NCBI GenBank assembly: GCA_025360225.1
Contig: JANYCN010000040.1
Span: 1 to 43,210 of the forward strand
Reading direction: 5' to 3'
Origin: Actinomycetes bacterium
GTDB taxonomy: Bacteria; Actinomycetota; Thermoleophilia; Gaiellales; F1-60-MAGs149
DNA length: 43,210 nucleotides
Shown here piece after piece: positions 1 through 43,210 of the stretch. The notes below the pieces were generated by a model. That model searched no databases, was not told where the DNA came from, and was given only the letters and a program-made list of their open reading frames with translations. Numbering within the stretch: position 1 is the first letter of the stretch; the number at the start of each line of letters is the position of its first letter. A program made the translations under genes and the position numbers.

Positions 1-1273
1 CGGGGATCAGCGGCCGCGGCCCGACGAGGCTCATCTGACCTGCCAGCACGTTCATGAGCTGGGGCAGCTCGTCGAGGCTCGTGCGGCGGAGGAACGCGCC
101 GAGGCGCGTGGTGCGCGGGTCGTTCGCGATCTTGAACATCACCGGGTCGTCGCCGTCAGCGAGGTAGCGGTTCAGGTGTGCGACCTCGTGCTTTCGCTCG
201 TCAGCGCCCGGCACCATCGTGCGGAACTTCCAGATGCGGAACAAGCGGTCGCGCTCGCCGACCCGCCACTGGCGAAAGAACACCGGCCCGCGCGAGTCGA
301 GCTTGATCGCGACGGCGATCGCCAGCAGCAACGGGCTGATGACGATCATGCCGGGGACGGTGAGCGCGAGGTCCATCGCGCGCTTCAGCAGCCGGTCAGA
401 GCGGCTCAGCAGCATCGCCGGCAAGCTCAGCATCGACATCCCCTCCACCGAGTGCACGTGCGCGCTCGGCGGCACCATCTCGTACAGCCGCGGCACGATG
501 TCGACCTGCACGTCAAGGCCCTTCGTCTGGCGCAACAGGTCAAGGGTGTCCTCGTGCGACTCGCCGGAGAACGCGAGGATCACACGGTCGACGTTCAACC
601 GGGCGACGATCGCCGACAGGCTCCGCGCCGATCCGAGGATCGGCAGGTGGTCAAGCATCGGCGGGCGCTCACGCGGCTCGGCGTCGACGAAGCCAACGAC
701 ACGAATGCCGTACTCCGGGTGGTTGAGAAACTTCCGCGCGATCGTCTGGCCGACCTGACCGGCGCCGACGATCACCGTGTTCTGCACGTAGCTCGGATGC
801 CGACGACACACCCCCCGCGCCACCGTCCGCGCCAACGAGACGCCGACGATCGCCAGCAACCAGAAGAGAAACAGCTTCGAGAACTCCGGGTGAGCGAGCG
901 CCGTCAGGTAGCTGATCGCCAGCACCATCCAGGTGCCGACGGTCGCCAGGTGAAAGATGCTCCGCACCTCATCGAACGTCGAGTGGTCGTTTCGCTCCTC
1001 ATCAGCACCGTACAGCCCGTACGCCTTCGCAAGCACGATCCAGACCGGCAACGTCGCGGCAAAGAGGACGATCTCCGCGGTCTGGTCAAAGCGGTCGCCG
1101 GGAGCGCCAAGCGTCTTTCCATGCACCCACTCGGCGGCGAGGAACGCCACGAGAAGCGCCACGATGTCAGCGCCGACGAGCGCCCGCCGGATCAGCCAGC
1201 CGCGCCGGCGCCGCGTGCCAACCGGCCCGATGAGGGCGTGGTCGGCGGCGGCATCCTGCGTCACGGCGTTCAT
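1..1273 (-). CDS. Polyprenyl-phosphate sugar-1-phosphate transferase (exopolysaccharide initiation), 3' end cut by window edge
   Basis: This is a WcaJ/CpsE/WbaP-type enzyme, which moves a sugar-1-phosphate from a nucleotide sugar to undecaprenyl phosphate to start an exopolysaccharide repeat at the inner face of the membrane. About 424 codons are visible from an ATG at 1273. The N-terminal half has several hydrophobic segments, including one at about residues 30-50. A Rossmann-like CoA-binding fold begins with [13 protein letters not shown] (about residues 165-177). Near the edge comes the conserved catalytic-domain signature of bacterial sugar transferases, [17 protein letters not shown] followed by SLVGPRP. 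The start lies 7 nt after the stop of the tyrosine-kinase gene, so the two are one transcription unit. The C-terminus continues beyond base 1. The family call is secure; the sugar is unknown. Confidence 0.93.
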
Positions 1274-1280
1274 CGGCGCG

Positions 1281-2822
1281 TCACGCAGGAGCCCTCGGCG
1301 CGTACCCATGCTGGTAGCCGTAGGCATACCCGTACGCGTCATCCTGCTCAGCGCCGGTCAGGATCACCCCGAGCCGCGCCGCGGGGACGGAGGCCAGCAG
1401 CCGACGCACCTCGGCCGCCATCGGCCGGCGCAGCACGTTCATCCGTGCCACGAGCACCACCGCGTCGACGCGGGCACACAGCGCGAGCGGGTCGCCGACC
1501 TTCAGCATCGGTGGCGAGTCGACGATCACCACGTCGTAGCGCTCGCGCAGGTCAAGGAGGATCTGCGCAAGCGTCGCGGACTGCGCAAACTCGCCCGGGT
1601 TCGGCGGGAGCGGACCGCTCGGCAACACGTCAAACACCGTTGCGTCGTCGACGCGCACGGCGTGCAGGGCGGCCGCCAGCTCGACGTGGCCGAGCGCGAC
1701 GTCCGTCAGCCCAGCAGCGCCGATCAGGCCAAAGAAGTTCGCCACGTAGGGACGACGCAGGTCGAGATCGACGAGGCAGACGCGCCGGGAGCCCGACCGC
1801 GCGATCGCCACGGCGACGTTCGCCGCGGTCGTCGACTTGCCCTCCGCCTCGACGGCGCTGGTGAACAGGATCGTGCGGTGCTCGTGATCGAGATCGGCGA
1901 ACTCGAGGTTCGTACGCAGCAGCCGAAACGGCTCTGCCGCCGGCGAGGACGGGTCCTCCAGCATCACCAGACCGTCGTGGCGCGCCACCGCCCTCGGCGG
2001 CTCTGGCACGCGCCCGAGCAGCTGCAACGAGAGGTGCTCGACCACCTCCTCGCCGGAGCGGATGCGCGTGTCGAGCGCCTCGATCAGGAACGCCAGCCCG
2101 AACCCGAGCAGCAGGCCGAGCGCGAGACCCATCGCCGTCGTCTTCGCCGGCGTCGGCGCGATCTGCGTCGCATCACCCGCCGTATCGATCACCCGCGCGC
2201 GCGCCGTCGCCAGCACCCGCCGGGCAAACAACGCGTCGCGGTTGCCGACCAGCTCATCCAACGCCGATGCCGACAGGCCAGGGGTCTTCAAGCGCTCGTT
2301 GATGTCGCGCATCGCCTGGTCGAGCTCGCCCGTCTCGAGCCGCGCGCGGTACGCCGCGTACTGACGCGCCCACTCGTTCACACCATCAACGGCACGCTGC
2401 GGGTCGTGGTCAGCGAACGAGAAGACCAGCACGTCGGTGCCGTCCGACGGCGCAACGGTGCCCTTGTCGAGCAGGTCGCCGGCCAGGTCGGGATCGTGCA
2501 ACGCCTTCGCTGCCGCTGCCGTCACGTCCGGGCTCACCGCGACGATCGCCTGCGTGTCAGCATCGCGCTGTGGATCGGTCTGCAGCGTCGGGTCGTTGCC
2601 GTTCGACAGGTTCGTCGTCGCCGTCGCGCGTGTCAGCAGCACGCTCGCGTTCGCCTCGTACACCTTCGGCTGGCGCAGCGAGAAGAAGGCAGCGGCGAGC
2701 GGCACGACCATGATCGCGACGACCAGCACCGCCTTGCGTCGCCACGCGATCCGCAGGAAGTCGCGCAGCGTCGTCACTGCCGGGCGCGGCGGATCGTGCG
2801 GGTCTAGGTGTGCCGCGGTCAT
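1281..2822 (-). CDS. Wzz chain-length determinant fused to BY-type tyrosine kinase
   Basis: 513 aa, a single-chain polysaccharide co-polymerase with a bacterial tyrosine kinase, which controls polymer length and export. The N-terminal Wzz domain has a first membrane segment at about residues 32-50 and a second (GLALGLLLGFGLAFLIEAL) just before the kinase. The kinase shows a P-loop AVEAEGKSTTAANVA, a Walker A' (VCLVDLDLRRP) and a Walker B (YDVVIVDSPPML). The extreme C-terminus is a tyrosine cluster (AYGYAYGYQHGY, five tyrosines), the usual trans-autophosphorylation site. The frame is open further upstream, but ATG 2822 is chosen because a TAGAAT box lies exactly 7 nt before it and there is no Shine-Dalgarno sequence. 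It is the first gene of the unit with the sugar transferase, and diverges from the GT4 gene. Confidence 0.94.
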   Translation of the reverse strand: MTAAHLDPHDPPRPAVTTLRDFLRIAWRRKAVLVVAIMVVPLAAAFFSLRQPKVYEANASVLLTRATATTNLSNGNDPTLQTDPQRDADTQAIVAVSPDVTAAAAKALHDPDLAGDLLDKGTVAPSDGTDVLVFSFADHDPQRAVDGVNEWARQYAAYRARLETGELDQAMRDINERLKTPGLSASALDELVGNRDALFARRVLATARARVIDTAGDATQIAPTPAKTTAMGLALGLLLGFGLAFLIEALDTRIRSGEEVVEHLSLQLLGRVPEPPRAVARHDGLVMLEDPSSPAAEPFRLLRTNLEFADLDHEHRTILFTSAVEAEGKSTTAANVAVAIARSGSRRVCLVDLDLRRPYVANFFGLIGAAGLTDVALGHVELAAALHAVRVDDATVFDVLPSGPLPPNPGEFAQSATLAQILLDLRERYDVVIVDSPPMLKVGDPLALCARVDAVVLVARMNVLRRPMAAEVRRLLASVPAARLGVILTGAEQDDAYGYAYGYQHGYAPRAPA

Positions 2823-2829
2823 CGGCGAG

Positions 2830-2835
2830 ATTCTA
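2830..2835 (-). promoter_or_regulatory. -10 box TAGAAT of a leaderless promoter (BY-kinase gene)
   Basis: TAGAAT on the minus strand is followed by 7 nt (CTCGCCG) and then the ATG at 2822, so transcription is expected to begin at or next to the start codon. No Shine-Dalgarno sequence is present. Confidence 0.65.
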
Positions 2836-2953
2836 CGTGATTCTCCCCGCGGGATCCAGTTGGAAACCGTATCGGCGCCATGCGCCCCCGACGCCGTGCT
2901 CGCCGGCAGCGACCTCGCGCAGGGATCCCGCGCCGGAAACCTGCGCAATCCTG

Positions 2954-2959
2954 TAGCCT
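2954..2959 (+). promoter_or_regulatory. -10 box TAGCCT of a leaderless promoter (GT4 gene)
   Basis: TAGCCT is followed by 7 nt and then GTG at 2967. It diverges from the BY-kinase promoter about 120 bp away. Confidence 0.6.
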
Positions 2960-2966
2960 GCCTCGG

Positions 2967-4175
2967 GTGACGGCACGGCGGGCAGCAGGGAGCGGACGGC
3001 GCGTGCTACTGGTCGTCGAGAACCTCCCCGCGCCGCTCGACCGACGCGTCTGGCAGGAGGCGCTGACGCTGCGCGACGACGGCTGGGTCGTGACGATCCT
3101 GTGCCCACGCGGCGCGTCGCGCGACAGCGAACCGCACGTCGAGGTTGAGCGGATCGCGATCCACCGCTACCCGCTCACCGCTGCCGGCGGCGGCCGGCTC
3201 GGCTACCTCCGCGAGTACGCCCAGGCGTTTCGCGCCGTGCTTGGCGGCGTGCGGCGCCTGTCCCGCGAGACGCCGTTTGACGTGATCCAGGCCTGCAACC
3301 CGCCCGACTTCCTCCTCCTCGCCGCACGCCTCGCTGCCGGTCGCCGGCCGCGGCTCGTGTTCGACCACCACGACCTCTTTCCCGAGCTGTACGCCGCCCG
3401 GTACGGGCGCACCTCCGGCATCGCCTGGGCGCTCGCCGTCGCCCTCGAGCGCCTCTCGATGCGGCTCGCCGCCGTCGTGATCGTGCCGAACGACTCCTAC
3501 CGCACGAACGCCATCACGCGTGGGCGTCGACGCGCGGACGACGTGTTCGTGGTGCGCAACGCGCCCGACCCGGCACGCTTCGTCGCCGTCGACGCCGACC
3601 CCGGGTTGCGGCGCGGACGACGACACCTGCTCGCCTACCTCGGCATGATGGGCGCCCCTGACGGCGTCGACCACGCCTTGCACGCGCTCGCCGAGCTGCG
3701 GCGCACGCGCGATGACTGGCACGCCGTCTTCATGGGCGACGGCGACGTGCTGCCGGCGATGGTGCGCCTCGCCGGACGCCTCGACCTCACCGACCACGTC
3801 GAGTTCACCGGCATCGTCGGCGACGAGCGCATCGTCCAGACCCTCTCCACCGCTGACGTCTGCCTCGCCCCCGACCCGCGCAACGCCTTCAACGAGCACT
3901 CGACGATGAACAAGATCGCCGAGTACATGGCAATCGGCCGGCCAATCGTCTGCTACGACCTCACCGAGGCACGACTCTCGGCAAACGGCGCCGCCGTGTA
4001 CGCCGACGCCGACGAGCCGGCCGCCCTCGCGCGAGCGATCGACGCGCTGCTCGACGACCCCGCGCGGCGCGAGGCGCTCGGCGCCGCCGGTCGCGAACGG
4101 ATCGCCGACGAGCTGTCCTGGGCACGCTCGCAGCAGGCGCTGCGCGCCGCCTACGCCCGCGTCGTGCAGGGGTAG
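2967..4175 (+). CDS. GT4-family glycosyltransferase
   Basis: 402 aa from GTG 2967. This is a retaining GT-B glycosyltransferase, probably adding a sugar during exopolysaccharide or glycolipid assembly at the cytoplasmic face. The N-terminal domain begins RVLLVVENLPAPLDRRVW, typical of GT4 enzymes that act on nucleotide sugars; FDHHDLFPELYA lies in the acceptor domain. The C-terminal nucleotide-sugar domain contains LAYLGMMGAPDGVDHAL and the acidic motif region NEHSTMNKIAEYMAIGRPIV, equivalent to the E-x7-E element. An ATG 87 bp upstream is in frame but gives an Arg-rich, shadow-like extension; GTG 2967 has a TAGCCT box 7 nt upstream and a sensible N-terminus. The neighbours tie it to the exopolysaccharide genes. 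Donor and acceptor cannot be read from sequence. Confidence 0.9.
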   Translation: MTARRAAGSGRRVLLVVENLPAPLDRRVWQEALTLRDDGWVVTILCPRGASRDSEPHVEVERIAIHRYPLTAAGGGRLGYLREYAQAFRAVLGGVRRLSRETPFDVIQACNPPDFLLLAARLAAGRRPRLVFDHHDLFPELYAARYGRTSGIAWALAVALERLSMRLAAVVIVPNDSYRTNAITRGRRRADDVFVVRNAPDPARFVAVDADPGLRRGRRHLLAYLGMMGAPDGVDHALHALAELRRTRDDWHAVFMGDGDVLPAMVRLAGRLDLTDHVEFTGIVGDERIVQTLSTADVCLAPDPRNAFNEHSTMNKIAEYMAIGRPIVCYDLTEARLSANGAAVYADADEPAALARAIDALLDDPARREALGAAGRERIADELSWARSQQALRAAYARVVQG

Positions 4176-4221
4176 TCGCGAACGCGGCGTACGGATTTAC
4201 ATACACCCGTGCAATCCACGG

Positions 4222-4227
4222 TAGAGT
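4222..4227 (+). promoter_or_regulatory. -10 box TAGAGT of the hipBA promoter
   Basis: TAGAGT is followed by 6 nt (ATGCAA) and then ATG 4234, the leaderless spacing seen repeatedly in this window. An earlier ATG at 4228 directly abuts the box and is therefore unlikely to be the start. Confidence 0.6.
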
Positions 4228-4241
4228 ATGCAAATGCATAC
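4226..4241. promoter_or_regulatory. Palindromic operator candidate over the hipB start
   Basis: Perfect inverted repeat GTATGCA-AA-TGCATAC, with 7-bp arms and a 2-nt centre. It overlaps the end of the -10 box and the start codon of the antitoxin gene. HipB-type antitoxins repress their own operon by binding palindromes at the promoter, so this is the natural autoregulatory site. The palindrome is seen directly; the function is inferred. Confidence 0.6.
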
Positions 4242-4464
4242 ATCGGAGTTCCGCGTGTACAACGCTCGCTCCCTCGGCGACGCCGTGCGCCACTACCGCC
4301 AGCAGGCGGGACTCACGCAGGCCCAGCTCGCCGACGCCGCCGGCATTCCCCGCCTCTGGATCGCTCGTCTCGAAGCCGGCGAGACGACCGAACAGACGCG
4401 GCGCCTCGTCGACCTGCTGCGAACGCTCGGTGCGCGGCTCGTGGTGCGAGAGGAGACGTGGTGA
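4234..4464 (+). CDS. hipB: HipB-like XRE-family antitoxin / autorepressor
   Basis: 76 aa from ATG 4234. Nearly all of it is one helix-turn-helix domain of the XRE class: SLGDAVRHYRQQAGLTQAQL, then ADAAGIPRLWIARLEAGE, then a C-terminal helix RRLVDLLRTLGARLVV. In HipBA systems this protein binds operator DNA and holds the HipA kinase inactive. It overlaps hipA by 4 nt (GTGA), implying translational coupling. Start chosen at 4234 rather than 4228 because the TAGAGT box lies 6 nt before it. A palindrome over the start suggests autoregulation. Confidence 0.88.
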   Translation: MHTSEFRVYNARSLGDAVRHYRQQAGLTQAQLADAAGIPRLWIARLEAGETTEQTRRLVDLLRTLGARLVVREETW

Positions 4465-5672
4465 CCACGCTCGCAGTCTGGAAGGCTGGCGACCGTATCG
4501 GAACGATCACCGAAACTCGCCGGGCGCTCACCTTTATCTACGCCCCTGCCGCGTGCGCTAGCGGGCTTGGTAGGCCGGTCATCAGCGTCGCCCTGCCGAC
4601 GCAGGTGGCGCCCTACCGCGGTGCACGCGTTCGCGCCTTCTTCGACGGCCTCCTTCCCGAGGGCGACACGCGTCAGATGCTCGCCTACGACCTCGGGCTC
4701 GACCCCGGCGACGTGATCGGGCTCCTCGCCGCGCTCGGGCGCGACTGTGCCGGAGCGCTCGTCATCCTCCCCGACGACGAGGAGCCAGCGAAGCCCGGCG
4801 CCCCGACGCTGATCACCGACGACGACGTTGCCGAGCGTCTGCGGGCGCTTCGCTTCAGCCCGCTCGGCATCGACGAGCGGGTGCGCGTCTCGCTCGCCGG
4901 CGTGCAGGAGAAGCTGCTGCTCGCCCGCGTCGGCGACCGGTGGGCGCTGCCGATCGACGGGGCGCCATCCACCCACATCCTCAAGCCCCCGCACCCGTTC
5001 CTGCACGGCTCGGTCGCGAACGAGGCGTGCGCGATGCGCCTCTGCCACCACTCCGGCCTTGCCGTCGCCCCGGTCGAGGTGCGCGTCGTCGGTGGCATCG
5101 AGGTCCTCGTGATCGAGCGCTACGACCGTGCGCGGCGACCAGACGGGACGGTCGTGCGGCTCCACCAGGAGGACCTGTGCCAGGCGCAGAGCCTCGAGAC
5201 CAGCCGCAAGCACGAGCAGGCGGGCGGGGCGACGCTGCGTGGCTGCGCGCGCACCGTGCGCGACTGGACGGCTGACCCCGACGCCGAGCTCGACGCGATG
5301 CTGCGCTGGCTCACCGCCGTGATCATCGTCGGCAACGCCGACGCCCACGCAAAGAACCTCTCGCTCCTGCACACCGACGACGGCGCGGTGCGCCTCGCCC
5401 CGACATACGACATGCTCTGCACGACGGTGTACGCCCCCGTCTCAACGACCCTCGGCATGGCCGTCAACGGCCACCGACGCATCGACGGCGTGCGCGTCGA
5501 CGACATCGTCGCGGAGGGCTGCTCGTGGGGGATCCGGCCGGCCGCCGCGCGTCGCATCGTTGACGACCTCGTCGCCCGCGCGCCCGCCGCGCTCGACGCC
5601 GCTGCTCGCGACACGTCTCCCAGCGCGGAGCTCATCTCCCACATCCACGCACGGGTTGCTGGGATCCAGTGA
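4461..5672 (+). CDS. hipA: HipA-family serine/threonine kinase toxin
   Basis: 403 aa from GTG 4461, within the usual range for HipA (about 400-440). HipA of E. coli phosphorylates glutamyl-tRNA synthetase and induces dormancy; the target here is unknown. The N-terminal couple-HipA domain (AVWKAGDRIGTI to about residue 105) precedes a HipA-C kinase domain. That domain has RVSLAGVQEKLLLA (substrate/P-loop region), ILKPP with the ATP-binding lysine, the catalytic loop GNADAHAKNLSLL, and APTYDMLCT in place of the DFG motif. All key residues appear intact, so an active kinase is expected. It overlaps hipB by 4 nt. The next gene has its own promoter. Confidence 0.93.
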   Translation: MTTLAVWKAGDRIGTITETRRALTFIYAPAACASGLGRPVISVALPTQVAPYRGARVRAFFDGLLPEGDTRQMLAYDLGLDPGDVIGLLAALGRDCAGALVILPDDEEPAKPGAPTLITDDDVAERLRALRFSPLGIDERVRVSLAGVQEKLLLARVGDRWALPIDGAPSTHILKPPHPFLHGSVANEACAMRLCHHSGLAVAPVEVRVVGGIEVLVIERYDRARRPDGTVVRLHQEDLCQAQSLETSRKHEQAGGATLRGCARTVRDWTADPDAELDAMLRWLTAVIIVGNADAHAKNLSLLHTDDGAVRLAPTYDMLCTTVYAPVSTTLGMAVNGHRRIDGVRVDDIVAEGCSWGIRPAAARRIVDDLVARAPAALDAAARDTSPSAELISHIHARVAGIQ

Positions 5673-5683
5673 CCAAGCCACCC

Positions 5684-5689
5684 TATACT
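5684..5689 (+). promoter_or_regulatory. -10 box TATACT of a leaderless promoter (PPOX-fold gene)
   Basis: TATACT, close to the bacterial consensus TATAAT, lies 6 nt before ATG 5696 and just after the hipA stop. Confidence 0.65.
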
Positions 5690-5695
5690 CGAGCG

Positions 5696-6310
5696 ATGGG
5701 TGACGTGTTTCACGCGGGGATGCGATCCCTGCAGCAACGGTTCGACACCGTCCGTCTCGCCGACCGCATCGTCGAGCGCCGCGTGACCGACACGATCGAC
5801 GAGGACGATCAGGCGTTCATCGAGGCGGCTGACATGGTCTTCCTCGCCACCGCCGACGCTGAAGGCCGGCCACAGTGCTCCTACAAGGGCGGCGACCCGG
5901 GCTTCGTCCGCGTCCTCGACAGACAGACGATCGCCTTCCCGAGCTGGGACGGGAACGGCATGTTCATGTCAGCCGGCAACGTGCTCTGCAACCCGCACGT
6001 CGGGCTCCTGTTCATCGACTTCGAGCGCCAGACCCGCCTGCGCCTGAACGGCGTCGCGTCGATCGACCCGGACGACCCGCTGCTCGACGCCTTCCCTCGC
6101 ACCCAGCTCGTCCTGCGGGTGCGTGCCACCGAGGTGTTCCCCAACTGCCCGCGCTACATCCACCGCTACACGCTCGTCGAGCGGTCACGGTTCGTGCCAC
6201 ACGACGACGGCACACCACCGCCGTCGCCGGCCTGGAAGACGCGCGACTGGTCGCGCGACGCCCTCCCCGCCAACGACCCCGCCCTCCGGCCCGGCACGGA
6301 GATCCTGTAG
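5696..6310 (+). CDS. Pyridoxamine 5'-phosphate oxidase-fold flavoprotein
   Basis: 204 aa. The split-barrel FMN-binding fold is visible from about residue 40: FIEAADMVFLATADAEGRPQ, CSYKGGDPGF, then FPSWDGNGMFMSAGNVLCNP and VGLLFIDFERQTRLRLNG. These match the PPOX-like family in which FMN or another deazaflavin/heme cofactor binds at the dimer interface. Such proteins carry out diverse redox reactions, and true pyridoxine synthesis is unlikely from this divergent sequence. A frame open from 5669 overlaps the hipA stop, but ATG 5696 is preferred because TATACT lies 6 nt upstream. Substrate unknown. Confidence 0.87.
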   Translation: MGDVFHAGMRSLQQRFDTVRLADRIVERRVTDTIDEDDQAFIEAADMVFLATADAEGRPQCSYKGGDPGFVRVLDRQTIAFPSWDGNGMFMSAGNVLCNPHVGLLFIDFERQTRLRLNGVASIDPDDPLLDAFPRTQLVLRVRATEVFPNCPRYIHRYTLVERSRFVPHDDGTPPPSPAWKTRDWSRDALPANDPALRPGTEIL

Positions 6311-6390
6311 GCGCCTCGAGGCGCGAGAACCCGCCTCCCGGTCCGCGCATCCGGCGCCAGGATCGACGCCCGCCCGAACCCGTGCTAGCA

Positions 6391-6396
6391 TAGCCT
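6391..6396 (+). promoter_or_regulatory. -10 box TAGCCT of a leaderless promoter (beta-propeller gene)
   Basis: TAGCCT lies 6 nt before ATG 6403; an overlapping TAGCAT (6386-6391) is an alternative. No Shine-Dalgarno sequence. Confidence 0.55.
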
Positions 6397-6402
6397 CACG
6401 GC

Positions 6403-8643
6403 ATGCGTTTCGCAGCTCCAGCTCGTCGGTTCACCTGGTCTCGAGCCGTACGATGGGTCGTCGCACCGGCGCTGCTCGTGGCGTCGTTGTCGTCCAACGC
6501 GCTCGCTCGCACGCCCGACGACCTCGGCCCGTACGGGTACACGTGGAGAGCTCTCGTGTCGCTGCCCGATGCCGCGCACACGCTGATCGCCGACGACTGG
6601 TCCGTGCTGCCCCTGCCGACGTCCCACGACGACGGGGCCACCTGGAGCGCCGGGTTCGAGCCGAACGACGCCGTCACCGCCTTCCTGGCGAGCCGGACAC
6701 ACCCCGGCACGGTCTGGATGGGGACACTGCGCGGTGACATCTGGACGTCCACCGACGGCGGACGTACCGCAACGGGGCCCGGGCACGTTCCGGGCGGGCC
6801 ATGGCTCTCCGCGCTCGGTCGCCGCGGCTCGATGTTCGTCGCGCTCGAGGGCTCCGGGCATCTCGCCCGGTCGACCGACCTCACGCACTGGACGGTCAGC
6901 GCCTTCGCCGACGGCTCCTACGACGCCACGGTGACCGAGGACGGCGTCGCGTATGCCGTCGACTACGCCGCCCGCACCATGCTGCGCAGCACGGACGGTG
7001 GCGCGACCATCACGACGGCGGATCTCGGCGCGGCCCTCTTCCCATGCCCAACCTTCGCGTTCGGGAGCGGGCGTACGGCGGCCGCCGGCGTCGTGATGGT
7101 CGACGACTGCGGCAACGTGTGGCGTTCCGCGAACGGCGGCGTGAAGTTCTCGCTGATCTCGAAGATGCCGCAGAACGACCCGCGCTCCGTCGCGATCGAT
7201 GCGAGCGATCCCGCGACGATCTACGTCTCGAGCCTGAGAGGCACAGCGGTGTCGCACGACGCGGGCATCACCTGGTCTGACCTCCCCAATGCACCGGCGA
7301 ACGCGATCCTCGAGGCGGACGCGACCCGTGGCGGGGTCGTCGACGTTCTGACCGACAGCGTCCTTAAGGCGACGTACGACGGAGGCGCCACGTGGCGCGA
7401 GATCGGCCCTCATCTGACGGCGCCAGGCTTCGTGCGGAGCGTCGCTCGAACCGCGACCGCAATGCTCGCCGGGACAACGGACGGGGTCAAGGTGCGCCCG
7501 AACGGCGCCTCGACCTGGCACGACGCGACGGGGCTCGGACGGGTGCCGGGGGAGGTCACGAAGCTCCTGGTCGACCCGTTGCGGCCCGACGTGGTGTTCA
7601 GCTCCGGCCTGTTCCGGTCCACTGACGGCGGCGAGACGTGGGCAAGGCCGGGAACGCCGATCGTCGCGGCAGACTTCGCGCTCGACCCGTCCGCGATCGG
7701 GTCGATCTGGGCCGCCAGCGACACGATGTTGGCACACTCCACCGACGACGGGGCGACGTGGAAGCACCTCCCGCTCGACGCGCTGCGACTGGCCGTCGTC
7801 CACGGGCAGCCGCAGACCATCTTGCTCGCGCGGAGCGACGGAGGCGTATGGCGCTCAACCGACGGTGGGGAGACAGCGTCGATCGTGCTACCGGCGAAGC
7901 TTCCGTTCCGCGGGTCGTGGTACGCCGGTCCGCAGGTCTTTGCTTCGCCGTACACGCCAGGGCTCGTGCTCGCGCAGACCCCAACATACGAGTACCGCAG
8001 CACCGATGGAGGCCTCACCTGGTCGCCACTCCTCGTCCAGCTCCGGCTCGATCTCCCACCGCAGTTCCTGCCGGGCGGCACGATCCTCGCGATCGACGTG
8101 ATCGGCGACGTTCTTGCGTCGCCGGACGGTGGCGTGACCTGGACGACGACGCCCGACCCGACCGATCCGTCTGGAGTCCTGACCTCGTTGCGCGGAATCG
8201 CGATCCTGGTCCCCCCTCTACCATCCCCGTTGGCCGTCGCCAGGGCCGACCGGCCGGTGGCGCTGGCCGCCGTTCCCGTCGCAAGCTCCGTCCCGCGCGT
8301 GCTGACGGTCCGCCGCGGCGTCCGCTCCCGGCTGTTCCGCGGCGTGCTCGCGCGCCTGCGCTACTACGATCGACCGGTGGCCGGCGCATCGACCGCGGTG
8401 ATCCGGGTACGCGTCGTCTGTATGGAGCCGCGCACGCGCTACTGCGGCGGCTCCGTCACCGTTCGCCAGAACGGCGAAATCGTCGGGCAGACGCCGTTCA
8501 CCGTGCCGCCGTCCCGCCACAGGCACACGTACACCGTCCGCGTTGTCCTGGTCGGCGCGATTCGTGGCGCCGCGACCGTCGAGCTGCGCGCCACCCTGCC
8601 GTGGCGGTCGGCCCTGCGCGCGAGCACCACGGTGCGGCTGTAG
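6403..8643 (+). CDS. Secreted Asp-box (BNR/sortilin-like) beta-propeller protein
   Basis: 746 aa. A signal peptide (Arg-rich start, hydrophobic VVAPALLVASLSS, cleavage near ALA-RT) is followed by a long array of Asp-box turns: STDGGRT, STDGGAT, SHDAGITW, TYDGGATW, STDGGETW, STDDGATW, STDGGET, STDGGLTW and SPDGGVTW. These S-x-D-x-G-x-T-W turns are typical of sialidase, sortilin/VPS10 and Ycf48-like propellers and are structural, not catalytic, so no enzyme is implied. The propeller ends near residue 595. The last 150 residues form a separate beta-rich tail with two cysteines (VVCMEPRTRYCGG) and no recognised family. It appears to be a single-gene unit with a leaderless promoter. Confidence 0.82.
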   Translation: MRFAAPARRFTWSRAVRWVVAPALLVASLSSNALARTPDDLGPYGYTWRALVSLPDAAHTLIADDWSVLPLPTSHDDGATWSAGFEPNDAVTAFLASRTHPGTVWMGTLRGDIWTSTDGGRTATGPGHVPGGPWLSALGRRGSMFVALEGSGHLARSTDLTHWTVSAFADGSYDATVTEDGVAYAVDYAARTMLRSTDGGATITTADLGAALFPCPTFAFGSGRTAAAGVVMVDDCGNVWRSANGGVKFSLISKMPQNDPRSVAIDASDPATIYVSSLRGTAVSHDAGITWSDLPNAPANAILEADATRGGVVDVLTDSVLKATYDGGATWREIGPHLTAPGFVRSVARTATAMLAGTTDGVKVRPNGASTWHDATGLGRVPGEVTKLLVDPLRPDVVFSSGLFRSTDGGETWARPGTPIVAADFALDPSAIGSIWAASDTMLAHSTDDGATWKHLPLDALRLAVVHGQPQTILLARSDGGVWRSTDGGETASIVLPAKLPFRGSWYAGPQVFASPYTPGLVLAQTPTYEYRSTDGGLTWSPLLVQLRLDLPPQFLPGGTILAIDVIGDVLASPDGGVTWTTTPDPTDPSGVLTSLRGIAILVPPLPSPLAVARADRPVALAAVPVASSVPRVLTVRRGVRSRLFRGVLARLRYYDRPVAGASTAVIRVRVVCMEPRTRYCGGSVTVRQNGEIVGQTPFTVPPSRHRHTYTVRVVLVGAIRGAATVELRATLPWRSALRASTTVRL

Positions 8644-8928
8644 GAGGCCGTGCACGGAACGCGCCGCGAACCTTGCTGGAGCTCGTCTTCGCGGACAACG
8701 ACGCCAGACGCGTCGTGGTCGACGCCCTGAACGACGCCCCGGTGCCATGGTGCGGCAGCTGGCCGACGAGTCCGTGACGACGAGCGAGCTCGTGCGACGG
8801 GCGCTCCACGCGTTCCTCCAGGTCGCCTGACGGAGTCCCCCCGCGCGGTCCGGAGGGGCCCACCGCCGCCGCACGCAACGCCGCCTTAACACGACTCCCA
8901 GGGCGGCTGGAGGTGGGCGGCTTACAAC

Positions 8929-9162
8929 ATGGTCATGAACTCGACCAGAACACGGATCGCCGCCGCGGCTGCCGCACTCGCAGCGACGATCGGCGTCGCG
9001 ACAGCGATCGGCCAGTCCACCGCCGCGCGCTCCACCTACGCATCAGCCGCCACGGCAACCACGACGACCGCGGCGAGCACGACGTCGACCGCGGCGGCAA
9101 GCCAGGCAGCCGCCTCCCAGACCCAGGCCGTTTCGGCGGCTCCGACGACGGCGACGAGCTGA
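8929..9162 (+). CDS. Small secreted Ala/Thr/Ser-rich peptide
   Basis: 77 aa. The N-terminus is a signal peptide (TRTRIAAAAAALAATIGVATAIG), and the rest is low-complexity Ala-Thr-Ser, as in mucin-like linkers or cell-wall-spanning peptides. There is no catalytic motif. It ends one base before the start of the ferric-reductase-like gene, which makes co-expression almost certain and suggests an extracytoplasmic partner. Start is ambiguous between ATG 8929 and ATG 8935; an AGGTGG stretch lies upstream of both. No family recognised. Confidence 0.6.
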   Translation: MVMNSTRTRIAAAAAALAATIGVATAIGQSTAARSTYASAATATTTTAASTTSTAAASQAAASQTQAVSAAPTTATS

Positions 9163-9163
9163 G

Positions 9164-9688
9164 ATGCTGCTCTGGTCGCTCGCCCGCGCCAGCGCCCTCA
9201 CGGCGTACGGCGCCTACACCCTGGTCGTGACGTGGGGCATCCTCGTCGCCGCCCGCGCCTTCCGCCCCGCCGCGCCGGCAGTCGCGCTGCACCGGTTCCT
9301 CGCAATGCTCGGCCTCGTCGGCGTCACGACCCACATCGCAGCGCTGCTCATTGACAGATACGCGAAGGTCAACGTGCTCTCGCTGGTCGGCATCAACACG
9401 ACATGGGGGATCCGCGCCGGCTCGATCGCGCTCTGGCTGATCATCGCGATCCCCCTCTCCTTCCGGTTGCGAAAGGCAAAGCTGATCTCCCAGCGCGTCT
9501 GGCGCCGCCTCCACTGGTTCTCCTACGCCGCCTGGATCTCGATGCTGGTGCACGGCATCGCCAGCGGCACCGACACCCCCTCCCCCTGGGCCGCCGCGCT
9601 GTATGCGGGCAGCGCCGGGCTCGTGGCCTCGGCCACCGCCTGGCGTCTGCTGCGCCCGACCAACATCCCGGCGCTCGCGCGCCGCTGA
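9164..9688 (+). CDS. Ferric-reductase-like heme b membrane protein
   Basis: 174 aa integral membrane protein with about five hydrophobic segments (starting near residues 8, 40, 80, 115 and 145). Paired histidines in two helices (LHRFLAMLGLVGVTTHIAAL and LHWFSYAAWISMLVHGI) match the heme-ligating arrangement of the ferric reductase-like transmembrane domain (FRD/MsrQ class). It would carry electrons across the membrane to an extracytoplasmic acceptor. There is no FAD/NAD-binding domain in this protein or its neighbours, so the electron donor is unknown. It follows the small secreted peptide by 1 nt and precedes a secreted protein and a two-component system. Confidence 0.82.
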   Translation: MLLWSLARASALTAYGAYTLVVTWGILVAARAFRPAAPAVALHRFLAMLGLVGVTTHIAALLIDRYAKVNVLSLVGINTTWGIRAGSIALWLIIAIPLSFRLRKAKLISQRVWRRLHWFSYAAWISMLVHGIASGTDTPSPWAAALYAGSAGLVASATAWRLLRPTNIPALARR

Positions 9689-9737
9689 CACGCTCGTCCA
9701 CTCCCGTACGACAACCCAACGCAAGGAGCACACCACC

Positions 9738-10361
9738 ATGGCACGCATCACCACCACCCGCCGCGGCGTCACCGCGCTCGTCGTCGGCATCGCCGCCCTC
9801 GGCGCAGGCGGAGCCGCGTACGCGGCGACCCAGCAGACACCCGCGCAGCAGAGCGCCGCGATCGCAACCGACGCCGCGACCCGTCTCGGCGTCAGCTCGG
9901 CAACCCTCACCGGCGCGATCAAGGCCGCGATCGGCGACCAGATCGACGCTTCCCTGAAGGCCGGCACGATCACCGCCGCACAGGCGACCGCCGCCAAGGC
10001 GCGCCTCGCGGACGCCAACGCACCGCTGTTCGGGCCTGGCCCGGGCATGCGTGGCGACCACCGCGGCGGCCCCGGTGGGCCTGGCGGCCCGGGCGGCGGC
10101 CAGCTCGAGGCGGCCGCGGCCAAGTACATCGGCATCACGCCGGCCGCGCTGCGCACCGAGATGGGCACCACGAAGTCCCTCGCCGACGTCACGAAGGCGC
10201 ACGGCAAGGACGTCGCCGGGCTCAAGGCCTCGCTCTCCGTCGGCGCCCCCGCCGGGCTGATCGCGCACCTCGACGAGGAGATCAACGAGGTGCACAACGG
10301 CCAGGGCCACGACGGCCCGCCGCCGGCCGGCGCACCCGCTCCTGCCGCCCCGACCAACTAG
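9738..10361 (+). CDS. Secreted helical protein with Gly/Pro-rich linker
   Basis: 207 aa from ATG 9738, which has an AAGGAG Shine-Dalgarno sequence 9 nt upstream. A signal peptide ends near AYAATQQ. A first helical module (DAATRLGVSSATLTGAIKAA then AGTITAAQATAAKARLAD) is followed by a GGPGGPGGPGGG linker at about residues 112-123. A second helical module contains YIGITPAALRTEMGTTKSLA. The two modules share an LGVS/IGIT-x-x-x-L pattern, suggesting an internal duplication. The tail is Pro/Ala-rich. Similar secreted proteins occur beside two-component systems in actinobacteria, but I do not recognise a function. The following response regulator starts about 30 bp downstream. Confidence 0.75.
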   Translation: MARITTTRRGVTALVVGIAALGAGGAAYAATQQTPAQQSAAIATDAATRLGVSSATLTGAIKAAIGDQIDASLKAGTITAAQATAAKARLADANAPLFGPGPGMRGDHRGGPGGPGGPGGGQLEAAAAKYIGITPAALRTEMGTTKSLADVTKAHGKDVAGLKASLSVGAPAGLIAHLDEEINEVHNGQGHDGPPPAGAPAPAAPTN

Positions 10362-10392
10362 CGCCCGACGCGACCGGCGCCCCGGACCTGCC

Positions 10393-11103
10393 ATGCTCGG
10401 ACAGATGGAAGAGAAGCCCCGGGGCGCCGCGCGTCGCGTGCTGGTCGTCGACGACGAGCCGTCGATCACCGACGCCGTCGTCACGGCGCTGCGCTACGAC
10501 GGCTACGAGACGCGCTCCGCCGCGACCGGATCCGAGGCCGTGGTGGAGCTCGACGTGTTCTCCCCCGAGCTCGTGATCCTGGACGTGATGCTGCCCGACC
10601 TCGACGGCCTCGAGGTCGCCCGCCACATCCGCGAGCGGCGAGAGGTGATCCCCGTGATCTTCCTCTCGGCGCTCGACCAGACGGACGACAAGCTCGCCGG
10701 GCTCGCGCTCGGTGACGACTACGTGACGAAGCCGTTCAGCCTCGCCGAGCTGCTCGCCCGCGTCGAGGTCGTGCTGCGACGGGCCCGGATCGGCGAGCAG
10801 CGGCTCCTGCGCTTCGCCGACATCGAGCTCGACGAGGACACCCACCGCGTCCGCCGCGGCGGCGTCGAGGTCGACCTCTCCCCCACCGAGTTCGCGCTGC
10901 TGCGGCTGTTCCTGACCAACCCACGCCGCGTGCTCTCGAAGGCCCAGATCGTCGACCGCGTCTGGGGGGACGACTTCCGCGGCGACGAGACGGTCGTCGA
11001 GACCTACGTGTCGTACCTGCGGCGGAAGCTCGATACGGGCGACGCGCCCCAGGTGATCCAAACGCTCCGTTCAATTGGCTACGTGCTCCGGGAGCGCTCG
11101 TGA
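10393..11103 (+). CDS. OmpR-family response regulator
   Basis: 236 aa. The receiver domain has the acidic pair VVDDEP, phospho-acceptor Asp64 (LVILDVMLPDLDG), Ser92 and Lys113 (VTKPF). The winged-helix DNA-binding domain runs from about residue 138 (LSPTEFALLRLFLTNPRRVL to the recognition region ETYVSYLRRKL and GYVLRE). The loop before the lysine reads ALGDDYVTKPF, one residue shorter than the common GADDYVTKPF form. Start may instead be ATG 10405. It overlaps the kinase gene by 4 nt (GTGA). It probably controls the adjacent redox and secreted genes. Confidence 0.95.
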   Translation: MLGQMEEKPRGAARRVLVVDDEPSITDAVVTALRYDGYETRSAATGSEAVVELDVFSPELVILDVMLPDLDGLEVARHIRERREVIPVIFLSALDQTDDKLAGLALGDDYVTKPFSLAELLARVEVVLRRARIGEQRLLRFADIELDEDTHRVRRGGVEVDLSPTEFALLRLFLTNPRRVLSKAQIVDRVWGDDFRGDETVVETYVSYLRRKLDTGDAPQVIQTLRSIGYVLRERS

Positions 11104-12425
11104 TCTCGCTCCGCACCCGGCTCGTGGCGATCTGCGCGGTGCTCGCGACGCTCGGCCTGCTGCTCGCCGACGTCGCCACGTACCGCTCGCTGCAGAGCTC
11201 GCTGATCGACCGCGTCGACGCGACGCTGGCGCAGGCGAGCGGCTCGCTCGAGCACGCGCCGCCCGGCGACGGCGGGTTCGGTCGGCGCGATCCCGGCTTG
11301 CCGGGCGTGTACGCGGAGGTGCGCGACGCCGGCGGCTCGCACGTGCTCGACACCGGACCGCCACCGCCGGGCGAGGCGCGTCCGACCCCGATCGTGCCCG
11401 CCAACCTCGTGCCGACCGCGCTCGGCGTCGCCTACCGCACCGTCGGGGGCTACCGGCTGCGGGCGGAGCGGGTCGGGCAGAGCGAGACGCTGATCGTCGC
11501 GCTCCCGCTCGCCGACACCGAGCGAACCCTCGACCGGCTGTCGAGGATCGAGCTCGTCGTGTCGCTGGTGGTCGTCGGCGCGATCGTCCTCGTCGGGCTC
11601 GGGCTGGTGACCGTCGGGCTCCGCCCGCTGCGACGGATCGGCGCGACGGCGGCGGCGATCGGCGCCGGCGACCTCTCCCGCCGCGTCGAGCCGTCCGGCG
11701 GGCGCACCGAGATCGGCCAGCTCTCCGCGGCCCTGAACGCGATGCTCCACCAGATCGAGCAGTCGGTCGCGGCGCGCCGCCAGTTCCTGTCGGATGCCTC
11801 CCACGAGCTGCGGACGCCCGTCGCGGCGGTTCGCGCCTTCGCCGAGCTGTTCGACCGCGGCCTGCGCGACCACCCGGAGGATCTCGCCCGGGCGATGGCC
11901 GCGATCGAGCGCGAGTCGAAGCGCATGTCGCTGCTGGTCGATGACCTGCTGATCCTGGCCCGGCTGGACGAGGGGCGGCCGCTCGCGCAGGTCCCGGTCG
12001 ACCTCGTCGCACTCGCGCAGGAGGCCGCGGAGACCTCCCGGGTCGTCGGCCCGGCCTGGCCGGTGATCGTCGAGGCGGGAGCGCCGGCGACGGTCACGGG
12101 CGACCCGGATCGGCTGCGCCAGGTGCTCGACAACCTCCTCGGGAACGTCCGCACGCACACGCCGGCGGGGACGACCGCAACGATCAGCGTGCTCCCGGAC
12201 GGCTTCACGATCGCCGACGACGGGCCCGGGATGGACGCCCAGCACGTCGACCGCGTCGCCGAGCGGTTCTACCGCGTTGACGCCTCGCGGACGCGCAACG
12301 CCGGCGGGAGCGGGCTCGGGCTCGCGATCGCGTCCTCGATCGTGGCCGCCCACGGCGGAACGCTAACGATAACGTCGAGCCTTACCGTTGGGACGACGGT
12401 GTGCGTCACGCTCGGAACGCCGTAG
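11100..12425 (+). CDS. Membrane sensor histidine kinase (HAMP-HisKA-HATPase)
   Basis: 441 aa from GTG 11100. TM1 is at about residues 8-25, a roughly 120-residue extracytoplasmic sensor domain without a recognised fold follows, and TM2 is at about 152-172. HAMP follows, then HisKA with phospho-acceptor His235 (FLSDASHELRTP). The ATPase domain has the N box DNLLGNVRTHTP, G1 IADDGPGM, F box region ERFYRVD and G2 GGSGLGLAI. All catalytic motifs are intact. It is the partner of the overlapping response regulator. Its last 20 bp overlap the end of the convergent M20 hydrolase gene. Confidence 0.95.
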   Translation: MISLRTRLVAICAVLATLGLLLADVATYRSLQSSLIDRVDATLAQASGSLEHAPPGDGGFGRRDPGLPGVYAEVRDAGGSHVLDTGPPPPGEARPTPIVPANLVPTALGVAYRTVGGYRLRAERVGQSETLIVALPLADTERTLDRLSRIELVVSLVVVGAIVLVGLGLVTVGLRPLRRIGATAAAIGAGDLSRRVEPSGGRTEIGQLSAALNAMLHQIEQSVAARRQFLSDASHELRTPVAAVRAFAELFDRGLRDHPEDLARAMAAIERESKRMSLLVDDLLILARLDEGRPLAQVPVDLVALAQEAAETSRVVGPAWPVIVEAGAPATVTGDPDRLRQVLDNLLGNVRTHTPAGTTATISVLPDGFTIADDGPGMDAQHVDRVAERFYRVDASRTRNAGGSGLGLAIASSIVAAHGGTLTITSSLTVGTTVCVTLGTP

Positions 12426-13953
12426 CCTCCGGCCACGGAAGGTCGATCGGCGCCACGAAGTCGCGGCCAAGGAGCGGCGCGACCCAGCGATCGCCGTCGA
12501 TCCCACCCCCGGTGCGCTCGCGGAACTCCGCGCGCGCCTCCTCCAGCAGCAGCGGCTGCGTGAGCAGGTCGACGAGCGTGAGCGCGATCGTCCGCGCCGC
12601 CGTGATCACCGTCGGGTCGATGCAGGCCGGGAAGCCGCCGATCGCGTTCGAGACCCAGGGCGGGTAGGGCGTGCCAGCGGGGTCGGCGGCGAGCGAGCAG
12701 CGCCCGACGTTCAGGCGCACCGTCGGCGCGTGCCAGGTGTACTCGACGTAGTCGTCCGAGGTGAAGCTCCGCTGCCAGGATGGCAGCTGCTGGCGCAGCT
12801 CGGCCTCCGCGTCCTCGGGAGCGATCAGCCGTGCCATCGTCGGCTCGACCGGATCCTCGACCCGCGCCAGCCCGAGGGTGTCGCGGATCGCGTGCAGGAA
12901 CGCCCGGGCCTCCTCCCCCCACACCGGCGCGCCGACCGTCGCGAGGTTCGCGTACGTGGCGTGCGCGAGCGTCCGGTTCGGCAGGCCCGGCCACGTGCGG
13001 GAGACCCAGCGGCGTGTCACGCTGCACGACGTGAGCCCGGCGACGTGGTGGGCGTTGCGCTCGAGCGCATCGGCGATCCGGTCGGCCATCGCGAGCGTCG
13101 GAACGCGCCAGGAGTACTGGATCTGGCCGATCGACGGCGGCAGGTTGTCCGCCGTCGCCTGGCCGGCGACGAGGATCGCCTCGTTCATCGACCACGACCC
13201 GGTGTGCGCGAGCACGCTCTCGCGCAGCTGCTTGGAGATCTGGTACATCAGCGTGACCGCGTCGATCGCCCCGGGCGCGCGCGCCGCCGCGTGGGCCTGC
13301 GGGATCGGCGCGCCGTCGGAGGCTCCCCACCGCTCCGGCTGCTCGACCTCGAACGTGTACACGCACGAGGCGTACGCGCCGCAGAGCGTCTCGAGCCGCA
13401 CCGTGTTCGTGTACGGCAGCATGTAGGCCGGGTGGAAGCTGACGGCCGCGTCGAGGTCGTCGTAGTAGCCCTTCGCGGCGTGCACCGGCTTCGAGCCCTG
13501 CACCTTCTCCGCCGGCTCGCCGAACACCACCAGCGTGCCAGGGATGTCGTGGCGCTCGATCGCCGCCCGCGCGGCGAGCGCGCCGCCGAGCGCGCCGACG
13601 CCGAGCGCGGAGTGCGGGTCGGTGTGGCCCGGCGCATGACGCGTCGTGCCCGCGCGCGGTTCCTGCCGGGGCACCGCGGCCTGCGAGTTGCCGGGCACGG
13701 CGTCGTACTCGACGTACGTCGCGACGACGGGCGAGCCGCTCCCGTACTGGGCCCGGAACGCCGTCGGCATCCCGCCAGTGCCGGTCTCCACGTCGAAGCC
13801 CTCGGCGCGCAGGACCGCGACGTGGGCCGCGGCGCTCTCGTGCTCGCGCCACGCCGGCTCGGCGAGCTCCCAGATGCGCCGCGTGAGGTCGGAGAGCGCG
13901 CCAGCGCGGGCGTCGACGTCGGCGAGGGCGGTTGCACGGGCGTCGTGGTGCAT
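12406..13953 (-). CDS. M20-family metallohydrolase (AbgB-like amidohydrolase)
   Basis: 515 aa from ATG 13953. The order matches M20 peptidases/amidohydrolases: an N-terminal catalytic half (VVATYVEYDAVPGNS, GHTDPHSALGVGALGGALAA, GEPAEKVQGSK, then VSFHP), a dimerisation insert, and a C-terminal catalytic return. It most resembles the p-aminobenzoyl-glutamate hydrolase (AbgB) branch, which cleaves amide bonds in small molecules. Two positions differ from the usual M20D metal site: the Cys of GHxCGH is Asp112 (GHTDPH), and the second Glu of PAEE is Lys150 (PAEK). It starts 4 nt after the long Ig-repeat gene and ends overlapping the histidine kinase gene. No signal peptide, so cytoplasmic. Substrate unknown. 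Confidence 0.85.
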   Translation of the reverse strand: MHHDARATALADVDARAGALSDLTRRIWELAEPAWREHESAAAHVAVLRAEGFDVETGTGGMPTAFRAQYGSGSPVVATYVEYDAVPGNSQAAVPRQEPRAGTTRHAPGHTDPHSALGVGALGGALAARAAIERHDIPGTLVVFGEPAEKVQGSKPVHAAKGYYDDLDAAVSFHPAYMLPYTNTVRLETLCGAYASCVYTFEVEQPERWGASDGAPIPQAHAAARAPGAIDAVTLMYQISKQLRESVLAHTGSWSMNEAILVAGQATADNLPPSIGQIQYSWRVPTLAMADRIADALERNAHHVAGLTSCSVTRRWVSRTWPGLPNRTLAHATYANLATVGAPVWGEEARAFLHAIRDTLGLARVEDPVEPTMARLIAPEDAEAELRQQLPSWQRSFTSDDYVEYTWHAPTVRLNVGRCSLAADPAGTPYPPWVSNAIGGFPACIDPTVITAARTIALTLVDLLTQPLLLEEARAEFRERTGGGIDGDRWVAPLLGRDFVAPIDLPWPEATAFRA

Positions 13954-13957
13954 GGGG

Positions 13958-16900
13958 TCAGCGCACCTTCCTGGAGCCGCTCGTGGCGGCGGTCGTCCCG
14001 GCCGTGTTCCAGGCCGTGGCCCGGCAGGCGACCGCGCTGCCGCGGTCGGCCCGGGTGAGCCTGTAGGTCGTCGAGATGGCACGGGCGATCCGCTTTCCGG
14101 CTCGCAGCCAGGCGTACGACACGCTCGGCGCGCGGTGCCACGTCGCGAGACACCGCAGCGTTTCTCCGACCCGCGCGCTGCCGGCCGTGGTCGCGCGCCC
14201 GACGAGCGACGGGCGGGTAACGAGCGCTGCCACCGGGATCGAGGCGGTGGACGGAACCATCACCGATCCTGCGGCGTTCGACGCGGTCACCCGACAGCTC
14301 AGCGTGTGCCCGGCGTCGGCGACCGCAACCGGGCGCGCCCGGCCCGTGCCGGCGATCAGCTTCCGGTCGCGCAGCCACGCGATCGCGACGCCGTGCGGCG
14401 CGATCTGCCACACCGAAACGCAGCGCACCTCGCCGCCGACGAAGCGGTCGCCAGCGACCAGGACGTCGGTGGCGACCGGCGCGCCGTAGGGCGCCAGCCC
14501 GACCGTCACCTGTTCGCTGGTCGCGGTCACCTGGTCGCTCGGCGACGTTCCGACGACGGTGACCGCGCACGCGAGCGAGCGGCCGGCGTCCGCGGCGGTC
14601 GCCTGGTAGGTGCTCCCCGACGCGACGATGGTGCCCTCACGCAGCCAGATCGTTGCCGCGACGGTGGTCGCCCCGCTCCACGTCCCCGGCGCGCAGGTCA
14701 GGACCGTGTCGACGGCGATCCCGCCGCTGCCGAGCATCGTCCTCCGGATCTGCGGTGCCCTGTAGAGGACCGGGTGCCCGGCAGCACGGACGCGAATCGG
14801 CCGGGACTCGACGATCTCCACCCCGGCGATCCCCGTCGTTCGAGACTGGCAGGAGAGGAGGTGCCCGACGTCGCGGGCCCTCGGCGCGTACGGGACAGCA
14901 CCGCTCGTGGCGAGCGGCTTCCCGTCCAGCAGCCACGTTCGCACGACGCGCGTCGCGAGCGAGTCGCCGCCTCCGAAGCAGGTGACTGCGTCGCCCTGCG
15001 TTGGCGTCACATCGAGGGTCGGCAGGACAGCGGGCTGGGTTCCGGAGGGCGCCTGCCACGGGAGGACCAGCGTCGCGAGGGAGCGCTCGGTCGTGACGCC
15101 GGCGAGCGTCGTGAACGCGACGCGGCAGGCGAGGACGCGGCCAACGTCCGCGTCGTCGAGCACGATCATCGCTCCCTTCCGCGAGCCGTCGAGGACCCCA
15201 TCCCGCTCCCAGGCGATGCTGACGGCCGCGTATCCGGGGGCCAGCGGGACGCTGCAGGTCAGCGTCGATCCAGGTGTCGACGGGACGCCCGAGGCCCTCA
15301 GCTGCGGCAGGATGCTGGTCGTCAACGGCGCGCCGACCACGGGTGGAAGGAAGACCGGCGCAGCCGGTGCGTCCGTGGTGCCGGCGGCGTTGCGGACGGT
15401 CGCGGTGCAGGACAGGGCGTGGTAGGCGTCATCGATCGTCGTGCGGTGGTCGGCCCCCTTCTCGCCGGGGATCTCGACGTCGTCGCGGAACCAGCTGATG
15501 TCGACGATCGCCCCGTCTGACGAGTCGCGACTGACGGAGCAGGTCTCGCCACCGGCGGTCGGGTCGACACGCACCTGGGGTGCCGGACGAGCGGGCGGAG
15601 CGACCCGCACGGCCGGCCCTGCCGCGAAGGCCGTGCCGGCGGCGTTGCGCTGGGTCGCCTCGCAGTTGAGCATGTGCCCCTCGTCCTCGGGCCGGATGAG
15701 GTAGCCCGACCGCGACTCGCCCGCGACCACCGTGCCGTCGATCTTCCAGTCGAACACGACCGTCACGTTCGGGAGAACCGGCTGCGGGCACTGCACGACG
15801 GTGCCGACGCCGGGGGGGCCCTGGAACGGTCCGATCACGGCTGCAGGCGGGATCTCGACTGCCGTCACCGTGACTGCCGGAGACGTCTGCACGACCGTGC
15901 CGGCCGCGTTCGACGTGCGGCCGCGACACGCAAGCTGGCGCCCGACCGCGGACGGGGGAAGGGCAACGGTCGGGCCTGCGCCGACCACGGTCCCGTCGAG
16001 CGTCCACTCGACGACCGTCACGTCTGCCCGCCCGGTGACCGCGCCGGTGTTCCCGCAGGTCGCCGACCCGGACGCCACCGCGTCCACCACGAACGGGACG
16101 CCCGCGGCACGCGGCGCGGCGAGCGGCACCGGCGTGATCGCGGCTGACGTGGCCGACGCCGACGTGCCGCCGAGCCCGTGGGCGACGCTGGTGCACGTCA
16201 GGCGGTGTCCGACGTCCGAGGCAGTGACGAAGTGCTCGCTCGCCGAGGCGCCGGCAATCGGTCGCCCGTCGCGGCGCCAACCGAACGTGAAGGCGACCGT
16301 GATGTCGTTGCTGGCGACCGAGCAGTACGTCCAGTCACCCGGCGTGACCGCCGGGCCAACCGATGCGATGCTCGGCACCACCGGCCGCGGACGCACCAGC
16401 GGTCCGATCGTCGTCGGCGGCGACGCGACCGTCAGCGAGTAGCCATAGAGGTCGTCGTAGGTGACGCTGCAGGCGATGGTCGCTCCGGCCATCGCGGGCG
16501 TGGTCGCGAGCCAGCCCGAGTGCGCGCCGACCACCTCGCGGCCGGCGACGCTCCAGGTCGTCCAGCCAATCACGTACGGGCCTGCCAGCAACGGACCGGA
16601 GCAGAACACCGTCGAGCCGACGGGGAGGCCCGGAGCGCCCGCGACCGTCGGCGTCGCGGAGGGGTCGACCAGCGCCGGGGGAGCGGCCGCGACGATCGCC
16701 ACCGCTGCCGTAGAGAGGTCGGGCGAGGTCGCCCCCGGGAGCGACGCCGACACCACGCAGGCGATCGTGTGCGTGAGGTCGCCGGCGAGCACCGTGTAGG
16801 TGCGGCCCTGCGCGACCGCGCGACCGACGTCGACGCCATCGCGGAGCCACCGGATCGAGAGGAGCGCCTGCGGGTCGTCCCACGCGCCGGGGTCGCAGGT

Positions 16901-17341
16901 GATCACGCCCTGCGGAATCGGGCTCGGTGCCGAGAGCGTGGGGCCGGTCGTCGGAAGCGGCGAGCCGGCGGGCGCAACCATCACCGCCGGCGACGCGCGC
17001 CGGTCAGTCGTCCCGTCCAGCGCCAGGGCCTCCATCAGGCACTGGATCGTGTGTCCGACGTCGGCGACCTGGACGAGGTGGAGCGAGGGCGTGAAGATCG
17101 TGGCCATGTTGCCGTCCAGGACCCATCCGACCGGATACTGGCCGATCGCGCCACTCCACGCCCCTCCAACACAGGCGATGCGCATCCCGGGCCGGACGAG
17201 GATCAGGCCGTGTCCGGACTGATCAGCGGCGCTCGCGATGATCGGGAGCGCCGTGTTCGTCGGTGCCGCGACGGCCGTGGTGGGCGCCACGAGCACGAGT
17301 GCCGCGAGCATGCCCCCGATGACGCGACCGCAGCGTGCCAC
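13958..17341 (-). CDS. Large secreted protein with about 12 Ig-like repeats (long paralog)
   Basis: 1127 aa from GTG 17341, immediately after the TAG of the short paralog. A signal peptide (GRVIGGMLAALVLVAPTTAVA) is followed by about twelve repeats of 85-95 aa. Each has the pattern C-x(n)-W-x-x-(D/R)G ... D-x-G-H-x-L-x-C, for example DVGHTIQC, DVGHRLTC, DEGHMLNC, DVGHLLSC and DAGHTLSC. Two cysteines per repeat around a Trp indicate a disulphide-bonded Ig-like sandwich. The last repeat ends in the basic KVR with no LPxTG motif or C-terminal membrane anchor. A role in adhesion or surface display is inferred; no enzyme domain is present. Same operon as the M20 hydrolase. Confidence 0.85.
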   Translation of the reverse strand: MARCGRVIGGMLAALVLVAPTTAVAAPTNTALPIIASAADQSGHGLILVRPGMRIACVGGAWSGAIGQYPVGWVLDGNMATIFTPSLHLVQVADVGHTIQCLMEALALDGTTDRRASPAVMVAPAGSPLPTTGPTLSAPSPIPQGVITCDPGAWDDPQALLSIRWLRDGVDVGRAVAQGRTYTVLAGDLTHTIACVVSASLPGATSPDLSTAAVAIVAAAPPALVDPSATPTVAGAPGLPVGSTVFCSGPLLAGPYVIGWTTWSVAGREVVGAHSGWLATTPAMAGATIACSVTYDDLYGYSLTVASPPTTIGPLVRPRPVVPSIASVGPAVTPGDWTYCSVASNDITVAFTFGWRRDGRPIAGASASEHFVTASDVGHRLTCTSVAHGLGGTSASATSAAITPVPLAAPRAAGVPFVVDAVASGSATCGNTGAVTGRADVTVVEWTLDGTVVGAGPTVALPPSAVGRQLACRGRTSNAAGTVVQTSPAVTVTAVEIPPAAVIGPFQGPPGVGTVVQCPQPVLPNVTVVFDWKIDGTVVAGESRSGYLIRPEDEGHMLNCEATQRNAAGTAFAAGPAVRVAPPARPAPQVRVDPTAGGETCSVSRDSSDGAIVDISWFRDDVEIPGEKGADHRTTIDDAYHALSCTATVRNAAGTTDAPAAPVFLPPVVGAPLTTSILPQLRASGVPSTPGSTLTCSVPLAPGYAAVSIAWERDGVLDGSRKGAMIVLDDADVGRVLACRVAFTTLAGVTTERSLATLVLPWQAPSGTQPAVLPTLDVTPTQGDAVTCFGGGDSLATRVVRTWLLDGKPLATSGAVPYAPRARDVGHLLSCQSRTTGIAGVEIVESRPIRVRAAGHPVLYRAPQIRRTMLGSGGIAVDTVLTCAPGTWSGATTVAATIWLREGTIVASGSTYQATAADAGRSLACAVTVVGTSPSDQVTATSEQVTVGLAPYGAPVATDVLVAGDRFVGGEVRCVSVWQIAPHGVAIAWLRDRKLIAGTGRARPVAVADAGHTLSCRVTASNAAGSVMVPSTASIPVAALVTRPSLVGRATTAGSARVGETLRCLATWHRAPSVSYAWLRAGKRIARAISTTYRLTRADRGSAVACRATAWNTAGTTAATSGSRKVR

Positions 17342-18463
17342 CTAGCGCACCTTCACGGAGCGGCTCGTGGCGACGGTCGTCCCCGCGCTGTTCGACGCGG
17401 CGGCGCGGCAGGCGAGCGCCTTGCCGCGATCGGCGCGGGTGACCTTGTGGGTCGCCGAGGTGGCGCGCGCGATCCGCGTCCCGTCGCCTGGCGCAAGCGG
17501 CGAGCTGACCGCTGCGATCCCCGGCGCCACGATCGTCGGACGGGCCAGCGGAGCGACCGTCACGGCCGGCGAGGCGACGACCAGCGACGCGCCCGTGATG
17601 TCGACATGTGTGACGGTACAGGAGACGCTCGCGCCGGCCAGCGTCGGAAGGACCGCGAGCCAGACGGAGCTCGCGCCGGCCACGGCGTGGCCAGCGAGGC
17701 TCCAGCGCGTCGAGGCGCTCGGGTACGGGCCGGCCAGCATCGGCCGGACACAGAGGAGCGTCGAGCCCACGGGCAGCCCGGGTGGGCCGGCGAGCGACGC
17801 CGTCGCCGAGTGGTCGACGAGTGCGAGGGGAGGGGCAGCACCGATCGACACCGCCGGCGTGGCGACCTCGGGGGAGGACGTCCCCTGGGCCCTCACCGCG
17901 CACGCGATCGTGTGGCCGGGATCGCTGCCGAGCACGGTGTAGGTGAGGCCCTGCGCGACCGCGCGGCCGATGGTGACGCCGTCCCGGAGCCAGCGGATCG
18001 AGAGCGGCGCGCGCGGCCCGTCCCACGTGCCGGGGTTGCAGGTGAGCACGCGCTGCGGCTGCGGGTTGGGCGCCAGCAGCGACGGGACGACCGTCGGGAT
18101 CGGCGACCCCGCGGGCACGACCGTCACGGGCGGCGAGGAGCTGGTGCCGATGGAGCCGAGGTCGCCGATCGCCCACATCAGGCAGTGGATCGCGTGGCCG
18201 ACGTCGCCGGACGCGACCACGTACGTCTCCGCCGAGCCGACCGACGAGCCGTCGTCGGGGTACCAGCCGCGGACCACGGCGCCGTACGTCGCACCGCTCC
18301 ACGTCGCCCCCGCACACGCGAGCTGCATGTCCGGCCGGACGAGGGCGCGAGCGGCGGTCGGGTCGTTGACATCGGCGACGAACGGGGGCGTGAGGTTGGT
18401 CGGAGAGGCGACCGCCGCACATGGCGCGAGGGGCGCGAGCGCCGCGAGCGTTCCCCCGATCAC
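17342..18463 (-). CDS. Short Ig-like repeat paralog, frame restarted at GTG after a 20-bp duplication
   Basis: 373 aa if started at GTG 18463. It is a paralog of the next gene: both share GRVIGG/RVIGG-type signal peptides and repeats 1-3 align closely (for example IRWLRDGVTIGRAVAQGLTY against IRWLRDGVDVGRAVAQGRTY). The fourth repeat is a chimera: it begins like repeat 4 of the long paralog (SSPLAPGDGT) and jumps to the end of repeat 12 (RIARATSATHKVTRADRGKA), consistent with an in-frame loss of about eight repeats near 17477-17485. The original start appears to be ATG 18495 with an AGGGG sequence upstream, but a 20-bp tandem duplication throws that frame into a stop after 11 codons. The GTG overlapping that stop restores the frame, but gives a signal peptide lacking its basic residues. 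It may be expressed by restart, or be decaying. Confidence 0.7.
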   Translation of the reverse strand: MIGGTLAALAPLAPCAAVASPTNLTPPFVADVNDPTAARALVRPDMQLACAGATWSGATYGAVVRGWYPDDGSSVGSAETYVVASGDVGHAIHCLMWAIGDLGSIGTSSSPPVTVVPAGSPIPTVVPSLLAPNPQPQRVLTCNPGTWDGPRAPLSIRWLRDGVTIGRAVAQGLTYTVLGSDPGHTIACAVRAQGTSSPEVATPAVSIGAAPPLALVDHSATASLAGPPGLPVGSTLLCVRPMLAGPYPSASTRWSLAGHAVAGASSVWLAVLPTLAGASVSCTVTHVDITGASLVVASPAVTVAPLARPTIVAPGIAAVSSPLAPGDGTRIARATSATHKVTRADRGKALACRAAASNSAGTTVATSRSVKVR

Positions 18464-18483
18464 GCGAGCGTTCCCCCGATTAC
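18444..18483. repeat. 20-bp tandem duplication inside the signal-peptide region
   Basis: Two head-to-tail copies of a 20-bp unit (18444-18463 and 18464-18483) differ at one base, and a 7-bp partial copy follows (18484-18490). As 20 is not a multiple of three, the duplication shifts the frame between the ATG at 18495 and the body of the short Ig-repeat gene. Confidence 0.9.
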
Positions 18484-18495
18484 GCGAGCGATCAT
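18460..18495 (-). other. Truncated leader reading frame MIARVIGGTLA-stop
   Basis: Reading from ATG 18495 (AGGGG 6-7 nt upstream, 9 nt after the previous stop) gives 11 codons encoding MIARVIGGTLA and then TGA. These residues match the signal peptide of the long paralog. The TGA overlaps the GTG at 18463 (GTGA), so terminating ribosomes could restart in the long frame, which begins V-I-G-G-T-L-A-A. It may be a by-product of the duplication or a functional coupling leader. Confidence 0.7.
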
Positions 18496-18504
18496 CGACG
18501 ACCC

Positions 18505-19008
18505 CTACGACTTGCGCTTCGCGGGCTTTCCCAAGTCGACCCACTCCGCCGGCACCGGCTCGGTCGGCGGGCCCTGGTAGCGCGCACCGGCAAGGAAGCT
18601 GCGCACGATCTTGCCGCGACCATCGTAGGTCGTCACAACGAATCCCGGATGCGTCTCGCTCTCCCCCACGGCCTTCGCCAACGAGTCGGCCTCGGTCGCC
18701 CCCGTCGCCACGACCCGGCCCGAGCGGGCGACGCACCAGCGGTTCGGCGCGGCCGACGGCTTCGGCGCTACCTTCGTAACGCCGGCGCCGGCGACGGAGC
18801 GCGTCGCGGCGGCCGCGCGTGGCGTCCTCGGCCCCTGCACCGCAACGCCAAGGCGGAAGCGGGCGATCACGTCGCGATCGTCGCGCACCTCGATCTCGCC
18901 GCTCGCCGTCTCGCTCAGCTTCTTCGCGTACGCCATCACACGGTCGCGGGAGCCGGAAAAGCCGACCGACGACGAGCCGGTCGCAAGGGTGTAACGGTCA
19001 GACATCAT
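18505..19008 (-). CDS. Small protein with two DUF2188-like modules
   Basis: 167 aa. Two similar halves of about 55 residues are joined by an Ala/Pro-rich linker: RYTLATGSSSVGFSGSRDRV ... FRLGVAVQGP (residues 5-60) and RWCVARSGRVVATGATEADS ... FLAGARYQGP (about 95-150). Each resembles the small alpha/beta DUF2188 fold (strand, turn, strand, helix rich in Ala/Lys, strand with a GRGKI-like end), whose function is unknown. There is no signal peptide. ATG 19008 is supported by TACCCT exactly 7 nt upstream. It is the first gene of the operon with the Ig-repeat proteins and the M20 hydrolase. The DUF2188 link is by pattern only. Confidence 0.65.
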   Translation of the reverse strand: MMSDRYTLATGSSSVGFSGSRDRVMAYAKKLSETASGEIEVRDDRDVIARFRLGVAVQGPRTPRAAAATRSVAGAGVTKVAPKPSAAPNRWCVARSGRVVATGATEADSLAKAVGESETHPGFVVTTYDGRGKIVRSFLAGARYQGPPTEPVPAEWVDLGKPAKRKS

Positions 19009-19015
19009 CTATCGC

Positions 19016-19021
19016 AGGGTA
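19016..19021 (-). promoter_or_regulatory. -10 box TACCCT of a leaderless promoter
   Basis: TACCCT on the minus strand lies 7 nt before ATG 19008 and would drive the operon of the duplicated-domain protein, both Ig-repeat proteins and the M20 hydrolase. Confidence 0.6.
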
Positions 19022-19040
19022 GCCGCACCCGAGGACGTCC

Positions 19041-19075
19041 GATGGGCCCGGCGGCGTTGTGCCACCGGGCCCATC
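19041..19075 (-). terminator. Hairpin terminator downstream of the two-module secreted protein
   Basis: Perfect 11-bp stem GATGGGCCCGG / CCGGGCCCATC with a 13-nt loop, 27 bp after the stop of the 19103-19846 gene and before the next promoter. No T-run follows, as is common for terminators in high-GC actinobacteria. Confidence 0.7.
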
Positions 19076-19102
19076 GGCTCGAGCGCCAGCGTTCTCCGAG
19101 AA

Positions 19103-19846
19103 CTAGCCGACGACCGAGATCGGAGCCGGCTCACGGTCGACGACGAGCGCCGCCGGGACGGCGAGCACCTGGGCCAGCGTGCTAGTGCCCGCGATGCGGA
19201 TGCGGATCGTGACCTCGTCGCCCGCCTTGATGTCGGCGAACTGGATCACCGAGCTCTTCTTGTTGTTCCAACGCACCAGCTTCGAGTGGACGTCCGTGAC
19301 GAACGTCTCATCCTGCGACGCGCCGAGCATCAGCTTCAGCGCGCGATAGTTGCCGTCCGTCACGTGGAGCGCGATCGCGCCGTTCGCGCCCGGCGTCGCC
19401 TTGCCGCGGAAGACGAACACCGCGCCGGACTGCCTGCCAGCCGAGTCGACGACCTTCGTCGCCGCGATCGCAGCAAGATCGGCCCACTTCGAGCCCTGCG
19501 GCGCCTTGATCGTGACCGTCACCGGGTCGGTCGCCTTCAGCGCGTCGCTCGCAACGGACACCATCTTGCCGGCGACAACGCCGCGGTACGCCGTGCCCGA
19601 GCCGACCTTCACGACGAGCGGCTGCACCACGCCGATGATCGCCTTCAACGCCGGGCCGTTGCCGCCAGTCGTCTGGAGCGTCAACGACATCGCGTTCGGA
19701 CCAGCGTCAGACGCGAGCGTGCCGCTCAGCTCGAACGACACGGTCTTCGCCGCGCGATGCGTCGCCGCATCGGCAACCGCTGCGATCGTGAGCGCCGCGC
19801 CAACCGCCGCGACCGTGACACCTACATGCTTGCGAATCGAGAACAC
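19103..19846 (-). CDS. Secreted two-module protein of unknown function
   Basis: 247 aa from GTG 19846, chosen because a strong GGAGG sits 5 nt upstream and a clear signal peptide follows (SIRKHVGVTVAAVGAALTIA, cleavage near ADA-AT). The mature protein has two similar modules of about 90 residues: one from VSFELSGTLASDAG to ATKVVD, the other from FVFRGKATPGANG to AALVVD. Both contain a central Leu-rich stretch (ALKAIIG / ALKLMLG) and a VTVTIKA / VTIRIRI strand. An internal duplication of a beta-rich domain is likely. No catalytic motif or known family. Transcribed alone, ending at a strong hairpin. Confidence 0.75.
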   Translation of the reverse strand: MFSIRKHVGVTVAAVGAALTIAAVADAATHRAAKTVSFELSGTLASDAGPNAMSLTLQTTGGNGPALKAIIGVVQPLVVKVGSGTAYRGVVAGKMVSVASDALKATDPVTVTIKAPQGSKWADLAAIAATKVVDSAGRQSGAVFVFRGKATPGANGAIALHVTDGNYRALKLMLGASQDETFVTDVHSKLVRWNNKKSSVIQFADIKAGDEVTIRIRIAGTSTLAQVLAVPAALVVDREPAPISVVG

Positions 19847-19982
19847 GAGCTCCTCCAGGAGGTGAGCGGGACGCCCTACTGCGCCCAGACCGAACGCTAC
19901 GAGGCGGTCGTGAGCGAACTCCGACCCCCGTGTGAACGTTTTGTTTGGGGTCCGTGCGGGGTTCGTGTGCTGTGGGCGCGGT

Positions 19983-20033
19983 GTAGCGCGGGACCCGGCG
20001 CGACAACGCGCGCGATGCGCGCGGGTCCGCGCG
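19983..20033 (+). repeat. REP-like imperfect hairpin with 5' GTAG, upstream of the RAYT gene
   Basis: GTAG (19983-19986) is followed directly by CGCGGGACCC (19987-19996), a 26-nt spacer containing GCGCGCGATGCGCGC, and the returning arm GGGTCC-G-CGCG (20023-20033) with one bulged G. E. coli REP elements recognised by TnpA-REP have a GTAG tetranucleotide at the foot of an imperfect hairpin. The position 35 bp before a RAYT gene fits, but only one copy is in the window. Confidence 0.45.
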
Positions 20034-20067
20034 CCCGGCTCGCAGCGCCGCACGCGATCGTTCGGGC

Positions 20068-20772
20068 ATGGGACGCCCCCTCCGCGTCGAGCGCGCACCG
20101 TACGTCTACCACGTCACGACCCGAGGAAACTCGGGCGATCGCCTCTACGTCGACTCGAGCGACTACGAGCGCTGGCTGACGATCTTCGGTGACGTCGCCG
20201 AGCTGCTCGGCTGGCGCGCTCACGCCTACTGCCTGATGCCGAACCACTCCCACCTGCTCGTGAACGCGCCCGCGGGGACGCTCGCAGCCGGCATGCACCG
20301 CCTCAGCTGGCGATACGCCCTCGAGACGAACCGGCGATACGACCGCTCGGACCACCTGCATGGTCGCCGGTACTGGGCCTCATGCGTCGACTCGAAGGAG
20401 TACCACCGCCGCGCCGGGCTGTACATCCACCGCAACCCCCGGTCGAGCGGGATGGTGCAGCACCCGATCTCCTACCGGTGGAGCAGCCTGCCCGCCGTCG
20501 CGGGCCGCGCCCCCCGGCCGTGGTGGCTCGACGAGACCGCCATCCTCTCGCCGTTCGCCCGCGCCGAAACGCCCGGGACGACCTACCTCCAGGTCGTCAA
20601 CCGCGCCGACACACCTCCCGATCGGCGGGCGGTGCTCCTCGCAACGCTCCTCTCCCGCGGGACGGCGGGGATCCGGGAAGCGCTCGACGCGGACTTCACC
20701 ATCAGCGATATCGCCGGCGCCCTCGGGATCCACCGAACCACCGTCCACCGCCGGTTACGGGAGACCCTGTAA
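20068..20772 (+). CDS. REP-associated tyrosine transposase (RAYT, Y1/HUH family)
   Basis: 234 aa. The Y1 transposase domain (about residues 8-130) has the HUH motif MPNHSHLLV (His60, His62) and the YIHRNP segment with the candidate nucleophile Tyr119, as in IS200/IS605-type and TnpA-REP enzymes that nick single-stranded DNA. The C-terminus carries a helix-turn-helix (FTISDIAGALGIHRTTVHRR, about residues 207-226), a common RAYT addition. RAYTs are usually domesticated single genes that mobilise or maintain REP palindromes rather than full insertion sequences. No IS ends are seen, and a REP-like hairpin lies just upstream. The gene appears intact. Convergent with the ABC permease gene, 4 nt apart. 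Confidence 0.88.
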   Translation: MGRPLRVERAPYVYHVTTRGNSGDRLYVDSSDYERWLTIFGDVAELLGWRAHAYCLMPNHSHLLVNAPAGTLAAGMHRLSWRYALETNRRYDRSDHLHGRRYWASCVDSKEYHRRAGLYIHRNPRSSGMVQHPISYRWSSLPAVAGRAPRPWWLDETAILSPFARAETPGTTYLQVVNRADTPPDRRAVLLATLLSRGTAGIREALDADFTISDIAGALGIHRTTVHRRLRETL

Positions 20773-20776
20773 GGGC

Positions 20777-21958
20777 CTACACGGCCCGCAAGGCCTCGGT
20801 CGGTGCAAGACGCGCGGCGCGCACCGCCGGGTAGAGACCCGCGATCGCGCCGACGAGGATCGACGCGCCGACGCCCGCCCCGACAGCGGTGAGCGGCACG
20901 ACGACCTGCTCGTGCTGGCTCGAGGCGTAGATCGCCGTGACGATGCCGCCAAGCGCCACCCCCGCGACACCACCGAGACCCGCGAGGACGAGCGCCTCCG
21001 TGAGGAACTGGCGGCGGATGTGGGGACGCGTCGCGCCGAGCGCGCGACGAAGACCGATCTCCGATCGGCGCTCGAGGACGCTGATCACCATCACGTTCGC
21101 GATCCCGACGCCACCGACCAGCAGGGCGACGGCGCCAAGCCCGAGGAGGAGAGACGTGAACGTCGCCTTCGCCGCGGCGCGCGCCGCGAGGGCGTCGGAC
21201 GGGCGGCTGACGTTGACCTCCTCCGGGTGCGCCGGGTTCACGCTCGGCGCGAGCACCGACTCGACCTGGTCAACGTAGTCGGTGTTCGCCCGCACGTAGA
21301 TCGTCGTCGGCGAACCGTCCTGGGCGAAGGCCGACGCCGCCTCGGGGTAGCCGATCAGCGCCGACCGGTCGATGTCCGGCGCCAACGGAAGCGTGTTCAG
21401 GATACCGACGACGCGGAACACCTGACCGCCAAGAAACACTGCGCTGTCGGGTCCGACTGACCCGATCCCGAGCCGCTGCGCAGCGATCGCGCCCAGCACC
21501 GCGACAGGGTAGTGCGACGTCGCGTCGTTCAAGAACACGCCGGAGACGAGCGAGCCAGCGAGCGGCGTCAGAAGGTCGGGCCTCGCAGCCTTCACGGAGA
21601 TCCCACCGGTCTCGCCAACATCGATGTACCGCGACCGACGCACCGTCGCCGACACGCCGGCAACGGAGCTCACCTGTTCGACAGGGTTGATACGGGCCGC
21701 GAGCTTCTCGGATCCCGGCGGCAGCTCGGCGTTCCCGCCGCCGAAGTTCTGCCCGGCCTGCACCTGCAAGAGGTTCGTGCCGAGCGCGTCGAGCTGCGCG
21801 AGCAGACCAGCCTGGCTCGAGCTCGAGATGCCAAGCACGGCCACCATCGAGGCGATGCCGATCGCGATGCCGAGCGCGGACAGCGCAGCGCGCACGCGCC
21901 TCGTCCGCAGCCCGAAGGAGCCGACGCGCAACAGGTCAGCCGCAAGCAGCCGGCTCAT
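20777..21958 (-). CDS. MacB-type ABC transporter permease
   Basis: 393 aa. The layout is that of MacB/FtsX permeases: one N-terminal membrane helix ([20 protein letters not shown]), a large extracytoplasmic MacB periplasmic-core domain (about residues 50-265), then three C-terminal helices ([20 protein letters not shown], the [20 protein letters not shown] segment and [20 protein letters not shown]). [18 protein letters not shown] is the typical coupling-loop region. MacB systems work by mechanotransmission and export peptides, lipids or toxins. It overlaps the ATPase gene by 4 nt (ATGA). It forms an exporter with the ATPase, adaptor and lipoprotein upstream; the substrate is unknown. Confidence 0.92.
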
Positions 21959-22626
21959 GCCGCGGTATCCGATTCGACGCGGCCGTCACGCATCGTGATC
22001 TGACGCCGCGCGACGGCGGCGACGTCATGGTCGTGGGTGATGACGACGACCGTCGTCCCCTCGGCGTTGATCTCCTCGAGCAGCGCCATCACCTCGCGAC
22101 CGGTCGCGGTATCGAGGTTGCCGGTCGGCTCGTCGGCAAGCAGGATCGCCGGTCGAGCGAGCAGCGCACGGGCGATCGCCACCCGCTGGCGCTCGCCACC
22201 CGACAGCTTCGACGGCGGGTGATGCAAGCGGTGCCCCATGCCGACGCGGCGCAGCGCGCGCACCGCGAGGCGACGGCGATCACGCAGCGCCACGCCCGCA
22301 TAGAGGAGCCCGTCGGCGACGTTATCAAGCGCCGACGCACCGTCAAGCAGGTGGAACTGCTGGAAGACGAAGCCGATCCCCCGCGACCGCAAGCCCGAGA
22401 GGGCGCTGTCGGAGAGCTCGGCGATGTCGACGCCGTCGATCGTGAGCGTGCCGGTGCTGGGCCGGTCGAGCGTCCCCATCAGGTGCAGGAGCGTCGACTT
22501 CCCCGACCCGGACGGCCCGACGATCGCGACGAACTCACCACGCTCGAACGTGAGGTTGACGTCGCGCAGCACCGTGAGCGGCCCCGGATACGTCTTCGAC
22601 ACACCCTCGATCGTCATCGCGGTCAT
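21955..22626 (-). CDS. ABC transporter ATPase (MacB/LolD type)
   Basis: 223 aa, normal for LolD/FtsE-like ATPases. Walker A is GPSGSGKST (about residues 37-45), the Q-loop FVFQQFHLL, the signature [15 protein letters not shown], Walker [13 protein letters not shown], and the H-loop VITHDHD. All residues needed for ATP hydrolysis are present. It powers the adjacent permease and overlaps it by 4 nt; it likewise overlaps the adaptor gene by 4 nt, so the three products are probably made in fixed ratio. Confidence 0.95.
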
Positions 22627-23846
22627 GCCGGAACGAGCACCTTCGCGCCGGCCGCAACGGCGTCTGCCGGCTGGGGCGTGACCTGCACGTAGCCGCCGGC
22701 GGCGAACATGCCAGCGGTGACACGGACGAGGTGCGTCCGGGCACCCCCGTCGGATACCTCGACGGCGAACGAGCCGTCTGCGAGCGTCAGCAACGCGTTC
22801 GTCGGCACGGACAGCACGTGCGCGACGCTCTGCGTGACGAAGGAGAGCGTGATCGGCGCCGTCGCGAGTCCCTTCAGGCTTGCGACGGCGGGCACGGCAA
22901 CGGTGACCGTGACGGTGCTGCTCGCCGTGGAGGACGACGACCCCTGCTGGTTCTGGCTACCGCCCTGACCGGAGCCGGAGCTCGAGCTGGAACTGGACGT
23001 CGCCGCCGCCGTTCCGACAGCAGTGACGGTCGCCTTAACGGTGATGCCAGACGGAAGCGAGGCGTCGACCTTCTCACCGACGTTCACCGTCGCGGCGTCC
23101 GAGGTCGACAGCGACACCGTCGCGATGCGCTGCGTGTCGGTGACGGTGACGATGCTCGCGCTCGCAGCATCGCCGACGGTTGCCGACGAGGCGATCCGCA
23201 CCTTGCCAGGCGAGTACACGACGCGGCCGATCGTGATCGTGCCGTCCTGCGTCAGACCCCAGTGCGCCTCGAAGGCGTTCACCGCCGTCGTCGTGTTTGC
23301 ATCCCACGTGGAGTCGACGGACATGCCAGACGGCGCGAAGCCGAGCGCCTTCAGGTTGCGCTCGAGCTCCAACACGTCAGGTCCAGCGGTGACACCCGCC
23401 TTCAGCGCGCGGTACATCGGAAAGGAGCCGTACAGGAGCACCGTCGGCACCTCGTTCACCGCAAACAGCCGACGTCCGCGTGTGATGATCGTCCCGACCG
23501 CCGCGACGCGCGTCACGACGCTCGCGGTCGCTGTCGACCCCGTACCGCCGGCGCTCGCCGAGCCAGAGCCAGAGGTCGCGGTCGATCCGAACGAGCGGCT
23601 GTCGCCGAACCCGATCGTCCCGTCGTAGGAGGCCGTCTCGACGAGGTCGCGGGTCGCGACGTCCGCGAGCGCGAACGTCCGTTTCACCGTTGCCGCGCCG
23701 GTCGCGCTGCTCGAGGCCTTGTGCGTCGCGAGGTACGTCGCCACGACCGCGGCACCGACCAGGACGATCACGCCGAGGGCAGGCAGGAGCCTTCCTCGAC
23801 GCGGCAGGTCGAACGCCTCGTCGAGCTGTTCCACCGATGTCGTCAT
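22623..23846 (-). CDS. HlyD-like efflux adaptor with peptidoglycan-binding domain
   Basis: 407 aa from ATG 23846, 2 nt after the lipoprotein gene. One N-terminal membrane anchor ([20 protein letters not shown]) precedes a beta-barrel/lipoyl-like region. A PG_binding_1 module ([20 protein letters not shown] to GLTQDGTI, about residues 160-205) is inserted, as in other actinobacterial adaptors of this kind. A Ser/Gly/Gln-rich linker at about 290-325 precedes a final barrel ([20 protein letters not shown]). It probably links the MacB-type pump to the cell wall, in place of the outer-membrane channel contact of Gram-negative systems. An Arg-Trp-rich upstream extension of the frame is an out-of-frame shadow of the lipoprotein's GGF repeats. 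Confidence 0.88.
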
Positions 23847-23848
23847 CG

Positions 23849-24547
23849 TCAGCCCGGCCCGCCGAAGCCGCCACCGAAGCCGCCACCGAAGCCGCCACCG
23901 GAGCCCGGCGGGCGAGCGGCAGCGAGGATCGACTGGCACGCGGTGCGTGCGGACTTGAACTTCGGGTCGTCACGGTTGATGCCGCCGAACGGCCCGCCAC
24001 GGTCACCGCCAGGCTGACCAGGCGCCGCGGCGCCCGGGGCGGGAGGCGCACCGAAGGTCGGATCAGGCATGTTGAAGCCGTGGGCGCGAACGCACTTCGC
24101 GAACGCGAGCAGCGCGTCCTGCTGCTTCTGGCGGTCGGCCGGTGAGAACTGCGGACGTGCCTGCCGGAACAACGGCTGGCACGCGGTGATGGCCTTCGCG
24201 GTCAGCGGGTCCTGCCGGTCGAGCCCACGCAGGCCCTGCAGGCGGACGCCGCCGTTCGCGTCGACCGTCGGATCGGGGAACGACTTGATGCCGTTGTCAC
24301 GCATGCACTGCGCGGCCTTGAGGAGGATCGCCTCGCGCTCGGCGGCCGTCTTCGGTGCAGCAGCCGAGGTCGTCGAGCCACCGACCAGCGAGGGCGAGCC
24401 ACCCGTCGAGGAGCCGGCCGTAGCGATCGCGGCGACGCCGGGGGTGCCAGCTGACGACCCGCCACAGCCAGCTAGCACGGGAATGGTGAGAGCGACGAGG
24501 CCGGCGGCGGCCCTGCGGCTGATCTGTGGGGAGATGTTCACACCCAC
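23849..24547 (-). CDS. Lipoprotein with duplicated Cys-x-R-x-x-G motif and GGF tail
   Basis: 232 aa from GTG 24547. The signal peptide ends in the lipobox LAGC (Cys28). Two related motifs, CMRDNGIKSFPDPT and CVRAHGFNMPDPTF, each pair with a later cysteine (TACQPLF and TACQSIL), indicating two copies of a small disulphide-bonded unit. The C-terminus is Gly-rich with GGGF repeats encoded by 12-bp direct repeats. Proteins of this pattern often stand beside MacB-type pumps with PG-binding adaptors in actinobacteria; a substrate-binding or assembly role is inferred. It lies 8 nt after the GT2 gene and 2 nt before the adaptor gene. A GTG at 24541 is an alternative start. Confidence 0.8.
   Translation of the reverse strand: MGVNISPQISRRAAAGLVALTIPVLAGCGGSSAGTPGVAAIATAGSSTGGSPSLVGGSTTSAAAPKTAAEREAILLKAAQCMRDNGIKSFPDPTVDANGGVRLQGLRGLDRQDPLTAKAITACQPLFRQARPQFSPADRQKQQDALLAFAKCVRAHGFNMPDPTFGAPPAPGAAAPGQPGGDRGGPFGGINRDDPKFKSARTACQSILAAARPPGSGGGFGGGFGGGFGGPG
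23861..23901. repeat. 12-bp tandem repeats coding for the GGGF tail
   Basis: About three and a half copies of a 12-bp unit (GCCGCCACCGAA on the plus strand) encode successive G-F-G-G units at the lipoprotein C-terminus. Slippage would change the tail length in frame. Confidence 0.85.
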
Positions 24548-24555
24548 AGGATGCG

Positions 24556-25419
24556 CTAGCGGTGTGAACGACGGGTAAGAGTTCGCGCGCGAAGGTCGCG
24601 CAGGACGATCGCAGAAGGCAGCAGGAACGCGACGAGCGCACGCAGCAGCGACCGTCGCTCGCCGGACTCGCGAGCGGCGGCGAGGTACAGCGCCGCGGCG
24701 GAGCGTCGCCTCCCCGCCCGCTGGTGCATCTCAGCGCGGTACAGGAGCGCCCAGCGTCGATCGAGCTCGACGAGCGCGTGGCGGCGCGCGATCACGCCGA
24801 ACGCCTCGTCGATCGCCTCGACGCGATGGCTGCGCCCGCCCCGTGCGCGGCAGTACGCGACGCCGTCGCCCGCCACGGCGGTGAGCGGCGCCCGCGCGGC
24901 GAGCCGGATCCACAGCTCCCAGTCCTCGAGGACCGCGAACGACTCCTCGAAGCCGCCAACCGCGAGCAGGAGCTCGCGCGCGACGATCACCGTCGAGCAG
25001 CCGGCGACGAGCGTGTTTCGCTGGCGAAACGACGCATCGGCGGGTGCCGGATAGCGCCGGATCACCCGACCCCGCCCGTCGACCAGCCGCGCACCGGTCG
25101 AGCCCCAGCCGCCCGTCGGCGTCGCGCGCAGCAGCTCCGCGAGACGGTCGGGCGCCAGCCAGACGTCGTCGTCGTCGAGGAACGCGATCCATCGAGCAGA
25201 CGCCACCGCGACGCCGGCGTTGCGCGCAGCGGCGGGCCCGCGCGGCTCATCGTGACGCACGAGCCGCACGCCAGCAGGTGCGGCGGCAGCGACAAGGGAG
25301 CCATCGTCGACGACGATAACCTCCACCTCTACCTGAACCTGAGATACCACGGAGGCGATCGCGCGCGCGAGCGCCACGGGCCGGTCACGCGTCGGGATCA
25401 CCACGGAAACGTCGGCCAC
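24556..25419 (-). CDS. GT2-family glycosyltransferase
   Basis: 287 aa from GTG 25419. The GT-A fold is clear: VSVVIPTRDRPVALARAIAS at the N-terminus, VIVVDDGS (nucleotide-binding Asp), ARNAGVAVA, and the metal-binding acidic cluster FLDDDDVW (DxD equivalent). LEDWELWIRLA contains the acidic catalytic-base region. It inverts the anomeric configuration when transferring a sugar from a nucleotide donor. The C-terminal 60 residues are basic and helical. The frame is open far upstream, but GTG 25419 is the first start giving a proper GT2 N-terminus. It begins back-to-back with another GT2 gene (22 bp between starts) and ends 8 nt before the lipoprotein of the efflux operon, so it is probably co-transcribed with it. 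Confidence 0.88.
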   Translation of the reverse strand: MADVSVVIPTRDRPVALARAIASVVSQVQVEVEVIVVDDGSLVAAAAPAGVRLVRHDEPRGPAAARNAGVAVASARWIAFLDDDDVWLAPDRLAELLRATPTGGWGSTGARLVDGRGRVIRRYPAPADASFRQRNTLVAGCSTVIVARELLLAVGGFEESFAVLEDWELWIRLAARAPLTAVAGDGVAYCRARGGRSHRVEAIDEAFGVIARRHALVELDRRWALLYRAEMHQRAGRRRSAAALYLAAARESGERRSLLRALVAFLLPSAIVLRDLRARTLTRRSHR

Positions 25420-25424
25420 CGCGG

Positions 25425-25430
25425 TAGGCT
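25425..25430 (+). promoter_or_regulatory. -10-like box TAGGCT between divergent GT2 genes
   Basis: TAGGCT lies 11 nt before ATG 25442, longer than the 6-8 nt of the other leaderless starts here. On the minus strand AAGCCT (31-26 of the same block) lies 6 nt before GTG 25419, so both genes may be driven from this 22-bp gap. Confidence 0.35.
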
Positions 25431-25441
25431 TGCACACCGCG

Positions 25442-26263
25442 ATGCACCGTGTCTCCGTGATCATCCCCACCCGAGGTCGCGCACAGCTGCTGTCGCGCGC
25501 CCTCGACCCGGTGATCGTCGACGACGGGGTCGCCGAGATCATCGTCGTCGTCGACGGGCCGGACGATGACACCCAGCGCGTCCTCGCCGCGATCGCCGCG
25601 CACGAGCCTCGGCTTCGCGCCGTCACCGGCCAGGGACACGGCGCTGGCGCAGCGCGCCACGCCGGCATCCGAGAGGCAACCGGCGACGTCGTCGTGCTGC
25701 TCGACGACGACGTGATCGCGAGCCCGGGCCTCGCCGCCGCGCACGGCGCGTGCCACGGCAACCGGCGCCAGATCGTCGTCGGCCGCCTCGTGCACGCCGC
25801 CACCAGCGCCCCTGACCGCCTGTACGCGGCGACCTACGATCGCTGGTGGCAGGAAGCGAGATGCGACGCCGACGAGGCGCTGCGACGCCTGTGGCTCGGC
25901 AACGCGTCGCTACGCCGGGTCGACGCCCTCGCCGTCGGGCTCGACGCACCAGCGATGCGCGGACGACGCCACGAGGACCGTGAGCTCGGCCTACGGCTCG
26001 CCGCAGCAGGCTTCAGCGCACGCGTCGCGCCCGATCTCGTCGCCGAGCACGCCCACCACCGCACCGCCGCCCAGCTCGCGGCCGACTGCCGCGCCGAGGG
26101 CGCCGGGCTGCGCGCGCTCCATGGCCTCCACGGCCTAGCGCTTCCCCGCGGCCTCCCCCTCCCCCGCCTCACCGGCCGTCTCGTGACGCCGCTCGCAGAC
26201 CGGTCGATCATCGCCGCCCGGGTGCTCCGTCGAGCGGCGATCAGCGAAGGTGCGCGCGGATGA
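25442..26263 (+). CDS. GT2-family glycosyltransferase
   Basis: 273 aa from ATG 25442; an in-frame TTG at 25430 is possible but overlaps the -10-like box. GT-A features: VSVIIPTRGRAQLLSRALD, IIVVVDGPDDDTQ, GAGAARHAGIREA, and the metal-binding VVLLDDDV. A later RRHEDRELGLRLAAAGF corresponds to the ED-x-x-LG-x-R acceptor/catalytic region. The C-terminus is basic. Overlaps the next GT2 gene by 4 nt (ATGA), forming a two-gene unit. Likely works on a surface glycan or glycolipid; donor and acceptor are unknown. Confidence 0.87.
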   Translation: MHRVSVIIPTRGRAQLLSRALDPVIVDDGVAEIIVVVDGPDDDTQRVLAAIAAHEPRLRAVTGQGHGAGAARHAGIREATGDVVVLLDDDVIASPGLAAAHGACHGNRRQIVVGRLVHAATSAPDRLYAATYDRWWQEARCDADEALRRLWLGNASLRRVDALAVGLDAPAMRGRRHEDRELGLRLAAAGFSARVAPDLVAEHAHHRTAAQLAADCRAEGAGLRALHGLHGLALPRGLPLPRLTGRLVTPLADRSIIAARVLRRAAISEGARG

Positions 26264-27126
26264 GGCTCCCGGCGACCGTGATCGTGCCAACGATCGGACG
26301 CCCTGCGCTCCTCGCCGAGCTGCTCGCCTCGATCGCGCGCGGCGACGCGCTGCCCGACGAGGTCGTGATCGTCGACCAGTCCGGCGACGACCACGCAGGC
26401 CTTACCCTCAACCAACCGTTCATGGTTCGCGTGATCCACACGACGCCGCCGAACATCGCCCGCGCGATGAACGCCGGGCTCCGCGCGGCGCGCAATGACC
26501 GCTGCCTGATCACCAACGACGACATCACCGTCGCGCGAAGCTGGTTGCGCCTGGCGTGCGACCTGCAGGACGCGCCGAGCGTGATCGCCACCGGGCGCGT
26601 GCTCGCCGGGGGAACCGACCACCGCCGCGTGCCGTCGGTGATGCTGAACGAGTTCGCCTGCGACTACACGACGCCCCAGCCTTGGGGCATCTTTCCTGGC
26701 AACTGCGCCCTCAACCGCACCGCCGTGCTCGCGCTCGGCGGCTTCGACGAGCGCGACGGCTTCCACATCGCCGCCGAGGACAACGACCTCGCGTGGCGCT
26801 GGCTGAAGGCCGGGAACGTCGTGCGCTACCGTCCCGAGCTCGTCGTCTGGCATCACGACTGGCGCAGCGAGGCGGAGATCGCGCGGCGCTTCCGCGAGTA
26901 CGGCGCCGGACAGGGCGTCCTCTACGGCACGCACCTCGCCCGCGGCGACGTCGCCATCGTCCGCTTCGCGCTCCGAGACATCGCCCGCGGCCTGCGCGGT
27001 CAGCTTGCTCGGATCGTGCGCCGCCGCCCACCCCACACCGACTGGCGCCAAGGGCTGATGCCAGGCGTCCTCGTCGGGATCATGCGCGGCGCCCGCGCCG
27101 AGCTCAGCGCGCGACGAAGTCGATGA
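26260..27126 (+). CDS. GT2-family glycosyltransferase (rhamnosyltransferase-like)
   Basis: 288 aa. GT-A fold: TVIVPTIGRPALLAELLASI, VVIVDQSGDD, IARAMNAGLRAARND, and CLITNDDITV as the DxD position. FPGNCALNRTAVLALGGFDE and IAAEDNDLAWRWLKAG are the acceptor-side motifs typical of GT2 enzymes annotated as rhamnosyl- or galactofuranosyltransferases. There is no membrane helix. Its last 23 bp overlap the 3' end of der on the opposite strand, so the two transcripts converge with overlapping coding ends. Confidence 0.87.
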   Translation: MRLPATVIVPTIGRPALLAELLASIARGDALPDEVVIVDQSGDDHAGLTLNQPFMVRVIHTTPPNIARAMNAGLRAARNDRCLITNDDITVARSWLRLACDLQDAPSVIATGRVLAGGTDHRRVPSVMLNEFACDYTTPQPWGIFPGNCALNRTAVLALGGFDERDGFHIAAEDNDLAWRWLKAGNVVRYRPELVVWHHDWRSEAEIARRFREYGAGQGVLYGTHLARGDVAIVRFALRDIARGLRGQLARIVRRRPPHTDWRQGLMPGVLVGIMRGARAELSARRSR

Positions 27127-28492
27127 TCACCGGGCACGACTCGAGGCCGGTCGCCTCGCGGATCCGGTTCTCAAGGTAGTAGGCCCAGTCGGCCTTGATC
27201 AGCTTGCGGTCGTTCACGGTGATGCGAAACCGCGGCGGCCGGGTCTGCACCTGCGCGCCGTAGATCAGCTTCAACCGGCGGTCACGCACGAGCGGCGGCT
27301 GACGGAAGTCCGTCGCCTCCTTCAACACCCGGTTCAGGACCGGCGTCGAGATGCGGCTGGTGTAGCGCGCGTAGACCTCCTCGATCGTCCGGATCAGACG
27401 CTCCAGACCACGGCTCGTCACGGCGCTCGTGGTGACGACGATCGGCCGCTGCCGAAGCTTGATCGCGAGGCGTTCGCGCAGGTCGTCGAGGTCGATCTCC
27501 TGGATGTCCCACTTCGCCACGACGACGATCGTCGCGCAGCTCGCCTTACGCGCCTCGTCCGCGACGTGCAGGTCGTGGTCGGTCAAGCCCTCCGCAGCAT
27601 CGACCAGCACCAACGCGACGTCCGCCTTCGCTGCCGACGCGAGGCTGCGCATCTCGCTCCAGTACTCGACGTCCTGGCGGTGCTTTCGCATCTTCCTCAG
27701 GCCAGCGGTGTCAAAGAGCCGCAGGGTGGTCTCGCCGACGACGAGCCGCGTGTCGATCGAGTCGCGCGTCGTGCCGGGAATGTCGGAGACGATCGCGCGC
27801 GGCTGACCGATCAGCGCGTTGAACAGCGACGACTTGCCGACGTTCGGTCGACCCATGATCGCGACGCCGATCTCGTTCGCGACGCGCTCCGGATGGTCGG
27901 CTCCATCGATCGCGTCGAGCCGCTCAAGGATCAGGTCGAGCAGGTCACCGGCGTTGTTGCCGTGGATCGCCGAGATGGCGATCGGCTCGCCGAGACCGAG
28001 AGCATGCAGGTCGGCCATCGCGACCGCCTCGTTCTTCGGGTTGTCGACCTTGTTCGCGACGAGGATCACGGGGATCTTCGATCGGCGCACGATCTGCGCC
28101 ACCTCCTCGTCACCCGGCGTCAGGCCAGCGCGTGCGTCGACGAGGAACAGCGCGAGATCGGCCTCGGCGATCGCCACCCGAGACTGTGCCGCGACGTCCT
28201 TGCCGAACGCGTCGTCGCTCGCAAGATCGATGCCGCCGGTGTCAACGAGCCGGATCGTGCGCCCGTTCCACTCGCACTCAAGCTCCTTGCGGTCACGGGT
28301 CACGCCGGGCTCCTCGTGCACCACGGTGTCGCGACGCCCGGTGAGGCGGTTCACCAGCGTTGACTTGCCGACGTTCGGGTAGCCGATCACGGCGACCGTG
28401 CCGGCGATCCGGCGCAGCCCCTCATCGTCACCCTCAGGGCCATCCTGCCCGCGGCGTGCGCGCGCGCGTGGTGGCTCGCGGCGCGCGCTCAC
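27104..28492 (-). CDS. der: Ribosome-assembly GTPase Der (EngA)
   Basis: 462 aa with two tandem GTPase domains and a C-terminal KH-like domain, the unique layout of Der, which acts in 50S subunit maturation. Domain 1: G1 GYPNVGKST (37-45), G3 DTGG (84-87), G4 NKVD (147-150). Domain 2: G1 GRPNVGKSS (214-222), G3 DTAG (261-264). The G4 motif of domain 2 reads AKWD (326-329) instead of NKWD, losing the asparagine that contacts guanine. The KH-like domain holds RPPRFRITVND and YLENRIRE. GTG start 28492 overlaps the plsC stop by 4 nt; the Arg-rich 30-residue N-terminal extension is unusual. Last gene of the tyrA-aroA-cmk-plsC-der run. Confidence 0.96.
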   Translation of the reverse strand: MSARREPPRARARRGQDGPEGDDEGLRRIAGTVAVIGYPNVGKSTLVNRLTGRRDTVVHEEPGVTRDRKELECEWNGRTIRLVDTGGIDLASDDAFGKDVAAQSRVAIAEADLALFLVDARAGLTPGDEEVAQIVRRSKIPVILVANKVDNPKNEAVAMADLHALGLGEPIAISAIHGNNAGDLLDLILERLDAIDGADHPERVANEIGVAIMGRPNVGKSSLFNALIGQPRAIVSDIPGTTRDSIDTRLVVGETTLRLFDTAGLRKMRKHRQDVEYWSEMRSLASAAKADVALVLVDAAEGLTDHDLHVADEARKASCATIVVVAKWDIQEIDLDDLRERLAIKLRQRPIVVTTSAVTSRGLERLIRTIEEVYARYTSRISTPVLNRVLKEATDFRQPPLVRDRRLKLIYGAQVQTRPPRFRITVNDRKLIKADWAYYLENRIREATGLESCPVIIDFVAR

Positions 28493-29202
28493 GACGCCTC
28501 CACCGCTGCACGCGACACCGGCGCGACCGCCTCGCGCGGCCGACCTGCCGACTCCGCGGCCTGGATGAACGCCTGCAGGCCGCGCAGCTCTTCCTCCAGC
28601 GCGGCGGCGATCGTCCGGTACGCCTGCGCGCCGCGACCGGCCCGCGTCACGTCGATCGGGGTACCAAACGCGACCGTCGCCGGCGCGAACGGGTTGCGAC
28701 GCTGGCGGTCAGTTCCCTGGATACAGGCAGGGATGATCGGCGCGCCACCGAGCACCGCGAGCATCGCCGCGCCCGTGTGGGCCTCGCCGATCGCGCCAGA
28801 CGACTGACGGGTACCCTCGATGAACACGCCAAGCAGGTTACCCGAGCGCAGCACGTCGCGCCCCTTGACGATCGCCTCGCGGTCAGGTCGGCCGCGATGC
28901 ACCGGGAACGCGCCGGTGTGCGGCATCGCGCGACGCACCACCGGGATCGTCCACAGCTCGGCCTTCGCCATGTACCGCACCGAGCGCGGCGATGCGAAGC
29001 CGAGCACGATCGGATCGATCCCGGCGATGTGGTTCGCGGCGAGCACGACGGGTCCGGACGCGGGGATGCGATCGCGACCGTACACCTGCAGGCGCATCAA
29101 CGGCGCCCACCACGACTGCAACGCGATCCGCGCGAGCTTCCACGTGCGCTCCGCCGGCCAGACGCGGAACTCGTCGCCCGGTGCTCGCACCACGCCGCTC
29201 AC
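28489..29202 (-). CDS. plsC: 1-acyl-sn-glycerol-3-phosphate acyltransferase (PlsC family)
   Basis: 237 aa. Acyltransferase motif I is NHIAGID (H-x4-D catalytic pair), motif II GAFPVHRGRPDRE, motif III VFIEGTRQ (usual FPEGTRS), and motif IV IIPACIQG. It transfers an acyl chain to lysophosphatidic acid in membrane lipid synthesis at the inner face of the membrane. It overlaps cmk and der by 4 nt each (GTGA), so it belongs to the same operon; the cmk-plsC-der order is common in Gram-positive bacteria. The last 20 residues are Ala/Arg-rich and probably disordered. Confidence 0.93.
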   Translation of the reverse strand: MSGVVRAPGDEFRVWPAERTWKLARIALQSWWAPLMRLQVYGRDRIPASGPVVLAANHIAGIDPIVLGFASPRSVRYMAKAELWTIPVVRRAMPHTGAFPVHRGRPDREAIVKGRDVLRSGNLLGVFIEGTRQSSGAIGEAHTGAAMLAVLGGAPIIPACIQGTDRQRRNPFAPATVAFGTPIDVTRAGRGAQAYRTIAAALEEELRGLQAFIQAAESAGRPREAVAPVSRAAVEAS

Positions 29203-29744
29203 GAGCGCTCCCCGACGAGCGTCGCGATCCGCTCAACGACAACGTCGACGGCGATCCCCGTCGTATCGACGACGACGGCGTCAGCGGGGACGCGTGTCTG
29301 CTCCGCGTCACGGCGGTCGCGCTCGAGCGCGTGCACCGTTCCCCGCCGGCGCGCCCGCTCGTCCGGGTCGGCCTCGAGCCACACCTTCAGCTCGGCCTGC
29401 GGCCACACGACCTCGCCGATGTCGCGGCCCTCCGCGACGGCGTCGCCCGCCGCGAGGAAGTCGCGCTGTGCGCCGCGCAACGCCTCGCGGACGGAGACGG
29501 TGCGCGCGATCGCCGACACCGCCTCGTCAACGGCCGACGACCGGAGACGGGGATCGTCCGCGAGCACGCGCCACGCACCGCTTGCGGCGACCGTCGTCGC
29601 GTCCGGGGCGCCGTCGAGCACCGCGAGGGTCACCGCGCGGTAGATCGCGCCCGTGTCGAGGTAGCGGTAGCCGAGCCGGTCGGCGAGGAGCCGCGCGACG
29701 GTCGACTTGCCGGCCCCCGCGAGCCCGTCGATCGTGACGACCAT
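29199..29744 (-). CDS. cmk: Cytidylate kinase, unusually compact
   Basis: 181 aa from ATG 29744, against about 220-230 in most bacteria. CMP/dCMP kinase phosphorylates CMP to CDP. The P-loop is GLAGAGKST; YLDTGAIYRAV and the CMP-contacting AEGRDIG are intact, as is VVDTTGI near the end. Compared with E. coli Cmk, about 20 residues are missing between RVLADDP and RLRSSAVDEA, where the NMP-binding domain normally has its small beta-sheet insert. The LID region (RARRRGTVHALERDRRDAEQ) is also shorter. The N-terminal extension of the frame is a shadow of aroA. The start shares one base with the aroA stop (TGATG). Confidence 0.9.
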   Translation of the reverse strand: MVVTIDGLAGAGKSTVARLLADRLGYRYLDTGAIYRAVTLAVLDGAPDATTVAASGAWRVLADDPRLRSSAVDEAVSAIARTVSVREALRGAQRDFLAAGDAVAEGRDIGEVVWPQAELKVWLEADPDERARRRGTVHALERDRRDAEQTRVPADAVVVDTTGIAVDVVVERIATLVGERS

Positions 29745-31057
29745 CACTCGCGCTCGCGAACGGCGACGGCGGCGGCAAGGATCTCGCGGAACCCCGGGAA
29801 GCTGACGGCGATGCACGCCGGGTCGGTGACGCGCACGCCCTGCTCGGAGTGGAGCCCGGCGATCGCCCCCATCATCGCGATACGGTGGTCGCCCTGCGGA
29901 TCGATCGTGCCACCCCGCAGCCGGGCCGGAACGCCGCGGATCTTCCAGCCGTCGCTCGTCGACTCGATGCGCGCGCCGCACGCCGTCAACGCCTGCGCGA
30001 CGGAGGCGATCCGATCTGACTCCTTCGCCTTCAGGTCCTCAGCACCACGCACGACCGTCCGCCCGCGTGCGCAGCAGGCAAGCAGGGCGAGCAACGGCAG
30101 CTCGTCGATCAACGACGGCACGATCTCCGGCTCGATCTCCGTCGCGATCAGCTCAGCTGCGCGCACCTCGATGTTCGCGATCGGCTCCCCGGCCTCGGTC
30201 AGGCGACGATCGAACACCGAGATGCGCGCTCCCATGCGCTCCAGCACCGTGAGCATGCCGGTCCGTCCAGGGTTGATGCCGATCCCGCGCAGGAAGATGT
30301 GCGACTCGGGCAGGAGCGTCGCCGCTGCGATCAGGAACGCTGCGGAGGAGATGTCACCCGGAACCTCGATCCGGTCGAGGACCAGCCGCTCGCTGCGCTG
30401 CACCTCAACGCGGCCCGGGAACCGCTCGATCCGCGCGCCGGCTGCCATCAACAGGCGCTCGGTGTGATCGCGCGAGGTGATCGGCTCGATCACCCGCGTC
30501 GTGCCGTCCGCCGCGAGCCCGGCGAGCAGCAGACACGACTTGACCTGTGCCGAGGCGACCGGCGGCTGGTAGTCGATCGCCGCGAGCGGGGCGCCGGCGA
30601 CGACGGTGAGCGGTGCACGGTCGTCGGTCGTCGTGATCGCGGCGCCCATCCGTGCCAGCGGCTCGGCGACGCGTCGCATCGGCCGGCGGCGGAGCGACTC
30701 GTCGCCGTCGAGGACGAACGTCCCCTCCGGCTGTCCTGCGAGCAGGCCAGGCAGGAGACGCATCAGCGTGCCGGCGTTGCGGGCATCGATCGGCTCGGCC
30801 GGGGCGCGGAGCCCGCGCAGACCAACGCCGTGCACGACGAGCTCGCCATCGCCAAGGTCGTCGATCCGCACGCCGAGGCTGCGCATCGCGTCGCGCGTCG
30901 CCAGGGTGTCCGCGCTCGGCCCGAAGCCCGTGACACGCACGGCACCCTCACACACGCTGCCGATCAACAGGGCACGGTGCGACACGGACTTGTCGCCGTT
31001 CACGCCGATCTCGCCACGCAGCGCTCCGGCGGGCTGCACGTGCCATTGATCGTTCAT
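29744..31057 (-). CDS. aroA: 3-phosphoshikimate 1-carboxyvinyltransferase (EPSP synthase)
   Basis: 437 aa, the normal length. This is the sixth step of the shikimate pathway, joining phosphoenolpyruvate to shikimate-3-phosphate. Motifs: NGDKSVSHRALL (PEP/S3P lysine-serine pair), IDARNAGTLMRLLPG (PEP-binding loop, equivalent to the class II NxGTxxR form rather than NAGTAMRPL), SAQVKSCLLLAGL, SRDHTERLL, and the C-terminal LKAKESDRI and GDHRIAMM. The fold is the usual pair of inside-out barrels. It overlaps tyrA by 4 nt upstream and cmk by 1 nt downstream. Confidence 0.96.
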   Translation of the reverse strand: MNDQWHVQPAGALRGEIGVNGDKSVSHRALLIGSVCEGAVRVTGFGPSADTLATRDAMRSLGVRIDDLGDGELVVHGVGLRGLRAPAEPIDARNAGTLMRLLPGLLAGQPEGTFVLDGDESLRRRPMRRVAEPLARMGAAITTTDDRAPLTVVAGAPLAAIDYQPPVASAQVKSCLLLAGLAADGTTRVIEPITSRDHTERLLMAAGARIERFPGRVEVQRSERLVLDRIEVPGDISSAAFLIAAATLLPESHIFLRGIGINPGRTGMLTVLERMGARISVFDRRLTEAGEPIANIEVRAAELIATEIEPEIVPSLIDELPLLALLACCARGRTVVRGAEDLKAKESDRIASVAQALTACGARIESTSDGWKIRGVPARLRGGTIDPQGDHRIAMMGAIAGLHSEQGVRVTDPACIAVSFPGFREILAAAVAVRERE

Positions 31058-32166
31058 GCTTCTCCCGTTCCCGTCGCGATGCGTGTCGCGATCGCGCCGT
31101 AGCCCTGCTCGTCCAGCACCTGCACCGCTCGCTCCGCCGCCTCGGCACCGACCACCGTAACCTCGATCACGCCACCGCGGTCGGGCGACATGTGGTGCAG
31201 CACGAAGTCCTCGATGTTGATCCGCGCGGCGCCGAACGCCTGAGCGATGCCAGAGATCGCACCCGGCCGGTCAGGCACGTGCACGCGCACCCCGTGCAGG
31301 TCGCCGCCAGCGTCGGGGAAGGCAACGTCAAGGGTGCGACGCCTCGCCGAGGAGGCCTCGCCGATCCACCGCGCGAGGAACCCGGCATCGGCCCGTTCGA
31401 GCGCGCCGAGCACCTCGTCGAGGCGGCGGCGGTGCTCGCGCAGCGCGTCCGCGAGCGCCTCGCGGTTGTCGAGAAAGATGTCGACCCAGATCCGCGGGTT
31501 CGCGCCGGCGACACGCGTCATGTCGCGGAACGAGCCGCCCACGGCGGCGAGCGGGTCGTGACCGTCGATCGTCGCAGAGCCGGCCTGCGTCGCGAGCACG
31601 TTCGCCATCACGTGCGGCAGATGGCTCGTCAGGCCAACGAGGCGATCGTGCGCGCCCGGGTCGATCGCGACCGGACGGGCACCGATCTGGGCGACGAGCT
31701 GGTGCAGCGCGGCGTAGCGCGCCGGGTCGGTGTCATGCACCGGCGTGAGGAAGTACGTCGCACCCTCAAACAGCTCTGGCCGCGCCGACGCGGCACCGCG
31801 TGCCTCCGATCCGCAGACCGGGTGACCGCCGACGAAGCGGTGGCGTTGGTCGGCAGCGACGGCCCCGACGACGTTCGCCTTCGTCGAGCCGATGTCCGTC
31901 ACCGTCGCTCGCTCGGGCGCCGCTGCGAGCACCTCGGCGACGGTCGCGGGAAGCGCCGCGACCGGCACGCAGACGACGACGAGATCGGCGTCCGCGCAGG
32001 CCTCGCTGACCGTCGCGAAGGCCTCGGAGACGCACCCACGCGCGCTGGCGGCCGCCACCGCCGAGGGATCGGGGTCGTACCCGACCACGCAGGCGCCGGC
32101 CCGCTCGGCCAGCGCAAGGCCCAGCGAGCCTCCCATCAAGCCGAGGCCGACGATCGCAACGCGCAC
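31054..32166 (-). CDS. tyrA: Prephenate dehydrogenase with C-terminal ACT domain
   Basis: 370 aa from GTG 32166. NAD(P)-binding Rossmann motif VAIVGLGLMGGSLGLAL at the N-terminus; DIGSTKANV and GGHPVCGSEARG mark the catalytic region (His for hydride/proton transfer); DRLVGLTSHLPHVMA follows. Residues about 285-365 form an ACT regulatory domain (HGVRVHVPDRPGAISGIAQA), the usual site of tyrosine feedback control. It oxidatively decarboxylates prephenate to 4-hydroxyphenylpyruvate. Starts 49 bp after the YtkA-like lipoprotein gene; first gene of the tyrA-aroA-cmk-plsC-der run. A weak CACACT box lies 7 nt before the start. Confidence 0.95.
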   Translation of the reverse strand: MRVAIVGLGLMGGSLGLALAERAGACVVGYDPDPSAVAAASARGCVSEAFATVSEACADADLVVVCVPVAALPATVAEVLAAAPERATVTDIGSTKANVVGAVAADQRHRFVGGHPVCGSEARGAASARPELFEGATYFLTPVHDTDPARYAALHQLVAQIGARPVAIDPGAHDRLVGLTSHLPHVMANVLATQAGSATIDGHDPLAAVGGSFRDMTRVAGANPRIWVDIFLDNREALADALREHRRRLDEVLGALERADAGFLARWIGEASSARRRTLDVAFPDAGGDLHGVRVHVPDRPGAISGIAQAFGAARINIEDFVLHHMSPDRGGVIEVTVVGAEAAERAVQVLDEQGYGAIATRIATGTGEA

Positions 32167-32215
32167 GCCCGTCAGTGTGCCCGAGGAGCCCGGCGGCGAC
32201 TCCGATGACGCGCGC

Positions 32216-32701
32216 TCAGGTCACCGTGTCGACGAGCACGACGACGAACGGGTCGCCACCGGGAGGGGAGACCTCGAGCGCGATCCCGTAGCGCCCCGCC
32301 ATCGCGACGCCGTCCCAACGGGCACGCAAGACGCCGTGGCGCATCGACCTGACGGCGACGGCCGGACGCCCCATCTGCATGTCGAGCATCGCAACCGTCG
32401 CGTCGACCGTGGCGTTCACCGGCCGACCAGCCTCGGTCACGCGGACGGTGAACGACAGCGGCTTCCCGACCCGGTTCGGCGAGAGGCTCACCCGCACCTC
32501 GTAGCGCTCGTGACGCGCCGTCGTCGCGACCCGACCAGGCCCAACCGCAACCGTGACGACGGCGGGGCCCGCCGCGGTCGAGGCAGCCCTGATCGGCGGC
32601 GCCGCGACCGCCTCGGGCTCGCTCGCGCCGACGCTGCCGCAGCTCGTGGCGAGGAGCGCTGTGAGCCCGAGCGTTGCCGCCTCGGCGTACCACCGGCTCA
32701 T
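32216..32701 (-). CDS. YtkA/copper-resistance-like lipoprotein
   Basis: 161 aa. The signal peptide ends ALLATSC, an imperfect lipobox with Cys21, and is followed by a disordered Ala-rich stretch. The folded part (about residues 62-160) has the YtkA-like pattern: [40 protein letters not shown], and [12 protein letters not shown]. YtkA-like and CopC-related domains are Ig-like folds that often bind copper through Met and His; MLDMQMG is the Met-rich motif. The gene overlaps the upstream chemoreceptor gene by 4 nt (ATGA). A role as an extracytoplasmic partner of the chemoreceptor is inferred. Confidence 0.65.
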
Positions 32702-34272
32702 GCGCGGAAGCGTGCCGTCAGGTGCTCGAGGCCGTCGGCGGTGCGGGCGAGCGATTGGGCCGCGGTCGCGATCTCCTCCGCTGACCGTGCCGCCTCCGCT
32801 GCCGCAGAGGACGCTGCCGAGGTCGATGCCGATGTCCGGTCGGCCAGCGCAACGGCGTCCACGAGCGTGTCGACGGTCGTGCGCGCCGCTCCGGCGATCT
32901 GCCCGAACGCGCGCCCGGTGTCCTCGGAGGAGCGCGTCGCCTCGGAGACCTGCGCCGACGACGCGCCCGCCGCGGTCACGGCCTGGCGCGTCGCGACGAC
33001 GATCTCGCCGATCAGGTCGCCGATCGACCGTGCGGCCTTCTGCGACTCCTCCGCGAGCTTTCGCACCTCGTCGGCGACGACGGCGAAGCCTCGCCCCTGG
33101 TCACCGGCCCGCGCCGCCTCGATCGCCGCGTTCAGCGCCAGGAGGTTCGTCTGCTCGGCGATGCCGGAGATCGTCGCAACGATCGCCGTGATCCGTTCCG
33201 ACTTGTCGCCAAGGTCGCCGATCACCGAGGCCAGCCCGTCCGAGGCCGACGCCACCGCGGCCATCGAGATCGCTGCACCAGCAGCGGTCGTCTCGCCGTC
33301 CCGCGCGAGGTCACCCGAGAGCACCGCGGCGAGACGCGCCGCCTCGACGACCTCAAGCTGGTGCCCCGCGTCGGTCGCCACGGTGTCGATCTCGTTCGCG
33401 ATCTCCCCGACAGAGGCGCGCGCGTGATCTGCCGTCGCAACGAGCTCCTCCGAGGCCGAGGCAAGCTGGCGCGAGCTGTCCTGGATCTCTCGCACCAGCA
33501 CGCCGACGCTGTCGGCCATCGAGTCGAGAGACGTGGCGAGGCGCCCGATCTCGTCGGCCTGGTCGATACCTGAGCGCGCCAGCAGGTCGCCGTCGGCGAC
33601 GCGTCGGGTCGTCGCCTCAAGCGCCATGAGGGGCCGGCGGATGCTTCGACTGATCTGGAGGGCGAGCAGAACACCGATCAGCAGCGCCATACCGGAGAGC
33701 GCCGCGCCGACGACGAGCGCGATGTCCTTCGTTCGTGCAAACGAGACCGTCGTGCCTTTCACCTGCGTGCGAGCGATCTCGCTCAGCGTCGCCGCATCGT
33801 TCGCGACGTTCGTGTACGTCAGCCCGGCAGCGTCAACCGCGAGCGACCGCGCCTTCTGCGCGTTCCCGGCCTCCTGCGCGGTGAAGACGATCGCGTCGAT
33901 CTGCTTCAGCGTCTCGAACTCGTCTGTCAGCTTCGTCATCAGCACCTGCTCGCGCGGCGAGCGCGCACGTCGTGCGAGCTCCGCGACGGAGTCCGCGAAC
34001 GCCTGCTGCGCCTCGAGCGCGCCGGCCTTGCCGCGCCCGTCGTTGAGGACGTAGGCGTACAGGTTCGAGATCAGAGCACCACCGGTCGTCGCGACGTCAT
34101 CGGCCGCCTGCGCGGTCGGCGCCGCGTCGTTCGTCACGGCGTCGCCAGCGTCCGACAACGTCATGACCGACCAGGTAGAGCTGAGCCCGAGCGCCACGAG
34201 GAAGACGAGGACCGTCCCAAACCCGAGGGCGAGCTTGCGACCGATCGAGAGGTCATGCAGCAGGCGACGCAT
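32698..34272 (-). CDS. Methyl-accepting chemotaxis protein
   Basis: 524 aa. TM1 is at about residues 15-34, a helical extracytoplasmic four-helix-bundle-type sensor runs to about 183, TM2 is at about 184-206, HAMP at 207-260, then the signalling coiled coil with the conserved hairpin tip [20 protein letters not shown] ... [20 protein letters not shown] (371-410). The tip residues that contact CheA and CheW are intact. There is no C-terminal CheR-tethering pentapeptide (it ends TARFRA). The gene lies between two lipoprotein genes, 1 nt after one and overlapping the other by 4 nt, so all three are co-translated. The ligand is unknown; the neighbours hint at metal or a metal-bound protein. Confidence 0.95.
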
Positions 34273-34273
34273 C

Positions 34274-34780
34274 TCAGACCAGCTTCAGGTTGAAGGCGGC
34301 GTGCTCGGCACCGATCGTGACGTCGACCGTGTAGTCGTGTCCGGCCGGCAGGTCGGCGTTGTTGCCGTAGTGCAGGTCGGGCGGGCCGACGATCACGTCC
34401 TGCATCAGCGTCATGACGATCGGGAAGCTGGCACCAGCGGTGTGATCGGTGACGTTGACCAGCGGGTGAAGTCCCTGCATCGGCTTGCCGGTCCGCTGCG
34501 AGTAGACGTGCGCCTCGAAGTGGCGGCTATCCAGATGGATCGGTGCCATCAGCCCCTCGAGGATGAACTCGCCCTCCGCCGGCTTCTTCGTCGCCGCCTC
34601 CGCCGGCTGGTACATCTGCTCTGGCGGGACGATGTTCATCACGACGACGTAGGTCGCCGTCTCGGCGATCTTCGTCGCGCCGACGTTCGCGTAGATGTTC
34701 TCGCTCGTCGTCGCCGAACCGCCACATCCAGTGGCGACGACGGCGATGGCGGTGAGGGCGATCAGGGAGAGCGCTCGCAC
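34274..34780 (-). CDS. Tp34/P19-like metal-binding lipoprotein
   Basis: 168 aa from GTG 34780 (GGAG 5-6 nt upstream). The signal peptide ends in the lipobox VATGC (Cys19). The folded part contains [20 protein letters not shown], a Met/Gln-rich [20 protein letters not shown], and [20 protein letters not shown]. The LHYGNN ... LP-G-x-x-Y-x-V-x-V-x-IG pattern resembles the Tp34/P19 periplasmic iron-transport family, which binds Cu and Fe through His and Met on an Ig-like fold. It is the first gene of a three-gene unit with the chemoreceptor and the YtkA-like lipoprotein. Family match is by motif only. Confidence 0.65.
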
Positions 34781-34809
34781 AGGGACTCCATTCCTCGTTC
34801 GGCGTGCGC

Positions 34810-34845
34810 ACCATCATCGGCAGATGAACGCCGACCGATAATGGT
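34810..34845. repeat. Inverted repeat between rluB and the lipoprotein-MCP operon
   Basis: ACCATCATCGG (34810-34820) and CCGATAATGGT (34835-34845): 11-bp arms with one mismatch. A nested TCGGC/GCCGA pair offers an alternative inner stem. It lies 10 bp after the rluB stop and 30 bp before the lipoprotein start, so it could terminate rluB or act as an operator or mRNA leader for the operon. No T-run. Confidence 0.55.
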
Positions 34846-34855
34846 GGGTTTCGAT

Positions 34856-35575
34856 CTACCGCTCAGGGAGGCGGAGAAGCCCGTCGCGCTCCTTCGCCGT
34901 CAGGTGGCGCCAGTCGCCCGGGGCAAGGTCACCGATCCGCAGCGGCCCGAAGGCGATCCGCCGGAGCGCGCGCACCGGATGGTCGATCGCCTCGCACATG
35001 CGGCGCACCTGGCGGTTTCGTCCCTCGTGGATCGTGATCTCGATCACGCTGCCGGCGGCGTCACCCGTCAGGACGCGTACCTGGGCTGGCGCGGTCGGAC
35101 CGTCGTCGAGCTCGACACCACGCGCGAGACGCGCGGCCTCGTCCGGCGTCACCTGGCCGGTGACGAGCGCGCGGTACGTCTTGTCGACGCCGAAGCTCGG
35201 GTGGATCAGCCGCTGCGTCAACGCCCCATCGTTCGTCAGCAGCAACAGGCCGGTCGTCGTCAGATCAAGCCGGCCGACCGGGAAGATCCGCACCGGAACG
35301 TCCAGGAGGTCGAGGACCGTCGCGCGACCGCGCTCGTCGCTCGCCGTCGTGACGTAGCCCGACGGCTTGTGGAGCATCACGTACACCGGCCGCTCGACCC
35401 GCACCGGCGCACCATCAACGGTCACGACCTGCCCGGCCGTGACCTGCGCGCCAGCCGTCGCGACGAGAACGCCGTCGATCGCGACGCGCCCCTCGGCGAT
35501 CAACACGTCCGCCCCGCGCCGCGAGGCGACGCCGGCCTGCGCGAGGTAACGGTTGAGCCGGGTTGCGTCGGACAC
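34856..35575 (-). CDS. rluB: rRNA pseudouridine synthase (RsuA/RluB family)
   Basis: 239 aa from GTG 35575. An N-terminal S4 RNA-binding domain (RLNRYLAQAGVASRRGADVL, IAEGRVAIDG) is followed by the pseudouridine synthase domain with the catalytic aspartate in PVGRLDLTTTGLLLLTNDG, then KTYRALVTGQ and IHEGRNRQVRRMC. RluB acts on 23S rRNA (U2605 in E. coli); the scpA-scpB-rluB neighbourhood supports this over RsuA. An ATG at 35584 is in frame, but GTG 35575 has TACGAT exactly 7 nt upstream, and that box would overlap the ATG. It shares its promoter region with a divergent membrane protein gene. Confidence 0.92.
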   Translation of the reverse strand: MSDATRLNRYLAQAGVASRRGADVLIAEGRVAIDGVLVATAGAQVTAGQVVTVDGAPVRVERPVYVMLHKPSGYVTTASDERGRATVLDLLDVPVRIFPVGRLDLTTTGLLLLTNDGALTQRLIHPSFGVDKTYRALVTGQVTPDEAARLARGVELDDGPTAPAQVRVLTGDAAGSVIEITIHEGRNRQVRRMCEAIDHPVRALRRIAFGPLRIGDLAPGDWRHLTAKERDGLLRLPER

Positions 35576-35582
35576 GACCGGC

Positions 35583-35588
35583 ATCGTA
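35583..35588 (-). promoter_or_regulatory. -10 box TACGAT of rluB
   Basis: TACGAT on the minus strand lies 7 nt before GTG 35575. It overlaps by two bases (TA, 35587-35588) the -10 box of the divergent gene, forming a back-to-back bidirectional promoter. Confidence 0.55.
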
Positions 35589-35592
35589 TGGT
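35587..35592 (+). promoter_or_regulatory. -10 box TATGGT of the small membrane protein gene
   Basis: TATGGT lies 8 nt before ATG 35601 and overlaps the rluB -10 box on the other strand. Confidence 0.5.
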
Positions 35593-35600
35593 GGTGTGCG

Positions 35601-35954
35601 ATGGGAGCGGCCCAGCCGACACCGAAAGCGCTCGTGCTCACCGTCGTCGTCGGCGCGCCGGCGCTGCTCACGGCGTTCGCGTTCGGCTTCGGCTCCGACG
35701 TCGCTTCCTGGTGCGCGCCGTGGTCGATCGTCGGCGCGGCGCCGTTCGTCGCCGGGCGCCGCCTCGCGCTGCCCGTCGTGCTCGCCCTCGCGTCCGTCGC
35801 GCTGCTCGCCGGCGCGGCACCGCTCGCCGGCCTCGTCGCCGGAGCGATCGCGGGCGCGCTCGCCGACCGGGGAGCGCGGCCGCTGGTCACCCTCCCCGTC
35901 GTGTTCCTCGGCGCTGCGGCGTCGCTCGGCGCCCTCGCCGTGGCTTTCAGCTAA
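35601..35954 (+). CDS. Small hydrophobic membrane protein of unknown function
   Basis: 117 aa, mostly hydrophobic with about four membrane segments: ALVLTVVVGAPALLTAFAFG, SIVGAAPFVAG-RR, LALPVVLALASVALLAGAAP with LAGLVAGAIAG, and LVTLPVVFLGAAASLGALAV. The Arg-rich loops (GRR, ADRGARP) suggest cytoplasmic positions. No family recognised. It is the only rightward gene in the 27-42 kb housekeeping block, sitting between scpB and rluB on the opposite strand. Start chosen at ATG 35601 (TATGGT 8 nt upstream) over an open frame from 35553 that runs into rluB. Confidence 0.6.
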   Translation: MGAAQPTPKALVLTVVVGAPALLTAFAFGFGSDVASWCAPWSIVGAAPFVAGRRLALPVVLALASVALLAGAAPLAGLVAGAIAGALADRGARPLVTLPVVFLGAAASLGALAVAFS

Positions 35955-35977
35955 CCAGCAGCAGCGACAGGGCGGCC

Positions 35978-36553
35978 CTACGCTCGCTCTGCGGCGACGG
36001 CCTGCAGGCGATCGCGCAGCGCGTCCGGATCAGCCTCGCCGGGGACGATCTGATCGAGCGCGGGCAGCGATGCGCGACCCTCGGCGAGCGAGAACACCCG
36101 ATCGAACACCGACGTGGTGCGGTACAGCACCGGCGCCCCAGGCGTGTCGCCGCGGCCGGACTCCTCGATCAACCCACGCTCGGAGAGGCTCGCGACGGTG
36201 CCATCGGCGGAGACGCCGCGGATGCGGGCGATCTCGGGCCGCGAGACCGGACCGGCGTAGGCGATGATCGCGAGCGTCTCGAGCGCTGCCTGGCTGAACG
36301 GTCGATCGGGGGAGCGGTCGAGGAGCCGTGCGCATGCCATGGCCGCGGCGTCGGCTGCACGCAGCGCGTAGCCGGATGAGACGCGCTCGAGGACGACGCC
36401 CGAGCGCCCGTCGGCGTGGCGCTCACCAAGGGCGTCGAGGGCGCGCTCGACCGCCTCCGTCGAGCAGTCAGCGGCGTCGGCGAGCTGGGCGAGCGTGAGC
36501 GGCTCGGAGGCGACGAACAGGAGCGCCTCGACGACGTGCGTGAGCTCAGCCAT
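35978..36553 (-). CDS. scpB: Segregation and condensation protein B
   Basis: 191 aa with two winged-helix domains: LTHVVEALLFVASEPLTLAQ at the N-terminus, then FSQAALETLAIIAYAGPVSR and PEIARIRGVSADGTVASLSE. These are the standard ScpB motifs. ScpB dimers bind ScpA and SMC in the condensin complex that organises and segregates the chromosome. Its start shares one base with the scpA stop (TGATG). Confidence 0.94.
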   Translation of the reverse strand: MAELTHVVEALLFVASEPLTLAQLADAADCSTEAVERALDALGERHADGRSGVVLERVSSGYALRAADAAAMACARLLDRSPDRPFSQAALETLAIIAYAGPVSRPEIARIRGVSADGTVASLSERGLIEESGRGDTPGAPVLYRTTSVFDRVFSLAEGRASLPALDQIVPGEADPDALRDRLQAVAAERA

Positions 36554-37338
36554 CAGGCGACCGCCTCGCTCGCCTCGCTGTCGAGGGCCTCGTCGCGGTC
36601 GAGGAGCAGGCCGGCGGCACGGGCGATGCGGATCGGCGCGAACGGGTCGACCTGCGCCATGCGCACCTCGCCGCGCTTGTAGAGATCAAGGAGCGCCCAG
36701 AAGGCGACGGCCTGACCCATCCGATCGAGACCGGCGCAGGCGTCGTCGAACGTGAAGGTGCCGCGCTCGTCGAGCAGCCGCCGGAACCGGTCGAGGAAGT
36801 CGCGCACCGGCAAAAGGCGCTTCGGCAGGTGCGCAAGGTCGGGCGACGGCGGCGGCGTCAGCAGACGCGTGAGCGCGGCAACGAGACCTCTCGGGTCGCC
36901 GGCCGGCAGCGGCTGGTCGCGTGGTCGCGGTGCGCGCAGCGCCGGCGGCGTCGTTCGGAACAGCCGGGCACCGACCTCCTCACGACGACGACGCAACCAC
37001 TCGGCAGCGGCGCCGGCGCGCGCGTACTCAGCGAGACGCGCCGCGAGCTCCTCGGCGGAGGCGAGCGCGTCGTCAACGTCCTCGAGCTCCTCGCCCGGCA
37101 GCAGCAGACGGCTCTTCAGCTCGCACAGCGCCGAGACGAGCACGAGGAACTCGCTCATCGCCTCGAGATCAACGCTCGGGTCACTCCCAGCATGCTCGAC
37201 GTAGGCGACGCAGATCTCGGCGACGGCGACCTCCGAGAGCTCGACGTCATCACGCAGGACCAGCGTCAGGAGCAGGTCGAACGGCCCGGCGAACAGGTCG
37301 AGGTCGAGGTCGAGGTTCAGGACCGACTGCGACGCCAC
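36553..37338 (-). CDS. scpA: Segregation and condensation protein A (kleisin)
   Basis: 261 aa from GTG 37338. The N-terminal SMC-neck-binding part has FAGPFDLLLTLVLRDDVELS and AVAEICVAYVEHAGSDPSVD, then MSEFLVLVSALCELKSRLLL; the C-terminal winged helix (AVAFWALLDLYKRGEVRMAQ) binds the SMC head. It bridges SMC heads with ScpB. The first residues repeat LDLDLDL, an odd acidic stretch. GTG is chosen because TAGGCT lies 6 nt upstream and no Shine-Dalgarno sequence is present. Promoter-proximal gene of scpA-scpB. Confidence 0.93.
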   Translation of the reverse strand: MASQSVLNLDLDLDLFAGPFDLLLTLVLRDDVELSEVAVAEICVAYVEHAGSDPSVDLEAMSEFLVLVSALCELKSRLLLPGEELEDVDDALASAEELAARLAEYARAGAAAEWLRRRREEVGARLFRTTPPALRAPRPRDQPLPAGDPRGLVAALTRLLTPPPSPDLAHLPKRLLPVRDFLDRFRRLLDERGTFTFDDACAGLDRMGQAVAFWALLDLYKRGEVRMAQVDPFAPIRIARAAGLLLDRDEALDSEASEAVA

Positions 37339-37344
37339 CGACGG

Positions 37345-37350
37345 AGCCTA
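37345..37350 (-). promoter_or_regulatory. -10 box TAGGCT of scpAB
   Basis: TAGGCT on the minus strand lies 6 nt before GTG 37338, in the 46-bp gap after the CheC-fusion gene; leaderless spacing. Confidence 0.6.
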
Positions 37351-37384
37351 CCGGTCCGACCGGACGTGACCGCGGACGCTCAGC

Positions 37385-38386
37385 TCAGGCAGCCGCGCCC
37401 ATCGCCCGCTCGAGCCGCTCAAGAAGCTCGTCGACGGCGGTGATCTGTGGCACGAACGTGAAGTTGAAGCCCTCAACGCCGCCGATGATCAGCGACGAGC
37501 GCATGAAGACGACCAGCTCGTCGCCCTTGCCATCGTCATGCAGCCGCTCGAGCAGCTTGCCAAGCATGTCGACCTCGAGACGCGGCGGGTCGGGCTCGAG
37601 CTCCATCCCGGTCAGCATCGTGATGCCGTTCATGTAGGACGCCGAGAGGATGTTGCCGACCTCGCGCAGCGCGGAGCGCCCCATCTCGTCGCTCATGCTG
37701 ACGCCGAGCAGCGAGCAGAGGCGGTTCGGCGCGTCGCCGGTGAAGACCAGCACGACGCGGCCGTTGTTGCCGGCGATCGGCGTCTCGACGAGCGCCGAGG
37801 TCTCGAGCGGCGAGCCGAGCATCGCCGTCGCCTCGGATGCCCGCACCAGCATCGCCTCGGAGAAGCTCAGGTCGACCTCCTGGGCGATCATTGCCGAGAG
37901 CGCCGTCGCGGCCTGCCCCGAGCCGATGTTCGCGACCTCGCGCAACGCGCTCTGCTGCATCGCCGTCAACGACGACGCGATCGAGGGGGCCTCGAAGATG
38001 CCGACGACCGCCGGCAGGTCGAGTAACGGCAGGATGCCCCCGGACTGATCGATCAGCGCGCCGGTGCAGAAGGGACTGCTCGCGAGCGCCGGCAACGGCG
38101 TGCGCGGCAGGTCGCTCTGCCCGATCAGCTCGTTCACGGCGAGCGCCATCCGCCGGCCGCCGATCCAGACGATCACGGCGTCCGTCGGCTCGTCCGCCCA
38201 GAGTCCCAAGCGGTCGGCGACCCGATACAACGGCAACGACTTGCCGCGAAACAGCACGCAGAGCGTGCCGCCGACGTTGTGGATGCGGTAGCTCCCCAGG
38301 CGGAACGTCTGCTCGACGTGCGACATCGGCAGGGCACACGGGACGTCGCCGACACGGACGACGAGCGCATGAACGGTCTCGGACAT
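37385..38386 (-). CDS. CheA-P5/CheW-like domain fused to two-site CheC phosphatase
   Basis: 333 aa from ATG 38386 (GGAG 7 nt upstream). Residues 1-130 form a CheW-like double barrel: HALVVRVGDVPCALPMSHVE, VLFRGKSLPLYRVADRLGL, VIVWIGGRRMALAVNELIGQ, GGILPLLDLPAVV. The wording is closer to the P5 regulatory domain of CheA than to free CheW. Residues 140-333 form a CheC/FliY-type phosphatase with both active-site helices: Ser146-Glu150-Asn153 (SALREVANIGSGQAATALSA) and Ser238-Glu242-Asn245 (SALREVGNILSAS). CheC dephosphorylates CheY-P. The fusion would place the phosphatase in the receptor array. It lies 79 bp after dnaE and before scpA; a chemoreceptor gene is 3 kb away, but no cheA or cheY is present. 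Confidence 0.88.
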   Translation of the reverse strand: MSETVHALVVRVGDVPCALPMSHVEQTFRLGSYRIHNVGGTLCVLFRGKSLPLYRVADRLGLWADEPTDAVIVWIGGRRMALAVNELIGQSDLPRTPLPALASSPFCTGALIDQSGGILPLLDLPAVVGIFEAPSIASSLTAMQQSALREVANIGSGQAATALSAMIAQEVDLSFSEAMLVRASEATAMLGSPLETSALVETPIAGNNGRVVLVFTGDAPNRLCSLLGVSMSDEMGRSALREVGNILSASYMNGITMLTGMELEPDPPRLEVDMLGKLLERLHDDGKGDELVVFMRSSLIIGGVEGFNFTFVPQITAVDELLERLERAMGAAA

Positions 38387-38465
38387 CGCGTTGCTCCGTC
38401 AGTTGATGCGTATCCATCGGCACGGGGACGCCGAACTTGAGGTCGTCGTCGTCGCGCGGGGCACG

Positions 38466-41400
38466 TCAGGCGAGCGTCACCTCGCCGAGGCGTGCACGGA
38501 CCACGGCGAAGAAGGCAGACTCGGGTCGAACGCGGTAGGAGGCGCCGAGGCGGAGGCGTTTCATCCCTCGCGACGTGGCGAGGTCGACGACGACGGCGTG
38601 GTCGCCAGGGAACTCGCGCACGAGCGCTTTCAGGTCGTCGATCGCCGTGCGCGCAACACGGCGAGCATCGATCGCGAGACAGACGATCCCGGTCTCCGGC
38701 ACCGCGTCGAACGGCAGCACCTCGTCCGCGACGAGCTTCATCTCACCGCCACCACGACCGTCCGCACGCCCCCGGATCATGATGATCCGATCGGCGACGA
38801 GCAGGTCGCGCGACGCGGCGTACGTGCGGGCGAACACGGTCACCTCGGTCGAGCCGGTGAGGTCCTCGAGGACGACGAACGCCATCGTGTCGCCCTTCTT
38901 CGTGATCAGCTGGCGCACGCTCGAGACGAGGCCGCCGATCGTCACGCGCTCCCCTTCGCGCCGCGCCGCCACCTCACGCAAGCCACAGTCGACCTTGCGG
39001 CGCAGCTGCTCGCGCACGTCGGCGAGCGGGTGGCTGGAGACGTACAGCCCGAGCGTCTCGCGCTCGGCGATCAACAGGTCGCGCCGGTCGAACTCGACGT
39101 CGGGGATCGCCGGGTACGTCTGGCGTACCGGCGCGACGTCAACCGGCTCGAGGTCGAAGATCGAGCCCTGACCGGCAAGTCGATCGGCCTGCGACTTTCG
39201 GCCCATCGCCACCGCCACCTCGGCAACCTCAAGCAGGCCCTTCCGCGGTGAGCCGGTCGAGTCGAACGCGCCGGCACGGACGAGGCTCTCGAGGACGCGC
39301 GTTGACACCGCCTGCATGTCGACGCGCTCGCAGAAGTCGTAGAGCGACACGAACGACCCGCCCTCGTTGCGCGCCTCGATGATCGAGCGCACTGCCGTCT
39401 CCCCCACGTTCTTCACGGCGGACAGCCCGAAACGGATCCTCCCGTCGACGACGGCGAAGTCGCGCTGCGACGTGCTCACGTCGGGCGGCAGGACCTCGAT
39501 GCCCATCTCGGTGCACTCCGCGACGTAGAACGGAACCTTGTCCTTGGTGTCCATCACCGACGAGATCAACGCCGCCATGTACTCCGCCGGATGGTTCGCC
39601 TTCAGGTACGCGGTGCGGTAGGAGATCAGCGCGTAGCACGCCGCATGGCTCTTGTTGAACGAGTACTCGGCCGAGCGCTCGTTCTCGCCCCACAGCGCCT
39701 CGGCGACGCCTGCCGCCACGCCGTTCGCGGCGCATCCACCGACGAACTTCGGCTTCAACGACGCCATCAGATCGGCGTTCTTCTTGCTGATCGCCTTGCG
39801 CAGGTCGTCCGCCTCGGATGGCGTGAAGCCTGCGAGATCCTTGGCGATCTGCATCGCCTGTTCCTGGTACACGTACACGCCCATCGACGTGCCGAGGATC
39901 GGCTCGAGACGCGGATCGGTGTACGTCACCGGCTCCTGTCCGTTCTTGCGCCGGGCGTACACCGGGATGTTCTGCATCGGCCCGGGGCGGTACAGGGCGA
40001 CGAGGGCGACGAGGTCCTCGAACTCCGTCGGCTTCACCTGGCGCAGCGCGTCGCGCATGCCGGCCGACTCGAACTGGAAGATGCCGGTCGCGTCGCCGCG
40101 GCGCAGCATCGCGTACGTCGGTTCGTCGTCAAGGGGGAGCGTGTCGATGTGCAGGTCGACGCCGTTGGAAGCACGGACGAGCCGCACCGCCTCGTCGATC
40201 ACGTCGAGGTTGCGCAGCCCGAGGAAGTCCATCTTCAGCAGGCCGAGCGCCTCGACGTCGCCCATCGGGTACTGCGTGACGATCGCCTCGTCCGCTCCCT
40301 TGCGCTGCAGCGGCAGGTAGTCGGAGAGGTCGCGGTCGCCGATCACGACGGCGGCAGCGTGGATCGAGTCCTGACGGACGAGGCCTTCGAGCGGGCGCGC
40401 CATGTCGACCAGCTGGCGGACGGTGACGGGCTTGCCTTCGTGGTCGTGACCGATCGGCGTCGGGTCATCGTACGCCGCCTGCAGCTCCTGCCCGGGCTTC
40501 ATGCAGTCGTCGAACCCGACCTTGACGCCTTCCGGGATCATCTTCGCGACCCGGTCGACGGTGCCGAACGGCAGGCCGAGCACGCGGCCGGTGTCACGCG
40601 TCGCGGCCTTCGCGGCGAGCTTGCCGAAGGTGATGATCTGCGCGACGCGCGTGCGACCGTACTTCTCCACGACGTAGTTGAGGACGCGTTCGCGGCCGTC
40701 GACGGAGAAGTCGATGTCGATGTCCGGCATCGACTTGCGACCCGGGTTGAGGAAGCGCTCGAACAGCAGCTCGTAGCGGATCGGGTCGACGTCGGTGATG
40801 CGCAGGCAGTACGCGACGAGCGAGCCGGCGGCTGAGCCGCGGCCCGGTCCGACGCCGATGCCGTTGCGCTTCGCGAAGTCGACGAAGTCCCAGACGATGA
40901 GGAAGTAGTCGGCGAACCCCATCTCGCGGATCGTCTGCAGCTCGAACGCGAGGCGCAGCCGCAACGACTCGTCGATGGTGCCGTATCGCTCGACGAGGCC
41001 GCGCTCGCACAGCGCCGTCAGGTGCTCGAGCGCGTCCTGCCCATCGGGCAGGTCGAAGCTCGGCAGACGGATCTGGCCGAGGTCGATCTCCACGTTGCAG
41101 CGCTCGGCGATCTCGAGCGTCGGGCGCAGCAGCTCGCGCTCGTATGGCGCGAAGTCGCGCGCCATCTCCGCCGGCGTCTTGAAGTAGAACGACTTGTTCT
41201 CGAACCGGAACCGCTTCGGGTTCGCCAGCTCATCGCCGGTCTGGATGCAGAGGAGCGCCTCGTGCGGGTCGGCATCCTCGGCCCGGAGGTAGTGCACGTC
41301 ACCGGTGCCGACGAGCGGCAGCCCGGTCTCGTCCGCGAGGCGGATGAGGCCGGGGTTGACGGCACGGTGCGCCGCGATGCCCGCGTCCTGGAGCTCGAGG

Positions 41401-41915
41401 TAGACGTTCTCGCGCCCGTAGATCTGCACGAGCCGGTCGAGCTCGGCTCGCGCCCTCTCCTCGTTGCCCTTCAACAGCGCGTTACAGACCCGGCCGGAGA
41501 GACAGCCGGTCAGCGCGATCAGTCCCTTCGCGTAGCGCCCCATCAGGTCGAAGTCGACGCGCGGCTTGTAGTGATAGCCGTCGAGGTAGCCCGAGGTGAC
41601 GAGCTTCACGAGGTTGTGGTAGCCCTCGTTGTCGCGCGCCAGCAACGTCAGGTGCGCCCAGCTGCGCTCACGTCCCTGCTCGCGCTGGAAGCGGTCCTCG
41701 ACGACGTACACCTCGCAGCCGACGATCGGCTTCACGCCGGTCTTCTGCGCCGCCTTGTAGAGCTCGATCGTGCCCGCCATCGACCCGTGATCGGTGACGG
41801 TCACCGCTGGCATCTCGAGCTCCGCGGCCCGCTTCACGAGCTCCTTGATGCGGCACGCGCCGTCGAGAATCGAGTACTCGGAGTGGCAGTGCAGGTGGAC
41901 GAAGGGCGCGGGCAC
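38466..41915 (-). CDS. dnaE: DNA polymerase III alpha subunit
   Basis: 1149 aa from GTG 41915, near the normal length of about 1160. N-terminal PHP domain: VHLHCHSEYSILDGA, VTDHGSM, GCEVYVV, HLTLL, and GTGDVHYL, with metal-ligand residues that look intact, so it may have proofreading activity like mycobacterial DnaE1. Polymerase domain: GPGRGSAAGSLVAYCL and the catalytic MPDIDIDFS, then KSHAACYALISYRTAYLKAN. A helix-hairpin-helix region (LYDFCERVDMQAVSTRVLES) and an OB-fold (VTIGGLVSSVRQLITKKGDT) follow. A TTG at 41924 is in frame but lies in the TACAAT -10 box, so GTG 41915 is preferred. Confidence 0.97.
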   Translation of the reverse strand: MPAPFVHLHCHSEYSILDGACRIKELVKRAAELEMPAVTVTDHGSMAGTIELYKAAQKTGVKPIVGCEVYVVEDRFQREQGRERSWAHLTLLARDNEGYHNLVKLVTSGYLDGYHYKPRVDFDLMGRYAKGLIALTGCLSGRVCNALLKGNEERARAELDRLVQIYGRENVYLELQDAGIAAHRAVNPGLIRLADETGLPLVGTGDVHYLRAEDADPHEALLCIQTGDELANPKRFRFENKSFYFKTPAEMARDFAPYERELLRPTLEIAERCNVEIDLGQIRLPSFDLPDGQDALEHLTALCERGLVERYGTIDESLRLRLAFELQTIREMGFADYFLIVWDFVDFAKRNGIGVGPGRGSAAGSLVAYCLRITDVDPIRYELLFERFLNPGRKSMPDIDIDFSVDGRERVLNYVVEKYGRTRVAQIITFGKLAAKAATRDTGRVLGLPFGTVDRVAKMIPEGVKVGFDDCMKPGQELQAAYDDPTPIGHDHEGKPVTVRQLVDMARPLEGLVRQDSIHAAAVVIGDRDLSDYLPLQRKGADEAIVTQYPMGDVEALGLLKMDFLGLRNLDVIDEAVRLVRASNGVDLHIDTLPLDDEPTYAMLRRGDATGIFQFESAGMRDALRQVKPTEFEDLVALVALYRPGPMQNIPVYARRKNGQEPVTYTDPRLEPILGTSMGVYVYQEQAMQIAKDLAGFTPSEADDLRKAISKKNADLMASLKPKFVGGCAANGVAAGVAEALWGENERSAEYSFNKSHAACYALISYRTAYLKANHPAEYMAALISSVMDTKDKVPFYVAECTEMGIEVLPPDVSTSQRDFAVVDGRIRFGLSAVKNVGETAVRSIIEARNEGGSFVSLYDFCERVDMQAVSTRVLESLVRAGAFDSTGSPRKGLLEVAEVAVAMGRKSQADRLAGQGSIFDLEPVDVAPVRQTYPAIPDVEFDRRDLLIAERETLGLYVSSHPLADVREQLRRKVDCGLREVAARREGERVTIGGLVSSVRQLITKKGDTMAFVVLEDLTGSTEVTVFARTYAASRDLLVADRIIMIRGRADGRGGGEMKLVADEVLPFDAVPETGIVCLAIDARRVARTAIDDLKALVREFPGDHAVVVDLATSRGMKRLRLGASYRVRPESAFFAVVRARLGEVTLA

Positions 41916-41923
41916 GAGGAGCA

Positions 41924-41929
41924 ATTGTA
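41924..41929 (-). promoter_or_regulatory. -10 box TACAAT of dnaE
   Basis: TACAAT on the minus strand lies 8 nt before GTG 41915. It rules out the upstream TTG as the start if transcription initiates here. Confidence 0.6.
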
Positions 41930-42117
41930 GGGCCTGGGGTACCAGACCTCCCGGATCGGGCGGGTCCGGGCACTCCCCTTAGAGCCGCCTGATCGCGTGA
42001 GATGCACCACGTAGCTCTGCGCCCCGGAGAATCATGACGGGAACATGACATCTCTGCAATCCATTCGTCATCGAACCGCGTACTGCGATCGAACCACGAT
42101 CCCTTTGGGGATACGGA

Positions 42118-42927
42118 ATGACAGGAGCACGAACACGCTGGACAGCGCTCGCGGCAGCGGCGCTTCTCGCACTCGGAGCGCAGGGCGCACTCGCTGCGGG
42201 CGGCTCCGGTGGCGGCGGCGGCGCGAGCGGCGGCGGCGGCGGTGGCGCAACCGGCGGCGGCTCGGGTGGCGTAACGGGCGGCGGCTCGGGTGGCGCAACG
42301 GGCGGCGGTGGCGGGAAGGCGTGCTCGGTTTTCGCGTCGACCGCTGTCGACGCGTCCTACTCACCCGGGCTGGCACTGAAGGCGACGTGGACGCTGGCGG
42401 CGTGCGCACGGCGCCCGCGCGTGACGATGACGGCGACGAACCTGACGACGGGCATCCGGGAGTTCACGAACTCCCTCGACGCGTCGGCCGGGACGATCTC
42501 CTACGGGTGGCCGCAGTTCGCAACGGCCTACCAGGTCGAGGTCTACGTCACCTCCGCAACCGACACGATCGTTCAGGGCAGCGTGACGACAACCGTCACG
42601 ACACCGGCGGCGATCCTCGGCTGCGCCTCGTTCACGCAGTTCGCGCCGTCGGCCGGCTACTTCTCCATCTGGTCGGCAATCTGGGTACCGTGGTCTGCGA
42701 CCGGTTGCCTGAGCGGCGCCGACACGGTCACGATCCGGGTGACAAACCTCACGTCTGGTCGCAAGGAGCTCGAGTACACGAGCTACCAGATGCAGGGCCT
42801 CTACGACTACGAGGGAGTCTTCGTGTCCTACGACACCGATTACCGCATCGACGTCGAGGCACACGACATGGGAGGGATCCTGACGGACTCCCGCTCGTCG
42901 ATCGTCCACACCCCGGTCCTCCGGTAA
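42118..42927 (+). CDS. Secreted protein: Gly-rich linker and two similar beta modules
   Basis: 269 aa. Signal peptide (ARTRWTALAAAALLALGAQGALAAG) is followed by a 45-residue Gly/Ser/Thr-rich linker encoded by 24-bp repeats, then two related modules of about 95 residues. Both start with Cys and contain a second Cys about 30 residues on: KACSVFASTAVDASYSPG with VTMTATNLTTGIREF, and LGCASFTQFAPSAGYFS with VTIRVTNLTSGRKEL. An Ig- or fibronectin-like sandwich with one disulphide per module is inferred. ATG has GGGGA 6 nt upstream; a small hairpin (ATCCC-TTTG-GGGAT, 42099-42112) includes part of that site and could mask it. No known family. Confidence 0.75.
   Translation: MTGARTRWTALAAAALLALGAQGALAAGGSGGGGGASGGGGGGATGGGSGGVTGGGSGGATGGGGGKACSVFASTAVDASYSPGLALKATWTLAACARRPRVTMTATNLTTGIREFTNSLDASAGTISYGWPQFATAYQVEVYVTSATDTIVQGSVTTTVTTPAAILGCASFTQFAPSAGYFSIWSAIWVPWSATGCLSGADTVTIRVTNLTSGRKELEYTSYQMQGLYDYEGVFVSYDTDYRIDVEAHDMGGILTDSRSSIVHTPVLR
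42235..42315. repeat. 24-bp tandem repeats coding for the Gly-rich linker
   Basis: Two copies of a 24-bp unit (42253-42276 and 42277-42300) differing at one base, flanked on both sides by partial copies. Each unit encodes GGGSGG(V/A)T. Copy-number change would alter linker length in frame. Confidence 0.85.
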
Positions 42928-42941
42928 GCCGACCGCACGGC

Positions 42942-42975
42942 GGCTCCCTGTTCCGCGGCGGCGGAGCGGGGAGCC
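42942..42975 (+). terminator. Hairpin terminator after the Gly-rich secreted protein
   Basis: Perfect 7-bp stem GGCTCCC / GGGAGCC with further internal CCGC/GCGG pairing, 15 bp after the stop codon. No T-run. Confidence 0.6.
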
Positions 42976-43072
42976 ATCACGGCCTGTACGCGACGAGAGG
43001 ATGAGCGATGCCGGGCAGGCTCACGTCGCCGACCCGTCGCAGCGTGGGCACCGCAGCCGCCGTGGCACCACT

Positions 43073-43210
43073 AGTGCAGTGTCCGGTGTTTGGTGTGCTG
43101 ATGGGTGTCCATGGTTTTATGTGTTGTACGTGAGAAGGGTCGGTGGTGGTTGGCGCGAACCGGGCTGGTGTCCGGGTCGTCGATCACGAGGGAGGTCGTA
43201 GTGTCCAGGA
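43073..43210 (+). mobile_element. Possible left end of an insertion sequence or other foreign segment
   Basis: After base 43070 the sequence becomes visibly less GC-rich and T/G-rich (for example GGTTTTATGTGTTGTACG), unlike anything else here. GTGTCC occurs four times in about 130 bp. A CACTAGTG palindrome lies at the apparent boundary. The segment leads into a strong ribosome-binding site and start at the edge. Terminal inverted repeats cannot be checked because the other end is outside the window. Confidence 0.3.
43201..43210 (+). CDS. Start of an unidentified gene, cut by window edge
   Basis: GTG 43201 is preceded by GGGAGG with a 5-nt spacer, one of the best Shine-Dalgarno matches in the window. 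Only V-S-R can be read. If the preceding low-GC stretch is an insertion-sequence end, this would be its transposase, but nothing in the visible residues shows that. Confidence 0.3.

Follow-up and report, generated by a model that had tools for sequence, protein, structure and literature searches.

The window analysed here, a DNA stretch of 43,210 nucleotides, is contig C16 of an assembly of 3.24 Mb in 89 contigs. It carries on its minus strand three adjoining genes, all present as open reading frames with a codon-position GC typical of the genome: a gene for a first lipoprotein (34274..34780; 168 aa, GTG start, candidate lipobox VATGC), a gene for a chemoreceptor (MCP; 32698..34272; 524 aa), and a gene for a second, free-standing YtkA-like lipoprotein with the motif MLDMQMG (32216..32701; 161 aa). 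The first junction reads CTG GTC TGA G ATG, with a gap of 1 nt, and the second, GCATGAGC, is an ATGA overlap of 4 nt; the order lipoprotein, MCP, lipoprotein and the tight spacing reported in the initial annotation are thus borne out by the reading frames and their junctions. Both small proteins were read as having an N-terminal signal sequence that runs up to a Cys in a possible lipobox (VATGC and LATSC, respectively). Named from their translations, the genes of this minus-strand run are dnaE-like, cheW-cheC, scpA-like, scpB-like and rluB-like, then the lipoprotein-MCP-lipoprotein triad, followed by tyrA-like, aroA-like, cmk-like, plsC-like and der-like genes. Elsewhere in the window (9164-12425, plus strand), a response regulator and a likely histidine kinase are preceded by two small proteins without a Pfam match, which on reading look like membrane or extracytoplasmic electron-transfer proteins.

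The MCP consists of a four-helix-bundle (4HB) sensor (about residues 1-206), a HAMP domain and a signalling domain with an intact hairpin tip. It matched the Pfam profiles PF12729 (4HB_MCP_1) at 45 bits (cut-off 27) and PF00015 (MCPsignal) at 120 bits (cut-off 34.6), and PF00672 (HAMP) above its cut-off; with 12 MCPsignal matches in the genome, it is one receptor among many. The sensor was modelled as a plain 4HB with a mean pLDDT of 75; no match in the fold search passed E 0.001, and among the highest-ranking ones, with a probability of 1.00, are Adeh_2942, MCP2201 and LytS (5xsj). Its periplasmic part contains neither His nor Cys.

That the first lipoprotein is Tp34/P19-like, as had been claimed, is supported by its fold and not by its profile score, which is 14 bits against PF10634 (cut-off 21). 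PF10634 was matched by 3 of 8 homologues, weakly (best E 0.015), and P19 was not found in PDB sequence searches with the lipoprotein alone or with alignment A1. The AlphaFold (AF2) model, for which window and related-locus sequences were the input, has a mean pLDDT of 86.5, with the folded core mostly above 90, and its top 17 Foldseek matches in the PDB are all FetP, P19, FtrA or HftA, with a probability of 1.00, E-values starting at 5.8e-4 and query-normalised TM-scores of about 0.45-0.57. As predicted by this model, the first lipoprotein is of the P19-type fold without reaching the PF10634 cut-off. In an alignment of ten homologues, which includes the sensor-linked sequence of locus L069 described below, Met56, Gly70-Glu71, His87, Glu89, Met126, Asp135 and His137, followed by GNN, are kept; a profile of these ten sequences (A8) gave Tp34 as a sub-threshold match in the PDB (E 0.39), in which HxE pairs with HIE and HYGNN with HYGAN. 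The HxE pair, the Met and the His of HYG form a partial set of candidate ligands for a putative metal, which might be copper or iron. Among the genes of the window, no linked Ftr1/FetM permease was seen on reading. The genome also encodes a second, divergent P19-like lipoprotein (G000:C81:4476-5000, plus strand; L027), which is about 25% identical to the first and has no adjoining receptor.

Scanning GTDB species genomes with the lipoprotein profile A2 yielded nine loci, the best being L069, where the lipoprotein is 39% identical to that of the window and its gene overlaps the next one by 17 nt. A whole-MCP search had proposed this downstream gene as an MCP, which was rejected by its domains, 4HB-HAMP-GAF-GGDEF. 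Residues 10-261 of the GGDEF protein align without gaps to residues 1-252 of the MCP at about 30-31% identity; the MCP input (residues 1-250) scored 97.8 bits against this protein and its periplasmic part alone 47.8 bits, compared with at most 35 bits for ten other MCPs of the window's genome. A search for the lipoprotein in the order of L069's genome (298 genomes) added one further case, in genome G677 (locus L119), with a 4-nt overlap between the lipoprotein gene and a 4HB-HAMP-GAF-GGDEF gene, the input of which matches the sensor profile at 1.3e-50. A cognate lipoprotein gene thus adjoins the receptor gene in several genomes (window, L069 and L119), and the inputs of the L069 and L119 partners are the closest relatives of the MCP input, at 31-36% identity. 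The L119 lipoprotein-like protein, compared separately from the ten-sequence alignment, also keeps His87, Glu89, Met126 and His137; it has no lipobox Cys, and an uncleaved signal anchor may serve to hold it. On reading, both GGDEF domains show the motif GGEEF, preceded at five residues by an RxxD, and hence look active. A residue count revealed no conserved His, Cys or Met among the sensor domains, so any metal sensing would rest with the lipoprotein.

The three linked lipoproteins group in one clade (100/99), which a long stem (1.44 changes per column) separates from the members found at copper loci, and in a tree of 22 sensors the three linked sensors likewise form a clade (96/95). Among the neighbourhoods retrieved for less related sensors (L120-L138), none contains a P19-like gene, and among those retrieved for less related P19-like genes, none contains this sensor. 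In G399, a host of the GGDEF-type pair, each module is single-copy. The idea that GGDEF-bearing hosts have no chemoreceptors was weakened by two MCP matches in G399 and one in G677, against 12 in the window's genome. The lipoprotein and sensor genes are a real pair, kept across distant actinobacteria with a constant input and a swapped output; the 4HB input of the MCP (33655..34272, minus strand), shared with the lipoprotein-linked diguanylate cyclases, is supported by alignments A5/A7, the tree, the residue count and the fold search. Together these results point to a previously undescribed input module for metal sensing that can be reused.

The pair is known from three genomes only. Within the window's order it was found in the window's genome alone, and no close relative keeps it; the three linked lipoproteins together had a match in one of 396 genomes of a phylum sample, the window's own. 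In the family of G677, the linked lipoprotein was found in G677 only. Plasmids yielded no homologue of the first lipoprotein, and viral contigs none of either the lipoprotein or the sensor. Because its presence is so sporadic, the distribution suggests horizontal transfer of the pair.

The second lipoprotein has a different history. It scored 24.8 bits as a protein and 26.1 bits in the genome search against PF13115 (YtkA; cut-off 25.9), so its proposed YtkA likeness lies at the threshold by profile; it is the sole YtkA match in its genome. Homologues occur in 28 of 100 related genomes, mostly within long frames, and the two such frames that were scanned both encode CopC-CopD-YtkA fusions in which YtkA is the C-terminal domain. 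The second lipoprotein is 30-40% identical to this domain, and it keeps MLDMQMG (MLDMxMG in the fusions), with an Arg in place of the His of their VGHW. Its sequence points to a local addition of copper-type ancestry that is not conserved with the receptor. These data bear on the proposal that the three genes form one metal-sensing unit with two lipoproteins, in which the nearby CheW-CheC protein would also take part. All three genes are translationally coupled and the YtkA-like protein keeps the motif of the fusions, as this proposal would predict; however, the triad was found neither in 100 relatives nor at L069 or L119, where a YtkA-like gene is absent, the YtkA-like homologues of relatives occur as fusions with CopC-CopD, the copy here has lost the VGHW His, and no link to CheW-CheC was found. 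We consider such a unit very improbable, the least probable of the explanations weighed here. Of the extracytoplasmic partners originally postulated for the receptor, the first lipoprotein is thus retained, on account of its recurrence with a swapped output and its P19/FetP fold, and the YtkA-like protein is not. The CheC fusion noted 3 kb away does exist as a CheW-CheC gene (37385-38386, minus strand; CheW 7-128, CheC from 143) between the dnaE-like and scpA-like genes; the role ascribed to it in the receptor module found no backing.

Clues to the metal come from the surroundings of related genes. Less related lipoproteins lie near CopC-CopD-YtkA, DUF1775, SCO1 and cytochrome-oxidase-like genes (L024, L025), near HMA-type P-type ATPases (L023, L075), near ApbE (L077), or near DUF1775 together with a weak match to a ferrous-iron permease (L026, alone among the paralogues). 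At L119, a Fur-family gene (L119:7160-7852, minus strand; PF01475, 1.2e-22) stands directly upstream of the pair, and the ATGA at its end also contains a possible in-frame start codon for the lipoprotein, an arrangement suggestive of a fur-P19-GGDEF operon. The metal, if one is bound, may be copper or iron, the copper clues (paralogue loci and YtkA) disagreeing with the iron clues (Fur family and P19 biology).

The paralogues in copper operons without receptors could also mean that the first lipoprotein handles metal, in uptake or resistance, and is only co-expressed with the receptor, which would itself detect a related signal without contact between the two; 4HB domains of the MCP2201 type do bind small ligands directly. 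We regard this as improbable, because the linked lipoproteins and the linked sensors each form a clade of their own, and the two stay paired even as the remainder of the locus, and the output too, changes. Somewhat less improbable, though still unlikely, is that the lipoprotein does act as partner of the 4HB sensor but reports a non-metal signal, such as redox state, envelope stress or a small organic ligand, the P19 fold having been repurposed. The long stem of the sensor-linked clade, its own conserved residues (e.g., TLMQDV and RHxEAHxY) and the score below the PF10634 cut-off would fit such a change of function; against it, the candidate ligands His87, Glu89, Met126 and His137 are kept in 10 of 10 aligned members, including L069, and also in L119, and a gene of the Fur family precedes the L119 pair.

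We therefore favour, at a probability of roughly 60%, a binding-protein-assisted receptor, in which the 4HB sensor of the MCP would be the docking site for a P19/FetP-like protein that binds a redox metal or a metal-dependent signal. The first lipoprotein, tethered outside the membrane, would bind the redox metal (copper or iron) or the metal-dependent signal and might dock on the four-helix bundle as XylFII does on LytS; the signal would then run through HAMP and the MCP hairpin to CheA, the direction of the response being presumed. Elsewhere in actinobacteria, the same lipoprotein and 4HB-HAMP input would drive a GAF-GGDEF diguanylate cyclase, and an input that drives an MCP here and GAF-GGDEF there argues for a transferable module. 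By analogy, in the simplest model the ligand-binding half of the receptor would be the P19-like lipoprotein. The wider proposal, to which we give even odds, is a transferable metal-input cassette in which a P19/FetP-fold protein serves as the metal-loaded co-receptor of a dedicated 4HB-HAMP sensor, with chemotaxis as the output in one lineage and c-di-GMP synthesis in others; in one genome, a Fur-family gene heads the c-di-GMP version.

Sugars, amino acids and other ligands of solute-binding proteins (SBPs) are known to be sensed indirectly through such proteins. Activation by SBP binding has been reported for chemoreceptors as well as for kinases and diguanylate cyclases (PMC9602780). The first lipoprotein falls outside the known SBP families, its fold being P19-type, and the text of that SBP survey makes no mention of PF10634 (PMC9602780). 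The nearest structural parallel is the XylFII-LytS complex (PDB 5xsj), in which helices H3 and H4 of the 4HB carry a separate extracytoplasmic binding protein (PMC9769921), and LytS is among the fold matches of the window's sensor; however, XylFII is periplasmic and binds a sugar, and its partner signals as a histidine kinase, whereas here a P19/FetP fold is combined with MCP or GGDEF outputs. In the GlnH-GlnX-PknG system of Corynebacterium, an actinobacterial lipoprotein is likewise thought to signal via a 4HB-type membrane sensor, but the lipoprotein, GlnH, is an SBP for amino acids, the sensor, GlnX, contains 4HB domains in tandem, and signalling proceeds through a Ser/Thr kinase (PMC9769921). 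With P19, FetP, FtrA, Tp34 and HftA (PF10634), the first lipoprotein shares the fold and the HxE and HYG(x)N motifs; these proteins, however, work alongside an Ftr1-type permease to take up iron (P19: PMC6083913), whereas the partner here is a receptor and the Pfam score lies below the cut-off. The second lipoprotein resembles the C-terminal domain of CopC-CopD-YtkA in identity and in its MLDMxMG motif, but differs in being free-standing and in the lost VGHW His. In the literature searched, no case was found of a receptor with a P19/FetP-type metal protein as its binding partner. If the proposed function is correct, this would be the first receptor input with the P19/FetP fold and would give chemoreceptors an indirect way of sensing metals; it would also be a two-protein input module that moves as a unit between receptor classes, and a defined gene pair with which metal taxis and metal-controlled c-di-GMP signalling could be tested.

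Two further observations concern 4HB proteins elsewhere. At L122 (4550-7159, minus strand), a 4HB MCP is followed by a small secreted protein without a Pfam match, and the two may be a further case of a receptor with its partner. In six genomes of the class (L125, L126, L127, L128, L129 and L130), a free-standing membrane 4HB protein of 220-240 aa adjoins a cation/proton antiporter-like gene, several of these gene pairs having 4-nt overlaps or short gaps (e.g., 5882-6574 and 6571-7809 in L128), and the 4HB protein is possibly a regulator of the antiporter.
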